The notes under the pieces: model-generated
The model's input: only the letters and a program-made list of their open reading frames with translations
Told to the model about the DNA's origin: nothing
The model's database searches: none
Assembly (NCBI RefSeq): GCF_007748195.1
Contig: NZ_CP037920.1
Location: forward strand, 1,799,501 to 1,863,500
Reading direction: 5' to 3'
Origin: Gimesia aquarii
GTDB lineage: Bacteria > Planctomycetota > Planctomycetia > Planctomycetales > Planctomycetaceae
Length of the DNA: 64,000 nucleotides
Shown: positions 1 to 64,000 of the stretch, in pieces
How positions within the stretch are numbered: position 1 is the first letter of the stretch
Layout: each line of letters opens with the position of its first letter
Position numbers and translations under genes: made by a program

Positions 1-1
1 A

Positions 2-553
2 CCGTTTGAAAAATTTAAAATGGTGTCAGCAGACGATGGGGATCTTGTTGCTATTATCTTTGTTTCTAATGTTGTGATAATGCACGACTTTCGTACAAAT
101 CGCAGTTGGCCTGGTAACTACGAGCGGAGAGATAATTCGGAAGACTATTTATTAGCCAAAGATTTAATCATGGAGTTTAAAGCAAAAGGAAAGATACTTC
201 ATTGTGATGCTATTATAAGATATCCTAAAAAACGCCTTCATTCGACCGATCGATAGTGGTTTGTCAGACATGAGTGGGTTGTATATGAAGGTTTAGAGGG
301 ATATCAGTTGAAAGCCCGAATGTCAGATCAAAAAGGACAGAATTATTCTCTATTTGATCTTTATTTCTCTGTGGAATATTTGGGACAAAGAAACGATAAG
401 CAATGGAAGGCACTCAATGCTCAGTGGAAAGCCGGTTGGTTAGATGTCGACACATTTGCAGTTTCGAACGATAAGTTCGGAACTCGTGTTTGGCAATATA
501 GAGAGTATGATTCCTTTGCCGAACTACCACAGCCGATTGATTCCCGCCTTTAA
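2..553 (+). pseudogene. Unrecognised gene remnant interrupted by an in-frame TAG
   Basis: One reading frame is open from the left edge of the window to a TAG at 254-256, and then stays open in the same frame through 99 further codons to a TAA at 551-553. The codons straight after the TAG read W-F-V-R-H-E-W-V-V-Y-E, so coding character does not stop there. The second half could start on its own only at a TTG at 308. The last codons (about P-Q-P-I-D-S-R-L) and the stop lie in a perfect palindrome, so the original C-terminus may be lost. I do not recognise the family; the protein is soluble, basic and rich in W, Y and F. A nonsense mutation is the simplest reading; readthrough or a sequencing error are alternatives. 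Confidence 0.5.
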
Positions 554-572
554 AGGCGGGAATCAATCGGCT
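531..572. repeat. 42-bp perfect palindrome
   Basis: Two 21-base arms (531-551 and 552-572) are exact reverse complements with no spacer; the centre is CCTTTAAAGG. It overlaps the end of the upstream reading frame and provides its stop codon. There is no T-run beyond a short TTTG, so it is not a classical intrinsic terminator, though it would fold strongly in RNA. It looks like a mobile palindromic unit or an insertion scar. Confidence 0.8.
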
Positions 573-622
573 TTGTTTACATATCAAAACAAAGAATTGC
601 AGACAGTCAACCGTAAGATACA

Positions 623-689
623 AGGGGCGGACTCGCGTGTCCGACCGCGCGGTTTGGATAGCAACGGGCGAACACATGGGTTCGCCCCT
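623..689. repeat. Two-hairpin GC-rich repeat unit
   Basis: The unit has outer arms AGGGGCG (623-629) and CGCCCCT (683-689). Inside it are a first hairpin GGGCGGAC/GTCCGACC (625-632 with 639-646, one mismatch) and a second hairpin GGGCGAAC/GTTCGCCC (666-673 with 680-687). Its base composition is much richer in GC than its surroundings. The structure resembles dispersed non-coding hairpin repeats found in many bacterial genomes; only one copy is seen here, so the repeat status is inferred. Confidence 0.55.
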
Positions 690-1482
690 ACGTGTTTACA
701 ATTGTCATTCTGAATCGTCAAATCTGTTTCCGGTGGCACCCGGTGAATTGTCACTCATAGGATTTCGTGCAGTTCGTGGTAGTATTGTTTTTTTGTTTAG
801 ATGAAAGTGTTTTGATGCTCTTTCTGCACTTCCAGATTTTCAGTTAGGGTCGCACGTCTCTATTATTTATGATTCCTGGTTGATTGTGCTCGGCAGATTC
901 TTTTGTCAGTTTCTGGTAGGTCGCTTCTTTCGCTTCGTCAGACAGGTTTTAATGACGTTTGCGGTCTCATTCACCTGCAAGTTGCTGCCTTTCCGAATGT
1001 GCTGTTCTTTAATGGTTCTGGTTTGAGAGGTAAGAGTTGTCATGGTTGTATCTTCTTTTAAACGAGAGCTCGCTGTGTTGAGTGAATCTGATCATGCCGA
1101 TCGGCACACAGGGGTCAAGAGAAGCTTATGCGCCTTAATGTCTCGGAAGTGGTATGAAATCGCGGTTTGGTTTCAATTATGGTTTCGGAAAGCGTGCTCA
1201 AAAGGAGTGACTCGATACGAGACATGGGGAACTGGTTCCCGCTCATCAGGTGAAAATCTGGAAAAAACAGCTCGTTTTCAGGTGAAGAAACTGAAGTTAT
1301 ACGTGATGTTTCGTCATCAGAAAAAAACGCCTCGCGCGCGCGAGCCAGACCACGGAGTTTCGGGAAGAGCGGGGCTGTGTCAAGCTTAGAAAGATCACTA
1401 AACAAAGAGAGCCAAAGTGAACTTCAAAAAGTCACGAGTCTGTCAAGTGCGTCTGTTTTTCTGCGGATTGTTGTGGAAAGCG
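690..1482. other. Intergenic stretch without a convincing gene
   Basis: Short reading frames exist on both strands (for example 1042-1389) but they overlap each other, have no good ribosome site and unusual composition, so I leave them out. A 14-base alternating palindrome CTCGCGCGCGCGAG lies at 1331-1344. I see nothing else I can support. Confidence 0.5.
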
Positions 1483-2463
1483 TTAAGCGGCAGAACGAGT
1501 TTCTGACAGTATCTTTTTATGAGTGTTCGCGGCATGCTGCTGGCATTTCTGGATCACATCGGCCACAAACTGTCTTGCGGTCAGGTGTTCTTTCAGGTAG
1601 CTGGAGACTTTTGTAAGTCGTGAAGAGAAGTAATAAGGGCGCAGATGATAACGGAGCGGAGTGGCTTCATTGATGACGCGCATAGTTTGATGGTAGTTGG
1701 TGGGATCGATGATCGGTTCTGATTTCTCGCTGCAAGAGAAGAGCATCTGCAGGTTGGGATCTTCTTTACTGCCGAACTGTTGTTCCAGTTTGAAACCACA
1801 ACTCTCTACTAACATTTTGAGGCTGGAAGGAGTGAAGTTATGAATGTGAGCGTAGTGAAACATTTTGCTGCGACGGGCGAAGGGCGCTGCGATGTTCGGA
1901 CACTCGACATAAAATTGCCCCGTGTCGGTGAGCATGCTGCGAATGTATTCCAGAGCCCTTCGGGGTGAATTAAAATGCTCAATGACATGCACCAGAAGTA
2001 CCAGTTCGCGACTGTGATCACGTGGTTGCTCAAACAGGTCGCCACGGACGACATCGGTGAGCAACGTTTGCTGAGAATAGTTTTGAAATCCTTCTCCCGG
2101 TTCGATTCCGCTGGCACGATGGCCATTCAATTCGAAGACTTTAACAGTACAACCAATGCCGGCACCAACCTCAAAGACTTCAGCGTTTGAATTAATATGT
2201 GGTTGCAGTTGATTAAAAATTCGTTCGCCATTTTTCCAGGCCCGCATCACGCGACGCTCTGAAGGGGTTAATTCGCCGTGATAACTCTGTCGGTATTCCG
2301 TGGCATAGTAGCGTGCGAGTTCTTCATCGGTTGGAATTTGTCCATGTGCGACAAGTCCGCATGTTTTACAAATGACCGACTCCAGAGGATTCCCGTGACG
2401 ATCTTGATTTCCGATTTTTTCAAACTTGGTACCTGAGCAAAGATCGCACTGCTTATGTTCCAT
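1483..2463 (-). CDS. Class I SAM-dependent methyltransferase with N-terminal zinc-binding knuckles
   Basis: About 326 residues. The N-terminus carries two CxxC pairs (CDLC near residue 6 and CKTC near 32), a likely zinc ribbon. The methyltransferase core follows, with the SAM-binding motif VFEVGAGIGCTV near residue 100 and HVIEHFNSP near 160, as in the Methyltransf_23 family. Such proteins often modify sugars, lipids or natural products; the substrate here is unknown. An ATG at 2463 is preferred over the GTG four codons upstream because GGTGA lies about 8 bases before it. It stands alone, divergent from pyruvate carboxylase. Family assignment is firm; the substrate is not predictable. Confidence 0.85.
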   Translation of the reverse strand: MEHKQCDLCSGTKFEKIGNQDRHGNPLESVICKTCGLVAHGQIPTDEELARYYATEYRQSYHGELTPSERRVMRAWKNGERIFNQLQPHINSNAEVFEVGAGIGCTVKVFELNGHRASGIEPGEGFQNYSQQTLLTDVVRGDLFEQPRDHSRELVLLVHVIEHFNSPRRALEYIRSMLTDTGQFYVECPNIAAPFARRSKMFHYAHIHNFTPSSLKMLVESCGFKLEQQFGSKEDPNLQMLFSCSEKSEPIIDPTNYHQTMRVINEATPLRYHLRPYYFSSRLTKVSSYLKEHLTARQFVADVIQKCQQHAANTHKKILSETRSAA

Positions 2464-2840
2464 TTCTTTCACCACTTTTTAATACCTGACTTTGAGGAAG
2501 TTCTGTCACTTTTTTGTCTGAAAAACAAGTTAACCGTAGTTGAACCGAACTAAACGGCGTGAACCCTAATCTCAGAGGGAAATCAGGTCAAGATGAATCA
2601 CTAGAAGGCGTTTTCTGATCAGAGCTTAGCGATTAATGAGACGTATCATTCAGGGACTATGATTCTTCATCTTTGAGATTTGAAGGCCCTGACTAAAATA
2701 GACTCAACAAGGACTTGGTGCATTGTGTTTCTCAAGCAAGGCATGTACTCTAGTGACGGTTTTCCTGCCTAGAAAGCCAGTCTGAATTTAACCTTAAATA
2801 AGCCTTCAAGCTAAAAGTATACAAAGAGTTAGGAGATTCC
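2464..2840. other. Divergent intergenic region, methyltransferase/pyruvate carboxylase
   Basis: This 377-base gap must hold both promoters. I see no clear sigma-70 pair, riboswitch or terminator. The only certain signal is AGGAG at 2831-2835, the ribosome site of the pyruvate carboxylase gene. Confidence 0.5.
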
Positions 2841-5800
2841 ATGTCAACGGGTAGTATCAAAAGGCTCCTCGTCGCCAATCGTAGTGAAATCGCGATCCGT
2901 ATTTTTCGAAGTACCCATGAATTGGGAATTCGAACTGTTGGCATCTACACTCACGAAGACCGTTATGCACTGCACCGAACCAAGGCAGATGAAGCTTATC
3001 AGATTGGGAAGCCTGGTCATCCGGTGAAATCGTATCTGGATATTGATGCGATTATTACTTTGGCGAAACAGAAAAAGATTGATGCGATCCATCCCGGTTA
3101 TGGATTTTTGTCGGAAAATGCCGAGTTCGCTCAAGCATGTGCTGATGCTGGAATTATTTTTGTCGGTCCCCGTGTCGAAACTTTACAACAACTGGGCGAT
3201 AAAATTTCTGCCCGTAAGATTGCTGACAAAGCAGGTGTTCCCGTTCTGGGGGGAAGTGGCGAAGCGATTACCGATGCCGCCTCAGGTCGAAAGACGGCAC
3301 AGAGTATCGGTTTCCCCATTATTCTGAAAGCCGCCCATGGTGGCGGTGGTCGCGGAATGCGTGTGGTTCAGGACGAAAAGGAATTTGATGCTGCCTTTGA
3401 ACAGGCACGTAGCGAATCTCTGTCTGCCTTTGGTAGTCCTGATGTCTTTGTGGAAAAGTTCATCTCCCGTGCACGTCATATCGAAGTACAGTTACTAGGG
3501 GATAAACATGGTAACCTCGTGCATCTTTATGAACGTGATTGTTCAGTTCAAAGACGCCACCAGAAAGTGGTGGAAATTGCACCTGCTCCCAACATCGATC
3601 CCGATGTCAGAATGGCACTCTGTGATGCTGCTTTGAAGATTGGTCAAAGTGTAGATTATGAATGTGCGGGAACGGTGGAATTCCTTCTGGATGCCGACAC
3701 GAATGAATTCTACTTCATCGAAGTGAATCCACGGATTCAGGTTGAGCATACGGTGACTGAGGAAGTGACCGGAATTGACATTGTGAAATCACAAATCTTG
3801 ATTGCACAGGGGACGCCTCTCGCAGATCCTGAAATCAAAATTAATTCACAAGAAGAAATTGAAACGAACGGATTTGCGATTCAATGTCGTGTGACGACTG
3901 AAGATCCCACGAACAATTTCATGCCCGACTACGGACGAGTTGCGCATTATCGGTCTGCCAGCGGCATGGGAGTGCGTCTGGATGCAGGAACCGCATTCTC
4001 CGGAGCGATGGTGTTTCCTTATTATGATTCGTTGTTAGTCAAGGTCACGATTTGGGCACGGACATTTAAAGTGGCCAGTGCGCGCATCGAACGTTGCTTG
4101 CAGGAATTTCGAATTCGCGGTGTGAAAACGAATATCCCCTTCGTTTTGAAGCTGATTACGCATCCGACATTTATCAACGGAGACTGTTATACGCGTTTTA
4201 TTGATGAGACACCGGAATTGTTTGATTTTCCTCAGCGGCATGACCGTGCTACGAAACTTCTGACATATCTGGCAGAAACAATCGTCAATGGCAATCCATT
4301 GGTCAAGGATCGTCCTAAAGCAAAGCGTCGTAAAGCAGCTCCGATTCCTGCTTACAACAAGAAACAGGCGTCGCCTCCAGATGGTATGAAACAGAAATTA
4401 CAGGAACTGGGAGCAGAGAAATTCAGTAAGTGGATTCTGGAACAAAAGCCGCTACTGTTGACAGATACTTCCTTCCGCGATGCACATCAATCATTGTATG
4501 CGACCCGGTTTCGTACGCATGATATGCTACAGATTGCAGATGTCTACGCACATAATTGCCCGGAATTGTTCTCGCTGGAAATGTGGGGTGGTGCTACATT
4601 TGATACCTCTATGCGATTTCTGAAAGAAAGTCCGTGGCAACGCCTGGCGGAGATGCGAACCCGGGTGCCCAATATTTTGTTTCAAATGTTGATTCGTGCG
4701 TCGAGTGCCGTCGGTTATACCAACTATCCAGACAACGTTGTACGTGCGTTTGTGAAAGAAGCTGCCGCCGCAGGCATTGATGTGTTTCGCGTGTTTGACG
4801 CGTTGAACTGGGTTCCCAACATGAAAGTCGCTATGGAAGAGGTCCAGAAGAGTGGCGCCATCTGCGAGGCCAGTATTTGTTACACCGGCGATATTTTAGA
4901 CTCATCCAAGACGAAGTATGATTTGAAATACTACGTTAACATGGCCAAAGAACTGGAAAACATGGGTGCGCATATTCTTGCTATTAAAGATATGGCTGGA
5001 CTCTGTAAACCTTATGCGGCCCAATTACTGGTCAAAACATTGAAAGAAGAAATCGGCATTCCCATCCACTTCCATACACATGATACAGGTGGTGGTCAGG
5101 CTGCTTCGATTTTGAAAGCAGCAGAAGCGGGCCTGGATATTGCCGATGGCGCTGTCCCCTCCATGTCAGGAGGGACCTCACAGCCAAATCTCAATACGGT
5201 GATTGAAGCGCAGCGATTCTCAGACCATCAGCCAACTGTTGATGTGCATCAACTGGATGAAATTTCGGAGTACTGGCGCGCCACTCGGAACTTCTATTCT
5301 GCATTCGAAAGTCCTGTACTTCCTGCGGGCGCGAATTTATACGAACATCAAATGCCCGGTGGTCAATATACAAACCTCTTGCAACAGGCCCAGTCTCTGG
5401 GATTGGGTGATCGCTGGTCTGAAGTCTGCCATGTTTATGCGGAAGTGAATCAGCTTTTGGGTGATATTGTCAAAGTGACCCCCACTTCCAAAGCCGTTGG
5501 TGATATGGCGTTGTTCCTGGTTGCTAATGATCTGAGTTGCGATGATGTTGTGAAAGGTGATCGAGAGCTGGCGTTTCCGGAGTCGGTACTTGATTTAGTC
5601 AGTGGCCGCATGGGTCAGACACCTGGCGGTTTTCCGGAAGACATTCAGAAACAGATTTTGCGAGGCGAAAAGCCGTTAACCGAACGACCGGGAAGTATTT
5701 TGCCACCGGCCGATTTTGAAGAAGCGGCAAAACAGGTGCAGGAATTTGTGAATCATACTCCCACCGATCAAGACGTTATTTCTTATCTGCTGTACCCGAA

Positions 5801-6293
5801 GGTGTTCGAAGATTTTATGAAGCATCAGGAAGCCTATTTTGATACGAGTGGCTTGCCTACGTATGCTTTCTTTGACGGGATGGAGCCGGAAGAAGAAATC
5901 ATGGTTGATATTGCACCTGGGAAAACTTTGATCCTCAAATTCTTGGCTGTCGGGAAACCACAGACTGACGGATGCCGCACTGTCTTCTTTGAATTGAATG
6001 GTCAGCCGCGCGAAGTGATCATTGTCGATAAATCTTTGAAACCACAAGATGAATCGAGACGCAAAGCAGATCAATCCGATCCAAAACAAATCGGAGCAAC
6101 AATGCCGGGAGTTGTTGTTTCGCTGGCAGTCAAAGTTGGCAGCAAGGTTAAAGCCGGCGATCAATTGTTGATGCTGGAAGCAATGAAAATGCAAACCAGT
6201 GTTATTTCTGAACAGGATGGAGAGGTCAGTCAGATTCTGGTTGAACCTGGTACACAAGTGGAGTCTGGTGACTTATTGATCATGTTAGACTAA
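2841..6293 (+). CDS. pyc: Pyruvate carboxylase
   Basis: A single 1150-residue chain, the full length of bacterial pyruvate carboxylases. It makes oxaloacetate from pyruvate, bicarbonate and ATP and so refills the TCA cycle in the cytoplasm. Order of domains: biotin carboxylase (about 1-460, with the ATP-grasp loop GGGGRGMRV near 166), HMG-CoA-lyase-like carboxyltransferase (about 535-820; TDTSFRDAHQS, HFHTHDTGG), the conserved PYC domain, and a C-terminal biotinyl domain with EAMKM, whose Lys1116 is the biotin attachment site. ATG at 2841 follows AGGAG. It is monocistronic as far as seen. No anomaly. Confidence 0.97.
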   Translation: MSTGSIKRLLVANRSEIAIRIFRSTHELGIRTVGIYTHEDRYALHRTKADEAYQIGKPGHPVKSYLDIDAIITLAKQKKIDAIHPGYGFLSENAEFAQACADAGIIFVGPRVETLQQLGDKISARKIADKAGVPVLGGSGEAITDAASGRKTAQSIGFPIILKAAHGGGGRGMRVVQDEKEFDAAFEQARSESLSAFGSPDVFVEKFISRARHIEVQLLGDKHGNLVHLYERDCSVQRRHQKVVEIAPAPNIDPDVRMALCDAALKIGQSVDYECAGTVEFLLDADTNEFYFIEVNPRIQVEHTVTEEVTGIDIVKSQILIAQGTPLADPEIKINSQEEIETNGFAIQCRVTTEDPTNNFMPDYGRVAHYRSASGMGVRLDAGTAFSGAMVFPYYDSLLVKVTIWARTFKVASARIERCLQEFRIRGVKTNIPFVLKLITHPTFINGDCYTRFIDETPELFDFPQRHDRATKLLTYLAETIVNGNPLVKDRPKAKRRKAAPIPAYNKKQASPPDGMKQKLQELGAEKFSKWILEQKPLLLTDTSFRDAHQSLYATRFRTHDMLQIADVYAHNCPELFSLEMWGGATFDTSMRFLKESPWQRLAEMRTRVPNILFQMLIRASSAVGYTNYPDNVVRAFVKEAAAAGIDVFRVFDALNWVPNMKVAMEEVQKSGAICEASICYTGDILDSSKTKYDLKYYVNMAKELENMGAHILAIKDMAGLCKPYAAQLLVKTLKEEIGIPIHFHTHDTGGGQAASILKAAEAGLDIADGAVPSMSGGTSQPNLNTVIEAQRFSDHQPTVDVHQLDEISEYWRATRNFYSAFESPVLPAGANLYEHQMPGGQYTNLLQQAQSLGLGDRWSEVCHVYAEVNQLLGDIVKVTPTSKAVGDMALFLVANDLSCDDVVKGDRELAFPESVLDLVSGRMGQTPGGFPEDIQKQILRGEKPLTERPGSILPPADFEEAAKQVQEFVNHTPTDQDVISYLLYPKVFEDFMKHQEAYFDTSGLPTYAFFDGMEPEEEIMVDIAPGKTLILKFLAVGKPQTDGCRTVFFELNGQPREVIIVDKSLKPQDESRRKADQSDPKQIGATMPGVVVSLAVKVGSKVKAGDQLLMLEAMKMQTSVISEQDGEVSQILVEPGTQVESGDLLIMLD

Positions 6294-6644
6294 ATTCGCG
6301 TTTATGCATGTAAAGTAAAACCCTCCATCGCGATCTTGATTGGAAAACATGTGAGAGATTTTGAGCAGGTATTTCCCTCATCATGTTGCAATTGATTTAA
6401 AGATTTTTAGCCTATTTATCCTAAATATACCATCGTTCCGCAAAGCAGTTTCTTCTCTCTAGAAACAGGTTACATTTTGCCTTTAGAGACGAGAGAAATT
6501 CAATGCTGGCTTAAATCTTCGCCGATAGATTAGTTAGCAGGTCATCCATCTCAGGCCTTGGTTTAACGATTATCTTCTGTAAACCATGCATTAGAACAGT
6601 ATTACTTGGGTCATATTCTATCAAGCAGTCGGAGTACTTGGCGA
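6294..6644. other. Intergenic gap after pyc
   Basis: About 350 bases of AT-rich sequence. No hairpin with a T-run follows pyc, and no gene or recognisable RNA is visible. Confidence 0.4.
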
Positions 6645-6932
6645 ATGAGTGGAGCGAGTCAGTCGGTTAATCCCCCCCATTTTGTTATCTCTAGTGAGGG
6701 AGAGATCCTGGGAGAAGATACGCCCGAAAATCAGGAACTAGTTCGACGAGTCGTCGCTTGTGTGAATGCCTGTGATGGAATTACCACAGAAGAGCTTGAA
6801 AATGGCATTATTAACGACATGCGGAATGCCATTGCTCAGGCAGCTCCTTTACTCCAGGAACGGAGTCAGATGACGGAACTGCTTCAAAGAGAAATACGAG
6901 CTGAACTCGCTTCCCGGAAAAAAAATAGCTAG
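6645..6932 (+). CDS. Small protein of unknown function
   Basis: About 95 residues from the ATG at 6645, which has GGAG ten bases upstream; a TTG 39 bases earlier is possible but has a worse context. The sequence is soluble and acidic in the middle, with a segment VVACVNACDGITTEELENG followed by a helix rich in Q, E and L. No transmembrane segment or signal peptide is present. I do not recognise the family. It converges on the lectin-like gene 6956-7654, 23 bases away, with only a 5-bp hairpin between the stops. Confidence 0.6.
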   Translation: MSGASQSVNPPHFVISSEGEILGEDTPENQELVRRVVACVNACDGITTEELENGIINDMRNAIAQAAPLLQERSQMTELLQREIRAELASRKKNS

Positions 6933-6955
6933 TTCAGATTTCTCTCACCGAGAAT

Positions 6956-7654
6956 TCAATTTGAGTTTCGCCTGATAAATCCACTAATACGAACTTTTAT
7001 TTTTCCTGTCGAACGATGACCTGCAGGTAAATTTAGCCCAATCATTAATAGACCATCCTCTTTTGGTACATATTCTACTTTGTTACCAATTTTAAATGGT
7101 CTGCTCATTTTGGGTTTCCCTTTTTCTTTGGAAACCACAATTCCCATCAGAGCGCCAGCGGGGATTCCTTTCGCCAGTTCTTTCATCGGCGTTTCATCTG
7201 GTAAGCCTTCTACGCCTACCTTGAGATCGGTAATAAAGTTATAGGTTCCTGTAGCTTGAATGCGAACGGTTTTCCCTTTCGCGACGAATCCGGCAGGGGT
7301 ACTCCAGTTACGAGAAACATCGATATCAAAATCAGATGAATTGGATGTCATCAGCTTTTCGTTAAGCTGCTTGATCATCTCTTTAACACCAGGCACATCT
7401 TTTTTGATCGTCAGAATCGACTCTAGCATCTTGCGTGAACTCTCATAGTCTCCCGCATCAGAGTATTTCTTGGCGATGTCGGCAGACTGTCTGATAAATG
7501 CGTCACGAACTTTATCTGCCTGCAAATTAATTTGCTTGACATTCATTTTTTTAGAGGAAGATTGTGCGTAGGAGGCTTGAACTGTAATGAACGATGCAAT
7601 CAAACTTCCTATGACAAAACATGATGTTCGGCAGAGATTTCTAGATATTAACAC
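6956..7654 (-). CDS. Secreted protein with a C-terminal PA-IL-like lectin domain
   Basis: 232 residues starting at a GTG with AAGGA 8 bases upstream. An N-terminal signal peptide ends near SYAQ (about residue 31). Residues 35-105 are helical and read like a tetratricopeptide-type region (KKYSDAGDYESSRKMLESIL). The C-terminal 125 residues show the order of the PA-IL galactose-lectin jelly roll: an opening beta strand, V-G-V-E-G-L-P, then PAGALMGIV, PFKIGN, and a final G-L-L-M-I-G-L-N-L with a closing K-I-K-V-R-I. In PA-IL this fold binds calcium and galactose; the usual Asp/Asn calcium ligands near the end are not obvious here (N-L-P-A-G-H), so sugar binding is uncertain. Envelope or periplasmic location is inferred. 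Confidence 0.65.
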   Translation of the reverse strand: MLISRNLCRTSCFVIGSLIASFITVQASYAQSSSKKMNVKQINLQADKVRDAFIRQSADIAKKYSDAGDYESSRKMLESILTIKKDVPGVKEMIKQLNEKLMTSNSSDFDIDVSRNWSTPAGFVAKGKTVRIQATGTYNFITDLKVGVEGLPDETPMKELAKGIPAGALMGIVVSKEKGKPKMSRPFKIGNKVEYVPKEDGLLMIGLNLPAGHRSTGKIKVRISGFIRRNSN

Positions 7655-7776
7655 GTTACTTTTCCTTGTTCACCCAAAATTATATTTGTGCCTTATTCTA
7701 TTATGATCGGTGAGTCTTAGCATTCGCAATGAGATTTTTGCTTTCAGACTCTCTTGCAGGCAAATCCATAACAGGC

Positions 7777-8124
7777 TTAACCGGGTGGCCAACTCATCGC
7801 ACGACCCCCTAATAAATGCAGATGCAGATGATCAACTGTTTGGCCTCCTTCTGTGCCGGTATTGACGATCATACGATATCCATTTTCGAGTCCGAGTATC
7901 TTTGCTACCTCTCCGACAGTTAGTATCAAATGACCAACCAGTTCCTGATCTTCAGATTTCAGATGAGCCATCGAAGGAATTTCCCGTTTGGGAATCACAA
8001 GCACATGCGTGGGAGCCTGCGGGTTCACATCCTTAAATGCCAAACATAATTCGTCTTCATAAATAATCTCAGCTGGAATTTCCTGGTCGATAATTTTCTT
8101 GAAAATCGTTTTCTCACCAGTCAT
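7777..8124 (-). CDS. HIT-family nucleotide-binding protein (HinT type)
   Basis: 115 residues, the normal length for HinT. The histidine triad is complete: VDHLHLHLLGGR close to the C-terminus, with the usual N-terminal FKKIIDQEIPA and HVLVIPKREI. HinT proteins hydrolyse purine nucleoside phosphoramidates and aminoacyl-adenylates in the cytoplasm. The ATG at 8124 is preceded by AAGGATG. It stands 270 bases downstream of the Nramp-like gene on the same strand and is probably a separate unit. Confidence 0.93.
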   Translation of the reverse strand: MTGEKTIFKKIIDQEIPAEIIYEDELCLAFKDVNPQAPTHVLVIPKREIPSMAHLKSEDQELVGHLILTVGEVAKILGLENGYRMIVNTGTEGGQTVDHLHLHLLGGRAMSWPPG

Positions 8125-8394
8125 TTAACCTACATCCTTTCTGTTTCATTCGACGCTTTTTTGAATTTCTACAAGAAAAACAAGTAAAAAGAGCGTCTCG
8201 TTTACCAATCGGTTTATGACGTCGTGACGATCAACTGGCTTAGATTATAGCGAATGCCGATTTGATTCACATCAGCAATAAGCTTCCATTTTAGATGAAT
8301 GATTTCCTTCGTTTCATTTCGAAGTAGTCATCAATCTCAGCGTAAAAACGACAGCGTATTTTAAATATGGGTATGACTACTCTTGAATGTAACA

Positions 8395-10080
8395 CTACGC
8401 AAAAAGTTGTTTATATACGCCGTAGCTACCTGCCACTAAGAGGCCCAGACAAGACAGGAACAACAGCAGATCCCAAAGACGGCCTGGCGTGAGACGCGCG
8501 TCTATTTTTGTAAAACGCAAGTAGATGGCTGCGATTCCCAACATCGGCAGCATAATGGCCTGCATTGTTCCTGCAATTAAGACCAGCCTGACTGGGTTGG
8601 CTCCCGTTAAAAATACTGTCAGACAAAGTAGAGGTAAGAGTAACGACATCAGCTTGACGCAGTTTTGAACGGCGTTTGGTTTGCGATCATCCACGACACT
8701 AAAAAAGCGTAGTCCATCTGAGAAAATGCGTGCATTCGCCGCATTCGCAACCAAAAATGTTGAGTAAAGTACTGCGATCGCACCAACTAAAAATAACCAC
8801 TTGGCATATTCGCCGAAAACCGGGACATACGCTTCCGCCAGCGTACTGACCATCCGCATTCCATCAGGGTCTAAGCCTTCCTTATGCAGGACGGCAACCC
8901 CCATTAAAAAAAACGCCAATGTCGCAAATGTGTAAATACACATTGAAGCAAAGGCATCTATTTTCATCACGCGCATCCAACCTTTGGCCCGTAGAGCCCA
9001 GCTTTCATCTTCGGAATGCGGGCCGGTAAATCGAGCGTACCCTTTTTCCAGACACCAGTAGGGATAGGCGATCAATTCTGTTGCACCGACACCAATAATC
9101 CCAAACGCGGCGAGCGCTGTCAGTAGCGGGTTCATACCATTGGTCGCTTCAGGAATTCCAAAAGAGAGACCGCGGATAATCTCTTCTGTTGAGATGGTCC
9201 AGACTTCAGAAGTCTGTAAAGAAATGACGTTCCCAATCGTGATAAATGTAAATGAAACGACTAACACCGTTGATAAATGCTCGATCAGATTATAGCGGCC
9301 ATAATATAATAAAAATGAAGTCAATATGGCAATCACTCCTGCCCAGATCTTATCGTCCCAGGTTTGAGGTTCAATCAACGACTGCCCTGTTTGATCCACC
9401 AGTTTTTCCTGGTTGCGAATTTTTTGTAGAATGAGCTGGCCTTGCGCCTCGAGTCGTTCGATGCGTTCTTTGAGCTTCGCGTGGCCGCGTAGATATCGCT
9501 CCCGTTGATCGGGATTCATCGAGGCCATGGGACTCTGATCGTCTTTTAGTTCTTCTTCGATTTTCAGATAGTGCACAAACTCTTTTTCTGAAGGAACCTG
9601 AATCGCTTTGAGATAATCTCCCTGAATCGGCAGTGTCAGAGCTAAAGCTTGACCAACCCCTCCCACGATTCCTCCCAGTTGTCCGATCGTGCAGATGCTC
9701 ATGACCAACCAGAACCAGAGGATCCAGTTTGGGGCAAGTCGATGCTGATCTCGTGAGAATCCCAAACGGGGGCCGGGTACATGGTTCAAAGCGGATAACG
9801 TCGTCTCCCCTCGAGAAATAGAATAGCGCCCGAGCTCAATCTGCACGAACACTTTGATCAGACAACCAACAATAATTAACCAGAGAAGAGTGATACCTGC
9901 TTGTGCGCCAGTTTTCGTAGTGGCGATCAATTCCCCGGAACCCACGATGCTGCCGGCAATAATCAGCCCTGGTCCTAAGCGTTTTACAATCCCCCAAAAG
10001 TCAGTGGGAGCATTGATGATGTCGTTATTATTGGAACCATTGGATGTATCGAGCGCTTTATTCTCCTGTTGAGATTCCAT
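8395..10080 (-). CDS. Nramp-like transporter with a soluble insertion
   Basis: 561 residues, longer than usual Nramp proteins (about 410-450). About eleven hydrophobic segments can be seen. The extra length is mainly a charged, coiled-coil-like insertion at about residues 165-235 (LKERIERLEAQGQLILQKI). The first membrane segment has the family context GPGLIIAGSIVGSGELIATT, but the metal-binding DPGN of true Nramp transporters is replaced by GSGE, and the MPH motif of segment 6 is replaced by AYPYW. Membership of the Nramp/APC fold is well supported; transport of manganese or iron is not. The ATG has AGGAG upstream. It lies 87 bases after trpE on the same strand, but a functional link is not evident. 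Confidence 0.8.
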   Translation of the reverse strand: MESQQENKALDTSNGSNNNDIINAPTDFWGIVKRLGPGLIIAGSIVGSGELIATTKTGAQAGITLLWLIIVGCLIKVFVQIELGRYSISRGETTLSALNHVPGPRLGFSRDQHRLAPNWILWFWLVMSICTIGQLGGIVGGVGQALALTLPIQGDYLKAIQVPSEKEFVHYLKIEEELKDDQSPMASMNPDQRERYLRGHAKLKERIERLEAQGQLILQKIRNQEKLVDQTGQSLIEPQTWDDKIWAGVIAILTSFLLYYGRYNLIEHLSTVLVVSFTFITIGNVISLQTSEVWTISTEEIIRGLSFGIPEATNGMNPLLTALAAFGIIGVGATELIAYPYWCLEKGYARFTGPHSEDESWALRAKGWMRVMKIDAFASMCIYTFATLAFFLMGVAVLHKEGLDPDGMRMVSTLAEAYVPVFGEYAKWLFLVGAIAVLYSTFLVANAANARIFSDGLRFFSVVDDRKPNAVQNCVKLMSLLLPLLCLTVFLTGANPVRLVLIAGTMQAIMLPMLGIAAIYLRFTKIDARLTPGRLWDLLLFLSCLGLLVAGSYGVYKQLFA

Positions 10081-10167
10081 CGTACTCCTACTTCACCTTT
10101 GACTTCGACAGATGGGGTGATGTCGAAACACTACTCAGAGCCAGAAGAATTCAAACGGTATGAACTT

Positions 10168-11715
10168 TCATTGAAGTTGTTTTTCTGCAACTTCAATCGC
10201 TTTGAGTAACCCCTTTGCCTTGTTAAGAGTTTCATAATATTCTGTTTCTGGAACACTATCCGCAACAATCCCGGCGCCGGCCTGAACATAGGCCTTTGAT
10301 CCCTGCATTACTAATGTTCGAAGTGCAATACACGTATCCATGTTCCCAGTAAAATCGAGGTAGCCGACAGCTCCTGCATAAGGACCACGTCGGTGTGGTT
10401 CAAATTCATCAATAATTTCCATCGCCCGTACTTTCGGAGCGCCCGATACCGTTCCCGCGGGCAGTCCTGCTCTTAAAGCATCCAGTGCAGATCGTTCTTT
10501 TGTCAACTTGCCAGTCACATTGGATGTTATATGCATGACATGACTATAACGCTCGACGACCATTACGTCAGACAACTCCACCGATCCGAATTCACTCACG
10601 CGGCCCACATCATTTCTTGCCAGATCAATCAGCATCACATGTTCGGCTCGCTCCTTTGGATCGGCCAGTAATTCTTCTGCCAGACGTTTGTCTTCGGCTT
10701 CCGTCGTTCCCCGTTTTCTAGTACCGGCTAAAGGACGAACTGTGGTGAGACGATCTTCCACGCGCACCATAATTTCAGGCGAACTGCCGACCAGATCGAC
10801 TTCAGGAGTTTTCAGCAGGAACATAAACGGACTGGGGTTGACCACTCGCAAACTACGATAGATGTCGAGTGGCGTTGCTGAGGTTTCCAGATTGAGACGT
10901 TGGCTCAATACGACCTGAAAGATATCGCCGGCTACAATGTATTCCTTACAGGCATCGACGGCTGCTTCAAATTTCTCTTGAGTAAAATTTGATTTCCAGG
11001 TTAAGTCAGGTTCGGTATGAGTATCGACGCTGATGTCAGCCATTTTTAAAACAGAGGAATCACTATTTTGAAAACGTTCACATGTTTGATCAATGCGCTG
11101 ACAGGCGGCCTGATAAGCGGCTTGTAGATCATTCTCGTTTAGCCCGGGCTCGACATGGGCATGGGCAACGACTAAAACGGTTTTGTTGATTTGATCAAAG
11201 ACCACCATGTGATCATACAAGGCAAAGGAAAGGTCGGGTAGTTGACGATCATTCTTTGGAGCGTTGGGTAGATTCTCTGAATAACGCACGACATCATAGC
11301 CGGCATATCCAACAGCACCACCACAAAAACGTGGCAGTGAGGGAAGCTCGGCAGCCTGATATTGTGAGAGAATGGTTTCCAGTTCATGTAATGGATCATC
11401 GACGGTTCGTTCTTCTGTTTGTCCGTCCCGTTGTATCACCAAGCGCTTTTCATAAGCGTCTACCATCAAAAATGGATTCGCTCCCAGAAAACTGTAGCGA
11501 CTGATTTGTTCTCCCCCGACAACACTCTCAAATAGAAAGGAATATGGTCCCTTTTCCAGCAATTGGTAGGCACTCACTGGGGTCAGAGTATCCCCTGTTA
11601 ACTGTCGATAGACAGGGACCAGGTTGGCCTTACTCGAAAGCTGCTTAAATGCTTCAAAATCTGGAACGTATTTCATGGACTCTCTTAATTGGTCTGTCTG
11701 AGGATGAACAAGCAT
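10168..11715 (-). CDS. trpE: Anthranilate synthase component I
   Basis: 515 residues. It makes anthranilate from chorismate, the first step of tryptophan synthesis, with a glutaminase partner that is not in this window. The N-terminal domain contains [19 protein letters not shown], the region of the tryptophan feedback site. The chorismate-binding domain is complete: [57 protein letters not shown] and [14 protein letters not shown]. An in-frame ATG at 11676 is an alternative start; neither start has a strong ribosome site. A folded element lies just upstream (11750-11814). Confidence 0.96.
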
Positions 11716-11749
11716 CCCGGTTTTAATCCTTTGTGGTGGACTCTCTTAT

Positions 11750-11814
11750 GAACATTTCCGATCTTTGAGACAAGCTGCGAGGAGCCGCAGTTCTCAAAAA
11801 TTTCAAAAATGTTC
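11750..11814 (-). promoter_or_regulatory. Structured leader upstream of trpE
   Basis: Three nested complementary pairs can form one long stem: GAACATTT/AAATGTTC (11750-11757 with 11807-11814), TTTGAGA/TCTCAAA (11764-11770 with 11792-11798) and CTGCG/CGCAG (11775-11779 with 11786-11790). It ends 35 bases before the trpE start on the minus strand. There is no T-run after it in the trpE direction, so it is not a plain terminator. It could be a regulatory leader, an operator or an unrelated structured element. Confidence 0.45.
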
Positions 11815-12120
11815 GGTTTCGACTTTATCTTACCTCGATTTCCTTTTGAACTTTCCTGTATTTGCGATTTTCATTCGGAGATGAGCAATGGTATTCAAGG
11901 CGTCTATTGCATAAAATGGAACAGGGTTTTTAATCTTACAAAGCTTTCAAAGAGATCAAAGTGGATTAGGCTTTGTTTTCAACGGCTAAGTGAGTATGTT
12001 ATTCCTTTCCCGAGTCTACACCGTTTGGGAAAGAATGTCACGTAAGCGAGAATTCAGGGATAGAGACCATTTCTAACCGATTAAATTGATATAAATTGGG
12101 GTTAATAAAGGAGAAGCAGG
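11815..12120. other. Gap between the trpE leader and mcsB
   Basis: No gene is supported; a 78-codon frame at 11809-12045 lacks a ribosome site and looks accidental. CTTTCCC/GGGAAAG (about 12006-12034) can form a 7-bp stem. AAAGGAG near 12108 is the ribosome site of mcsB. Confidence 0.4.
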
Positions 12121-13185
12121 GTGAATTTGGACGCGTTCACTCGCACAAGTGGTGAATGGTTGAGAGGAATCGGTCCCGACTCGGATATCGTCATGTCCAG
12201 TCGGATTCGACTCGCTAGAAACCTTACGCAGTTCCCTTTTATTAACCGCTGTACAGAATCGACACTGGGCGAGATCGAACAACTCGTGCGTCCCATTATC
12301 ACCTCGCTTCCTATGGACGTAAAACTGTCGTATCTGGATGTGAACCAACTTTGTAGTTTGGATCGGCAGTTCATTGTGGAACGACAGCTTATCAGCCGTG
12401 AACATGCAGAGCGTTCGGGGCCTCGAGGCGTAGGTCTGGATAGTGAAGAAAACATCGGCATCATGGTCAACGAAGAAGACCATCTCCGACTCCAGGTACT
12501 GAGAAGTGGGTTTTCTTTGAACGAATGCTGGGAGACCATTAATCAGATCGATGACCTGCTGGAGCAGGAAGTGACCTATGCGTTCAGTGAAGAATTTGGG
12601 TATTTGACAGCCTGCCCTACAAACGTCGGTACTGGAATACGCGTGAGCGTCATGTTGCACCTGCCTGCATTGGTGATCACGAAAGAGATCCAAAAAGTAT
12701 TTCAGGCGCTACAGAAAATTAATTTGGCTGTTCGTGGGCTGTATGGCGAAGGCAGCCAGGCGATGGGAGATTTTTATCAGATTTCCAATCAAGTCACTTT
12801 AGGACAAACCGAACGTCAGTTGATTGATAGTATCAAAGAGGTTGTTCCGAATATCATTTCGTATGAAAGACGTGTCAGGAATTCATTAATTAAAGAAAAT
12901 CGCCAGGGGCTGCACGATCAGGTCTCTCGTGCTTATGGTATTTTGAGTACGGCGCAAACCATCAGCTCAGAAGAAACAATGCATCTACTTTCCAGCGTGA
13001 GAATGGGTGTGAATCTGGGATTGATTGAAGAGCTACCCATCTCAACTGTCAATGAAATGTTTATCTTTACTCAGCCCGCACATCTGCAGAAGTTGCAGGG
13101 AGGAGAGTTGGAATCGAGCGAACGTAACGCCGCGCGCGCTAATTATCTCCGCCATCGGATAAACGACTCTAACGGTTCTAATTAA
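12121..13185 (+). CDS. mcsB: Protein arginine kinase
   Basis: 354 residues, the normal length for McsB. McsB phosphorylates arginines on proteins and in Firmicutes marks them for ClpC-ClpP. The guanido-phosphotransferase motifs are present: SSRIRLARNL near residue 27 for ATP binding, NEEDHLRLQ near 118, and TACPTNVGTGIRVSVM near 162 with the reactive-loop Cys. The start is GTG, supported by AAAGGAG. In Bacillus it is coded with mcsA and clpC; no such partners are visible here. Catalytic capacity is well supported, the regulatory circuit is not. Confidence 0.93.
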   Translation: MNLDAFTRTSGEWLRGIGPDSDIVMSSRIRLARNLTQFPFINRCTESTLGEIEQLVRPIITSLPMDVKLSYLDVNQLCSLDRQFIVERQLISREHAERSGPRGVGLDSEENIGIMVNEEDHLRLQVLRSGFSLNECWETINQIDDLLEQEVTYAFSEEFGYLTACPTNVGTGIRVSVMLHLPALVITKEIQKVFQALQKINLAVRGLYGEGSQAMGDFYQISNQVTLGQTERQLIDSIKEVVPNIISYERRVRNSLIKENRQGLHDQVSRAYGILSTAQTISSEETMHLLSSVRMGVNLGLIEELPISTVNEMFIFTQPAHLQKLQGGELESSERNAARANYLRHRINDSNGSN

Positions 13186-13538
13186 GTGGTCCAGTAAACT
13201 GTTAGAAGTAGCTTGGTTATCGCGCAGCTTTTTTCGAGCGTCGAATGCTTCCGTAATATAATGTCGAACAGACATTGCATTTAATAAAGAAACCAAATGA
13301 AGTGACAGTTCGTATGTAAGAAAACCACGCAAAGAATCATATGAAATTCACTAACGTGCTCGACATGGGATGGGAGACGCTGTTAAGATAGAAAACCATT
13401 TCCCAGGATTAACCCACATGGGAAATAGTGAATTAGGTGGAGGAGTCAATTCCGTCCACCAAACATACCGCGTTCCTCACGAAATTCAATAACGATTTCC
13501 CAGAAACAGCAACTCGTCCATTCAATCGGGATACGACT
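13186..13538. promoter_or_regulatory. Leader with two hairpins before the DUF1080-cytochrome gene
   Basis: This 353-base gap ends in two adjacent inverted repeats: ATTTCCCA/TGGGAAAT (13398-13405 with 13419-13426) and GGTGGA/TCCACC (13436-13441 with 13455-13460). Neither is followed by a T-run. They lie 80-140 bases before the preferred start of the next gene and are likely in its leader. Function unknown. Confidence 0.35.
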
Positions 13539-16500
13539 ATGCGAAAATATATTTGCATTCTTCTTGCCTTACTCGCATTTACTACCAGTCCAGTAAACGC
13601 ACAAGAGTTCCAGAGCCTTTTTAACGGGAAAGACCTCGATGGTTGGGCTGGAAAAGAAGGTTTTTGGACCGTCAAAGATGGTGCTATTGTCGGCGAAACG
13701 ACAAAAGAAAAACCAGCCAAACCGAATACTTTTCTCGTCTGGCAAGGTGGCGAGGTAAGTGACTTTGAATTCAAGGCCACCGTCCGGTTCAAAGGTAACA
13801 ACTCCGGCATTCAATATCGTAGCCAGTTGGTTGATCCCATAAATTTTGCATTGAAAGGTTATCAGGCTGATCTGCACCCGAAACGAGAATATTTTGGCAT
13901 GATGTATGGTGAGAAAACCGGTCGAGGGATTATCGCGCAGCGGTTCCAACGTGTCGAAGCGGGTACAAAAGGTAAGCCGACCGTTGTTACAGAGATAGGT
14001 GATAAAAAACAAGAACTCGTCGATTGGGAATGGAACGAAATTCGAATTGTTGCCGTTGGTAACCGTATGGTTCATCAGATCAATGGCGTCAATACAATTG
14101 ATCTGACCGATGACCATCCCCAGGCTTTTTCAAAAGGCGTTTTGGGACTGCAACTCCACGCGGGGCCTCCGATGAGAGTCGAATTTAAAGATCTAAAATA
14201 CCGTCCGTTGGCCGGTGACGAAGCGACCGCTGTTCTCAAAGCGGCAGTTGAGAACAAGAAAAAGGCGTCTGCGTCCAAAAAATCAGCAGCCAAATCGAAA
14301 AAGCCTGGCAGATATGACTGGGTGTCGAAAAAACCGGCTCCCGTTTGGGTATGGCGTACCAAGAATCCAACTGGAAATGAACCGATCTACCTTCGCAAGA
14401 AATTTGAGGTCTCAGACCCGATCAAAGCAGCACGTTTATATTTCACTTGTGATAACCGCGCAACATTTTGGATCAACGGGAAAGAGGTTGGCACAGCGAC
14501 CGATTGGGGCAACCCTGTCATCCAGAGCAATGCGAAAAAGTTCGTCCAGACCGGAGTAAATCAAATTGCGATTCAGGCCAAAAATAACGGCGGCGTTGCT
14601 GCGTTTATATTGAAACTGGAAGTCGAAACTACCGACGGAAAAAAACAGTCGATCATTTCCTCTCCTGATTGGAAACTGTCTGACTCTAAAGCCAAAGGCT
14701 GGAAACTTGCCAGCTTTGACGATTCCACTTGGAAACTAAAGTTGAAAAAAATGGGAAACTTTGGCAGTGGTCCTTGGGGTAAGCCGGGGATCACGAGCCG
14801 TAGTGGTAGAGTCGACCTTGCAGAACTCACAGAGACGATTACGGTTGCCGAAGATTTCAAGGTTGAGCTGCTCTACGAAGTTCCCGGCAATGAACAAGGG
14901 AGTTGGGTTTCGCTCGCTACTGATGGCAAAGGCCGCTTACTAGCGAGCGATCAAGGAGACAAGGGGCTTTACCGTATTACTGTTTCCGAAGATGCTGAAG
15001 AACCGCAGGTCGAAGTGGAAAAACTGAAAATTGATCTTTCCGGTGCACAGGGCATGGTCTGGCACAACGACGCGCTTTATTTTCACAGGAATGGTGGCAA
15101 TCTCTTTAAAGTGACCGACACCAACGGTGATGACCAGTTTGACAGAGCCGAAATATTACCCAGCGAACGCAGTGGGGGAGAGCACGGCAACCATGCCGTA
15201 ATTGTGGCTGAGGATGGAGAGCATCTTTACGTCATTGGTGGAAATCACGCTGCCTTACCACCACAAGACAGTATTGTTCGCTCGCATGTTCCCACCTGGG
15301 ATGAAGACCTGCTTTTACCACGCGAATGGGATGCAAACGGTCATGCGCGTGGCCGTCTTGCACCAGGGGGCTGGATTTCCAAATTCTCTCCTGAAACGAA
15401 ACAGCATGAGATTATCTCAACAGGTTATCGTAACCAGTACGACATTGCCCTTAATCGATTCGGTGATCTCTTCACCTATGATGCTGATATGGAATGGGAC
15501 CTCGGTACGCCTTGGTATCGTCCAACAAGAATTAACTGTGCTGTGAGCGGCTCTGATTACGGGTGGCGCAGTGGTTCTGGGAAATGGCCCGAATATTACG
15601 AAGACAGCTTACCAGCCGTGGTCAATATTGGTCCCGGTTGCCCGACGGGTGTAATCAGCGGTCAAGGCGCCAAGTTTCCTGCTAAATATCAGGATGCGAT
15701 TTTCGCACTCGACTGGACGTTCGGTACCATTTATGCCATCCATCTTACCCCGGATGGCGCTGGTTACCGTGGCGAACAGGAAGCGTTCTGCTATGGCTCG
15801 CCACTTCCATTGACTGACGCGATTATTGGGCACGATGGTGCGCTTTACTTTACCATCGGTGGCCGTGGCACCCAGTCGGCACTGTTCCGCATCACCTACG
15901 TTGGTAAAAAATCGACCAAACTTGTGTCGGGAGAAATTGCGGGAGCCGAGGCGCGCAAACTCCGTCGGGGTCTTGAAGCATATCACGGTAAGCAATCCCC
16001 TGCTGCAGTGAAAGCTGCCTGGCCTCATCTTTCCAGTTCAGATCGCTGGCTACGTCACGCAGCACGCGTCGCGATTGAGTCACAGCCCGTTGATCAGTGG
16101 GCTAAGAGAGTCTTTACAGAGAAAAACTCCCAGGCCAAAATTTCCAGTGCAGTTGCACTTGCCCGTATGGGAAACAAGTCGCATCGCGATGCCCAAATTG
16201 CGGCGCTCCTCAAACTAAATCCGGCTGAGTTGAGCGAATCCCAGTTCCTCGGCCTCCTCCGTGCTTATGCCCTTTCTTTTATCCGTCTCGGCAAACCAAC
16301 AGCCGCGCAACGCGAGCAGATTATCGCTGCACTCGATCCGCATTTGCCAAATAAGAACAAGAACATCAATACTGAGTTGGTCCGTGTTTTGGTTTATCTC
16401 GAGGCACCGAACGTTATTTCGAAATCCATTGATCTCATCACAAACCGTGGCGAGCCAGAAGTACCGGACTGGACTGAGCTCGCAGGTCGTAATAAAAACT

Positions 16501-17300
16501 ATGGAGGTCGCGTGCTTGCGATGCTCGAAAACCACCCACCGACACATGAAGTCAATTATGCTTTCATGCTTCGCAACCTGCGTCAAGGCTGGACCATGGA
16601 CCAGCGTCGCAGCTATATCGAGTTTATCAACTCCGCCGCGAAGTATCCTGGTGGCAATAGCTATGCCAAGTTTCTCGGCAATCTGCGTGATGAAGTTCTC
16701 GGTTATCTGAGCAATACCGACCGCGCTGCGCTGGCTGATATCAGCGGTGAGAACTTTAATCCCGTGCCCGATTTCGAGATTACCGCGCCACAAGGTCCCG
16801 GCAAAACCTGGGGTATCGCAGAAGCGAGCAAGCATACCACTCGTAACAAAATGCGTACAGCAAGTTTTGAGAACGGTCGCAATTTGTTCCACGCCATGCG
16901 TTGCGCCGCATGTCACCGATTTGACGGACTCGGCGGTGACGTGGGACCGGATCTGACGACAGTGAAAAATAAGTTCGATGCCAGATACATTCTTGAATCG
17001 ATCATCGAGCCAAGTAAGGTCATTTCAGATCAATACCAGTCATCAATTGTGGTGACAGAGGATGGTCGCACATTAACAGGACTTGTCTCGAAAGATGGCG
17101 ACAAAGTGATTGTCTATCCGGCCGATGCAAAAGCCAAACCGATCGCGGTGTCTGTAGAGAATGTGGAAGAAATTCTCCCTTCCTCTATCTCACAAATGCC
17201 AAAGTCGATGTTGAATGCACTCAACGCTGACGAGGTACGTGACTTGATCGCGTATTTATTGTCGGGCGGTGATCCGAAATCGCGAGTTTACAAAAAATAA
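13539..17300 (+). CDS. DUF1080 / PVC-type propeller / HEAT / cytochrome c fusion protein
   Basis: About 1253 residues from the ATG at 13539, chosen because a signal peptide begins there (MRKYICILLALLAF, cut near NAQ). Order: DUF1080, a concanavalin-like fold also named 3-keto-disaccharide hydrolase (about 22-180; SLFNGKDLDGW); a Lys/Ala-rich linker; a galactose-binding-like domain (about 250-395); a PVC-type membrane-bound dehydrogenase-like beta-propeller (about 425-800); a HEAT-like helical region (about 810-1075); and a C-terminal cytochrome c domain with CAACH (Cys1122, Cys1125, His1126) and a late Met as possible heme ligand. Such proteins are typical of Planctomycetes and are assumed to oxidise sugars or polysaccharide fragments in the periplasm. 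Earlier in-frame ATG at 13437 would place the signal peptide internally. Confidence 0.88.
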   Translation: MRKYICILLALLAFTTSPVNAQEFQSLFNGKDLDGWAGKEGFWTVKDGAIVGETTKEKPAKPNTFLVWQGGEVSDFEFKATVRFKGNNSGIQYRSQLVDPINFALKGYQADLHPKREYFGMMYGEKTGRGIIAQRFQRVEAGTKGKPTVVTEIGDKKQELVDWEWNEIRIVAVGNRMVHQINGVNTIDLTDDHPQAFSKGVLGLQLHAGPPMRVEFKDLKYRPLAGDEATAVLKAAVENKKKASASKKSAAKSKKPGRYDWVSKKPAPVWVWRTKNPTGNEPIYLRKKFEVSDPIKAARLYFTCDNRATFWINGKEVGTATDWGNPVIQSNAKKFVQTGVNQIAIQAKNNGGVAAFILKLEVETTDGKKQSIISSPDWKLSDSKAKGWKLASFDDSTWKLKLKKMGNFGSGPWGKPGITSRSGRVDLAELTETITVAEDFKVELLYEVPGNEQGSWVSLATDGKGRLLASDQGDKGLYRITVSEDAEEPQVEVEKLKIDLSGAQGMVWHNDALYFHRNGGNLFKVTDTNGDDQFDRAEILPSERSGGEHGNHAVIVAEDGEHLYVIGGNHAALPPQDSIVRSHVPTWDEDLLLPREWDANGHARGRLAPGGWISKFSPETKQHEIISTGYRNQYDIALNRFGDLFTYDADMEWDLGTPWYRPTRINCAVSGSDYGWRSGSGKWPEYYEDSLPAVVNIGPGCPTGVISGQGAKFPAKYQDAIFALDWTFGTIYAIHLTPDGAGYRGEQEAFCYGSPLPLTDAIIGHDGALYFTIGGRGTQSALFRITYVGKKSTKLVSGEIAGAEARKLRRGLEAYHGKQSPAAVKAAWPHLSSSDRWLRHAARVAIESQPVDQWAKRVFTEKNSQAKISSAVALARMGNKSHRDAQIAALLKLNPAELSESQFLGLLRAYALSFIRLGKPTAAQREQIIAALDPHLPNKNKNINTELVRVLVYLEAPNVISKSIDLITNRGEPEVPDWTELAGRNKNYGGRVLAMLENHPPTHEVNYAFMLRNLRQGWTMDQRRSYIEFINSAAKYPGGNSYAKFLGNLRDEVLGYLSNTDRAALADISGENFNPVPDFEITAPQGPGKTWGIAEASKHTTRNKMRTASFENGRNLFHAMRCAACHRFDGLGGDVGPDLTTVKNKFDARYILESIIEPSKVISDQYQSSIVVTEDGRTLTGLVSKDGDKVIVYPADAKAKPIAVSVENVEEILPSSISQMPKSMLNALNADEVRDLIAYLLSGGDPKSRVYKK

Positions 17301-17354
17301 ACATTAAAGATCACGCGTTGTTTTTCGATTTGCGATTGTAAGGATAAATGGACT

Positions 17355-19088
17355 TTACAGTCGCCCGCTCCGAAAGACTCCGTAGATCAACCAGATTCCC
17401 AACAGACTTGACAACATAAAAATGGGGATGCTGATATAAACCAGCCGATCATCGGATAGAATTGTTACGGATGATGCTAAAATGAGTGCAGACACAACCA
17501 TTCCAATCGTGAGCCGATTGCCTGATCGATCCATCTCAGTTGTTAAGTGATCGATCCCTCTGTGTTCCAGTTGAATCCTGAGCTCATCGTCACTCAATTT
17601 TCCCAAGGTTCGGCCAATCTGTTCTGGAAGTTCATGTAATACCTTTGACAAACTACAGGCATCGGACCAGATGCGTCCAGCGATGGCTCGAGGGTGATAA
17701 CGTTCGGAAGAAATCTGATAGATGTAAGGCTCCATTTCCTGAGCGATATTCAAGTCGGGGGCAATACGAGATGCGACACCTTCCAGTGTAATTAAAGCGC
17801 GAATCAGTAACATGATATCGACGGGGCAACGAATACGGTGGATCGCCAGTATATTAATAAAATCAGTCAGCATTTTTCCCACACTGATCTGATCCAGCGG
17901 GATGCCATAATAATTTCCGATGAAATCACGCAAGTCAGCGCGTAACAACTGATGATCAACGTTTCGTTTTGTTTTACCTATTTTCAGTACGACATCGACC
18001 AGACGTGAAGCGTCTTTCTTCGCAACATTCAATAATAAGTCGACCAGTAAATCCCGTCGTTCCGCTTCCAGAACTCCGATCATTCCATAATCAATAAAAC
18101 AGATGGAGCCGTCCGGTAGAATTCGAATATTACCCGGGTGAGGATCCGCGTGAAAAATTCCGAATTCAAATGTCATTTTCATAAAAATGCGGGCTCCGTT
18201 TGCCGCGACATCATGCGCGCTGATTGGCAAGTTCTTTAACTGCTCACCATTATCAATATCATCAATCCGGTAGCCATCGATATATTCCATGGTGATGACA
18301 TCACCTTGTGTCAAATCCCAGTAAATTTTAGGGACATGCAAGGTCGCATCGTCTTGAAACAGGCGATAGAATTCATCGGTCGAACGTGCCTCTCGGGTAA
18401 ATTGCAATTCTCGATGTATCGTACGAGAAAATTGATTCACCAGACCGACCGGATCAAAGACTTCTGCATCTGGAAAATGGCGTTCGATCATCGTTGCCAA
18501 TTCGTACATCAGACTTAGATCTTGTTCTATGACTCGGTCGATATCAGGACGTTTTATTTTTACTACCAATTGTGTTCCATCATGGAGGCGGGCACGATGT
18601 ACCTGTCCCAATGATCCCGCGGCCAATGGTTTATGGTCAAATTCAGAAAAGAGAGAATCAATCGAGTCTTCCAATTCACGTTCGACAATTTCAATCGCAG
18701 TGTTACTGGGAAATGAGGGGACACGTTCTTGAAGTTTTGATAACTCCCGAATAACATCTTTGGGAATCAGATCGGGGCGTGTACTGACAACCTGGCCAAA
18801 CTTAATAAATGTGACACCCAGGCTTTCTAAAGCAAGCCGAATGCGCTTGGCACGAGTCAATCTGACTTCCGGTTCGGACCGTTTCCAGAATAGAAGTCGG
18901 CGGCCCCACCGTAAATAGCGTCGCAGCCCCAGTTGATCTACCAGATCATCAAAACCATAATTTACAAGAACCGTTACGATTTCGCGGCTTCTTCGTAGAT
19001 TTCTTAATAACCGTAGTGGGTTCGATTCCAAAGGATTCTCCTGCAAAGAAAGCGGCCTCACGAATTTCCTCATCAGTAAGCATTGCAT
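17355..19088 (-). CDS. ABC1/UbiB-family atypical kinase
   Basis: 577 residues. The ABC1 (AarF/UbiB) domain is clear: the Ala-rich nucleotide loop PLAAGSLGQVHRARL near residue 155, KIKRP with the invariant Lys, and FHADPHPGNIRI followed by CFIDYGMIG for the catalytic and metal-binding Asp residues. Two hydrophobic segments at the very C-terminus anchor it in the inner membrane. The family supports ubiquinone or other prenyl-lipid metabolism through a small-molecule ATPase or kinase activity. Whether this organism makes ubiquinone or menaquinone cannot be said from the window. A second ATG five codons in (19073) is possible. It converges with the cytochrome gene. Confidence 0.92.
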   Translation of the reverse strand: MQCLLMRKFVRPLSLQENPLESNPLRLLRNLRRSREIVTVLVNYGFDDLVDQLGLRRYLRWGRRLLFWKRSEPEVRLTRAKRIRLALESLGVTFIKFGQVVSTRPDLIPKDVIRELSKLQERVPSFPSNTAIEIVERELEDSIDSLFSEFDHKPLAAGSLGQVHRARLHDGTQLVVKIKRPDIDRVIEQDLSLMYELATMIERHFPDAEVFDPVGLVNQFSRTIHRELQFTREARSTDEFYRLFQDDATLHVPKIYWDLTQGDVITMEYIDGYRIDDIDNGEQLKNLPISAHDVAANGARIFMKMTFEFGIFHADPHPGNIRILPDGSICFIDYGMIGVLEAERRDLLVDLLLNVAKKDASRLVDVVLKIGKTKRNVDHQLLRADLRDFIGNYYGIPLDQISVGKMLTDFINILAIHRIRCPVDIMLLIRALITLEGVASRIAPDLNIAQEMEPYIYQISSERYHPRAIAGRIWSDACSLSKVLHELPEQIGRTLGKLSDDELRIQLEHRGIDHLTTEMDRSGNRLTIGMVVSALILASSVTILSDDRLVYISIPIFMLSSLLGIWLIYGVFRSGRL

Positions 19089-19216
19089 TCAGTTCAGTTT
19101 TACTTTTTATCTTATCAGACTATAACAGACGTTCCTATGCAGCAAACCCTCTATCCTATTAAAATAGAACTGGTAGTCATCTTCTTATATTTAACTTGAA
19201 GCGCGGAGAGGGAAAC

Positions 19217-20488
19217 ATGCGTTTTCTGAAATACATCTTGTTGATAATGCTCTATACGGCTTCTGACTGTTTTGCTGGCGACTGGCCTCAGATTCTTGGG
19301 TCCTATCGAAATGGTCATATTAGAGGAGAATCGCTTGCCAAGTCATGGCCCGAAGGGGGACCTATTACAAAGTGGCAGCGCACGGTCGGGAGTGGCTTTG
19401 CCGGGCTGGCGATTTCTCAGAATGTGGCTATTTTATTTCATAGAATTGGAGATCAGGAAACAGTCGAAGCGCTGGAAGCTCAAACAGGTAAAGTAATCTG
19501 GAAACATTCGATTCCCGTAAATTACCGGGGCACATTCAATCCCAATGATGGTCCCATTGCGGTACCCCTGATTCATAACAATCGTGTTTACGTTTATGGG
19601 ATCAGTGGTAAGCTACAATGTCTCGATTTCAAGACCGGTAAACAGATCTGGATGCGTGATACGCACAAGGATTATCAGGTGGGCGAAGGTTACTTTGGTG
19701 TTGGCAGTACTCCCATCATTGTGGAAAACAAACTGATCGTCAATGTTGGGGGAAAACGTAAAAACGCAGGGATTGTTGCCTTTTCTCTGGATAAAGGGAT
19801 CACGCTCTGGCAGACAATGCAGGATGACGCCAGTTACTCCTCTCCTGTTTCTGCATTCTTACATGGCCGTTATTATGCCATCTTTATCACCCGACTCCAT
19901 TTAGTGGGCGTTGATCCTCGAAATGGAAACGTCTTGTTTCAGTTTCCTTTCGGGAAACGTGGTCCGACAGTGAATGGTGCGAATCCTGTCGTCGTCGGAA
20001 AGTATATATTCGCAACGGCCAGTTATGGCGTAGGAGGACTTTGGGTTCAGACTGAACGTGATAGTGCGAGTGAAGTCTGGCGGAATGGTCAAATCATGTC
20101 CAGCCAATATACGACGCCCGTTGAATACGGAGGAACATTAATTGGTATTGATGGGCGTCAGGATATTGGTTCGTCGAGGCTGCTCTGCTTTGATCCAAAA
20201 TCCAAAAAAGTGCTCTGGTCAAAAGATGATTTTGGTTATGCCACTTTGATTGAAGCCGATGATAAATTGATTATTATGAAATCAGATGGGACATTAGTAT
20301 TGGCCGAAGCGTCGCAGGAAGAATATAAAGAACTCGCTCGTGCTCAGGTTCTGAATTCAACTACACGGGCACTACCGGCTTTGTCTAACGGTCTCCTCTT
20401 TGTACGAAGTGAAAAAACTCTGAAATGTTTACAGTTAAAGTCGGATAATCCTGTTCCAGAAAAGCCTGATAAAGCCACTTTAAAGTAA
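19217..20488 (+). CDS. Secreted PQQ-like beta-propeller protein
   Basis: About 424 residues from the ATG at 19217 (GGAGAGGG directly upstream; a TTG seven codons earlier is weaker). The signal peptide is MRFLKYILLIMLYTAS, cut after CFAG. The rest is a WD40/PQQ-like eight-bladed propeller with repeats such as VEALEAQTGKVIWKHS and LQCLDFKTGKQIWMRD. No catalytic or calcium residues of real quinoprotein dehydrogenases are obvious. The family is very expanded in Planctomycetes with no known function. The hemL start is 14 bases after its stop, so the two are probably cotranscribed. Confidence 0.85.
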   Translation: MRFLKYILLIMLYTASDCFAGDWPQILGSYRNGHIRGESLAKSWPEGGPITKWQRTVGSGFAGLAISQNVAILFHRIGDQETVEALEAQTGKVIWKHSIPVNYRGTFNPNDGPIAVPLIHNNRVYVYGISGKLQCLDFKTGKQIWMRDTHKDYQVGEGYFGVGSTPIIVENKLIVNVGGKRKNAGIVAFSLDKGITLWQTMQDDASYSSPVSAFLHGRYYAIFITRLHLVGVDPRNGNVLFQFPFGKRGPTVNGANPVVVGKYIFATASYGVGGLWVQTERDSASEVWRNGQIMSSQYTTPVEYGGTLIGIDGRQDIGSSRLLCFDPKSKKVLWSKDDFGYATLIEADDKLIIMKSDGTLVLAEASQEEYKELARAQVLNSTTRALPALSNGLLFVRSEKTLKCLQLKSDNPVPEKPDKATLK

Positions 20489-20502
20489 GGACTTGTTTCA
20501 TA

Positions 20503-21798
20503 ATGTCATCCAGCCGCCGTTCACATAGTGAAGAACAGTTTCAACGTGCCCTCAAAGTGATACCTGGAGGCGTCAATAGTCCTGCGCGGGCGTTTGGAGC
20601 AGTGGGAGGTCATCCGGTCATTATTGATCGGGGGGAAGGTCAGTATCTCTATGACATTGATGGCAATCGCTATATCGATTACGTCGGTTCCTGGGGGCCT
20701 CATATTCTCGGACATCGTCATCCGCAGGTTGTCTCCCGAATTGAAGAGGCACTTAAAAAGGGAACCAGTTTTGGTGCACCCACATTACTGGAAACGGAGC
20801 TGGCCGAACTCGTTGCTGAACTGGTACCTTGTGTTGAAAAGGTTCGTATGGTGAATTCCGGTACGGAAGCGGCTATGAGTGTCCTTCGATTGGCACGCGG
20901 ATATACGGGGCGAGATAAAGTAATTAAGTTTGCGGGCTGTTATCATGGGCATGTTGACAGTTTACTCGTTCAAGCTGGTAGTGGGGCACTGACTTTAGGA
21001 ACGCCTTCGAGTCCCGGTGTTCCTCAAGGTTGTACCTCTGACACATTAGTGCTTGAGTACAATGATCTTGATCAACTCAAAGAGACTTTTGCAAAAATGG
21101 GAGAGCAAATCGCCTGTCTGATTTTAGAGCCCGTTGTCGGTAATATGGGGGTCGTGCTGCCAGAACCTGGTTTTCTGGAAACCATCCGCGCGCTTTGTAC
21201 AGAACATGACACAGTCTTTATCATGGATGAGGTTATGACCGGTTTCCGTCTTTCCATAGGAGGAGCGCAAGAGCGATTCGGCATCACACCTGATATTTGT
21301 ATGTTGGGGAAAGTCATTGGTGGTGGAATGCCTGTGGGTGCTTATGGCGGTAAAGCAGAAATCATGGATACGATTTCTCCCATTGGAACGGTTTACCAGG
21401 CGGGAACACTTTCCGGGAACCCTATCGCAATGGCTTCGGGAATTGCGACCTTGCAATGCTTGAAAGAAACCAACCCCTATCCACAACTGGAAGAGAAAAC
21501 ACAACGTTTGACACAAGGACTTGTTTCTGCAACCAGTAAAGCGGGTTTGCCCCATACATTGGCAGAATGCGGTTCCATGTACACGCTCTTTTTCAATCCA
21601 GACAAAGTCACCAACTATACGATTTCTGCTTGTAATGATACGGATCGATTCGCTCGATATTTTCAAGGCATGCTGGACCGGGGGATTTATCTACCTTGTA
21701 GCCAGTTTGAAGCCAACTTTACTTCAGCGGCGTTAACCGATGATGATGTTGATCAAACCATTCAAGCAGCTGAGGAAGTTTTGCAGGAAATCGCCTGA
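20503..21798 (+). CDS. hemL: Glutamate-1-semialdehyde 2,1-aminomutase
   Basis: 431 residues, the normal length. It turns glutamate-1-semialdehyde into 5-aminolevulinate in C5-pathway tetrapyrrole synthesis, using PLP or PMP. Visible motifs: NSPARAFGAVGGHP, GSWGPHILGHRHPQV, NSGTEAAMSVLRLARGYTGR, FIMDEVMTGFR and MLGKVIGGGMPVGAYGG, whose Lys binds the cofactor. The ATG has AAGGA across the stop of the propeller gene upstream. A weak hairpin (CCTGAT/ATCAGG, 21794-21812) spans the stop. Confidence 0.96.
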   Translation: MSSSRRSHSEEQFQRALKVIPGGVNSPARAFGAVGGHPVIIDRGEGQYLYDIDGNRYIDYVGSWGPHILGHRHPQVVSRIEEALKKGTSFGAPTLLETELAELVAELVPCVEKVRMVNSGTEAAMSVLRLARGYTGRDKVIKFAGCYHGHVDSLLVQAGSGALTLGTPSSPGVPQGCTSDTLVLEYNDLDQLKETFAKMGEQIACLILEPVVGNMGVVLPEPGFLETIRALCTEHDTVFIMDEVMTGFRLSIGGAQERFGITPDICMLGKVIGGGMPVGAYGGKAEIMDTISPIGTVYQAGTLSGNPIAMASGIATLQCLKETNPYPQLEEKTQRLTQGLVSATSKAGLPHTLAECGSMYTLFFNPDKVTNYTISACNDTDRFARYFQGMLDRGIYLPCSQFEANFTSAALTDDDVDQTIQAAEEVLQEIA

Positions 21799-21828
21799 TT
21801 ATGTTGATCAGGAATCGATCGCACAGAT

Positions 21829-22887
21829 TTAAGGAGTGAAGTCCGTCGTTTCATCAATGCTCCTACAAAACGTTGCCAGTAACGTTGCTGCGTTGTCGAT
21901 ATCTTCCAACGAGATGACTTCAACCGGACTATGCATGTACCGATTTGGAATAGCCACGATTCCTGTCGCCATGCCTGCCTGGTTTAATTGCATTGCGTTG
22001 GCATCGTTTCCCGCAGGTCGAGCGATTCCATTAATCTGGCAGGCAATTTCTGTTTCGTTAGCTAATTGTGTCAATGAGGAAAATACAACAGGGTTCACAT
22101 TCGGTCCACGATAAACGACTGGTCCACCACCAACCTTAATATCACCATTTTCTTTCTTGCTCACTGTAGGGCAGTCCGTGGCATGTGTCACATCAACGGC
22201 AATTCCGACTTCAGGCTGAATTGAATACGCACTGGTTTTTGCGCCTCTCAGTCCAATTTCCTCTTGCACTGTGGAAACGGAGAAGACTCCCACTTCAGGC
22301 TTTTTTTCACTTAGTTGGCGTAAGGCTTCCATCACGACCCAGACGCCGACTCGGTTGTCCATGCCAGGAGCAGAAGCCAACTGGTTCAGCATGGGACGAA
22401 ACCCAAGCTCAAAGGTCACAGGATCTCCGATCGCAACCAGCTCTCGTGCTTCATCTCCATTTTTGGCACCGATGTCAATCCAGAGGTCTTTAATTTCTGG
22501 AACCGATTTTCTTTCTTCAGGAGTTAACAAGTGAATGGCTTTGCGAGCGATGACGCCATGCACTGGTCCAGAGGCAGTGTGTACCTGCATGTTCTGTCCC
22601 AGCAACATCTGAATGTCCCAACCACCAATCAGGTTTGCCCAAAGATAACCATCATCGTCGATATGCTGCACTAAAAGACCAATTTGATCACAGTGCCCCG
22701 CAAACATGACACGTCTTTTGGCATCCGGATTAATCGCTGCAATGACGTTACCGTGCAAGTCTGTTGTGACTTCATCAGCAAATGAACCAACATATTCACG
22801 AACAACCTCTTGGATAGGGCCTTCGTATCCAGAAGGAGCAGGAGCATGAAGTAGATTTTTCAGAAAATCGAGTGATTGCGCATCCAT
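21829..22887 (-). CDS. M42-family metallo-aminopeptidase
   Basis: 352 residues. The co-catalytic metal site of M42 peptidases (FrvX, TET aminopeptidases, glucanase-like CelM) is complete: AGHCDQIGLLV near residue 70, APGMDNRVGVWV near 186, VQEEIGLRG near 220, AVDVTHATD near 240 and RYMHSPVE near 324. These enzymes form large dodecameric shells in the cytoplasm that cut residues from peptides. Specificity cannot be read from sequence. Converges with hemL, 30 bases apart. Confidence 0.93.
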   Translation of the reverse strand: MDAQSLDFLKNLLHAPAPSGYEGPIQEVVREYVGSFADEVTTDLHGNVIAAINPDAKRRVMFAGHCDQIGLLVQHIDDDGYLWANLIGGWDIQMLLGQNMQVHTASGPVHGVIARKAIHLLTPEERKSVPEIKDLWIDIGAKNGDEARELVAIGDPVTFELGFRPMLNQLASAPGMDNRVGVWVVMEALRQLSEKKPEVGVFSVSTVQEEIGLRGAKTSAYSIQPEVGIAVDVTHATDCPTVSKKENGDIKVGGGPVVYRGPNVNPVVFSSLTQLANETEIACQINGIARPAGNDANAMQLNQAGMATGIVAIPNRYMHSPVEVISLEDIDNAATLLATFCRSIDETTDFTP

Positions 22888-23292
22888 GAATTGAGTCCAA
22901 AAAATTGAAGGGTTTTACCTGTATACAAGAGAATATACTTGATATTCATCATCTATAACGATCAGTCGACTGATTGTAAGTGTCATAATTTTAGTAACTT
23001 ATGATTTAATTTCAATCCGCACTCAAAAAAGCTCATTTGATTGAAACGCTTTAAAATGGGCTCGTTTATATGGAAGGATGTAAATTTGAGAAAAAAGATT
23101 CAGCCACTGATCAAATCTTTAAGCTAAGCTTGAGTAATGATTTGAGAATAAATTTAGAGTCCAGATGTGATGTCAAATCTTCTCCCAAAAAAGCGATTCA
23201 AAGTCACGATGGAAGTGAAGCATCAGAATGACTCCGAACACAAGAATAAATGATCGGTTATGTTATCTCCCCGTTAAAACTCTGAGGCTAAA
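22888..23292. promoter_or_regulatory. Divergent region between M42 peptidase and HDOD genes
   Basis: 405 bases, AT-rich. A 14-base perfect palindrome ATCAGTCGACTGAT (22961-22974) lies 74 bases upstream of the peptidase start and could be an operator; there is no direct evidence. GAGG before 23293 is the HDOD ribosome site. Confidence 0.35.
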
Positions 23293-24216
23293 ATGGTTGA
23301 TTGGACAAAATTACGTAAGGAATTGATTGGAGAAGGAAAAAAAAGCCCATTACCTCCTCAAATCAAGCTGCCGATGTTACCGAAAGCGGTGATGGAATTT
23401 TCACAAAAGTCTGAAGATCCCAAAGCGACACCCAAAGAACTCAGTAAGATCATAGAAACTGATGCTGGAATTTCTTGTGAATTATTACGGATGGTGAATT
23501 CCAGCGCGTTAGGATTACGTCGTAAAGTTTCATCTATTCAGCAAACGATCACCTTGATGGGGATCCGCTCGACAAAACTCTTTTTGATTACGACTGGTTT
23601 GAAGCAGGCTATGTCGACCAATGATTCCAAGCTGATCAATCTACCAAATTTCTGGAGCACGAATCTTGAGCGGGCATTGATGGCACGAGAAGTAGCACGA
23701 TTAATGAAAGTCGATCCAGATATTGCTTTTTCAGCAGCGATGTTGCAGGATTTTCTGCTTCCGATTTTATCGAAAGAATTATTCGACCTCTATCTACAGT
23801 TTACCATCAATCAGGATAGCAATCCTTGTCTCATCAATGAATATGAGCGGAGGCATTTTAGCTGGGACCACTGTGAAGCAGCAGCAAATGTGATGTTAGA
23901 CTGGTCGTTTCCTGATGAGTTAATCTGCACCGTCTATTTGCACCATCAAGGGTTGAAACTGCTGACTCATCCTGAATTGAGTAAAACAACTGCAGCAGCA
24001 GTTGCCGTAGCTTCACTGATTCCGGATCCGCTCCGTCAGGATCCCAATGGATTAAACCAGTTAATTCAATTGCATGAAGCCTGGGAAGAATTTAACCTAT
24101 TCGACATGGCAGAACAGATTGATACTGAACTCAGAGAAGAATCGACGGCGGCCAGCAATTATCTTTCACTGAAAAATCGCCTGGAAAAACATGCAGCTCT
24201 AATTGAAAGCAATTAG
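23293..24216 (+). CDS. HDOD-domain signalling protein
   Basis: 307 residues. The HDOD (HD-related output) domain covers about 22-220: LPMLPKAVMEFSQKSEDP, IIETDAGISCELLRMVNSS and VSSIQQTITLMGIRS are typical. The HD catalytic pair is degenerate as usual; the residues where it would lie read HFSWDHCEA. Such proteins act in c-di-GMP, chemotaxis or stress signalling without known catalysis. No second domain is attached; the C-terminal 60 residues are helical. It converges with the STAS-like gene, 11 bases away. Confidence 0.88.
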   Translation: MVDWTKLRKELIGEGKKSPLPPQIKLPMLPKAVMEFSQKSEDPKATPKELSKIIETDAGISCELLRMVNSSALGLRRKVSSIQQTITLMGIRSTKLFLITTGLKQAMSTNDSKLINLPNFWSTNLERALMAREVARLMKVDPDIAFSAAMLQDFLLPILSKELFDLYLQFTINQDSNPCLINEYERRHFSWDHCEAAANVMLDWSFPDELICTVYLHHQGLKLLTHPELSKTTAAAVAVASLIPDPLRQDPNGLNQLIQLHEAWEEFNLFDMAEQIDTELREESTAASNYLSLKNRLEKHAALIESN

Positions 24217-24227
24217 CATCTGTTTTT

Positions 24228-24668
24228 TCAGGAGACGGTTGTGGAATAATCGCTTGTTTGTTTCAGGCTTTTGTCCCACTTTTCTTTTTCGGTTCGAATT
24301 TGTTCTTCAGAAAGTTTTTCCTGATCAATTGCTGAATCACTTTTTAATAGATAACGTCCGTCTTCGGTATGCACACAGAACTGTTTGAACCAGAGCATAC
24401 TGGCAACGTTTGGTTGCGGACTGTAAAGCGTTACTGCGATCCCTTTTTCATAGAGATCGTAAAGCATCCCGAAAAAACCGCTTGGAATATATTTTACGTA
24501 TGTCAATTCGACTCCAATCGATTTACATTTTTCTTGATCGACTAAACGAGTCAGAGTCTCTCGCAACAAGGACAGATCGGCACCATCCCAGATTTCCATC
24601 GTTCCGAAATCCAGTACAGTCACTCCTTCACGCACATAGACGCTCATTCGATCGCGTTTTGAAGCCAT
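24228..24668 (-). CDS. STAS-like domain protein
   Basis: About 146 residues from the ATG at 24668 (GAGAGA upstream; an upstream GTG or ATG frame extension to 24758 has no good site). Residues 8-95 read as a STAS/anti-anti-sigma fold: RVREG-like start, VTVLDFGTMEIWDGADLSLL, then KSIGVELTYVKYIPSGFFGML. The usual phosphorylatable Ser region reads Y-I-P-S-G-F-F-G, so Ser is present. The C-terminus is a charged helical tail (SEEQIRTEKEKWDKSL). Likely a partner switch or small signalling protein. Proximity to the HDOD gene is suggestive only. Confidence 0.65.
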   Translation of the reverse strand: MASKRDRMSVYVREGVTVLDFGTMEIWDGADLSLLRETLTRLVDQEKCKSIGVELTYVKYIPSGFFGMLYDLYEKGIAVTLYSPQPNVASMLWFKQFCVHTEDGRYLLKSDSAIDQEKLSEEQIRTEKEKWDKSLKQTSDYSTTVS

Positions 24669-25290
24669 GCCGTCGTTCTCTCTTTCTGCTTGTTGACTAT
24701 CAAAGCTGTTAAACAGTGAACTGTTAAGAACATTGAATAGACGCAAAGAGCGGACCAATTTTGTCCAGATTCATTTACTTTCTATTTACAATGTCAACAA
24801 ACCCTTGTTAAGAAGAGGCTTACGAAAAATTATCGCCGCTAACATTCATAAACTCTTAACAGGCACTGTTGTGCTTTTTCTACATCCAGGCAACATGTGG
24901 TGTAAAAAGACATCATGGCTGACCCAACTGTTGAAACACTCAACAAACCCAACTTTTCAGTTCTTTGCAATGTCTAATTATATCTACGAAAGGCACCTGA
25001 CAAGCGTTGGATAATGGTGACAGCGAACACAAAAGACGAGCGACGTTTGAGAATGAAAAACCTAACTCACAAAAAGCGGGGTTACTGTGCAGATGTGGTG
25101 AAGAACAATCTACAGAACCTTAAACACAGAGTTTAAGGTCAGAGTGGAAATCACGATTAGCTTGCAATAATCAATGCAGTTGGACGGGATTGTCTTGTCG
25201 AAGAATTGCTAATTCTGTTTTGAAAAATTTAGTGTGAATCTCGACTTGATCTATGTAGACATTGGCAACTTGTGATAAACAACTCGTATC
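24669..25290. other. Intergenic gap with one hairpin
   Basis: No gene supported. ACCTTAAAC/GTTTAAGGT (25117-25125 with 25131-25139) forms a 9-bp stem with a 5-base loop; no T-run follows on either strand. Short frames such as 24733-25014 have no ribosome site. Confidence 0.4.
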
Positions 25291-26742
25291 TTACTTTTTC
25301 TGACGTAAGGATTTCTTCTGTGGTTGCTTATTGAAATTACGAATTTGATCGGGAACCTGCGCGTGCATTTCGTCATACAGTTTTTTTAGTCGAGCTACGA
25401 CTTGCGGATTTTGCTTTGCTACATTGTGTTGTTCAGCGGAATCGTCTTTGAGATTGAACAACATCATCGACGCTGGCTGATCGCCACTCACCAGTCCTGG
25501 GAATTGGTTGGGCATGGCTTGTTCATAAGGGGCAATAATTGTGACCCCATCAGGACCCCGTGGATCAATCCAGTCTTTACTTTGAGTTTTGAGTGCCCGA
25601 CGTGGTGATTGTTTGACATGTAGTTTCCACGGGCCACTGCGAATGGTAAATAAAGCGTTTCCCTTCATGGAGTACAACGCAGTGTGAGGAGAATCTGCTT
25701 TCTCTGTTAGTACAGGAAACAAATCTTTTCCGTCAATAATTCGGTCCGTTGGTAGTTTTATATTTGCCTGTTTCAAGATAGTGGGAAAGATGTCAATCGA
25801 TCCACATACAGTGTCAATGACTTGTTGAGGAGGAATTTTGCCTGGCCAGCGCGCAATCATCGGTACGCGTAGCCCCCCTTCCCAACTTGTTGATTTCATT
25901 CCAGAGAGACCTGCTGTATGACCACCATACCAGGGACCATTGTCTGATGTAAAAATTACGAATGTGTTCTCATCGAGATTCAATTCTTTGAGAGCTTTGA
26001 AAATCTCTCCTACGCTCCAGTCCAGTTCGGCGATGACGTCTCCATACAGACCTGCCCCACTCTTTTTATAGAACGCTTCTGACGCTGCAAGAGGCTTATG
26101 GGGCATGGCGTGTGGTAGATAAAGAAAGAAAGGTTGTTTCTGGTTTTTACGAATAAATTTAAGGGCACGGTTTGTATAACGTTTCGTCAGGTTGGCTTGA
26201 ATCACCGGATATTCAACCACTTTTTCGCCTTGAAATAAATTAACAGGGCGCATGTCATTTGAGTAGAGAATACCGAGGTAGTCATCGAATCCATGTCGCG
26301 TGGGATAAAATTGTGGATCATGTCCCAAGTGCCATTTGCCTACACAGATCGTGGCATAGCCATTCTCTTTCAACAACTCGCTCAGCAAAAGCTCACTTTT
26401 GGCAATTCCGACTCCACTCCGAAACCGTCCTCCATCAGGCGCCGGGTTAAACCAAACACCATGCCGCCAGGGATAACGACCTGTCAGCAGTGTTGCCCGC
26501 GATGGCGCACAATAGGGAACAGGCACATTGAACTGCGTTAAGCGTGCTCCTTCAGCCGCCATCTGATTCAGGTTGGGAGTTTTAAACCGCGGGTGACCAT
26601 AGCATTCCAGATCACCATATCCCAGGTCGTCCGCAAAAATAACAATGAAGTTCGGTTTTGACTTTGATTCAGCGCCAAGCAGAGCCTGTTGACAAAACAC
26701 AATCAGGCATACGAAACTAAAGAATGTTCTTTGAATGCGCAT
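25291..26742 (-). CDS. Secreted sulfatase, type I formylglycine family
   Basis: About 483 residues from the ATG at 26742 (AGGAA upstream). A signal peptide is followed by the N-terminal metal pair VIFADDLGYGD. The formylglycine signature PYCAPSRATLLTGRYP is canonical, with Cys78 to be converted to formylglycine. GKWHLG, FTSDNGPWYGGH and GGLRVPMIARWPGK complete the active site. It should remove sulfate esters from a sulfated glycan or other organic sulfate in the periplasm or outside; the substrate is unknown. The tail is basic (KKSLRQKK). Confidence 0.94.
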   Translation of the reverse strand: MRIQRTFFSFVCLIVFCQQALLGAESKSKPNFIVIFADDLGYGDLECYGHPRFKTPNLNQMAAEGARLTQFNVPVPYCAPSRATLLTGRYPWRHGVWFNPAPDGGRFRSGVGIAKSELLLSELLKENGYATICVGKWHLGHDPQFYPTRHGFDDYLGILYSNDMRPVNLFQGEKVVEYPVIQANLTKRYTNRALKFIRKNQKQPFFLYLPHAMPHKPLAASEAFYKKSGAGLYGDVIAELDWSVGEIFKALKELNLDENTFVIFTSDNGPWYGGHTAGLSGMKSTSWEGGLRVPMIARWPGKIPPQQVIDTVCGSIDIFPTILKQANIKLPTDRIIDGKDLFPVLTEKADSPHTALYSMKGNALFTIRSGPWKLHVKQSPRRALKTQSKDWIDPRGPDGVTIIAPYEQAMPNQFPGLVSGDQPASMMLFNLKDDSAEQHNVAKQNPQVVARLKKLYDEMHAQVPDQIRNFNKQPQKKSLRQKK

Positions 26743-26820
26743 CACAATGGTTTCCTGACTGACTGGGAATCGAGGATATCAAGATTAGAACTTCAAAATC
26801 AAATCAGCGGTTCATGCCAT

Positions 26821-27381
26821 TTAACCGAGCGGGAATGGTTCCGGCTCCAGCATGAATGGGAAAACCCGAATTGGCTCGCCCATCGTTAAATCATCGGGAT
26901 AACGGAGCTGAGCGGCGCGGTCAGCTGCAAATTGCAGCTTCGTTAATTCGAGTCCACAATAGTGGTCAGCGTTCGATTCTGCTGCGACGTCTGCAAAGAC
27001 TTCACCGGCAGAAGCAGCGTGACGACGCACGCCATGGATACTTCCTTCTCGAACTTTGATACCCGCGGCGGAAAGTTTCACTAATCCTTTCAGGAACCGA
27101 CCGGGAATAGAATCCGGGCCACATACTCTCAGCAGGCGTTCCCATTCATCATGGGCTTCCCAATAGAACCCCAGATTGAAATAGTCGATGGCATTCAGGT
27201 AATTACGATGTTCAACCCAATTATCTTCGGTTAGAGCTTTAGGGGGTTTGGGTTTATTACCATAGCTGTGACCCTTTGGATCGCGGTAAGGATGCGGCAG
27301 GTTTTTACCGGGAACAAAAGTATATTCCGGTAGCCGGGATGAAGGTAATAAACGCACAACTTCAGCAACAGGATAAACCAT
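26821..27381 (-). CDS. DUF309-domain protein
   Basis: About 186 residues from the ATG at 27381, chosen because GGAG lies ten bases upstream; a TTG nine codons earlier is weaker. The central helical motif [18 protein letters not shown] and [12 protein letters not shown], with conserved H-x-x-W/L, places it in DUF309. The family has no proven biochemical role; the fold suggests a small helical bundle. It lies between two sulfatase genes on the same strand, but each gap is large enough for a separate promoter. Confidence 0.82.
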
Positions 27382-27873
27382 CCTTTTAAATCTCCAATTT
27401 CTCTTCAAATAATTAGGTAAATGTTTCTCAGGCGTTTCAGCAACAAAAGCTGAGGTAACGGTATTGAGTGAGTCTGTCTGGTTAGACCAAACCTGATAAT
27501 TTAGCCAAATCTAACTCATTTATTCATAAGAGGTTCCGCAACGATAGCGCCAGAAACCTCATTGATTTGGGTTCTCCCCCATTTCCATATTGGGGTGGCT
27601 CTTTCTGGGCTCAAAGTGTAGGCATTTCATTTAATGCAGTATTGAGCAAAGGGGGTAGGAAACTGAAAAACGAGCCACTAAAGCCTGTTTTACAAGCCTT
27701 TCTTTCATGGCTCCATCATATACGAGCTTTTTAGAACATAAAGAGCAGATTTCGGATTTTGGGCGAATTTCGAGAATTTCCCTATTTTCCAGTTCTAATC
27801 AGGTGAAATAGCGATGAATTATCGAATTCCAGGGATTCCGATTGAAAGATTCTGGCTTCATTGGGGACGACAA
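27382..27873. other. Intergenic gap inside the sulfatase island
   Basis: About 490 bases. CCCC-ATTTCCAT-ATTGGGG-like inverted repeat is seen near 27578-27597. No gene or terminator with a T-run is visible. Confidence 0.35.
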
Positions 27874-29313
27874 TTACGGTTTGAGGTTTGAATCTCCAGC
27901 TTGTTTCTGCCGGGCTTCTTCTGCACGTATTCTTCTGGCGGAAATACTCCGAAATTCCCAGGGTAGTTTACTGTTTTCGGGGAGTGAGTCCAGCACATTC
28001 CTGAGTTGTGCGTACGATTCCAGACTCACCTTGTCTGTTTTAATCCGGTTGGAATTTGCGAGATTATGCAACTCCAGAGGGTCTTCCGAAAGGTCATAAA
28101 ACTCACCCGTTGAGTAGAGCTTAAAGCGTTCGTCTCGAACCACTCTCTGTTTGTAATATTGTGTTAGGCACCAAGGACGCCAGGGAGTTTTGAGAGGCTG
28201 ATTCAGAATTTGTGGTGCAAATGATCTCCCATTAATCTTGACTCCTTTGGGGAGTGGAGCCTTTGCCAGATCGGCTAATGTTGGAAGCACATCGGACACG
28301 TCAATCAGGTCATCACTGATGCGCTCACTGCCGACCAGCTTCGGACAATTCACGATCAACGGCATATTGATCCCCTGCTCTTTGAGAGAATAAATTCCCT
28401 CTCCAGAGACTCGACCGTTGATGCGACCTCCCAGGCTCTGTTCTGCGTTCTGATCAGTTCCATTATCGGTTCCATTATCGGGAACAATGAAGAGAATTGT
28501 ATTGTCACGAATTCCCAGTTCATCCATCGCTGTGACTAATCGACCAATCAAGTGATCCGAGTAATTTAGCATCCCGGCAAACTTTTCGCGGGGTGTTAAC
28601 TCTTTCCCCAAATTGTGCGGAGTCGAGACAACGGGGATGTGAGTGAGAATCGCAGAATAGTAGGCACAGAAGGGGCGATCCCGATGTGTTTTCATATATT
28701 CGATCAGATAGTCAGTAAAGATATCAGGACCAAATTTCCCTTTTGTCTCCATTCGCTGACCATTTTTGATGACATACGGATTCCAGTAACGCTGTTTATG
28801 TGCCGGATGTCCTTTTTTACCTTCCGGGAAGATGCAATGTTCTTCAAATCCATGTTTTTTGAGCGCATCGTTCTGAGCGGGATCAAATAAGTCATTGATC
28901 TGCCACTTACCGGAGATGCAGGTATGATAGCCGGCATCTCTGAGGATGCGCGCAAAACAGACTTCCCGGTCCCAGTCGAAATATCCGCCGCCATAGATCG
29001 CCGGGTCATGATGCGTATGCCAGCCGGACTGGAAAGGATAGCGGCCTGTCAGCAACATATGTCGTGTAGTGCTACAGACCGGAGTCACATAACAATTCCG
29101 AAATCGTAGCCCGGTATAAGCCAGATGATCGATATTCGGAGTCTGGTTTTCCTGGCTGCCATAGCTGCGAAACCAGTCTTTTCCCACATTATCGAGCAGA
29201 ATAAAGATGATATTAGGACGATTGTCTGCTTTCGCTTTTGCTGCAAACAGCATCGATTGCTGCATTGCAAGCAGACAAAAAACAAAACAAATCATTTGAA
29301 TCAAACGTTTCAT
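27874..29313 (-). CDS. Secreted sulfatase-family protein with atypical active-site motifs
   Basis: 479 residues with a signal peptide (MKRLIQMICFVFCLLAM). The overall fold is a type I sulfatase: ISGKWQINDLFDP, FIVPDNGTDNGTDQN and a C-terminal YDLSEDPLELHNLA. The formylglycine motif reads C80-S-T-T-R84 where the third position is normally Pro or Ala, and the N-terminal metal pair DD is D41-N42. It may still be active if the maturase accepts Thr, or it may be an inactive or altered hydrolase. Its start is 26 bases after the stop of the Nramp-like gene, so the two are probably one operon. Confidence 0.88.
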   Translation of the reverse strand: MKRLIQMICFVFCLLAMQQSMLFAAKAKADNRPNIIFILLDNVGKDWFRSYGSQENQTPNIDHLAYTGLRFRNCYVTPVCSTTRHMLLTGRYPFQSGWHTHHDPAIYGGGYFDWDREVCFARILRDAGYHTCISGKWQINDLFDPAQNDALKKHGFEEHCIFPEGKKGHPAHKQRYWNPYVIKNGQRMETKGKFGPDIFTDYLIEYMKTHRDRPFCAYYSAILTHIPVVSTPHNLGKELTPREKFAGMLNYSDHLIGRLVTAMDELGIRDNTILFIVPDNGTDNGTDQNAEQSLGGRINGRVSGEGIYSLKEQGINMPLIVNCPKLVGSERISDDLIDVSDVLPTLADLAKAPLPKGVKINGRSFAPQILNQPLKTPWRPWCLTQYYKQRVVRDERFKLYSTGEFYDLSEDPLELHNLANSNRIKTDKVSLESYAQLRNVLDSLPENSKLPWEFRSISARRIRAEEARQKQAGDSNLKP

Positions 29314-29339
29314 AGGAATCTCATTTGCAATGTCGAGTA

Positions 29340-30671
29340 CTATTTTTTCTCTTCCGAATTTTCCACCGGCGCTACCGCTGCCGATTGCCCCCGCATTTTC
29401 TGGATTTCGGGAATCACTTTCTGGGTTGCGATATACCAGGCCATACCTAAGAGTAACAAGAAACCGATGCCTGCGAAAATATTCATTAAAACGCCATTAC
29501 GATGTTCGCCCATCACTTTTTTACTGCTGGTTAACAAGAGTAGTCCACCTGCAGCTAATGGTGCAGCCACGACTGTGACTGCCTGTGCTGCCACAATTGC
29601 AGCAACAGGACGAATCCCTGATTCAATAACGTAGAGCGCGACGAACATTCCGGTCAATAACACAATTGCTGTCAGAATACGTGTCGATTTGTGTTGAGGT
29701 GTGCTACCTAATCCCAGGCTGTCTGATAAAATAAATCCACCTATCATCGAGTTTACAATGAAGGACGAATAGGCGGCGGAAAACAAACCGATACAAAATA
29801 AAACTTGTCCTTTTTCGCCAAACAGGGGCTTCAAAGCGTTTCCTACATCACCGACCCCTCTAAGATCTTGTCCTCTAAGCACGGCAGCTGCGGTAGACAT
29901 AATCATGATCGTGATTAAGGCCATAATGCCGGCACTGACACGGGCATCAATCCGCCCATCTTTCAGGTCTTTTACTGTCCAGCCTTTGAACCGAGCCAGA
30001 TAGGATTGGTAGAAGGCTGCAGTGATGACAAAAGTCGTACCAACAAGCCCCAGGAGCGAAATATTAAGAATCGAATCGACACCATTCCCACCAGAACCGG
30101 GAATGATTCCTTCTGCCATTTCCAGCAAATTGGGTTTCGCAAAAAAGAGATTGATAGCAAAAGACGCCAGCATGAGACCAACAAAAACAGACATCAGACG
30201 TTCGATGAGTTTATAGAGGTTCTTAAAGCCAAACAAAAATGCAATTGAGATCGCGTTGAATATTACAATGCCATATTTAAAATCAGTGTAATTTTCGAGG
30301 GCTGAGTGAACACCCAAATTATTCCCAAACTGATAGGCGGCAGAAATGAAAAAGACGCCACATCCTATTAACACAGTTAATGGTCTGCCAACTTTTTGAG
30401 CTAATAATGTACAAGTTGATTCATTGGTTACCGCTCCCAGCTTTGCACCTAATGAAGTATAGATCAGCATGAAGATAACCGAAACGAGTACAACCCAGAT
30501 CATGCTATAGCCATGCTCGGAACCAAGCTTGGAACTCGTCAAAATGCTGCCCGGGCCAATCACAACACAGGCGGTTACTAATCCAGGGCCAATTCGCTGC
30601 CACCAATGTGGCCTGACAGTTGTCGATTGTTCTTCAGTCACGTTACCGGGTATCCTTAGGGAGTCACTCAT
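29340..30671 (-). CDS. Nramp-like transporter, co-directional with a sulfatase
   Basis: 443 residues, standard length, about eleven hydrophobic segments. Segment 1 is GPGLVTACVVIGPGSILTSS: the Asp and Asn of the Nramp DPGN motif are Gly and Ser. Segment 6 (FVITAAFYQSYLARF) has no MPH. So the fold is Nramp/APC-like but the metal ligands are missing. Substrate unknown; a link to sulfatase products or to a cation is possible. The gene precedes the sulfatase 27874-29313 by 26 bases. No clear ribosome site is seen before the ATG at 30671. Confidence 0.82.
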   Translation of the reverse strand: MSDSLRIPGNVTEEQSTTVRPHWWQRIGPGLVTACVVIGPGSILTSSKLGSEHGYSMIWVVLVSVIFMLIYTSLGAKLGAVTNESTCTLLAQKVGRPLTVLIGCGVFFISAAYQFGNNLGVHSALENYTDFKYGIVIFNAISIAFLFGFKNLYKLIERLMSVFVGLMLASFAINLFFAKPNLLEMAEGIIPGSGGNGVDSILNISLLGLVGTTFVITAAFYQSYLARFKGWTVKDLKDGRIDARVSAGIMALITIMIMSTAAAVLRGQDLRGVGDVGNALKPLFGEKGQVLFCIGLFSAAYSSFIVNSMIGGFILSDSLGLGSTPQHKSTRILTAIVLLTGMFVALYVIESGIRPVAAIVAAQAVTVVAAPLAAGGLLLLTSSKKVMGEHRNGVLMNIFAGIGFLLLLGMAWYIATQKVIPEIQKMRGQSAAVAPVENSEEKK

Positions 30672-30879
30672 AGTGTGTCAAATCAAAGCTCTATGATATT
30701 TATTATGCGAATCCTGCTTCGATACACAATCCATTTGCTCGTTTGTCCGGTTTTATTTTGGAAACAGTCGGTGTACCATTTAAGATGGAATCTTAGTGAG
30801 TCTAAAATGATTCTCGTTCACTCGCTCAATTTGAACTGGCTGATCAAAGCCACATCTATAAAAAATAAAGGGTAGCAAA

Positions 30880-32379
30880 GTGAAATATCTATGGAATTTA
30901 CTCTTATTAACAGGAGTAATGTCAGGCCTCGTGCTGGAATCGGTGTCTGCTAAACCGAAACAAGCTGCCGCTTCTCATCAGCAGCCTCCCAATTTTATTG
31001 TTATCTTTTGTGATAATCTGGGTTATGGCGATATCGAACCCTTTGGCTCGACCGTCAACCGGACTCCCTGTTTAAATCGAATGGCGAGAGAAGGTCGTAA
31101 GTTTACCCATTTCTGTGTGACCGCCGGTGTCTGCACTCCTTCTCGTGCTTCGATTATGTCGGGCTGTTATTCTCAACGGGTTGGTATGCATTGGAATCCC
31201 CGCGATGGTCAAGTTCTACGACCGATTTCTCCCTATGGTTTACATCCGGACGAGATCACTGTGGCCGAAATTTTGAAAGACAAAGGTTACAAAACCGGAA
31301 TGATCGGGAAATGGCATTTGGGTGATCAGCCCCCGTTTCTCCCTACGGCACAAGGTTTTGAATACTTTTATGGCATTCCTTACAGTGATGACATGACTCA
31401 AGCTGTAGGCAAACGACTCGGAGAACGGTTTGAAGGAAATCAATGGCCTCCCCTGCCTGTGATGTTAAATGACAAGGTCATCGAAGCAGGCGTTGATCGC
31501 AATTTGTTAACCAAACAATATACCGAGAAGGCAGTCGAATTTATTGAGCGGAATCAAGATCAACCATTCTTCCTCTATTTTCCTCAAGCAATGCCGGGCA
31601 GTACACAAAAACCTTTTTCCAGTGAAGCTTTTCGTGGCAAAAGTAAAAATGGTCCCTGGGGAGACAGCATCGAAGAACTCGATTGGTCAACTGGACAAAT
31701 TTTGGATAAGCTTGTTGAGCTGGGCATTGATCAAAACACGCTTGTCATCTGGACGTCAGACAACGGCTCGCCAATGGCCAGGAACATGGCCAGCACCGAG
31801 CGAGGTACCAATAATCCATTGCACGGTCGTGGATACACGACGGCGGAAGGAGCGTTCCGTGTGCCAACAATCATGTGGTGGCCGAAAACGATTCCCGCGG
31901 GAACGGTTTGTGAAGAGCTAGCGACGACCATGGATTTACTGCCTACTTTTGCACATCTTTCAAAGGCAAAAGTGCCCACGGATCGGATCATCGATGGTCA
32001 TGATATCCGTCCACTCATTGTCGGCAAAGCAGGTGCGAAAACGCCGTATGATGTTTTTTACTATTATGCAATGGAACAGTTACAAGCAGTGCGTAAAGGG
32101 CCTTGGAAACTTTTCCTGCCGCTAAAAAAATTCAGTCGCCATCCTCACTTTAAAAAGGGGGAAAGCTCAAAACCACTTTTGTTTAATGTGGTGACCGACA
32201 TTAGTTCCGAACATAATGTGGCTGAGCAACATCCAGAGATTGTGAAAGAACTGATGATTCTAGCGGAAAAAGGTCGCGCTGATTTAGGCGATACAAATCG
32301 TCCTGGCGCCAATCAACGAAAACCCGGGAAAATTGAGAACCCCCTGCCACCCACGTTTGAGACAACGTCTAGAAAATAG
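30880..32379 (+). CDS. Secreted sulfatase, type I formylglycine family
   Basis: 499 residues from a GTG with AAAGGG upstream. A signal peptide is followed by VIFCDNLGYGDIEPFG, with D45-N46 in place of the usual DD. The formylglycine motif is canonical: VCTPSRASIMSG with Cys85. GKWHLGDQPPF, WTSDNGSPMARNMAS and a C-terminal LLFNVVTDISSEHNVAEQHP follow. Hydrolysis of a sulfated saccharide outside the cytoplasm is expected. It is divergent from the Nramp-like gene, 208 bases apart, and may share regulation with it. Confidence 0.93.
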   Translation: MKYLWNLLLLTGVMSGLVLESVSAKPKQAAASHQQPPNFIVIFCDNLGYGDIEPFGSTVNRTPCLNRMAREGRKFTHFCVTAGVCTPSRASIMSGCYSQRVGMHWNPRDGQVLRPISPYGLHPDEITVAEILKDKGYKTGMIGKWHLGDQPPFLPTAQGFEYFYGIPYSDDMTQAVGKRLGERFEGNQWPPLPVMLNDKVIEAGVDRNLLTKQYTEKAVEFIERNQDQPFFLYFPQAMPGSTQKPFSSEAFRGKSKNGPWGDSIEELDWSTGQILDKLVELGIDQNTLVIWTSDNGSPMARNMASTERGTNNPLHGRGYTTAEGAFRVPTIMWWPKTIPAGTVCEELATTMDLLPTFAHLSKAKVPTDRIIDGHDIRPLIVGKAGAKTPYDVFYYYAMEQLQAVRKGPWKLFLPLKKFSRHPHFKKGESSKPLLFNVVTDISSEHNVAEQHPEIVKELMILAEKGRADLGDTNRPGANQRKPGKIENPLPPTFETTSRK

Positions 32380-32458
32380 TCATTCCCAATGGCACGTTAA
32401 TCAGACAACTTCCAATTTTTTTACGATCGTGCATTTTTAAAGAATAGAGAATTCATTC

Positions 32459-32788
32459 ATGTCTCCTCATGAAGTTGATTGTCACACCGTCAAACAAAAA
32501 ATCGATGCAAATCATGAATTTATATTACTCGATTGTCGGGAACAAGAAGAATATGACTTAGTCAATATCTCAGCATCTCGACTGTTGCCTATGAGCGAGA
32601 TTCAGCAGCGTGTATCCGAGTTGGAAATACATCGCTCAGAAGAGATTATTGTCTACTGCCATCATGGTATGCGTAGTTTGCAAGTGACTAACTGGTTGTT
32701 GCAGCAGGGCTTTACAGATGTCAAAAGTATGCAGGGAGGAATTGATGCCTGGTCCTGTGAAATTGATAATTCGAAAATACGATATTGA
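32459..32788 (+). CDS. Single-domain rhodanese-like protein
   Basis: 109 residues, one rhodanese domain. The active-site loop is YCHHGMRS near residue 61, with the catalytic Cys present. Typical flanking motifs LLDCREQEEYDLVNI and GFTDVKSMQGGIDAW are complete. These proteins move sulfane sulfur or serve as phosphatase-like folds in the cytoplasm. No signal peptide. It starts 79 bases after a sulfatase gene; sulfur chemistry is a possible but unproven link. Confidence 0.92.
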   Translation: MSPHEVDCHTVKQKIDANHEFILLDCREQEEYDLVNISASRLLPMSEIQQRVSELEIHRSEEIIVYCHHGMRSLQVTNWLLQQGFTDVKSMQGGIDAWSCEIDNSKIRY

Positions 32789-32877
32789 ACGTCGATATGG
32801 AAGTTGTCATGTTCTGTTGATATAATTTGTTGACAAGCTTTGAGCATTCACCCTTTGTCTCCACTTGGAAGTCTATC

Positions 32878-34023
32878 ATGTCATACGAACAGGCATTGTT
32901 TCTCTACCCGATTATTGCAGGTCTCGTTTTCAGTTCTACAGCACAAAAAGCGGCTGCAGAAGAACCACTCGTGTTCATTTCCGCTTTTGCTCCCGGTGAT
33001 AAAGGAGCCATTCATGCATTTAAACTGAATCCTGAAACGGGGGAATTAAAACTGGTACAGCGGACAACCGATGTCGAACATCCTTTTTTTCTGGCAGTTT
33101 CACCGGATAACAAATATCTCTATTCAATCCATGCACCAGGAAAATTTGGTGGTAAAGAAAACGAATCCGTTGCCGCTTACGAATTGCTTGGTCGCACTGG
33201 AAAATTGAAATTACTGAATCGGCAGTCTTCTTTGGGAACGGCCTCATGTTATTTGGATATTGATAAGTCAGGAAAAGCAGTCGTCGTTGCCAACTATTCA
33301 TCGGGTAGTGTAGCATCACTGCCTGTCAAAGAAGATGGTTCACTAGGTGAAGCATCTTCTTTTATCCAGCATAAAGGCTCGAGCGTTAATCCCGCGCGAC
33401 AGAAAGAACCACATGCACACAGTATTGTCATCAGTCCCGATCAGAAATTTGTTTATGCCGCAGATTTAGGCCTGGATAAGGTATTAGCTTATGCGCTTGA
33501 TCCCAAAACAGCCAAGCTTTCAGAAAGTCTGCAACCGTTTGTGAGAACTCTCCCTGGTGCCGGTCCTCGACATCTGACATTTCATCCCAATGGAAAACAC
33601 CTTTATGTCATCAACGAACTAAAGAATTCCATCTCTGAATTTGATTATGATCTCAAAACTGGAACGCTCATTGAACGTCAAACAATATCCACAGTGCCCG
33701 AAGATTTTGAAGGCACAAGCCATACTGCCGATTTGAAAATTACACCTGATGGTCGTTTTTTGTACGGTACGAACCGCGGGCACGACAGCATTGCAGCGTA
33801 TCGGATTGATGATCAAGGGCAGTTGACTCTATTGGGAATTGAACCAAGCCTTGGCAAAGGCCCACAAAACCTGGCGATCACGGCAGACGGCAAATTCCTA
33901 CTTTGCGCGAATATGCCCGGCAATAATGTGGTGGTATTTCGAATCGGTAAAAAAACTGGTGGCCTGACACCCGTAGGCGAGCCAGTTTCAATGCCAAGTC
34001 CGTCCTGCATCATGATTCGTTAA
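32878..34023 (+). CDS. Secreted lactonase-family seven-bladed propeller
   Basis: About 381 residues from the ATG at 32878, where a signal peptide begins (MSYEQALFLYPIIAGLVF, cut near KAAAE); a TTG 17 codons upstream is less likely. The sequence follows the YbhE/Pgl-type 6-phosphogluconolactonase fold: repeats such as VSPDNKYLYSIHA and FHPNGKHLYVINEL, with EPHAHSIVISPDQKFVYAAD and GAGPRHLTFHPNG carrying conserved His and Arg. Because it is exported, a cytoplasmic pentose-phosphate role is unlikely; an extracellular sugar lactone is a better guess. Confidence 0.87.
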   Translation: MSYEQALFLYPIIAGLVFSSTAQKAAAEEPLVFISAFAPGDKGAIHAFKLNPETGELKLVQRTTDVEHPFFLAVSPDNKYLYSIHAPGKFGGKENESVAAYELLGRTGKLKLLNRQSSLGTASCYLDIDKSGKAVVVANYSSGSVASLPVKEDGSLGEASSFIQHKGSSVNPARQKEPHAHSIVISPDQKFVYAADLGLDKVLAYALDPKTAKLSESLQPFVRTLPGAGPRHLTFHPNGKHLYVINELKNSISEFDYDLKTGTLIERQTISTVPEDFEGTSHTADLKITPDGRFLYGTNRGHDSIAAYRIDDQGQLTLLGIEPSLGKGPQNLAITADGKFLLCANMPGNNVVVFRIGKKTGGLTPVGEPVSMPSPSCIMIR

Positions 34024-34069
34024 AGCAACGTTGTGATTCTGGAAATAATACGCCAATGACAAACTGGGT

Positions 34070-34273
34070 TCAGGCAGGATGTTTGCCTTCCGTTTTGGAA
34101 GCAGATTCGTCATCATCAGCGTGATTGAAATCATATTCGTCCATCAAGGTAGAAGGACAGGTTTCCTCTTGCTCACATTGTTTGCAAATGATGTGAATCA
34201 GATCAGATCCTGCGAGTTTCAGCTGATTCTTCTCACAAAGTTGATATAGTTCTTTTAGGTGTGTGCAAACCAT
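34070..34273 (-). CDS. Small Cys-rich protein of unknown function
   Basis: 67 residues. The gene is supported by a strong ribosome site AAAAGGAG ten bases before the ATG. Cysteines sit at 3, 13, 30, 33 and 39, including a CKQC pair, which suggests metal binding; the tail is acidic then basic (DDDESASKTEGKHPA). No family recognised. It lies between the lactonase and phosphoesterase genes on the opposite strand. Confidence 0.62.
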   Translation of the reverse strand: MVCTHLKELYQLCEKNQLKLAGSDLIHIICKQCEQEETCPSTLMDEYDFNHADDDESASKTEGKHPA

Positions 34274-34453
34274 GATTTATCTACTCCTTTTTATTGTACC
34301 GTCAAATAATTTAACGTTACTGAAATCCCGATAATGGGATAATATCAAAATTGAACTCCATTACCTTTATTTTTATGCATTTGCACTTGAGTGTGCAATA
34401 GCAGTCGTGTTCATGATTATCAGAAGCTTTCACTTATTTTGCATGAGTAAAAC

Positions 34454-35443
34454 ATGAATCAACCAGACTATCCATGGACTTTCCTGCATGTTAATGACAG
34501 CCATATGGGAACTCCCCGCTCTTATCGATTTCGGCCCGCGATCAACAAACGCTGGGCAGCGATTAAGCAACAAATTGCTGCCATTGATGCTGATTTGCTC
34601 TTACATGGTGGTGATCTCACCCGTGACGGAGACACACATGAGTTTGAATATCAGCAAGCACGCGAAGATCTGGATACACTTCCCTTTCCCACATTTGTGA
34701 TTCCCGGAAATATGGATGTAGGCAACAAACACGCCTCTCAAAACGGTGTAAAAAGTCGTTGGGACCCACTGGGATTAGGTTGGCATGATCCGGATTTGAA
34801 TATGACTGCCCAGCGTCTGGACCTGTTCAGTGCCTATTTTGGTCCATTGCAATGGTCGTTTCGACATCGTGATGTGCGATTTACCGGTTTTTATGCTGCC
34901 GTCGCAGGCACGGGGCTCCCACATGAACGACGCTTCTGGCAAATGATGGAACGTTTGCCCCAACTTCCGTCAGCAAAGCACCATGTGGCTGTAATGCATT
35001 ATTGGCCGTTTATGGAACAACCTGACGAACCGGCATGGGATCTGACTGATGGAGATCAGTATGACAACTGGTATTTTTCGATTGATCCTCCACACCGACA
35101 GCGGCTATGGGAAATTCTTAAAGCATCCAAAGTTGAAATTCTATTTTGTGGGCACGTTCACACGGGGCGTCCCGTTCAAGTCGTCGATAACATTCGCGTA
35201 TATCGCACACAGGCTGCTGGTAATACAGGACAATTGTCTGAACGCTGGCCGGATGCAGATACTCGCTTTGGCTTTCATCGCTGTGATGTGAGTGAAACAG
35301 GTATCGATGTGAAGTTTATTTTAGGCAACGATCAATGTGAAGAATTCGGTACGTTCGGTCCATTGGGACATCCCCCTGTGAATGAACGTGATTATACGGT
35401 TGCACAAGAAAAACCATCGATTACCCCTGATGTAGTACACTAA
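34454..35443 (+). CDS. Calcineurin-like metallophosphoesterase
   Basis: 329 residues. The five metal-binding motifs are present: HVNDSHMG (D, H), HGGDLTRDG, VIPGNMDVGN, AVMHYWPF and FCGHVHTGRP. It resembles cAMP phosphodiesterase/purple-phosphatase type enzymes with an N-terminal TFLHVNDSH start. No signal peptide, so likely cytoplasmic. The substrate is not predictable. It is followed 27 bases later by a RibD-like reductase gene, probably in one transcript. Confidence 0.9.
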   Translation: MNQPDYPWTFLHVNDSHMGTPRSYRFRPAINKRWAAIKQQIAAIDADLLLHGGDLTRDGDTHEFEYQQAREDLDTLPFPTFVIPGNMDVGNKHASQNGVKSRWDPLGLGWHDPDLNMTAQRLDLFSAYFGPLQWSFRHRDVRFTGFYAAVAGTGLPHERRFWQMMERLPQLPSAKHHVAVMHYWPFMEQPDEPAWDLTDGDQYDNWYFSIDPPHRQRLWEILKASKVEILFCGHVHTGRPVQVVDNIRVYRTQAAGNTGQLSERWPDADTRFGFHRCDVSETGIDVKFILGNDQCEEFGTFGPLGHPPVNERDYTVAQEKPSITPDVVH

Positions 35444-35470
35444 AGTTTTTAGACGAAAATGGAGTGACTT

Positions 35471-36013
35471 GTGAAAGCTTCGGTTTACATTGCCACCAGT
35501 CTGGATGGTTTTATCGCCCGAGAAAATGGAGAACTCGATTGGTTGCCCGGCAGTGATGGGCAAAGCGATCCTGATGGGGAAGACTATGGCTATCACGAAT
35601 TCATGGATTCGGTCGATGCTCTGGTGATGGGACGCAACACGTTTGAATTAGTACTCTCCTTTGGAGAGTGGCCTTATGGATCCAAACGGGTGATCGTACT
35701 CAGCAGCAAACCACTTCCAATTCCGAGCCACTTGCCTCCTACGGTAGAGTCGACATCATGTTCCCCATCTGACTTAGTACAGAAGCTTTCAGATGAGGGG
35801 CTAAAGCACTTATACATTGATGGTGGTAAAACAATTCAAAGTTTTCTGAATGCCGGATTGATTCAGGAACTTATCATTACCAAAGTACCAGTTCTGATTG
35901 GCAGTGGCATTTCTCTATTTGGACCTTTGGACAAAGACAAGAAATTGCAGCACATCGAAACTCTTACATATGAAAATGGATTTGTACAAAGCAGGTACGA
36001 ATTGGTGGAGTAA
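35471..36013 (+). CDS. Dihydrofolate-reductase-fold protein (RibD C-terminal type)
   Basis: 180 residues from a GTG with GGAG ten bases upstream. The RibD_C/DHFR-like fold is clear: VYIATSLDGFIARENGELDWL, DALVMGRNTFE, KHLYIDGGKTIQSFLNAG and PVLIGSGISLFGP. Stand-alone members of this family (YyaP/YwjB) are NADPH-dependent reductases of unknown substrate and not the folate enzyme. It follows the phosphoesterase gene by 27 bases. Confidence 0.88.
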   Translation: MKASVYIATSLDGFIARENGELDWLPGSDGQSDPDGEDYGYHEFMDSVDALVMGRNTFELVLSFGEWPYGSKRVIVLSSKPLPIPSHLPPTVESTSCSPSDLVQKLSDEGLKHLYIDGGKTIQSFLNAGLIQELIITKVPVLIGSGISLFGPLDKDKKLQHIETLTYENGFVQSRYELVE

Positions 36014-36197
36014 TCAGGATGACTTGTCTTCCTTGAATTTTCGATTAATTACTTGGAATTTTATATCACACATCAGTTTCCTAAAGTAACATATTTTCTC
36101 ACAAAGGTTCTCGAACAGTTCTCAAGTCGCAACCCTGTCGAGAGTTGAAAACTCACTCATCATTGACACATTCAATTTTCTTCGAAAGGAATAGCCC

Positions 36198-36641
36198 ATG
36201 TTCGTTCGACTTATTGTCATGACCATCATTTTCAATCTGTTAGCAGGAACCACTTTGTTCGCAGAAGACCACGCCGACGGTAAAAATACCGAACTACTTA
36301 AGGCCGTTGAAATTTTGGATACCGCTTTTGAAAAACAGGATGACGCTACGATACGAAAGTTGATTGATACCAACCATATTTCGATTGCTCCCTCCTATCA
36401 GTTCTTTAATCGAAAAGATCAGTTGAAAGCATTGCCAGAACTGAAAATTACGTTGTTCGAAGCAGAGCCTAAAAAGATTTTATACGTAACTCCTAAAACT
36501 GCATTAATTTCATATAAAGCAAAATTGGCGGGAACCTATGCCGGGGAGAAATTGCCCGCCCGCGTACAGATTCTTGAATCATGGGTAAAGCGTAAGGGAA
36601 AATGGATAGAAGTGTCTTACCAGGAAACTCCGTTACCATGA
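36198..36641 (+). CDS. Secreted NTF2-like (DUF4440/SnoaL-type) protein
   Basis: 147 residues with a clean signal peptide (MFVRLIVMTIIFNLLAG, cut near LFAED). The rest follows the cone-shaped NTF2 fold: LDTAFEKQDDATIRKLI, then strands LISYKAKLAGTY and VQILESWVKRKGKWIEVSYQETPLP at the end. The family binds small molecules or acts as an accessory subunit; there is no way to name a ligand. A good AAAGGA ribosome site precedes the ATG. Confidence 0.78.
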   Translation: MFVRLIVMTIIFNLLAGTTLFAEDHADGKNTELLKAVEILDTAFEKQDDATIRKLIDTNHISIAPSYQFFNRKDQLKALPELKITLFEAEPKKILYVTPKTALISYKAKLAGTYAGEKLPARVQILESWVKRKGKWIEVSYQETPLP

Positions 36642-36711
36642 AGTTATTTCAGACAATATGTCGAATTTGAAGAGAGTGATCCAGAACGGGCAGTACCACA
36701 TTATCTCTGAG

Positions 36712-37647
36712 TTAACAATCAGAGTTGTTTTCTGCTGCTTCTTTCATCCAGCCTTGAAGCATGTCGCGCAACAGTGACAGTTCACGGAAGAGTTGCCTTT
36801 GATCTTTATTAGCATGTTCGAAACACCACGGCCCACGAAAACCGGCATTCCAACCAATCTCGAAACAACGTTTTAGATCATAGAGAGAATGCTCTCCCCT
36901 GGGGCCCATCGCACGAGCTTTGAAATCACAGGTAACCGCAATGGGAAATGTTTTTTTCAGTCCAGCATAACGTATGGGATTACTGTCCCAGTTTCCTGTA
37001 TCGGGGCACGCTGCAACATTGCCACCGATGGCTTTGACTAACTTCACAACTGATTCCGGATCATTTTGCATCCAGCCATAATTTTCTACCAGCAGTTGCA
37101 CATTGCGTTCGGCTCCATATTCACACAATTTCCGATAGCTGGCAACGTGAATTTTCATATCGGGACGTTTCACAAGAGGTAAGGGGCGTGCCCATTTCAA
37201 ACCCAGATGTGCAGCAACATCAATCGATTTTTTATAGGCAGTGAGTGCCTTATTGCGCGTTGTTGCATCGGTACTGTTCATATCCAAATTGCGCTGGTTC
37301 ATCTTTAAATTGGTGAGAATACAACCTGCTTTTTCCGCTGAGTCTCGGACCTGATCAAGATACTTTTGATCGGTCTTAGCCAGAGTAGAAGTATTGAGGT
37401 CAATCACGGTCATCCCTAGTTCATTTCGTAGAATATGAGGAAGCTCCAGTAGTGTAAATTTTCCCTTTGCCGGGATTGATGACATCTGATAGGTCAAAGA
37501 AGAAGTGGTGATCCCGAGCGCTTTGTCGAGAGGATTTACTACCTGTTGTTTACTTTGAGCTTCTGATGTTTGGGAACTGTTTCCTAAAACGGCAGAAAGG
37601 AACGTGCCAGTACCAGCATGTATAAAACTTCGTCTGGATAGTTCCAT
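36712..37647 (-). CDS. Tat-exported sugar-phosphate isomerase/epimerase-like protein
   Basis: 311 residues. The N-terminus is a Tat signal: SRRSFIHAGTGTFLSAVL. The remainder is an AP_endonuc_2 / xylose-isomerase-like TIM barrel with CPDTGNWDSNP, VENYGWMQNDPESV and GWNAGFRGPWCFEH, giving Glu, Asp and His metal ligands. Planctomycetes have many such exported barrels, linked to sugar uptake or 3-keto sugar metabolism. The ATG has CGGAG upstream. A 6-bp hairpin (36705-36724) spans the stop. Confidence 0.86.
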   Translation of the reverse strand: MELSRRSFIHAGTGTFLSAVLGNSSQTSEAQSKQQVVNPLDKALGITTSSLTYQMSSIPAKGKFTLLELPHILRNELGMTVIDLNTSTLAKTDQKYLDQVRDSAEKAGCILTNLKMNQRNLDMNSTDATTRNKALTAYKKSIDVAAHLGLKWARPLPLVKRPDMKIHVASYRKLCEYGAERNVQLLVENYGWMQNDPESVVKLVKAIGGNVAACPDTGNWDSNPIRYAGLKKTFPIAVTCDFKARAMGPRGEHSLYDLKRCFEIGWNAGFRGPWCFEHANKDQRQLFRELSLLRDMLQGWMKEAAENNSDC

Positions 37648-37788
37648 GTGCGTTTCTCCGGTTCGAACAGGTAACGGGCAATTAAGGTATTAGACTGTAA
37701 TAACCATGATTACAAGATGAGAGAAACAATGAAAGGTATTAGACATAAAGGTGAGATGTGGTAGGGATTTCAACATATACGAGAATCA

Positions 37789-39291
37789 TCAATCGAACAA
37801 AGAATTTTGACGCTTCTGATTTCCATAGCGTTCCAGGTAGCCTTCGACGCGGAACTTTCGCGCGGTGTTTTTGCTGCTCATGTAGCGAATTTTGCCGAAG
37901 ATGGGACGCTCTGGTCCCCAGGCACGGTCATAACGCCCCAAACACCAGAAGATGCCGCTATAAGAATTGGGATTGCGACCGTCCACTGCGTATTTGTTGT
38001 TGAGGTGAATCATGATTTGTAGTGCTTCTTGCGGTGATTCCGACCAATGGATGATTTTTTTCCCCCATAACATCCTCATATAGTTATGTATGCGGCCTTC
38101 AGTTACGAGTTGCATTTGGGCTGCATTCCATAGTGCATCGTGCGTCTTTGATTTTTCAAATTCTTCTAATGTGTAGCAGTACTCTCGTGGATCTCTGGCA
38201 TGATTTTCAAGAGTGGTCTGAGCCCAGTCTGGCAGTGATTCGTATTGGTCATAGTCCTCACGCTGCGAGCACATATTATATCCTAGTTCGCGCCAGGTAA
38301 TCAGTTGATCGAGATAAGCTTCGGCTGTTTCACTCATGCCCCACCAGCCGGCACGTTTTCCCGTTGCCTTTTGATCGCACACTTGCTCAACCGACCATTC
38401 TTCCTGTTTGATGATTTGATTAAAAATGTGGTGTGCGGAAATATGTCCAAAATGCAAATAGGGAGAGAGACCGCTGGTGACTTCCTCTTCTGGCAGGTTA
38501 CGCTGTTCAATATAGTGATCGAACTGTTTGCTGAGAAAGCTGGTTAGTGCCCTTTTAGCAGCCACCGCTCCCCCCTCAAAGGCAACAGATCCAACTCCAT
38601 GGTCTATTGGTAACTTCGTTAGAATCTTCAAAGTAGTTTGTAAGCTTTTTGCAGATATCGGTTTCCAACGGGTACGAATCTCGCTGGGAATGTTCTTTAA
38701 GTTTGGTAATTTCTTTCTTGCGAGTGGATTCGCTTGCGGCTTGTCTCGCAAATGTTCAGGAAGTTCCTTGTGAAGAAACCGGCGAAACGCGTAGGCTGTT
38801 GGGTAAATTTGTGGGGCCGCTCTCATCGGTAATAAACCATTGGAGTCAACGGCTTCCACGACTACTGGCAAACGAGGAACAACCTGCCTCAACATCTTGG
38901 GGATAAAGAAACAGGGGAAATCATCAGTAATAGTGATACAAGCTTTTTTTGCCAGTGCTTCCAGCAGTCCTTTCCCGTGACCGGGCTCTGGTTCAACGTA
39001 GCAATAATAGGTTGCTGTCGAGTTTTTAAAACGCTCCTGATTGACAGACATTCCTTCTAAAACAAACTGATGAATGCGGTCGCTTGCCCATTTGTATCCA
39101 CATCGCAGAGCTTCAAATACAAGCAGCGGTTTGTTTAATTGTTCGCAGACTTCAACAGCACGTTGTAAACTGAAATTATAGTCCATACGCCGATTGGCAA
39201 TCATCCAATACAAAACGTAGTCACCGTCCGTGTTTATGGCATGTTTGTTAAGTCGTCTTATTCTAATTTCAGGGACATTCACTGAGCTCAA
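37789..39291 (-). CDS. Class II CPD photolyase
   Basis: 500 residues. It repairs cyclobutane pyrimidine dimers with light through FADH-. The class II features are present: YVLYWMIANRRMDYN at the N-terminus, SPYLHFGHISAHHIFNQII, and toward the C-terminus the FAD-pocket region YMRMLWGKKIIHW, NNKYAVDGRNPNSYSGIFWCLGRYD (split here for length) and AWGPERPIFGKIRYM. The TTG at 39291 or a GTG at 39282 is the start. It begins 2 bases after the stop of the propeller gene upstream, so they are cotranscribed. Confidence 0.94.
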   Translation of the reverse strand: MSSVNVPEIRIRRLNKHAINTDGDYVLYWMIANRRMDYNFSLQRAVEVCEQLNKPLLVFEALRCGYKWASDRIHQFVLEGMSVNQERFKNSTATYYCYVEPEPGHGKGLLEALAKKACITITDDFPCFFIPKMLRQVVPRLPVVVEAVDSNGLLPMRAAPQIYPTAYAFRRFLHKELPEHLRDKPQANPLARKKLPNLKNIPSEIRTRWKPISAKSLQTTLKILTKLPIDHGVGSVAFEGGAVAAKRALTSFLSKQFDHYIEQRNLPEEEVTSGLSPYLHFGHISAHHIFNQIIKQEEWSVEQVCDQKATGKRAGWWGMSETAEAYLDQLITWRELGYNMCSQREDYDQYESLPDWAQTTLENHARDPREYCYTLEEFEKSKTHDALWNAAQMQLVTEGRIHNYMRMLWGKKIIHWSESPQEALQIMIHLNNKYAVDGRNPNSYSGIFWCLGRYDRAWGPERPIFGKIRYMSSKNTARKFRVEGYLERYGNQKRQNSLFD

Positions 39292-39293
39292 TG

Positions 39294-40547
39294 TTATTCC
39301 CAGCGATAAACGGATAAGTCGTTCAAGGCACGAACAAAAATTTCGTTACCACTGACTGCGATGTGTGCCCAGGAATCATCGGCGATTTTACGGCGGTCAA
39401 TCAAATCGAACTTTTCGGGGTTGGCTCGAATCAACAGCAGATCGCCTTTTTGATCTAACGCCAGAATCTTTTCACCATCGGTAACACAACTCCAGTACTT
39501 ACCGAAAGGAGTGGTCGTCCAACGATCTTTGCCAGTTTCAAGATCGATACAGGTAAAACGCTGGTTTCGCAGATGAAGATAGGCGTGACCATCAATGATA
39601 ATGGGGGAAGACATATAAGCTTGTGTCTTATTTGTCCAGGTTTCAGCCAGATTCCATCCTGATTCATTTTTCGAAGTTGTGAATAGAAATGAGCCACCAC
39701 CATAGCTACTGGTGAAGACTGAGTTTTTATAGACTGTAGGAGTCAGAATATTCATGCCACGAAATGCAGGGATTTTCTGGCTCCAAAGGATCTTGCCATC
39801 TTCGGGGTCGATGCCAGCTAACTTAGTTCGAGTTTGTACGATGAGTTGAGGCTCACCATTTAGTTCTGCATAGTATGGTGAAGAGAAAGCGCTGCCAAAC
39901 ATGCCTCCACCATCATCGAGTACACGCCATTGAATCTCACCAGAAAGTTTATCAACTTTACACAAACCACCTCCAGCTTGTACAAAAACATGGTCGCCGA
40001 TTATGAGGGGTGAAGAAGCAAATCCAAATGCGGGAAGATTCGTACCTAATTTTTTGACGAAATCCAGTCGCCAGAGTTCTTCGCCGGAATCAGCATCGAG
40101 GCAAACCAGCACATCACGAATGCCAGCGACATAGAGGCGTTCACCGTCAAAAGCCGGCGTGGCGCGAATCCAGTCACCATTTGCTTTTGCGAAAAAAGGA
40201 ACGGTCATCGCGCCTTGCCAATCTTGCTTCCACAGCTCTTGACCCGTTTTGCGGTCTAATGCACGAACTACCTCATTTTTCTTATCCTGAGTTTCAGTTA
40301 CGAAGACGCGATCAGCATCGACAATAGGACCTGAATAACTGGGGGACAGCTTGACTTGCCAGGTTTGTTTCAAGCGGTTCTCTGACAGTGATTCGGGTAA
40401 TTTTAATCCTTGAATGAAACCATCGCGACTTGGTCCTCGCCACTGCGGCCATGAACTTTTGACTGGGTCCGCACCAAATAGGGGAGCATTCTTAGGAACG
40501 AACAGCAGTATGAGACAAGCCGTTATCAAGAGATTCTGTTTCTTCAT
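39294..40547 (-). CDS. Secreted PQQ-like beta-propeller protein
   Basis: 417 residues with a signal peptide (MKKQNLLITACLILLFV) and GGAG before the ATG. Propeller repeats include VRALDRKTGQELWKQDWQG, LVCLDADSGEELWRLDF and LAGIDPEDGKILWSQ. WPQWRGPSRDGFIQG at the mature N-terminus is the hallmark of the planctomycete outer-membrane-assembly-like (BamB-related) propellers. Role unknown. It shares an operon with the photolyase, an odd pairing. Confidence 0.86.
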   Translation of the reverse strand: MKKQNLLITACLILLFVPKNAPLFGADPVKSSWPQWRGPSRDGFIQGLKLPESLSENRLKQTWQVKLSPSYSGPIVDADRVFVTETQDKKNEVVRALDRKTGQELWKQDWQGAMTVPFFAKANGDWIRATPAFDGERLYVAGIRDVLVCLDADSGEELWRLDFVKKLGTNLPAFGFASSPLIIGDHVFVQAGGGLCKVDKLSGEIQWRVLDDGGGMFGSAFSSPYYAELNGEPQLIVQTRTKLAGIDPEDGKILWSQKIPAFRGMNILTPTVYKNSVFTSSYGGGSFLFTTSKNESGWNLAETWTNKTQAYMSSPIIIDGHAYLHLRNQRFTCIDLETGKDRWTTTPFGKYWSCVTDGEKILALDQKGDLLLIRANPEKFDLIDRRKIADDSWAHIAVSGNEIFVRALNDLSVYRWE

Positions 40548-41073
40548 CGTTGTTTGTTTCTCCCTATTTAGATCTCTTTTTTTGAGTGATTCGAAGCCCT
40601 AAGAATCATTAATAAGCAATAATGGAAGGGTATCTGTCATAGAGTATGAAAATAAATGCTATGATTTTGCGTGAAAATTGGTATGGAATTTTTTTCCAAT
40701 GACTGGTATTTCATCACTACTATTTGACAACAGATTTTAGACGTTTTCAGTGATTCGACCACTTTTTATTAGAAAACCGATTGAATTAATTGGATATTAA
40801 TATCGTTTTGATGCTCCAACATTCACTATTGAGATAGTTGTGTAAAATATCCAAAGTCTATTTAGAATCCGAAGTTAGTGGTTATAATACGAAATCTGTA
40901 AATCATACTGTGGTAGAAAAAAGAGGAGTGGGATAGAGTTGTTTTTTAGTACGTTAGCTCGTTGAATGTAATGGAAGGATTCTGGAATTCTCATTCTGGA
41001 AGATAACCAATTTTTAATGACTTTGTTTGCTCTAAATTCTTCACTAAGATCGCTTCAACTCTGAGTAATAAAT
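40548..41073. other. Upstream region of the SulP-carbonic anhydrase gene
   Basis: 526 AT-rich bases between divergent genes. A TTATAAT-like sequence near 40882 could be a -10 element, but no matching -35 at a proper distance is present. No gene or RNA is seen. Confidence 0.35.
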
Positions 41074-43341
41074 ATGGCAGACGAACAATTCTCGGATTCT
41101 ATTTTCTCTGACGTTCCACGAGATCTGACTGGGGGGTTAGTCGTCTTTCTTGTGGCGTTGCCTCTTTGTTTGGGAATTGCACTGGCTTCCGGAGCTCCCT
41201 TATTCTCCGGTTTGTTAGCCGGGATTGTTGGTGGGCTTGTTGTCGGGTCTATCAGTGGCTCCAGTACTAGTGTCAGTGGGCCGGCAGCAGGATTGACAGC
41301 GATTGTTATCGCACAGCTTGCTGCTTTGGGGTCTTTTGAAGCTTTTCTGTTAGCCGTCTTTATCGGTGGCATCATTCAAATCGGTCTGGGGATTATCCGA
41401 GCTGGATCACTATCAGCGTTTTTTCCTTCAAGTGTGATCAAGGGTTTGCTGGCCGCCATTGGTGTGATTCTCATTCTGAAACAGATTCCTCATGTGCTGG
41501 GGCACGATACCGATCCGGAAGGGGAAATGTCATTTTCTCAGCCTGATGAGCAAAATACCTTTTCAGAAATTCTTACAGTTGTTGCGGGAGATATCCATTT
41601 TGGAGCAGCCGTTGTGGGACTGCTTTCGATTGCCTTACTGGTAGTGTGGGGACGAGTTCGATTCTTAAAAAATTCGCTGATTCCAGGACAGCTGGTTGTT
41701 GTATTGCTTGGTGTTCTGCTTCATATATTTTTTCAAAGTCTAGGCAAACCCTGGGCGATTGGAGTCACTCATCTTGTCCAGATTCCTGTTGCTGAATCTG
41801 CTAATGATCTTTGGACTTTTTTCCAGTTTCCTGATTTTTCACAGTGGAATAATCCGGCCGTTTATTTCGGGGGTATTACCATTGCCATTGTGGCTTCGCT
41901 TGAAACGTTGCTAAATCTGGAAGCGGTCGACAAGCTTGATACTTTGAAACGCAATTCACCACCCAGTCGAGAGCTGGTAGCGCAGGGAGTAGGAAACATT
42001 GTGTCGGGCCTGATCGGTGGACTCCCAGTGACTTCTGTAATCGTGCGTAGTTCTGTTAACGTAAGTGTTGGCTCGAGAACCAAACTGGCCACCATTTTTC
42101 ATGGTGTACTGCTTTTGGTTTCCGTCATGTTGTTTCCCATCTACTTGAATATGATTCCGCTTGCCGCGTTGGCTGCGATTCTGTTGGTCACAGGGTTCAA
42201 ACTTGCCAGCCCGGCCTTATTTCGCCAAATGTTGAAGGAAGGTCGTTACCAGTTCATACCGTTTCTCGTAACGCTGCTCTCTATTGTGTTCACAGATTTG
42301 CTGGTTGGTATTTTGATTGGATTGGCTGTCAGTGTCTTGTTTATCCTTAACAGCAATCTTCGTCAGCCGATTCGGCGGATTGTAGAGACCCATCTGGATG
42401 GCGACATTCTGCATATCGAATTGGCAAATCAGGTTAGTTTTCTGAACCGTGCAGCGCTCAATAGACTATTCGATGACGCACAACGCGGCACTCATTTGCT
42501 GATTGATGCTACTGGGACTGACTATATCGATCCTGATATTTTGAGTTTGATCCAAGAGTTTAAATACAATATTGCGCCAACACGAGGTATTTCAGTGAGT
42601 CTGCGTGGGTTTCGTAAAAGGTACCAATTACACGATGAAATACAATTTGCAGACTTCACGACACGGGAGTTGCAAGATCGCGTTACGCCGGAACAGGTTC
42701 TCGAAATTTTGCGTGAAGGCAATCGACGTTTTTACACCGGCAATCGACTTTCACGAGACTTTGGACGGCAAGTTAATGCCACAGCTGGAGAACAAAACCC
42801 ATTAGCAGTTGTGCTAAGTTGTATTGATTCTCGTGTACCCGCTGAATTGGTTCTGGACTTGGGGATTGGGGATATTTTCAGTGTTCGTGTTGCCGGAAAT
42901 GTGATCGGTACGAAATCACTGGCGAGTATCGAATATGGAGTGGGGGTCGCTGGTGTCAAATTGGTTCTTGTATTAGGGCACACACGTTGTGGTGCGGTGA
43001 AGTCTTCGCTTGAACTTTTAGCAGAAAATAAAGATGTTCAACAAACAACAGGTTGTTCCCATCTGGAAGCAATTATCAACGAGGTCGAACATTCTACGGA
43101 CAAAGAAGCCTGCAAACGCTTAAATGATATGAGTCCAGCAGATCGAGAGACATTCATAGATGATGTCGCCAAGCAAAACGTTCTCAGGACAGTGCATGAA
43201 ATTATAGAACGTAGTGATTCAATTCGAGAAAAAATGGATGCCGGGCTGGTGATGGTTGTTGGCGCGTTATATGACGTGAAAAGTGGAGAAATGGAGTTTC
43301 TCCTGGAGCAACCACCGGTGAGAGAAACACAAGCTTCCTAA
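41074..43341 (+). CDS. SulP anion transporter fused to STAS and beta-carbonic anhydrase
   Basis: 755 residues. About 1-430 is a SulP/SLC26 membrane domain with many hydrophobic segments (GGLVVFLVALPLCLGIALASG at the start). About 435-535 is a STAS domain. The remaining 210 residues are a beta-carbonic anhydrase with complete zinc site: Cys583-x-Asp-x-Arg (CIDSRVP), His636 and Cys639 (GHTRCGAV). The design fits bicarbonate import or export coupled to CO2 hydration at the membrane. The fusion type is known in bacteria; the direction of transport is not. No clear ribosome site. A 14-bp hairpin covers the stop codon. Confidence 0.95.
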   Translation: MADEQFSDSIFSDVPRDLTGGLVVFLVALPLCLGIALASGAPLFSGLLAGIVGGLVVGSISGSSTSVSGPAAGLTAIVIAQLAALGSFEAFLLAVFIGGIIQIGLGIIRAGSLSAFFPSSVIKGLLAAIGVILILKQIPHVLGHDTDPEGEMSFSQPDEQNTFSEILTVVAGDIHFGAAVVGLLSIALLVVWGRVRFLKNSLIPGQLVVVLLGVLLHIFFQSLGKPWAIGVTHLVQIPVAESANDLWTFFQFPDFSQWNNPAVYFGGITIAIVASLETLLNLEAVDKLDTLKRNSPPSRELVAQGVGNIVSGLIGGLPVTSVIVRSSVNVSVGSRTKLATIFHGVLLLVSVMLFPIYLNMIPLAALAAILLVTGFKLASPALFRQMLKEGRYQFIPFLVTLLSIVFTDLLVGILIGLAVSVLFILNSNLRQPIRRIVETHLDGDILHIELANQVSFLNRAALNRLFDDAQRGTHLLIDATGTDYIDPDILSLIQEFKYNIAPTRGISVSLRGFRKRYQLHDEIQFADFTTRELQDRVTPEQVLEILREGNRRFYTGNRLSRDFGRQVNATAGEQNPLAVVLSCIDSRVPAELVLDLGIGDIFSVRVAGNVIGTKSLASIEYGVGVAGVKLVLVLGHTRCGAVKSSLELLAENKDVQQTTGCSHLEAIINEVEHSTDKEACKRLNDMSPADRETFIDDVAKQNVLRTVHEIIERSDSIREKMDAGLVMVVGALYDVKSGEMEFLLEQPPVRETQAS

Positions 43342-43368
43342 CTTGAAAGCAGGATTTCAAGTTAGGAA
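43335..43368 (+). terminator. Hairpin across the stop codon of the SulP-carbonic anhydrase gene
   Basis: Perfect 14-base arms (43335-43348 and 43355-43368) with a 6-base loop GCAGGA; the TAA is inside the left arm. No T-run follows, so it may be a Rho-dependent or 3-prime protective structure more than an intrinsic terminator. Confidence 0.5.
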
Positions 43369-43421
43369 TGGATAAAACTAGAACAAAGCAATCGTTAATT
43401 ATATTTTTTTGCGATTTCTAC

Positions 43422-43733
43422 TTATTCGCGTAACGCTATCTCAAACATTGCAGCACTATACGATGCTTTTCCCTGTTTGATTTCAATCTTCCCTTTCACA
43501 GGGATTACTGTAGATACTGGCTTTTGCTTGCGTTTAATCGTTAAATGAGGAGTGGTGCAAATAAGATCGCCAATTGTAATTTCAATCATAGGACCTTGTT
43601 TTGTTTGAATTGAACGCAGAATTGCCATCTCACTCTCGAAGAACCCTTTCTGATTTCCTTCCGACACCGAAAAACAGGTAATCGTAAAGAGACAGACTAA
43701 CGCACAAATGATCGTTTTAAAATGAAACACCAT
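43422..43733 (-). CDS. Small secreted protein of unknown function
   Basis: 103 residues. A signal peptide is visible (TIICALVCLFTITCFSVSEG) and AAGGGA lies before the ATG. The mature part is short, mostly beta strands, rich in K and I (TPHLTIKRKQKPVSTV). No family recognised. It lies downstream of the DeoR-sensor-like gene on the same strand, 222 bases away. Confidence 0.6.
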   Translation of the reverse strand: MVFHFKTIICALVCLFTITCFSVSEGNQKGFFESEMAILRSIQTKQGPMIEITIGDLICTTPHLTIKRKQKPVSTVIPVKGKIEIKQGKASYSAAMFEIALRE

Positions 43734-43955
43734 CGAATCCCTTCTTTAATTTTATAATACTGCTCAAGCAGCAAGAACAAATGCTGTTAAATAAACAGAA
43801 ATATCATCCCTTGAATATTGCATATGGATCTTAAAGAGTTTGCGGCTAGTAAGAAATGGATTTTTCTCCTTTATCAATAAACAGTCAATAACTAATGTAT
43901 TTCCAAAAGCCTGTTTAGTTTTACTTAAAAACGTCTGCCACTGATTGGGAAATCT

Positions 43956-45134
43956 CTAATTTAGTTGACTTAATTGTTCAGAGTTATCATCAATAATAGC
44001 CTCATGAAAGCGGCTTTCATTCATTGGTGTACTACGCAACATGGAATCGAAGGCTTTTGCTGCCTGCACATAATCCCGGATAGAAGGGGCTTTGAGTTCC
44101 TTAATGTCAGTTGAAATTATATCACGATCCTGAATATTTGGTTCAATCGATTTAAAATGTGAATGAATTGCAGGTGGAGGTGATGTCGCGATCGAAAATC
44201 GTTCATAGTTTTTTTCTATCGTCGACCTCCATTCTTTTGCAGTTGCATAGATAGGAATCCCATAGTTACTACGATTGTTTTGGAGGTGTTTATGATAATC
44301 TGCTATGAAAACGATCTCTCTTACGTTCGCTTCGAGTGCAGAATCGATAATTTGTTTCTTAACGGCATAAGTGTCTCCATCTTTACTGAATGGACCATCA
44401 TCCGGTAACAATCCATTTACAGAAATGATCACAACTGTTGCCTGAGGGTCGTGTGAAATGGCACGTTCAAACTGCTTTTCCGCATCAGTTTTAAATGTAC
44501 CTCCATGTTGTGTGCATTGCAGGTTTGCATCGAAATCGGCATCACCTCCTATTATTGAAAAACCGCGATGGAATGCACGTGCAACACATGGATTGTCTCG
44601 CATCTCTCGAATTAATACGTCATTAGAAGTCGTAATTCGAACATTCTTTCGGAATGAAGCGATTGCTAAACCGGCGTAAGTACAACTTGAACCATCGGGA
44701 ATGACTATATTGTCTCCATCTCGGACGATAGATGCTGTTCCATTTGCTCGAACTTTAGAATTGGCGATTAGTCTCCCGACAAGTTTTTTCTCGAGTTGCC
44801 TTTCATAAAGCTGAGTGCCATATCGAGAAGCAGTGGAATAGATTCCGAGAGGTTCTAAAGAATCCAAATGCCATTGCCACCATTCTTCTACCGATGTTTT
44901 TAGGAATTCATCGACTGTCTGACCAAATCGATCCGCGGCGATTTGGCCTATTTTATGATGCCTTAAGACTTCACCAAATGGATGAAGTCTGCGTTTTGAA
45001 AGATCGTAGGAGACATCGAGGAAATTATTGAATGTTTGGGAGCGTGAGATATGACTATGTTGCTCTGTTAAAAGCTTCTTATACTCTTCCCAGTTTATCT
45101 TTTGTCTTTGGAGTAAAAAATTTCCGAACTGCAT
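43956..45134 (-). CDS. Protein with a DeoR-sensor-like (ISOCOT) domain, no DNA-binding domain
   Basis: 392 residues with a perfect AAGGAGG ribosome site. Residues 1-130 are helical and basic, without an HTH signature. About 145-320 shows the order of the DeoR C-terminal sensor: IVIPDGSSCTYAGLAIASF, RITTSNDVLIREM, FSIIGGDADF, then VKKQIIDSALEANVREIVFIADYHKH. In DeoR regulators this domain binds a phospho-sugar and is always tied to a winged helix. The C-terminal 70 residues look disordered or helical. I infer a metabolite sensor or an enzyme of the same fold; no function is known. Not recognised as a named family. Confidence 0.6.
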   Translation of the reverse strand: MQFGNFLLQRQKINWEEYKKLLTEQHSHISRSQTFNNFLDVSYDLSKRRLHPFGEVLRHHKIGQIAADRFGQTVDEFLKTSVEEWWQWHLDSLEPLGIYSTASRYGTQLYERQLEKKLVGRLIANSKVRANGTASIVRDGDNIVIPDGSSCTYAGLAIASFRKNVRITTSNDVLIREMRDNPCVARAFHRGFSIIGGDADFDANLQCTQHGGTFKTDAEKQFERAISHDPQATVVIISVNGLLPDDGPFSKDGDTYAVKKQIIDSALEANVREIVFIADYHKHLQNNRSNYGIPIYATAKEWRSTIEKNYERFSIATSPPPAIHSHFKSIEPNIQDRDIISTDIKELKAPSIRDYVQAAKAFDSMLRSTPMNESRFHEAIIDDNSEQLSQLN

Positions 45135-45630
45135 TTGATCCTCCTTGTGACCTCCCTGAGCAGTGGTATTTTTCTTTGTTGTAGAAGGTCTTAATAAATG
45201 TGGTGCATTTTACCTCTGGTATTACTAGGTATAGTTTGGAAGTGGTTTCGGTAATGGAACGATTTGAATGGATGAGTGCTTGTGGAAAGTAGGTATGCAC
45301 ACTGATATTTCCACGAACAGATAGTTGTCACTTTTTCATCCTAAGTTTCCAGCTTACTTTTTATGAGTAAAATGTCAAATAAATTTTTTTAGAATAGTTT
45401 AGATATGTGTGAGACTAGAGGGAATATGGTAAAGAGAACAGGTCGTTTTATAGTTAAATCGTAGGACTCACACCGACCCTAAGAGGCTAATCTGAAAGAG
45501 TTTTAGATTGACTCAGAATGACGTTAATATTCAGAAAATTTTTTTTACTGTAGGCAATAGACCTCAAGAGAAATTGAATTGTGTAATTAGTATTTTTGTT
45601 TCAGTTTCGAGTATGTTATCGGACTGCTGG
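45135..45630. other. Intergenic gap
   Basis: About 500 AT-rich bases, with no gene, RNA or terminator I can support. The short frame 45508-45744 on the plus strand overlaps the next gene and lacks a ribosome site. Confidence 0.35.
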
Positions 45631-45927
45631 TCACCAATTAAATATCTTTCGATGTCCATTAAAGCAGATCGAGAAATATTTGATTCCCAATTCAATTTTT
45701 ATCTCATAACGTGGGCTCTTCCAACGCGGGGGGGCAGACTCTGATCTAACTTCGGGTAATAATCCGACTACATACTCCATTATATATAAACGAATCGCAA
45801 AAAGATCTTCTTCTGTGTTTTGTTGTTCGATCTCGGAGGGAATATTCAGATACGCATCCCGCAATAATTTCTCAATTTCCAGCTCGGAATCTGTTTCCAC
45901 CTGAATTGTGTGAATCGGTTTTCTCAT
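45631..45927 (-). CDS. Small protein of unknown function
   Basis: About 98 residues from an ATG at 45927. The sequence is acidic in the middle (TEEDLFAIRLYIMEYVVGLLP) and aromatic at the end; no membrane segment or signal peptide. It could be real because codon use looks ordinary, but the ribosome site is weak (CGAGAAAC). No family recognised. Confidence 0.45.
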   Translation of the reverse strand: MRKPIHTIQVETDSELEIEKLLRDAYLNIPSEIEQQNTEEDLFAIRLYIMEYVVGLLPEVRSESAPPRWKSPRYEIKIELGIKYFSICFNGHRKIFNW

Positions 45928-46104
45928 AGCACAGTTTCTCGACCGAAAAAGAAAACTCAATTTGTAACGTCAGGATTCTTTTGACTCTTAGATAGTGCTT
46001 TCGCTTGCAGTTATTCCGGCACGTTAGGGCTGGTGACTTCTTTGGGTATTTGCTAGAACGCTTCACTGTTATCATATGAGTCATGTCAGGTCTGGGGAGG
46101 AGGT

Positions 46105-46818
46105 TCAGATGATGTTTCCGCCTGCTTTTCGAAATTCTACAGAGCTTCTCAGGTGAAATAACATTGCAGCAGAAGCCGTTTCTGGTTGTCTTTTTTGTAG
46201 TGCTTCTAAAATTATTAAATGTTCTGCGTAGTCTCGCCGTAACAGTTCAGGCGAATCATCTGAGATTTCATATGTCAGTCGTTTGAAACTCATACACTTG
46301 CAAATCGACTCGCTAAGAGGCAGGTTTCCAGAAGCACGTGCGATGGATGTATGGAGTTGATAATCAAATGCATGCGCTTTGGGAATCCAGTCAAGTTGTG
46401 CCGTTGGCTCAGCTGCTTTTCCATGCTCCGACAGCAATGTCAATGTTTCGGGAGTCAACCGTCTAGTCGCATGTAATACGGCGTGAGGTTCAAGAAGTAA
46501 CCGCATTTCATGAATATCAACGAGCCAGTGTTCTGCTCCCTCTGCGACAACGGCCCGTTGTTGTGGTACCTGGGTCACAATGCCATCAGCGATTAAGCGT
46601 TGTAATGCCTGGACGATGGGGGTTCTGCTGAGCCCTAGTTCATCAGATAATTTCGTCGTTTTTAGCACGGTGCCACTAGGAAGCATTCCCCTGACGATTT
46701 GCAGCAGAATTTGGTTGTATGCTGTTTCGACGAGAGTCGAGGTCTCTTGGGGGATTTCAAGAGACACATTCGAAATGTCTGAGGGACTCTGTTCTGACTG
46801 AGGCTCCGAGGTATTCAT
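46105..46818 (-). CDS. GntR-family transcriptional regulator (FCD type)
   Basis: 237 residues. The winged helix covers about 30-95: ILLQIVRGMLPSGTVLKTT, then LSDELGLSRTPIVQALQRL. An all-helical FCD ligand domain follows (about 110-230) with RLLLEPHAVLHATRRL and LHTSIARASGNLPLSE, where the metal-binding His residues lie. FadR/FCD regulators respond to organic acids or sugar acids. It is divergent from the LamG-propeller gene with 296 bases between them, a common layout for local control. Confidence 0.92.
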   Translation of the reverse strand: MNTSEPQSEQSPSDISNVSLEIPQETSTLVETAYNQILLQIVRGMLPSGTVLKTTKLSDELGLSRTPIVQALQRLIADGIVTQVPQQRAVVAEGAEHWLVDIHEMRLLLEPHAVLHATRRLTPETLTLLSEHGKAAEPTAQLDWIPKAHAFDYQLHTSIARASGNLPLSESICKCMSFKRLTYEISDDSPELLRRDYAEHLIILEALQKRQPETASAAMLFHLRSSVEFRKAGGNII

Positions 46819-47114
46819 ACAGTATATTTCCTGTGAAATATGAATTCATTAATTAGTGTCGAGATTGACTTGGTTTCATTGTATGTGTAATTATAATAGT
46901 GTTGTTTTGCTGAAAATACGAATGACTTAACAAAAGTCTCCTTTTTTAAGGCTTGAAATGAGTTCATTTTTAATGATGAACAGTCATAATGAGACTTATC
47001 CAGGGAGAGCAACTAAATTCGTATAAAATTTTTTAGTCCTCAAATTTATTAGATTTCTTAAAAATATGCAAAAAGCACGCGTTTTTTGCATCATTCTCGA
47101 AAGGGCATGTTTGA
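46819..47114. promoter_or_regulatory. Shared divergent region, GntR regulator and LamG-propeller gene
   Basis: 296 bases, very AT-rich. It should contain both promoters and the GntR operator if the regulator controls this locus. I do not see a clean inverted repeat of the TTGT-N-ACAA kind. AGGAA before 46818 and AAAGGG before 47115 are the two ribosome sites. Confidence 0.35.
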
Positions 47115-48767
47115 ATGAAAGACCTCGTATACCTGGTGATGTTGATAACAAGCTGTCTAATTAATTTCACACCCACTTCCCTTTTGGCCGAAGAAGATGC
47201 ATTGATTGGCCATTGGCGGCTCATGGGAGATGTGAAAGATCAGTCGGGTTTTCATAACAATGGTTTGAATCGTGGTGTGCTTCTCAAACCTCATCATCCA
47301 GCGACATTTAATGGGGAGTCAGCTTACATTGAAGTACCGCATTCCAAGTCTTTGGCTTTAGGAACCGGTGAATTTTCCATTTCTGTGAATGTGAATACAA
47401 GGGCAGACTTAGGAGATGTCATTGGCAATGTACTCAGTAAATATGACGCCCAGAATCGAAAAGGCTTTCAACTCTGTATCAAAAACAATGCGGGAGTTAC
47501 CAGCAGTCAATCCAATAACCGCCATCTTCAGTTTGGGATTGATAATGGTAAGATTGATGCAAAGTGGACTGACCACGGACAGTTGGGGAATGCCATTCTG
47601 GTTTTCAGCATGGCGGTATATGATGGAAAACTCTTTGCGGGCACTTGCGTTCCTGGCAAGGAAGCAGCAGGTCGTGTTTTTCAATTTGACGGAGATCAAA
47701 AATGGATCGACTGTGGTGCACCCGATCTATGTAACTCTGTTACATCGTTGGCTGTCTTTAACGGTAAACTCTATGCCGCCACGGGTAAGTATCGACTAAG
47801 TGGTTCCTCCTTAACAGAATCAGAAAACCCGAATCTGGGAGGTAATGTGTATCGTTATGAAGGCGGCAGTAACTGGGTGCATTGCGGTAAATTACCAGAG
47901 GTCGAAGCGATCAATGGCATGGTCGTTTACAAGGGAAATTTATATGCTTCTTCGATGTATGCCCCTGCTTCGTTTTATCGTTATGATGGTGGGAAACGCT
48001 GGACTTCATGTGGTGTTTTTGATGACAAGCGTGTGGAATCTTTGGCAATCTATAATGGGAATCTCTATGCTTCTGGCTATGACGAAGGAGCCGTTTATCG
48101 TTTTGATGGGAAAACCTGGTCACATGCCGGAAAAGTAGGCAAGTCGACTCAAACCTATGGATTTGCTGTTTATGAAGGAAATCTTTATGTAAGTGAGTGG
48201 CCACACGCAGAAGTGTATCGCTATGTCGGCGATAATCAATGGAGACTCGCAGGTCGATTGGGTGAAGAAAAAGAGAGCATGCCGTTGGCCATTTATAATG
48301 GCAAGATGTATGCAGGTTCGCTTCCACTGGCTGAGGTTTATCGTTATGACGGCGGAGTCGACTGGACGAATACTGGTCGGCTGGATTTTACTCCGGATGT
48401 ACGCTACCGTCGGGTTTGGTCAATGGCCGTGTATCAAGGGCGGTTGTTTGCAGGTACCCTGCCTGCAGGACGGGTGCATTCGATCGAAGCAGGCAAAAGT
48501 GCGACTTACGATACCGCACTCAAGCCAGGCTGGCGGCACATCGTAGCTGTTAAAGGAAAAGACCGACTCAAACTATATGTTGATGGCAAGTTAGTGGCAA
48601 CGTCTTCTCAATTTGACCCCGCCGATTATGATTTGTCGAACGGTAAACCGCTGAAGATTGGCTTTGGTTCACACGACTATTTCAACGGGAACATGAAAAA
48701 TCTGCGACTCTATCAGCGTGCTTTGAATGTTGACGAGATTTCAAAATTATATCAGTCAAATAAGTAA
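47115..48767 (+). CDS. Secreted LamG protein with an inserted seven-bladed propeller
   Basis: 550 residues with a signal peptide (VYLVMLITSCLINF, cut near LLAEE). Residues about 30-150 hold the first part of a LamG/concanavalin fold (FNGESAYIEVPHSKSL, FSISVNVNTRADLGD). Then seven repeats of about 40-55 residues appear, each with a core like SMAVYDGKLFAGT, SLAVFNGKLYAAT, SLAIYNGNLYASG or SMAVYQGRLFAGT and ending with VYRYDGG-type motifs. After the seventh repeat the LamG fold resumes: GWRHIVAVKGKDRLKLYVDG and FNGNMKNLRLYQRALNVDEI. The most direct reading is a propeller inserted in a surface loop of LamG. A carbohydrate-binding role is likely but unproven. Confidence 0.82.
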   Translation: MKDLVYLVMLITSCLINFTPTSLLAEEDALIGHWRLMGDVKDQSGFHNNGLNRGVLLKPHHPATFNGESAYIEVPHSKSLALGTGEFSISVNVNTRADLGDVIGNVLSKYDAQNRKGFQLCIKNNAGVTSSQSNNRHLQFGIDNGKIDAKWTDHGQLGNAILVFSMAVYDGKLFAGTCVPGKEAAGRVFQFDGDQKWIDCGAPDLCNSVTSLAVFNGKLYAATGKYRLSGSSLTESENPNLGGNVYRYEGGSNWVHCGKLPEVEAINGMVVYKGNLYASSMYAPASFYRYDGGKRWTSCGVFDDKRVESLAIYNGNLYASGYDEGAVYRFDGKTWSHAGKVGKSTQTYGFAVYEGNLYVSEWPHAEVYRYVGDNQWRLAGRLGEEKESMPLAIYNGKMYAGSLPLAEVYRYDGGVDWTNTGRLDFTPDVRYRRVWSMAVYQGRLFAGTLPAGRVHSIEAGKSATYDTALKPGWRHIVAVKGKDRLKLYVDGKLVATSSQFDPADYDLSNGKPLKIGFGSHDYFNGNMKNLRLYQRALNVDEISKLYQSNK

Positions 48768-48787
48768 TACCATTTCGAGCAATAAAA

Positions 48788-48825
48788 AAGGGGCCATCTG
48801 AATTCAGATGGCCCCTTATCTTTTT
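48788..48825. terminator. Bidirectional intrinsic terminator
   Basis: A perfect 30-base palindrome (48788-48802 and 48803-48817; core GGGGCCATCTGAA) is followed by ATCTTTTT on the plus strand and preceded by an A-run that gives a T-run on the minus strand. It lies between convergent genes (stops at 48767 and 48843). Confidence 0.88.
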
Positions 48826-48842
48826 AAGGTCACAAGTGTGTG

Positions 48843-50171
48843 TTATTGAATTCCGTAGCGACGACGTAAATCGTTCTCTAGCTGCGGCACACGGCCTTGT
48901 TCTTTAATCCACAGTTGTTTTAGAGGATAGGTTTCAGGAATAGGCAGCCCTTTCAGATCATGAATGTAACGCCAGAGTATGATGGCCTGTAGCCCTTCTT
49001 CTATCGCCAGATCTTCGCTCAATAGGCTGGGGTATTTGTTTAATACCTTTGCATATAACTGCATGCCTTTCTCAAGTTCTGCATTCGCTTCATCGAACTT
49101 ACCACTGCGGAAGAGCTGTTCACCATCGTAGATTGCTTTGTGAGCGTCGATGGTTTCTGTTTCCGATTCAGACAGCGCCCGAGTTCGCCAGAAGCGATAA
49201 TTGGACGTATCCTGGTAACGATTCGTCCAATGTCTTACATCGGCTTCGGTAATATTCTCATCCCGATTCGCGAGATCCTTGATGTCGTCTTCGGTCCATT
49301 CTAATACGATAGGACCTTTGGGAGTAATGAATTCTTCCCGACCAAAAATAGTGGTCCAATCTTTGAATCCTTGTGCCCAGGCATCAGTTCGCTGCTTTCC
49401 AAACGTTCCTTCCCGCTGCATGGCATTGGCGTAATCGAATTGGGCGTGCCAGGGAGAAGCACGGAACAACATACGCATTTGCAAGTGTTGTTTATGCTTC
49501 AACTCTTTTTCATTTGCCAGCAGGAAGTGCTCTTTGGCGACTTGGTAATTGTCCAGGCGTTCGGGATTGATTTCTGGATCAGGGCCGTTTTCATATCGTT
49601 CTGTATCAGGATCGACTTTATAGAATTTTCGGAACAGTCTCCATTCATCGGAACGTCCTACTTTTTGCCCATGCAGGTTTGCGACTTTCCAGTCAAGTTC
49701 GGGGAAGCGTTCGTTGCGTCGAACACCTTCATTCAAAAACTTAATGCCTTCCTTAACCCAGAAATAACGGTCTTCTACGGCATCCCATTCTGCAGAAACA
49801 TTATAGGCCAGATTCCAGCCCTGAAAGTCCCAGACTTTCATGTAGTGGGGTTGTAACAAGATGATTGAATCTACGGTAGAACGGAGCTTAGCCCATTCTT
49901 TTCTCTTTTGATAATCATTGGCATCCATCCACAACAGGTTTGTGGCAATGCCCCGTAGTCCCAATAAGACAAAATTCATGGAAGCACTGGAAGGGTCCAC
50001 ATCGCCTAATGTGCTTTCACCGAGTTCATGTTTAACACGTAGTTGTGCAAGTTCACCACCAGAGCCTTCTTCACCTGTGGAAGGCATACCGAGCCAGATG
50101 ACAGGGATTAGCAATACGATAATGGCAATGACATAAGCAAGTTTACGGTGTTTGGAAGTGAGTTTGTTCAT
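48843..50171 (-). CDS. Membrane-anchored helical-repeat protein of an ABC-2 cassette
   Basis: About 442 residues from the ATG at 50171, which overlaps the stop of the permease gene as ATGA; this start is more likely than the upstream one at 50222. One membrane segment near residue 12-30 (AYVIAIIVLLIPVIWLG) anchors it; the rest is soluble and helical, with tetratricopeptide-like stretches (YDGEQLFRSGKFDEANAELEKGMQLY). No catalytic motif. Translational coupling to an ABC permease implies one complex. Family not recognised beyond this. Confidence 0.72.
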   Translation of the reverse strand: MNKLTSKHRKLAYVIAIIVLLIPVIWLGMPSTGEEGSGGELAQLRVKHELGESTLGDVDPSSASMNFVLLGLRGIATNLLWMDANDYQKRKEWAKLRSTVDSIILLQPHYMKVWDFQGWNLAYNVSAEWDAVEDRYFWVKEGIKFLNEGVRRNERFPELDWKVANLHGQKVGRSDEWRLFRKFYKVDPDTERYENGPDPEINPERLDNYQVAKEHFLLANEKELKHKQHLQMRMLFRASPWHAQFDYANAMQREGTFGKQRTDAWAQGFKDWTTIFGREEFITPKGPIVLEWTEDDIKDLANRDENITEADVRHWTNRYQDTSNYRFWRTRALSESETETIDAHKAIYDGEQLFRSGKFDEANAELEKGMQLYAKVLNKYPSLLSEDLAIEEGLQAIILWRYIHDLKGLPIPETYPLKQLWIKEQGRVPQLENDLRRRYGIQ

Positions 50172-51781
50172 TTCGCCTCCAATTCGCGAAGCTTCAAGCT
50201 GTAAAAAGAAACAATTAAACAAGGAAGAAAATAAGCTGCGGTTGTGATAATGCCCGGCAGTAAGGCGGCATTCCAGGACACATCAAAACCTTTAATCACG
50301 TATTCGCGCATATTTGAGAAGATGCCAAAGTTCGGAATAACCTGCTGACAGAGCCAGAGAAAATTAATAATACCGGCATCAACTAATTCAATAATAAACT
50401 TCACGGGGCCATCTGGAAGTGCTGTCTGCGAATTCATATGGGTAATCAAACGGTACCAGGCTTCGATGGCTCCTGCTGCCTGCATTTGACCACTAAGAAT
50501 CTCATTCATGTATTCTTTGGACATAAAGCCAACCAGCACTATCGTCAGAGTGGTCAGAATCGCGACAGGACCTTTTACAAAACAGCTAATGGTCACTCCC
50601 AGCATGATGACGAGCACCATTGGTAACCAGATTCCAAAAACAGCTTTTGAGTAGCCTGCCAGGAACGCACGGTCCGGAGTACGAACAAAGAGGTCGGGCC
50701 GGGCCATTCCCAATAGTTGTCCTGCCTCCAGGCACTGAACTTCAACGGTCAGGTTTCCATCTTTGTCAATTACATCGTTGAAGATATCCAGTTCTTCTCC
50801 GGAGTTCCCTTCCGGATTGTCATACTTGAGTTTCCGATTAATTTCCAGAACGTTATCTGAATACTCTTTATTGATTAATGGTCGAGAGGGGACTCGCAGA
50901 TTTTTATCTTCATTCACAAAAATGAACTGGTAGAGAATCCCTCCTTTTTCCATGTTCCCTTTGTGCGTTCGAAATGCTTCAAACGAAGACTCCAGGACTA
51001 GCTTGTCGTTAATCGCGTCACTTTCGTCGATTCCTGCAAATTTATAAATCGCACGTGCTTTAGTGGCCCCTTCAATATAACTGCGAAAATCCCAGATGTC
51101 TCCCACATTGAGACCTGTTTCTGTCGGGGCTCCTTCACGGTTAGTGAAGAAAATCTCACCGTAAACGGGGACTTTGGAGACCAGTTTGTACTGTGCGCTA
51201 TCGGGAACCTGACGATTAATCCAGATGTATCCAATTGTTCCCATGACAACGAGAATAGCGCTTCCCAGAAGCGTAAATCCCAACATTCGACCCATGACGA
51301 TTTCGATGCGATACGCGGGCTTGGTCACGACAGTATGAATGGTTCTTCTTTTAATATCTTCGGGTAGTGACCAGCAAGCCAGCAGCAACATGATTGGTAT
51401 CACGAGCCAACTGATCGCCTTGAGAACAAAATCAATGTAGGACTGAACCTGTAAGTCAGGTCTGTCTGCAGCACCTGCAAGAAACCAACCTGCGAACATG
51501 AAGAGTACTGCAAAAATAATGAAGACGAATAGAATTTTTTGCCTCAAAGCCTCGCGGATCGTTAAAACTGTCAGCGACCAGACACGGCGACAGGAAACGT
51601 GTGTGATTTGCACAAAGAAATCGAGTATGGCACGAAAGACGCCCGTGAAACCTTTGGCTCCCCGTGTGAGAGTGCCTACAATCAAGCAGACAACAATTGC
51701 GATGAGCATCGCGCTGCCAAATACAACGAGAAAATATTGAAAAGCACCAAGCAGGTCATATGGAATAGGATCAAAAGACAT
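50168..51781 (-). CDS. ABC-2 type transporter permease with large extracytoplasmic domain
   Basis: 537 residues. A first hydrophobic segment near 15-35 and two more near 85-145 are followed by a soluble stretch of about 200 residues (from VPDSAQYKLVSKVPVYG to RTPDRAFLAG), and then a cluster of four or five membrane segments. The end YFLPCLIVSFYSLKLRELEAK is typical of ABC-2 permeases. It pairs with the ATPase gene upstream and the anchored protein downstream. Substrate unknown. Confidence 0.83.
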   Translation of the reverse strand: MSFDPIPYDLLGAFQYFLVVFGSAMLIAIVVCLIVGTLTRGAKGFTGVFRAILDFFVQITHVSCRRVWSLTVLTIREALRQKILFVFIIFAVLFMFAGWFLAGAADRPDLQVQSYIDFVLKAISWLVIPIMLLLACWSLPEDIKRRTIHTVVTKPAYRIEIVMGRMLGFTLLGSAILVVMGTIGYIWINRQVPDSAQYKLVSKVPVYGEIFFTNREGAPTETGLNVGDIWDFRSYIEGATKARAIYKFAGIDESDAINDKLVLESSFEAFRTHKGNMEKGGILYQFIFVNEDKNLRVPSRPLINKEYSDNVLEINRKLKYDNPEGNSGEELDIFNDVIDKDGNLTVEVQCLEAGQLLGMARPDLFVRTPDRAFLAGYSKAVFGIWLPMVLVIMLGVTISCFVKGPVAILTTLTIVLVGFMSKEYMNEILSGQMQAAGAIEAWYRLITHMNSQTALPDGPVKFIIELVDAGIINFLWLCQQVIPNFGIFSNMREYVIKGFDVSWNAALLPGIITTAAYFLPCLIVSFYSLKLRELEAK

Positions 51782-51902
51782 AGTGATTTACTTCTGTGAA
51801 TAACATCTCATAGGAAATGATGCTCTTCTGTTTTTAATCAGTCAGAGCCAGAGTTAATAATCTTGAGTAAAGACATTAGGAACGTACTATAAATAATGTT
51901 GC

Positions 51903-52808
51903 TTACTCGGAAGCCTTTTTCTCTTCTGTGTCTGGAACAAACCGTTGTCCCGGACGGTCTTTACTTTCCTGAACGGTTTTCAGGAACAGTGATTCCAGTG
52001 TTGCAGTTGGATGGTCGATTGTGCCGACCTTTCCATTGTGTTTTGCAACGACCTGCTCAATTTCCTTGATTGCCTCATCACTCAGACGGGAGGTCATGAT
52101 TTGCGTTTCATCCTGTTCCTTCAGCAAGTCTTCCACGCGTCCCATCACTTTTAATTCACCACCATAGAGAATTGCAATACGGTCACACACGTCCTGAACA
52201 TCAGCCAGAAGGTGGCTACACATCAGAACTGTTTTGCCCTGCTCTTTTAATTCCAGGATCATGCGTTTCATGTCATCTGTACCAAGTGGGTCCAGACCAC
52301 TGGTTGGTTCATCCAGCATCACGAGGTCAGGATTATTGATGAGTGCTTGAGCTAGTCCGATTCGTCGGGTCATCCCTTTTGAATATTCTTTTAGCTGACG
52401 TCGTTTGGCATGTCCGAGGCCGACTTTTTCAATCAGTTCAGCAGCTCGTTCACGACGCTCTTTTGCGGGCATTTTGAAAAGTCGCCCATAGAAATCAAGT
52501 GTTTCCTCAGCATTCAGGAATCGGTATAGATACGATTCTTCAGGTAAGTAACCGATGCGTTCATTTTTTTCTACATTTGATGCTGGTTGGCCGAGTACTT
52601 TGATGTCGCCTTCAGACGGAAAAAGCAGCCCCAGGAGCAATTTGAGAGTGGTGGTTTTTCCTGATCCATTGGGACCCAGGAGTCCAAAAATCTCTCCTTT
52701 TTTTATTTCAAGACTCAAAGAATTGAGAGCACGAACTTTCTTTCGGCCCCAGAAGTCACGATAAATCTTTGTCAGATTACTAATCTGAATGACTGGTTCA
52801 TTGTCCAT
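51903..52808 (-). CDS. ABC transporter ATP-binding protein
   Basis: 301 residues. Walker [11 protein letters not shown] near residue 46, signature [17 protein letters not shown] near 138, Walker [15 protein letters not shown] near 160, and the switch His in [11 protein letters not shown]. Similar to CcmA/NatA-type ATPases that serve ABC-2 permeases. First gene of a three-gene minus-strand set, 121 bases before the permease. Confidence 0.95.
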
Positions 52809-53255
52809 GGACAGTTCTTTGCTCCACTGTTAGTTAGATTTTGATAAAAAATATGATCAATAAAAAGAACAGTTTTTCAGTTAAAAAAAGAGAACCAATT
52901 TAAACTAACGCTAGAATATCTGCGAGTTTACTACGATGTGTGGCAGAACTCTGTTGGTAAAAAATTCAATTTCCTGGTAGCGGAAATCAAAAAACAGAGA
53001 GTTTGCAAAGATCAGTGCCTGGCCATCATCCATTACAGGGGCTCGAAACTCAGGATTCCATTCAAAACAATGATCCAAAGTGATTTACACTCTAAAATCG
53101 AGGGACTGCGCTTGCAAGCTATTTTGGCAGCATACTAGATTAAGATTTCAAGAACTCTATGAGGTAACCTGTAAACAGGGCTGAATCATTATAATTTAAC
53201 CTCCGATGCATAAAGTCCAACGAAAAAACCGCATGATCTGTGTTCATGCGGATAG
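52809..53255 (-). terminator. Gap ending in an intrinsic terminator for the DUF58 gene
   Basis: The 447-base gap has no gene. A minus-strand terminator lies at its right end: CCGCATGA/TCATGCGG (53229-53236 with 53244-53251) is followed in the minus direction by six T (53223-53228). It directly follows the stop of the DUF58 gene. Confidence 0.75.
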
Positions 53256-54152
53256 TCAGAAACGGGCTTTTCTTTGCGATAAATATTCGATCAACGCTTT
53301 ATCAAAGGGCATGCTGGTATCGAGGGGCACATAATCTGCTCTCATCGCCTGCAACTTTTCCTGATAGATCTGTCTGAGTTCATTCACTGCTTCAAGGTAG
53401 TCGGCTTTCATTCCTTCCGCATCCAGAACCAGTGAATCACCTGCTTCGGGTTCTTTCAGGTCAACCATACCTTTGAAGGGGAAATAGACTTCAGCTTCGT
53501 CGAGTATATGGAAAACGATTACATCGTGACCTGCATAACGAAGTCTTTGCAAACTGTCTAAAACATTTTTTTGGTCGGTTAGTAAATCAGAGAAGATCAT
53601 GATTAAACTACGGTGTTTGACCATAGAGGCAATTTGTTGAACATTACGTGAAACTTCTGTGGTGCCCGATGGTTGTGATTTTGCCAGCATGGCCAAAATA
53701 TTTCCCAATTGTCCTCGTTTGCTGCGAGCAGGGAGGTAGTTTTTAATTTGATTACCAAAGGTGATCAATCCCACTGGGTCTTGTTGATGGATCATCATAT
53801 AAGCAAGAGACGCTGCCAGACAGATTGCATAGTCAAACTTCGAAAGTTGCTGGCGATAGGTGTAGGCCATACTCTCTGACAAATCGAGTACCAGATAACC
53901 GGTCAGATTCGTCTCTGCTTGATACTTTTTGATGTAGTAGCGGTCAGTTTTGGCATAGACCTGCCAATCAATATCGCGCGGGTCATCTCCCTTGGTGTAA
54001 CGGCGGTGTTCGCTAAACTCCACGCTAAAACCATGATAAGGGCTGGCATGCAGGCCGCTGAGGAACCCTTCCACAATGAATTTTGCCCTCAAGTCAAGAC
54101 GGGCTACAGTCTGGATGACTTCAGGTTTGAGATATTGTTCCACATTAGGCAT
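53256..54152 (-). CDS. DUF58 (von Willebrand A-like) protein
   Basis: 298 residues. The hallmark YTKGDDPRDIDWQVYAKTDR near residue 55 and the metal site LDLSESMAYTYR near 95 place it in DUF58. These proteins normally act with a MoxR AAA+ ATPase in metal insertion or envelope assembly. No MoxR gene is visible nearby; it ends in an intrinsic terminator (53223-53251) and stands alone. Cytoplasmic, without membrane segments, unlike longer DUF58 proteins. Confidence 0.9.
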   Translation of the reverse strand: MPNVEQYLKPEVIQTVARLDLRAKFIVEGFLSGLHASPYHGFSVEFSEHRRYTKGDDPRDIDWQVYAKTDRYYIKKYQAETNLTGYLVLDLSESMAYTYRQQLSKFDYAICLAASLAYMMIHQQDPVGLITFGNQIKNYLPARSKRGQLGNILAMLAKSQPSGTTEVSRNVQQIASMVKHRSLIMIFSDLLTDQKNVLDSLQRLRYAGHDVIVFHILDEAEVYFPFKGMVDLKEPEAGDSLVLDAEGMKADYLEAVNELRQIYQEKLQAMRADYVPLDTSMPFDKALIEYLSQRKARF

Positions 54153-54696
54153 TGGTGAGAGTCTCCGCTTGGATACGTCTCCTACTATAACAGCAGCGAG
54201 ATAGCAATTCCCAGTCGATAAGGAGCCTGATTACCAAGATAGGGGAATCGATTGCAGTAATTATATGGTCTGGCCGAGCCGAGAGTGTATACCCTTGAAC
54301 ATTTTGTGTCACTTGTATAATCTAGATATCAGAATGGATCAAGTAATCTCAATCTTAAACTTGATTTGAAAGTGTAATAAAGTAGGTTTATCATAAAGAT
54401 TCTATTACTGAGTCCGCTCAATTTGTTCTCATGAGAATTGAGAATATGAGACAGTTTTCAGTACTTTGAATTAATTATAAAAGCAAAAAACGATACTGCA
54501 TTTGCTTGGGTGCTATGTTAATCTGACATTCCGCAGCAGGGGATGTCGAAATTTACATCCATCAATTTCCCAATTGGAATCCGCTTCTGATTTTATCAAC
54601 ATACATTTACTGATCTTTTTCATAGAGCAGAAGCATTGATGATTTTATTTTTCTGAAGATTATAATTTGTATTTATCGAAGTATTAGGGATTTATA
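54153..54696. other. Divergent gap, DUF58 and zinc-ribbon genes
   Basis: About 540 AT-rich bases. A 12-base palindrome TTCTCATGAGAA occurs near 54427-54438. No gene or convincing promoter pair is visible. Confidence 0.35.
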
Positions 54697-56325
54697 ATGT
54701 CAAATGGCGTAACTCCGGATGAACACGAAAAGAATCCTACAGAGATACCATGTCCGTGTTGTGGTGAGATGGTCCGTGTTGGCCTGGTTCGTTGCTGGAA
54801 CTGCAGCGCATTTATGCGCGAAGATATTGCAGAAGCATATCGTAAGATGCAGGAAAATCCCTCTCCCATGATTTTCAGTAAACTGCCTGATGACTCCGAC
54901 GAGGGAGCTGAAGCAGATTCCCAACTCTCCACAGCCACGATGTCTTCGTTTGGAGGCCGTGATGACGATGATTTTGAGTTAGATAAGAATATTGCAGTCA
55001 CAGAATATGAAGCCTCGGATGATGATTTTCAGCTTACTGGAAATACGAAAATCAGTGATTCTGATCAGTCTACCATCCCTCTGGCACGAGAGGAAACGGT
55101 AGCTGAGTCAGAGCAGGATAGTGATTCAAAGCAGGATACCGACAATACCAATGAAGCAGAGAGTGCCTCGGATGCAAAAGCAAAAGAGGTAAATGCAGAA
55201 CCAACCGAAGACCATTCGGTGGCTACAGGAGGTGATGTCTTGTTAGACGTCGCCATGCAAGAAGAGAAGGAAGATAGAAAACGTCGCAAAGGTAAAAGAA
55301 GGCGTCGGTCTGGAAAAATCGAGGGAGGAGTAGTCGTTTATTGCCCCAATGGGCATCGAATTCGTGTTCGTGAAGAATACCGAGGTGCTGCCGGTAAATG
55401 CCCAGCCTGTGGTGTGTTATACCTTGTACCTTTGGCAACGGACAAAGAAGAAGAGAAACCAGAAACTGATGAATCTGAGACTACGTCCAGCAAAGATGGT
55501 GGTCCAGAATTAAACACTGGTGCTTATAAATATTGGTTCAATGACGTTAAGTTGCATGCGATTGACCCCACAAAACTTAAGTTAAAGCCCAATAGTCTGG
55601 AAAAGACATTCACATTAGTCGATCTGGCGATTTCTAATGACAAAATGTTGTTGCCGGTACTATCAAAAGGTGGCCTCCTTGGAGGTAACAAAGAGAAGCA
55701 ACAGAAGGTCAGAGCTGAGATAGCACAGCATCTGAGTGAAGAAAAAGACGAAGCAGAAATTCCCGCTCATAACGTGCAAGTGTTGGACACAAATCAGATC
55801 CAGAAATTGCGAGTCGTTTTTCCTGCGATGTATGATCATGAATCAGTTTTTGCTGGTGTGCCCGTCTTTGGAAAAGGGCGTATTGCGATATTGCTACCGA
55901 AGCAGGAAGATGCAAAAGAGAACCAATACCTCACACTTTCTCTGACCGAATATCGCAAATTTTCTAAAGCGTTAAATGAACTTCATGGTATCAGTAATCT
56001 GGGGCAAGATTCTGGGATTCCACTGACGGATCAAGTCAATCAAGTCACTTGTCACTATAGTGAAGAATCATTTGAGACGTTGGATAATGAAAGTCTTCAT
56101 TTTTATGAAGCAGATCCCGAAATTGAACTGACACTTGCTGGACGACAATGTGAAGCCTGTCAGTTAATTGTAAGCGAGGATTCAAGGAAGAAAGAGCGAA
56201 TTGGGGGAAAAACAGGTAAGGGAATTGCGAAAGCGAAATGCCCGAAGTGCAATGAGAAATTCGGCAATATTTCTCTCTGGCAAATTGCGGTATCTGAAGT
56301 GCCAGAACAAGCGGAAGCTGAATAG
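54697..56325 (+). CDS. Cytoplasmic protein with three zinc-ribbon motifs
   Basis: 542 residues. Zinc-binding pairs occur three times: PCPCCGE...CWNC near residues 13-30, GHRIRVREEY...GKCPACG near 215-240, and CEACQ...CPKCNEKFG near 485-525. Between the first two lies a long acidic, low-complexity stretch (Glu, Asp, Ser, with a basic patch RKRRKGKRRRRSGK near 195). A conserved-looking alpha/beta region covers about 265-460. No catalytic motif or signal peptide. Likely a nucleic-acid or protein adaptor; I do not recognise it. It is upstream of dnaG but separated by 456 bases. Confidence 0.7.
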   Translation: MSNGVTPDEHEKNPTEIPCPCCGEMVRVGLVRCWNCSAFMREDIAEAYRKMQENPSPMIFSKLPDDSDEGAEADSQLSTATMSSFGGRDDDDFELDKNIAVTEYEASDDDFQLTGNTKISDSDQSTIPLAREETVAESEQDSDSKQDTDNTNEAESASDAKAKEVNAEPTEDHSVATGGDVLLDVAMQEEKEDRKRRKGKRRRRSGKIEGGVVVYCPNGHRIRVREEYRGAAGKCPACGVLYLVPLATDKEEEKPETDESETTSSKDGGPELNTGAYKYWFNDVKLHAIDPTKLKLKPNSLEKTFTLVDLAISNDKMLLPVLSKGGLLGGNKEKQQKVRAEIAQHLSEEKDEAEIPAHNVQVLDTNQIQKLRVVFPAMYDHESVFAGVPVFGKGRIAILLPKQEDAKENQYLTLSLTEYRKFSKALNELHGISNLGQDSGIPLTDQVNQVTCHYSEESFETLDNESLHFYEADPEIELTLAGRQCEACQLIVSEDSRKKERIGGKTGKGIAKAKCPKCNEKFGNISLWQIAVSEVPEQAEAE

Positions 56326-56782
56326 TATAATAGTGTTGAATTGTTTGACCATTTCTTACTCTGCTTTATTTGCTTACAACCTTCTTCAGCATTTGACAGG
56401 GACATTGCGGTGGTTGTGTCAGAAGTTATAATGCCTATAATTCATATAAACCAACTGTCTAATGGCTATTGATTTGCCTGTTCGGATTGTGTTGACTATT
56501 CTGATTGAGTAAGTGATACAATCATGGTTTACTATTCGGATTAACTTGTACTTGCACACTTAGGCATGTTTATAACATTATATAAATTTTGATCTTATGA
56601 GCTAACATGGTTTGTATTACTCTGAATGGATTTTCTTGACCAATGGGAACTATGGGGTAAAATTAAGTTACGCAGAGCTGAGCAGGGAAGCACTCTTGAC
56701 TGAGATACGTGTGTCCACTTTTCATGTTTGGTGAATTAAGTGGCACTGAGGGGCCGCTTTTTGAACTGTTCAGGAGAAACTG
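56326..56782. other. Upstream region of dnaG
   Basis: About 456 bases with no gene. AGGAG before 56783 is the dnaG ribosome site. The GC-richer segment 56665-56770 could be a leader but I cannot draw a convincing fold. Confidence 0.35.
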
Positions 56783-58702
56783 GTGTCGCCAGGATTTGAT
56801 CAAAATTTCAAAGAACTGGTCCGCCAGAGAACAAACATCGTTGAGTTGGTATCCGAGTCGATTCAATTGACTCCCAGCGGGCATGATTTCAAAGGTCTCT
56901 GTCCTTTTCATAATGACCATAATCCTTCAATGATGGTCTATCCTGAGCGTGGTACCTGGCGATGCTGGGTCTGTAATAACGGAGGCGACTGTTTTTCCTG
57001 GGTGGAAAAATATGATGATGTCAGCTTCTATGAGGCATTAAAGATCTTGGCTGAGAAAGCCCATTTGGAACTGCCTCAATCTACTGCACGCGTGGGATCT
57101 GTTCCGCGATCTAATATCGTAGAAAAGACATCATTATTTGAAGTGATGAAATGGGCAGAGCAGCAATTTCACCATTGTTTGATGGAAACTGCCGAAGGAG
57201 AATATGCTCGTCGCTATCTTATTGAGGAGCGAGGATATACCGAAGATACGATCAGGCAGTTTCGGTTAGGCTTTCATCCGGACCACTGGCAATGGTTAGT
57301 GAATCGCGCACAAGGTAAATATGCTGAAGCATTATTGTCGGAAGCAAAATTGATTTTCAAAAAAGAAGGTCATAACCGATATTCCGATTATTTCGTCAAT
57401 CGGGTGATGTTTCCGGTTCGCGACGAGCGTAAACGAGTTGTTGCATTTGGGGGACGTGTTCTGCCAGGAACTAATTCCGATGGAATCGCCAAGTATTTCA
57501 ACAGTCCCGAAAGCTTGATCTTTACTAAGAGCAAGCTGCTATTCGGTTTGGATCAAGCGAGACAACGAATTCGAGAAACGGAGACTGTAGTCGTCGTCGA
57601 AGGGTACACTGATTGCATAACAGCGCATCAGTTTGGGGTGACGAATGTAGTGGCAACATTAGGGACAGCGTTGACGGACACGCATGTTTCTTATCTGAAG
57701 CGTCTGGCTCGAAAAGTCGTGCTCGTATTTGACGGTGATGATGCAGGACAAAATGCGGCCGAGCGTTCTTTAACGAAATTTATCTCTCAGGAAGTCGATT
57801 TGCGAATTTTAACGTTACCTGCGAGAAAAGATCCTGCCGAGTTTTTGGAGGAGCAAGGTGCAGAAAAGCTGAAGCAACTGATTGATCAAGCGCCCGAAGC
57901 GTGGAGTTTCAAGTTAAATATTTGTCTCAAAAAATTTGGACTAGAGTCAATTGATGGTCAGCATCGTATTTTAGAACAAATGCTTGAGTTGTTGGCAGCA
58001 AGTCCCAACCTAACCGGTAAAGTTCGTGAAGACATTATATTGAGAAAGTTGTCAGATCGACTGGGTTTACATGAACAAGTTGTCCGAAAACGACTTAGTG
58101 AAGTAAAACAAAAGCGTCATTCAAATCTTAATTCCAGTCCCTCAGCTAATGAATCTCGCTCGATTCCAATTACGAATTCCATTCCGGGCAGCAGCCAGGA
58201 AACTGATCATACAGCGAAAGACAATCAACTTGAGAGCGAACTTCTTGAAATTATCTTTGTATATCCGGAATCTGTCACCCAAATTCATCAACATATTTCC
58301 CCTTCCAACTTGAAGAACCAACAGTTGCGATTTCTTTATCAGTTAAGCATTGACTTAACTGAAGAGGGGATTGTACCTGTTCTGGATCGGATTCTGGATC
58401 GAATTGATGATCCAGATTTAAAACAACTGGTCGTAAAAATTGACGCCCAGGCACAAGAAAAAGCAATTCACACAAAAATCCATGCGAGTCCCAACCTGCA
58501 TGAAGGAATTCCTCATTTTTTGAAGCATTCCATCAAAAACCTTAAATGGCGGGAAGAACGGGAACACCACGAGCAGACTAAGGGACTTCTATTTCAGAAC
58601 TCCCAAAACACAAGTTTGAATTCTGATGCAAAAGAATTATTGAAGAAAGCATCTGAGTTTCATCAAAAACGACACCAGAAAAACTCACTTGAGACCCATT
58701 AA
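56783..58702 (+). CDS. dnaG: DNA primase
   Basis: 639 residues, normal length. It makes RNA primers at replication forks. The zinc finger is complete at the N-terminus (GLCPFHNDHNPSM, then WRCWVCNNGGDCFSW). The catalytic core with the Toprim domain carries VVVVEGYTDCITAHQFG near 270 and VLVFDGDDAGQNAAERS near 320. The C-terminal helicase-binding domain is divergent as usual. The GTG start has AGGAG upstream. rpoD follows 23 bases later in the classical macromolecular-synthesis order, without rpsU. Confidence 0.96.
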   Translation: MSPGFDQNFKELVRQRTNIVELVSESIQLTPSGHDFKGLCPFHNDHNPSMMVYPERGTWRCWVCNNGGDCFSWVEKYDDVSFYEALKILAEKAHLELPQSTARVGSVPRSNIVEKTSLFEVMKWAEQQFHHCLMETAEGEYARRYLIEERGYTEDTIRQFRLGFHPDHWQWLVNRAQGKYAEALLSEAKLIFKKEGHNRYSDYFVNRVMFPVRDERKRVVAFGGRVLPGTNSDGIAKYFNSPESLIFTKSKLLFGLDQARQRIRETETVVVVEGYTDCITAHQFGVTNVVATLGTALTDTHVSYLKRLARKVVLVFDGDDAGQNAAERSLTKFISQEVDLRILTLPARKDPAEFLEEQGAEKLKQLIDQAPEAWSFKLNICLKKFGLESIDGQHRILEQMLELLAASPNLTGKVREDIILRKLSDRLGLHEQVVRKRLSEVKQKRHSNLNSSPSANESRSIPITNSIPGSSQETDHTAKDNQLESELLEIIFVYPESVTQIHQHISPSNLKNQQLRFLYQLSIDLTEEGIVPVLDRILDRIDDPDLKQLVVKIDAQAQEKAIHTKIHASPNLHEGIPHFLKHSIKNLKWREEREHHEQTKGLLFQNSQNTSLNSDAKELLKKASEFHQKRHQKNSLETH

Positions 58703-58725
58703 CTAGATAGATTGGGAGAAGCAAC

Positions 58726-60411
58726 GTGCACCGACTCGACGCCCGATTGAATGAACTCATCGAAAACGGCAAAAAACAGGGATATCTCACTTACGATGAG
58801 GTGAGTGCTTATTTACCTGATGAAGCACTCAATCCTGAGAAGCTTGATAACCTTTTGCTCACGATTGAGGAGATTGAATTAGATATCATTCCTGATCAGA
58901 TCATTACAGTCTTAAAGCCCGAAAAAGCCAAAGGAGGTCGCTCTCGTTCTTCCGACGATGCTGCTCGTCGTATTGATGATCCCGTGCGGATGTATTTAAC
59001 TCAAATGGGTGAAATACCGTTACTAACACGTGAGGAAGAGATTCGGCTTGCCAAGAAGATTGAAATCACACGTCGTCGGTTCCGTCGTGAATTGTTGAGT
59101 AGTGATTATGCGATGCGACAGGCAATTGACATTCTGGACAAAGTTCATAAAACCGAACTTCCTTTTGATAGAACGATTAAAGTTTCGGTTACAGAAGGGC
59201 TCGAAAAGAATCAGATTCTTGGTCGGATGCCTCATAATCTAAAGACACTCGAGTATCTTTGTAATAAAAACTCAAGTGACTTTCAAAGATTTGTTGACCC
59301 AGAGCTTTCGAAAAGTGAACGTCGTGAAGCATATTCTTCGTTGCAAAAGCGACGTCGAAAAATGGCGACTTTGATTGAAGAGTTGAGTTTGCGCACACAA
59401 CGTCTGCAAATTGGTATGAAGCGACTTGAGCAAATTTCTCAACGTATGACGGAATTGGAAGATCAGATTCGTGATATGAACGATCTGAGAGTGAAAAATT
59501 CCAAGGATGATCGTGCCAATCTTGATCGTGAATTACAAGATTTGGTTTCTATGACGATGGAAACTCCCGAAACACTTCGCGAGCGAATCAAAGCGGTCAA
59601 GCAGCGCTATCTCGATTACGAAACCGCGATGCGTGAGCTTTCAGGTGGTAACCTACGTTTGGTCGTCTCTATCGCTAAGAAGTACCGCAATCGTGGTCTC
59701 AGTTTTCTTGACCTGATTCAGGAAGGCAATACTGGCTTGATGCGAGCGGTTGATAAATATGAATATCGTCGCGGTTATAAATTCTCAACATACGCCACAT
59801 GGTGGATTAGACAGGCCATTACCCGTGCTATTGCTGATCAGGCTCGTACAATTCGTATTCCCGTACATATGATTGAGACGATGTCTAAACTCAGAAAGGT
59901 CAGTAAGCAACTATTACAGGAAAAAGGACGTGAGCCTACCATGGAAGAGACTGCAGAAGTGGCAGGCATCAGTCTGGAAGAAACTCGCCGTGTGCTTAAG
60001 ATTTCCCGCCACCCCATTAGCCTTGATCGACCAGTTGGTGAGAGTGAAGATAGCTACTTTGGTGACTTCATCGAAGATTCTGACTCAGACAGTCCTGTTA
60101 ACACAGCCAGCCAGGAAATGCTAAAAGATAAAATTGATCATGTCTTGAAAACACTGACCTACCGTGAGCGTGAAATTATCAAATTACGCTTTGGCTTGGG
60201 AGATGGCTATACCTATACATTGGAAGAAGTGGGTCGCATCTTTAAAGTAACACGAGAGCGTGTACGTCAGATCGAAGCAAAAGCGGTCAGAAAATTACAG
60301 CATCCAGTTAGGAGTAAACAACTTCAGGGCTTTATAGAAGGGTTAGTCCCCGAGTGGGGGCAGGCAGAATCCGAAGAAGAGGCGGATGTGACAGCATCAG
60401 CCAGTATTTGA
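58726..60411 (+). CDS. rpoD: RNA polymerase primary sigma factor
   Basis: 561 residues from a GTG with GGGAGAAG upstream. Region 1.1 is short and acidic (about 1-80), 1.2 reads [22 protein letters not shown], then a non-conserved region with a coiled coil (about 205-290). Region 2 carries [16 protein letters not shown] and [18 protein letters not shown]; region 3 [18 protein letters not shown]; region 4 the helix-turn-helix [19 protein letters not shown]. This is the housekeeping sigma-70. An intrinsic terminator follows. Confidence 0.97.
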
Positions 60412-60417
60412 AATTCA

Positions 60418-60450
60418 AACGCCGATCATTATTGATCGGCGTTTTTTTTT
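60418..60450 (+). terminator. Intrinsic terminator of the dnaG-rpoD operon
   Basis: AACGCCGATCA/TGATCGGCGTT form an 11-bp stem (60418-60428 with 60433-60443) with a TTAT loop, followed by a run of nine or ten T. It lies 7 bases after the rpoD stop. Confidence 0.93.
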
Positions 60451-60620
60451 ACATTATCTGAAGGGGCTATGATTCATTATATTTTGGCACCAAAGAAGAT
60501 CAGCTAGATTTACTGCGTATGTCTGGCTATTTGCCGACAGAATCTTTATAACAAAGCAAGTGCATTGAGGCGTGTCGCATTTCGTCTCACCAAAAATAAG
60601 CGTTTCTGGAGTTCTTTAAC

Positions 60621-61331
60621 ATGTCAACTACTGCAGCCAGCTTGAAAGCTTTACACCATTTGTATTTGAGATTACATGATGTAAACCGAAAATTAGAGCA
60701 GGGGCCCAAGCGAATTAAACTAAAAGAGGAGTTCGCTTTACAGCAGGAAGAGAAGCTCAGGTCTTTTCAGGAACAAGTCACGCAGTTGAAAAAACAGGTT
60801 CAGCAGAAGAATCTGGATTTACAATCCAATGAGACAAAAATACTTGATCTGAAGGCAAAACTGAATACTGCTTCCTCAAATAAAGAGTTTGATATTATTA
60901 AAGGGCAAATTAAGGCAGACGAAATGGCAAACAGTGTGCTGGAAGATGAAATCCTGGAGCTCATGGATAAAATCGATGCCGCTGAAGCCGATGTTCAGTT
61001 ATGGGTGGAAAAAAAAGATGCCGCACACGAGTCAGCTAAAGAAGCGGCACAAAATTTCGAGTCTGCTCGAGATTCTCTCGATGAAGAGATCAAAGAATGT
61101 AATGCGGCGATTGCTGATGCTGAACATATCATACCAGAGAATGTGAAGGTTCAATTTGAAAGATTGGTACGGTCACACGGCGCTGGTGCCTTAGCAATTG
61201 TAGAAGGTAAGTATTGTTCTTCCTGTAATGTTTTAATCTCGCCTCAGTTGCGCGTGGAGTTGAATTCAGGAAAACTCGTTTTCTGTAAGTCATGTGGGCG
61301 CCTGTTGTACCTGGAAGAATCACAGGAATAA
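60621..61331 (+). CDS. Coiled-coil C4-type zinc-ribbon protein (CT398/DUF164-like)
   Basis: 236 residues. About 1-175 is a long coiled-coil hairpin rich in K, E and L (LRSFQEQVTQLKKQVQQK). The C-terminal 50 residues form a zinc ribbon with two CxxC pairs (YCSSCNV and FCKSCGR). The family includes Chlamydia CT398 and Helicobacter HP0958, which bind RpoN and flagellar or secretion parts. Position next to rpoD is notable but the gene has its own upstream region. It converges with the prenyltransferase-fold gene. Confidence 0.88.
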   Translation: MSTTAASLKALHHLYLRLHDVNRKLEQGPKRIKLKEEFALQQEEKLRSFQEQVTQLKKQVQQKNLDLQSNETKILDLKAKLNTASSNKEFDIIKGQIKADEMANSVLEDEILELMDKIDAAEADVQLWVEKKDAAHESAKEAAQNFESARDSLDEEIKECNAAIADAEHIIPENVKVQFERLVRSHGAGALAIVEGKYCSSCNVLISPQLRVELNSGKLVFCKSCGRLLYLEESQE

Positions 61332-61352
61332 CGAGGTATAATCGCTTCGTTG

Positions 61353-62285
61353 TTATGCATTAAGTAGAGCCAGCACACCCAGGCCATAAAATGTATATTC
61401 TACATCAGCCTGCTCGTCCCAGCTTGCTCCTCGAAACCCTCCTGTGGGGAACTCAAGCCATTCGGTCATAAATTGCATCAATTGCTTTTGATCGACTAGT
61501 GAGTCGAGCCCCAGATCCTGTGCAGTCAGTAATCCGGTGAACGTAGATAGTCCATCGGCAAAGGGAATGCGCGTATTTGCCTGAAAGCCTCCCTCAGAAC
61601 TCTTCACTTGATTGAGAAAATCGCGAACATCGTCTTTCAGTTCATCATCCATTGCATTTAGGATCAGTAATGTCGCAACAGCAGCGGCTGTCGGGTTTGT
61701 GCCACTACGTTTCATAGGCGAGATTTCTACAAAACCGCCATCGTCACGCTGTCGATCGTAAAGAAATTGTATTAAATCGTTTGAGTCAGGTATCTCAAGG
61801 CCGATCAACTGATAGATCAAAACGACTAGGAACGTGTGGTACGTACTTCCAAGAGCACCTTGTTCTGATTTTGCGTAGCCACCGTCAGGAGTTCTTAGCC
61901 GTTCTAGATTTTGTGAGATTTGTGTATTCCAGTTGTCAGACGCTCCTGTTAAGAGGTCTTCTCCCCCTGAGGCTTGAATAATCAGAGCACAGTAGAGCCA
62001 GCTTAACAGATCGATGGTCGACAGTTTTTCTATGTGGAATTGTTTGAGATAGCTGCTAAGTTCAATACACTGCTGATTTTCAACTCCTCCTAAAATTCCC
62101 AGACTACGAACCGCAAACCCTGTATAATATAGATCGGAGTCTCCTTCTCTTCCGGAAAATCCCCCATCTGCCTGTTGTTGAGCCAGAATATAAGTGCGAT
62201 GTTTTTCTAATGAACTTGGTGGCAGTTTCTCTAATCCCGCTGCCAGTCGTAGGGCCAATTTGACTAAATAAGGTTCGTCATTCAT
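61353..62285 (-). CDS. Prenyltransferase/terpene-cyclase-fold (alpha-alpha barrel) protein
   Basis: 310 residues. Repeats of the protein-prenyltransferase beta-subunit type are visible: QQQADGGFSGREGDSDLYYTG, RTPDGGYAKSEQGALGSTYH, QRDDGGFVEISPM, KSSEGGFQANTRIPFADG and FPTGGFRGAS. In catalytic beta subunits the zinc ligands are Asp, Cys and His; here the positions appear to read Asp-x-Leu and Tyr (EYTFYG), so Cys and His are missing by alignment. Thus the fold is firm, while prenyl transfer is doubtful. No signal peptide. A hairpin sits in its leader. Confidence 0.75.
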   Translation of the reverse strand: MNDEPYLVKLALRLAAGLEKLPPSSLEKHRTYILAQQQADGGFSGREGDSDLYYTGFAVRSLGILGGVENQQCIELSSYLKQFHIEKLSTIDLLSWLYCALIIQASGGEDLLTGASDNWNTQISQNLERLRTPDGGYAKSEQGALGSTYHTFLVVLIYQLIGLEIPDSNDLIQFLYDRQRDDGGFVEISPMKRSGTNPTAAAVATLLILNAMDDELKDDVRDFLNQVKSSEGGFQANTRIPFADGLSTFTGLLTAQDLGLDSLVDQKQLMQFMTEWLEFPTGGFRGASWDEQADVEYTFYGLGVLALLNA

Positions 62286-63070
62286 CTATATCGTGTACCG
62301 CCTCCCCTTTAAAAAGGGGATAAGTATGGAATCCAAATGGTTTTTTCTCATGCTTTTTTGAAAATTGTGAAAAATTTCTCAATGGAAATGTCAAATTCGT
62401 CTTTCGTTGGATCTGAATTTAGCATATGTTCCCGCTCAACATCTCTTAAACTCAAAGAATCTATCTCTCTCAGAACTGTAAATTAAGAAAACCATTCGGT
62501 AATGATCTTCTTTTTCAGTTCAAAATGGGTCAGCCTTACCCAAGGTTGATCGATCGGATTCTTCTGAGTGACAACTCACAATAAAAATTACCTAGAAACT
62601 ATTCAAACAATACTAGCACGTTTCCGCTAAAAAGCCCATTTTTATCGGTTCGTGTGACTACATATCCTTCAATGTTCGGCCGGATTCTATCTTCTGATAG
62701 AAGTGTAATGATCAATGAACTCTCTCATGATGGTTGCAAGCCAGTCGAGTTGATTTACTTCCTTATAACAATTGATTTTTAAGACATAAAATCACAGATG
62801 CGCATTTTTTCTGCCGCTGCTGTTGGGCAGTTGGTGTATGTGTCTGTCGTTATGAGCTTAATTTATGTGTAACTACGACTTGATTGATCGAGTCTGTGGA
62901 GATAGCTCCTCAATTCGGTTCTGAATTTGGAAGATGATTTGTTGAGACATCTCATGAATGATCCTGAAATTATTGTCATAGATAAAAACAAATTCATGAC
63001 AGATCAAAATACAACAGAGCGAGACGATAACGCCAAATTGCACTCAACGTGCATAACCGAGGTGAAACAG
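62286..63070. other. Divergent gap with a leader hairpin
   Basis: About 780 bases, AT-rich. TCCCCTTT/AAAGGGGA (62303-62310 with 62313-62320) is an 8-bp hairpin 18 bases before the prenyltransferase-fold gene on the minus strand. No gene is seen. GAGG before 63071 is the ribosome site of the last gene. Confidence 0.4.
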
Positions 63071-64000
63071 ATGCCTGTGTTGACATCAAGCTATTCTGGA
63101 CGATTTATGAAAATTGCATTTCGCCTGATCGCAGGTGTGATCGTTCTGGCAATTTCTGCCATGTCAGGAACATTACTGGCCGAAGAACAGGAATTTTCAA
63201 CAATCATTGCAGATGGTTCAGAGACGACGGATACACTCGATGGAATCTCATCAATTGTGCCCGGTAATGGCATGGGAACACTGTTTCGAGCCGGACATCA
63301 GGCAGGTAAAACCGTTGGTTTAGAGGAATCCATTTCTCATCTTGAGGCCATGCCATATCTGTTTACATACACGAAAAATCCTGATGATGCAGGTATGTTA
63401 TTTGGAAACTTTCGTTTGTTTAGAACAAATCGTGGTCATCTTGGCGGTGGTCTTGGGCTTGGTTATCGATTTTTCAATTATGACAGAGACCGAATTTTTG
63501 GAGCCAGTTTTTATTATGATCGTGATGACTCTTCTACAAAAATTTTCCAACAGTTAGTTCTCAATGTAGAAACAATGGGACGCTTTTGGGACGCGAATGG
63601 AAACTTCTATCTGCCTATTGGAACTCGTCAGAAATTGCTTGACGTTCAATTTAATGAAGGTAGTCAGCGGTTTTCAGGATTCAATGTTCTTTATGACCAG
63701 ACACGTACACTTGGAACAGCAATGCGTGGTTTTGATGCTGAATTCGGAGTTCCCATTTGGGGGCAAATCGCTCAAAAACATGAAGCGCGCGCTTACGCGG
63801 GAACTTATCACTTCGCAGCAACAGGCAGTGAAGACGTCTGGGGCTGGCGAGGTCGTTTGCAGGCAAATCCGGTTCCCAATGTTTTGATGGAACTCAGCTT
63901 AACCAACGACGCGACCTTTAATACGAATGTTTTCTTCAATGTGACATGGACCTTTGCAGGTCGACCTGAGTGGAACAAGATGGAAAAATCCACTCAGATG
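63071..64000 (+). CDS. Outer-membrane beta-barrel protein, inverse-autotransporter-like, cut by the window end
   Basis: 310 codons without a stop at the right edge, so the gene is partial. The ATG at 63071 is chosen because GAGG lies eight bases upstream; a later ATG at 63107 also gives a good signal peptide (MKIAFRLIAGVIVLAISAM, cut near LLAEE), and the frame is open back to an ATG at 62954. The mature part shows alternating strands and motifs typical of intimin/invasin barrels: LGGGLGLGYRFFNYDRD, FGASFYYDRDD, GNFYLPIGTRQ and AEFGVPIWG. In this family an N-terminal barrel exports C-terminal passenger domains to the cell surface; the passenger would lie beyond the window. Confidence 0.75.
   Translation, partial: MPVLTSSYSGRFMKIAFRLIAGVIVLAISAMSGTLLAEEQEFSTIIADGSETTDTLDGISSIVPGNGMGTLFRAGHQAGKTVGLEESISHLEAMPYLFTYTKNPDDAGMLFGNFRLFRTNRGHLGGGLGLGYRFFNYDRDRIFGASFYYDRDDSSTKIFQQLVLNVETMGRFWDANGNFYLPIGTRQKLLDVQFNEGSQRFSGFNVLYDQTRTLGTAMRGFDAEFGVPIWGQIAQKHEARAYAGTYHFAATGSEDVWGWRGRLQANPVPNVLMELSLTNDATFNTNVFFNVTWTFAGRPEWNKMEKSTQM

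What the first reader, a model, noticed from the sequence alone, without database searches (positions are those of the whole stretch)
43956..45134. DeoR sensor fold without a DNA-binding domain
Several landmarks of the DeoR C-terminal domain (DGSSCTYAG, ITTSN, IIGG, FIADYHKH) occur in order, but a long helical N-terminus replaces the winged helix. It also has the strongest ribosome site in the window (AAGGAGG). It may be a stand-alone phospho-sugar sensor or a new enzyme of the ISOCOT fold.
Basis: partly seen in the sequence, partly recalled or inferred. Interest (0 to 1): 0.6.

Follow-up and report, generated by a model that had tools for sequence, protein, structure and literature searches.

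The report
Sugar-phosphate sensor lacking its DNA-binding head
This rare, apparently mobile bacterial gene encodes the sugar-phosphate-sensing half of a DeoR gene regulator with the DNA-binding half replaced by a small helical domain, so it probably senses a metabolite and signals to a partner other than DNA, which nobody has yet tested.

Summary
The ORF (392 aa) starts at the only start codon in the window with a complete AAGGAGG. Residues ~105-378 are a divergent DeoRC/ISOCOT domain: Pfam E 4e-5, below the curated cut-off; each full-length homologue also hits DeoRC; profile-profile E 2e-4; predicted fold closest to E. coli DeoR, Z 11.8. The Asp-x-x-Lys pair that binds the effector in LacR and UlaR is kept (D279, K282). 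No winged helix was found by Pfam, profile comparison or AlphaFold. The N-terminus is a separate helical domain; its best structural look-alike is the c-di-GMP-binding GSPII/MshEN bundle, but this is weak and the c-di-GMP residues are not conserved.

New here: the family is rare (three full-length lineages in 170 genomes of its family). It occurs as lone AT-shifted genes in unrelated sites, once antisense between prophage genes. The window copy lies in a ~2.3-kb stretch absent from two congeners. Isomerase catalytic residues appear replaced, so a sensor is likelier than an enzyme. Best reading: a horizontally moving, DNA-binding-free sugar- or nucleotide-sugar-phosphate sensor that acts through its helical domain, possibly phage-related. 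Ligand, partner and role are untested. New variant of a known kind.

The parts
43956..45134 (-). 392-aa ORF: N-terminal helical domain plus DeoRC/ISOCOT domain
45140..45146 (-). AAGGAGG ribosome-binding site, 5 nt before the ATG
   Evidence: only complete AAGGAGG upstream of a start in the window
45054..45134 (-). residues 1-27: first predicted helical pair (FGNFLLQRQKINWEEYKKLL), MshEN motif-I-like
   Evidence: AlphaFold of N-terminus alone, pLDDT 83-90 for residues 1-20; hhalign to MshEN profile score 19.3, shuffled max 16.8 of 300, but about 1% of natural segments score as high as the single sequence
44985..45053 (-). residues 28-50: poorly conserved, mostly low-confidence stretch where a DeoR recognition helix would lie
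   Evidence: indels between homologues; pLDDT <50 for residues 28-49
44859..44984 (-). residues 51-92: second helical unit with invariant P52, G54, L57, W85, W88, H89
   Evidence: block pLDDT 72-91 for residues 51-90
44001..44816 (-). residues 107-378: DeoRC/ISOCOT (Rossmann-like) domain
   Evidence: VIA-align to DeoR 7l6l_B Z 11.8; Foldseek R15P isomerase/eIF2B E ~5e-5; hhalign residues 105-320
44787..44789 (-). K116, aligned with the conserved Lys at the start of the DeoRC domain
   Evidence: MSA; invariant in A1
44289..44300 (-). D279-x-x-K282, equivalent of effector-binding Asp/Lys of LacR (D210/K213) and UlaR (D206/K209)
   Evidence: MSA; literature PMC10991401
44622..44627 (-). S170-N171 (TSN), DeoR-like; Cys position of MtnA-type isomerases appears to be Ser
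   Evidence: mapping to MtnA by eye
44412..44417 (-). N240-G241 (VNG); catalytic Asp position of MtnA-type isomerases appears to be Asn
   Evidence: mapping to MtnA by eye
43314..45630 (.). ~2.3-kb stretch absent from two congeneric genomes (about 50 nt there): likely insert carrying the gene and a small secreted-looking ORF
   Evidence: blastn comparison with L052 and L053; 97.7% colinear in G038

Best explanation
The gene encodes a stand-alone, non-DNA-binding sensor of the DeoRC/ISOCOT fold. The C-terminal domain (about 107-378) binds a phosphorylated sugar or nucleotide-sugar in the pocket built from K116, the 146-150 loop, S170-N171, G196-G197, N240-G241 and D279/K282. Binding changes the position or assembly of the N-terminal helical domain (1-92), which contacts a partner protein and is the output. 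The gene spreads as a lone accessory gene between planctomycetes, at least once with a prophage, so its role is more likely conditional (phage- or stress-related) than core sugar catabolism. Shown by computation: the fold, no detectable winged helix, kept effector residues, rarity, unrelated contexts, window copy missing from two congeners. Inferred: ligand binding, direction of transfer, partner, output and any phage role.
For: DeoRC Pfam hits in all three full-length homologues; hhalign E 2.3e-4 to DeoR; fold match Z 11.8 to DeoR. D-x-x-K and the upstream Lys conserved; these Asp/Lys residues bind sugar phosphate in LacR and UlaR (PMC10991401). N-terminus: no HTH by Pfam or hhalign, neutral to acidic (pI 7.0, 6.3, 5.4), helices within 1-27 and 51-92 predicted with fair confidence. 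HTH-less clade with the nearly bare DeoRC protein L057, support 99/99 (L057 is a long branch). Rarity: 5 of 170 family genomes, one of them only the L057-type partial match; absent from 50,697 phage and 72,556 plasmid records. Gene GC below surroundings in all three contexts: 40.5 vs 44-46, 52.7 vs 58.6, 50.0 vs 61.5%. Two congeners lack the stretch. L004 lies antisense among phage genes: head-tail joining (PF25138, E 2.5e-31) and an unnamed ORF on one side, tail-completion/neck on the other. Precedent for an ISOCOT-fold sugar-phosphate sensor that does not bind DNA: eIF2B (PMC8187479, abstract).
Against: No ligand, partner or phenotype data. Pocket residues typical of DeoR differ: the Arg and Glu that docking places in the CsqR pocket are not obvious here, so the ligand may differ. 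The overall model is weak (pLDDT 59.8). DeoRC scores stay below Pfam's curated cut-off. The phage link rests on one short contig (3.5 kb). With two haplotypes only, selection cannot be judged (4 synonymous, 3 nonsynonymous codon differences). GC depression and absence in two relatives also fit loss in those relatives.
Confidence: 0.55

Rival explanations
1. A new enzyme of the ISOCOT fold (isomerase, hydrolase or transferase on a sugar phosphate).
For: Foldseek ranks ribose-1,5-bisphosphate isomerase and eIF2B first (E ~5e-5); those proteins also carry a helical N-terminal domain (own knowledge); an acidic motif GG[DE]xDxD and VNGxxxDxGP are conserved in the family.
Against: VIA-align puts DeoR above the isomerases (11.8 vs about 9.4); isomerase Cys and Asp appear replaced by Ser and Asn (by eye), as in the engineered C135S and D204N mutants named in the PDB titles; no sequence match to MtnA; no metabolic neighbours.
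Confidence: 0.15
2. A phage-defence or superinfection-exclusion gene: the C-domain detects a nucleotide- or sugar-phosphate signal made during infection and the N-domain triggers the output. (A more specific form of the best explanation.)
For: Lone, AT-shifted, patchy gene; one copy antisense among prophage late genes; window copy absent at the same site in two congeners.
Against: No PADLOC or PHROG match; no defence-gene neighbours seen; not found in phage records or viral contigs.
Confidence: 0.25
3. A c-di-GMP-responsive variant: the N-terminal domain is a GSPII/MshEN bundle joined to DeoRC.
For: Of nine Foldseek hits the top five are T. thermophilus PilF GSPII-B; VIA-align Z 6.7-6.8, 55-56 residues, about 2 A, 23-26% identity; hhalign motif I score above 300 shuffles.
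Against: Foldseek E about 3; Z under 8 is common by chance; about 1% of natural segments score as high; no Pfam MshEN hit; the key Arg/Lys, Gly and Gln positions are not conserved among homologues and motif II is degenerate, with a spacer of about 26 residues instead of 5.
Confidence: 0.08
4. A decaying DeoR regulator whose HTH has been lost, with no function.
For: Divergent sequence, low Pfam score, patchy presence.
Against: Intact in three lineages; N-terminal W85, W88, H89, P95 and C-terminal pocket residues invariant at 35-38% overall identity; complete ribosome-binding site.
Confidence: 0.05

Closest known systems
DeoR-family repressors (PF00455 DeoRC plus HTH_DeoR), e.g. LacR, UlaR, CsqR, E. 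coli DeoR (7l6l)
   Same: C-terminal ISOCOT sensor domain, order of landmarks, Asp-x-x-Lys effector residues
   Different: no winged helix found; other N-terminal domain; pocket Arg/Glu not obvious; not next to a sugar operon
eIF2B alpha / ribose-1,5-bisphosphate isomerase / MtnA (PF01008)
   Same: helical N-terminal domain followed by the same Rossmann-like fold; eIF2B responds to sugar phosphate (PMC8187479)
   Different: no sequence-level match; isomerase catalytic Cys and Asp appear replaced; DeoR is structurally closer
GSPII/MshEN c-di-GMP-binding domain (PF05157), T. thermophilus PilF GSPII-B
   Same: helical arrangement of the N-terminal domain and motif I spacing (weak)
   Different: binding residues not conserved, longer spacer, no beta subdomain seen, no Pfam match
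Nearly bare DeoRC protein L057:9136-10062 of another planctomycete
   Same: HTH-less, sister to this family in the tree (99/99)
   Different: lacks the conserved N-terminal helical domain

Membership tests
DeoR/GlpR transcriptional regulators | C-terminal DeoRC sensor domain | tested here: met
   Pfam E 3.9e-5 to 1.9e-7 in three homologues, below curated cut-off; hhalign E 2.3e-4; DeoR fold Z 11.8
DeoR/GlpR transcriptional regulators | N-terminal winged helix-turn-helix | tested here: not met
   no HTH in Pfam; hhalign to DeoR HTH below shuffled mean; AlphaFold shows another helix layout with no recognition helix
DeoR/GlpR transcriptional regulators | Asp-x-x-Lys effector residues | tested here: met
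   D279/K282 conserved in all three homologues; role in LacR and UlaR from PMC10991401
ISOCOT fold superfamily | Rossmann-like core shared with DeoR, eIF2B and sugar isomerases | tested here: met
   the core has the best pLDDT of the model
MtnA / ribose-1,5-bisphosphate isomerase enzymes | catalytic Cys and Asp | tested here: inconclusive
   by eye Ser170 and Asn240 occupy these places; no statistical alignment to MtnA
MshEN/GSPII c-di-GMP receptors | four-helix bundle fold | tested here: inconclusive
MshEN/GSPII c-di-GMP receptors | two 24-residue motifs with (R/K/L)LG...Q binding residues | tested here: not met
   residues vary among homologues; motif II degenerate
Known anti-phage systems (PADLOC) | match to a described defence protein | tested here: not met
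   no hit at E <= 10
Known anti-phage systems (PADLOC) | protection against phage | not testable with these tools
   needs a plaque assay

The most novel reading that the evidence does not exclude
A mobile, single-gene signalling module in which a DeoRC/ISOCOT pocket recognises a sugar- or nucleotide-derived signal and acts through a GSPII-like helical domain on a protein partner, used in conflict with phages: a DeoR-type sensor outside transcription.
Probability: 0.15. Interest if true: 0.75.

Novelty: new variant of a known kind. Interest (0 to 1): 0.42.

Why it matters
DeoR proteins are known as sugar-phosphate-controlled DNA-binding repressors. A conserved, horizontally moving version with a different N-terminal domain would show that this pocket has been re-used as a stand-alone bacterial sensor, much as the same fold serves in eukaryotic eIF2B, and would give a small system in which ligand, partner and phage role can be tested directly.

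Tried and rejected
Winged helix hidden in the N-terminus: rejected (Pfam, hhalign, AlphaFold). MshEN/c-di-GMP domain: a guess from the sequence, then the top structural hit, but not accepted: Foldseek E about 3, natural decoys score as high in about 1%, binding residues not conserved. DNA binding by charge: N-terminus not basic. More homologues: none in viral contigs, phage or plasmid records, and only the two already known in genome contigs. N-terminal domain in other proteins: only weak chance-level matches in 397 genomes of the class. Solved relatives by sequence: none credible. BFVD fold search of the N-terminus: nothing. Mobile-element ends around the window copy: no convincing terminal repeats. 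Rfam: nothing. My first MtnA comparison picked a wrong ORF and was redone. Literature: no paper found on stand-alone DeoRC proteins.

Full report
The observation. The four landmark motifs occur in the stated order.

The C-terminal domain. Pfam finds DeoRC at E 3.9e-5 (24.1 bits; curated cut-off 31.8). Two full-length homologues from other genera, 38% and 35% identical, hit the same family at E 1.9e-7 and 2.3e-6. hhalign of the three against planctomycete DeoR proteins gives E 2.3e-4 over residues 105-320. AlphaFold on the three-row alignment has low overall confidence (pLDDT 59.8) but a good core; VIA-align ranks E. coli DeoR first (Z 11.8, 176 residues, 3.5 A), with eIF2B and MtnA/R15P isomerase next (Z 9-10). 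The fold is settled at the level of ISOCOT, with DeoR the closest kin.

Pocket residues. The alignment shows K116, S170-N171, G196-G197 and D279-x-x-K282 in DeoR positions. Asp210/Lys213 of LacR and Asp206/Lys209 of UlaR at the D-x-x-K position bind their sugar-phosphate effectors (PMC10991401). The Arg and Glu that docking puts in the CsqR pocket (same paper) are not obvious here; instead the family has GG[DE]xDxD and VNGxxxDxGP. A different ligand is therefore likely (inference). Compared by eye with the MtnA of the same genome, THCN reads TTSN and GAD reads SVN, so the catalytic Cys and Asp appear to be Ser and Asn, the same kind of change as in the engineered R15P isomerase mutants C135S and D204N listed. 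hhalign did not align the two families, so this is inference, not a test.

The N-terminal domain. No HTH is found by Pfam, and the profile score to the DeoR HTH is below the mean of shuffled decoys. Predicted alone, residues 1-27 and 51-92 form helices, with block pLDDT of 83-90 for residues 1-20 and 72-91 for 51-90, separated by a low-confidence, indel-rich stretch. Invariant residues include F3, F6, L7, E17, Y18, P52, G54, L57, W85, W88, H89 and P95. The best fold match is T. thermophilus PilF GSPII-B: Foldseek E about 3, five of nine hits; Z 6.7-6.8 over 55-56 residues. A profile comparison supports motif I above 300 shuffles, but about 1% of natural protein segments score as high as the window protein alone, and the published binding residues are not conserved. 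I treat GSPII-like architecture as possible and c-di-GMP binding as unlikely.

Distribution and context. Of 170 genomes in the bacterial family, five give a match: the window genome, a close relative (99%), two divergent full-length homologues, and a partial match to a nearly bare DeoRC protein. None of 392 genomes sampled across the phylum matched outside the genus, and none was found in phage, plasmid or viral collections. The genome-contig scan found only the two homologues already known. A tree joins the family with the bare DeoRC protein, 99/99 (long branch, so provisional). The gene is poorer in GC than its surroundings in all three contexts, and the neighbours differ each time. In G011 it lies antisense among phage genes (head-tail joining and an unnamed ORF on one side, tail completion/neck on the other) on a 3.5-kb contig. 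In the window, 43314-45630 is replaced by about 50 nt in two congeners that otherwise keep the SulP/carbonic-anhydrase gene on one side and the small ORF and GntR gene on the other. Recent gain is the simplest reading; loss in those two is not excluded.

Mechanism. Most likely: a ligand-controlled, non-DNA-binding sensor; the helical domain is the output and contacts a protein. eIF2B (PMC8187479) is a precedent for the same fold as a sugar-phosphate sensor that does not bind DNA. A phage-related role is a reasonable guess from context, not shown.

Novelty. The parts are known; this combination as a conserved, apparently mobile stand-alone protein was not found in the libraries or papers searched. 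I rate it a new variant of a known kind, interest 0.42.

Noticed in passing
L094:2841-3974 (+), genome G076, same genus: A DeoRC protein whose N-terminus has an H-x3-C-x2-C stretch (HLKECHECLLEV), like a zinc anti-sigma factor, overlapping the end of an upstream ORF (2150-2857) with a sigma-region-4-like C-terminus (no Pfam hit): possibly a DeoRC-controlled anti-sigma pair.
   Followed up: partly
L093:2626-3642 (+), genome G043: Another odd DeoRC protein inside what looks like a conjugative element, next to a TraG/TraD coupling protein and a replication-relaxation protein.
   Followed up: partly
L060:1153-2292 (-), window genome G000:C1 near 302196: A second divergent DeoRC protein (379 aa) in the same genome, directly after an FGGY_C kinase-like ORF.
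   Followed up: partly
L057:9136-10062 (-), genome G057: A nearly bare DeoRC protein without HTH, next to a gene that looks like class II fructose-bisphosphate aldolase; sister to the window family.
   Followed up: partly
window 43422-43733 (-): Small ORF (103 aa) with a signal-peptide-like start in the same insert; no Pfam or PHROG match.
   Followed up: partly
window 41074-43341 (+): SulP-like transporter apparently fused to a beta-carbonic-anhydrase-like domain, conserved across the genus.
   Followed up: no
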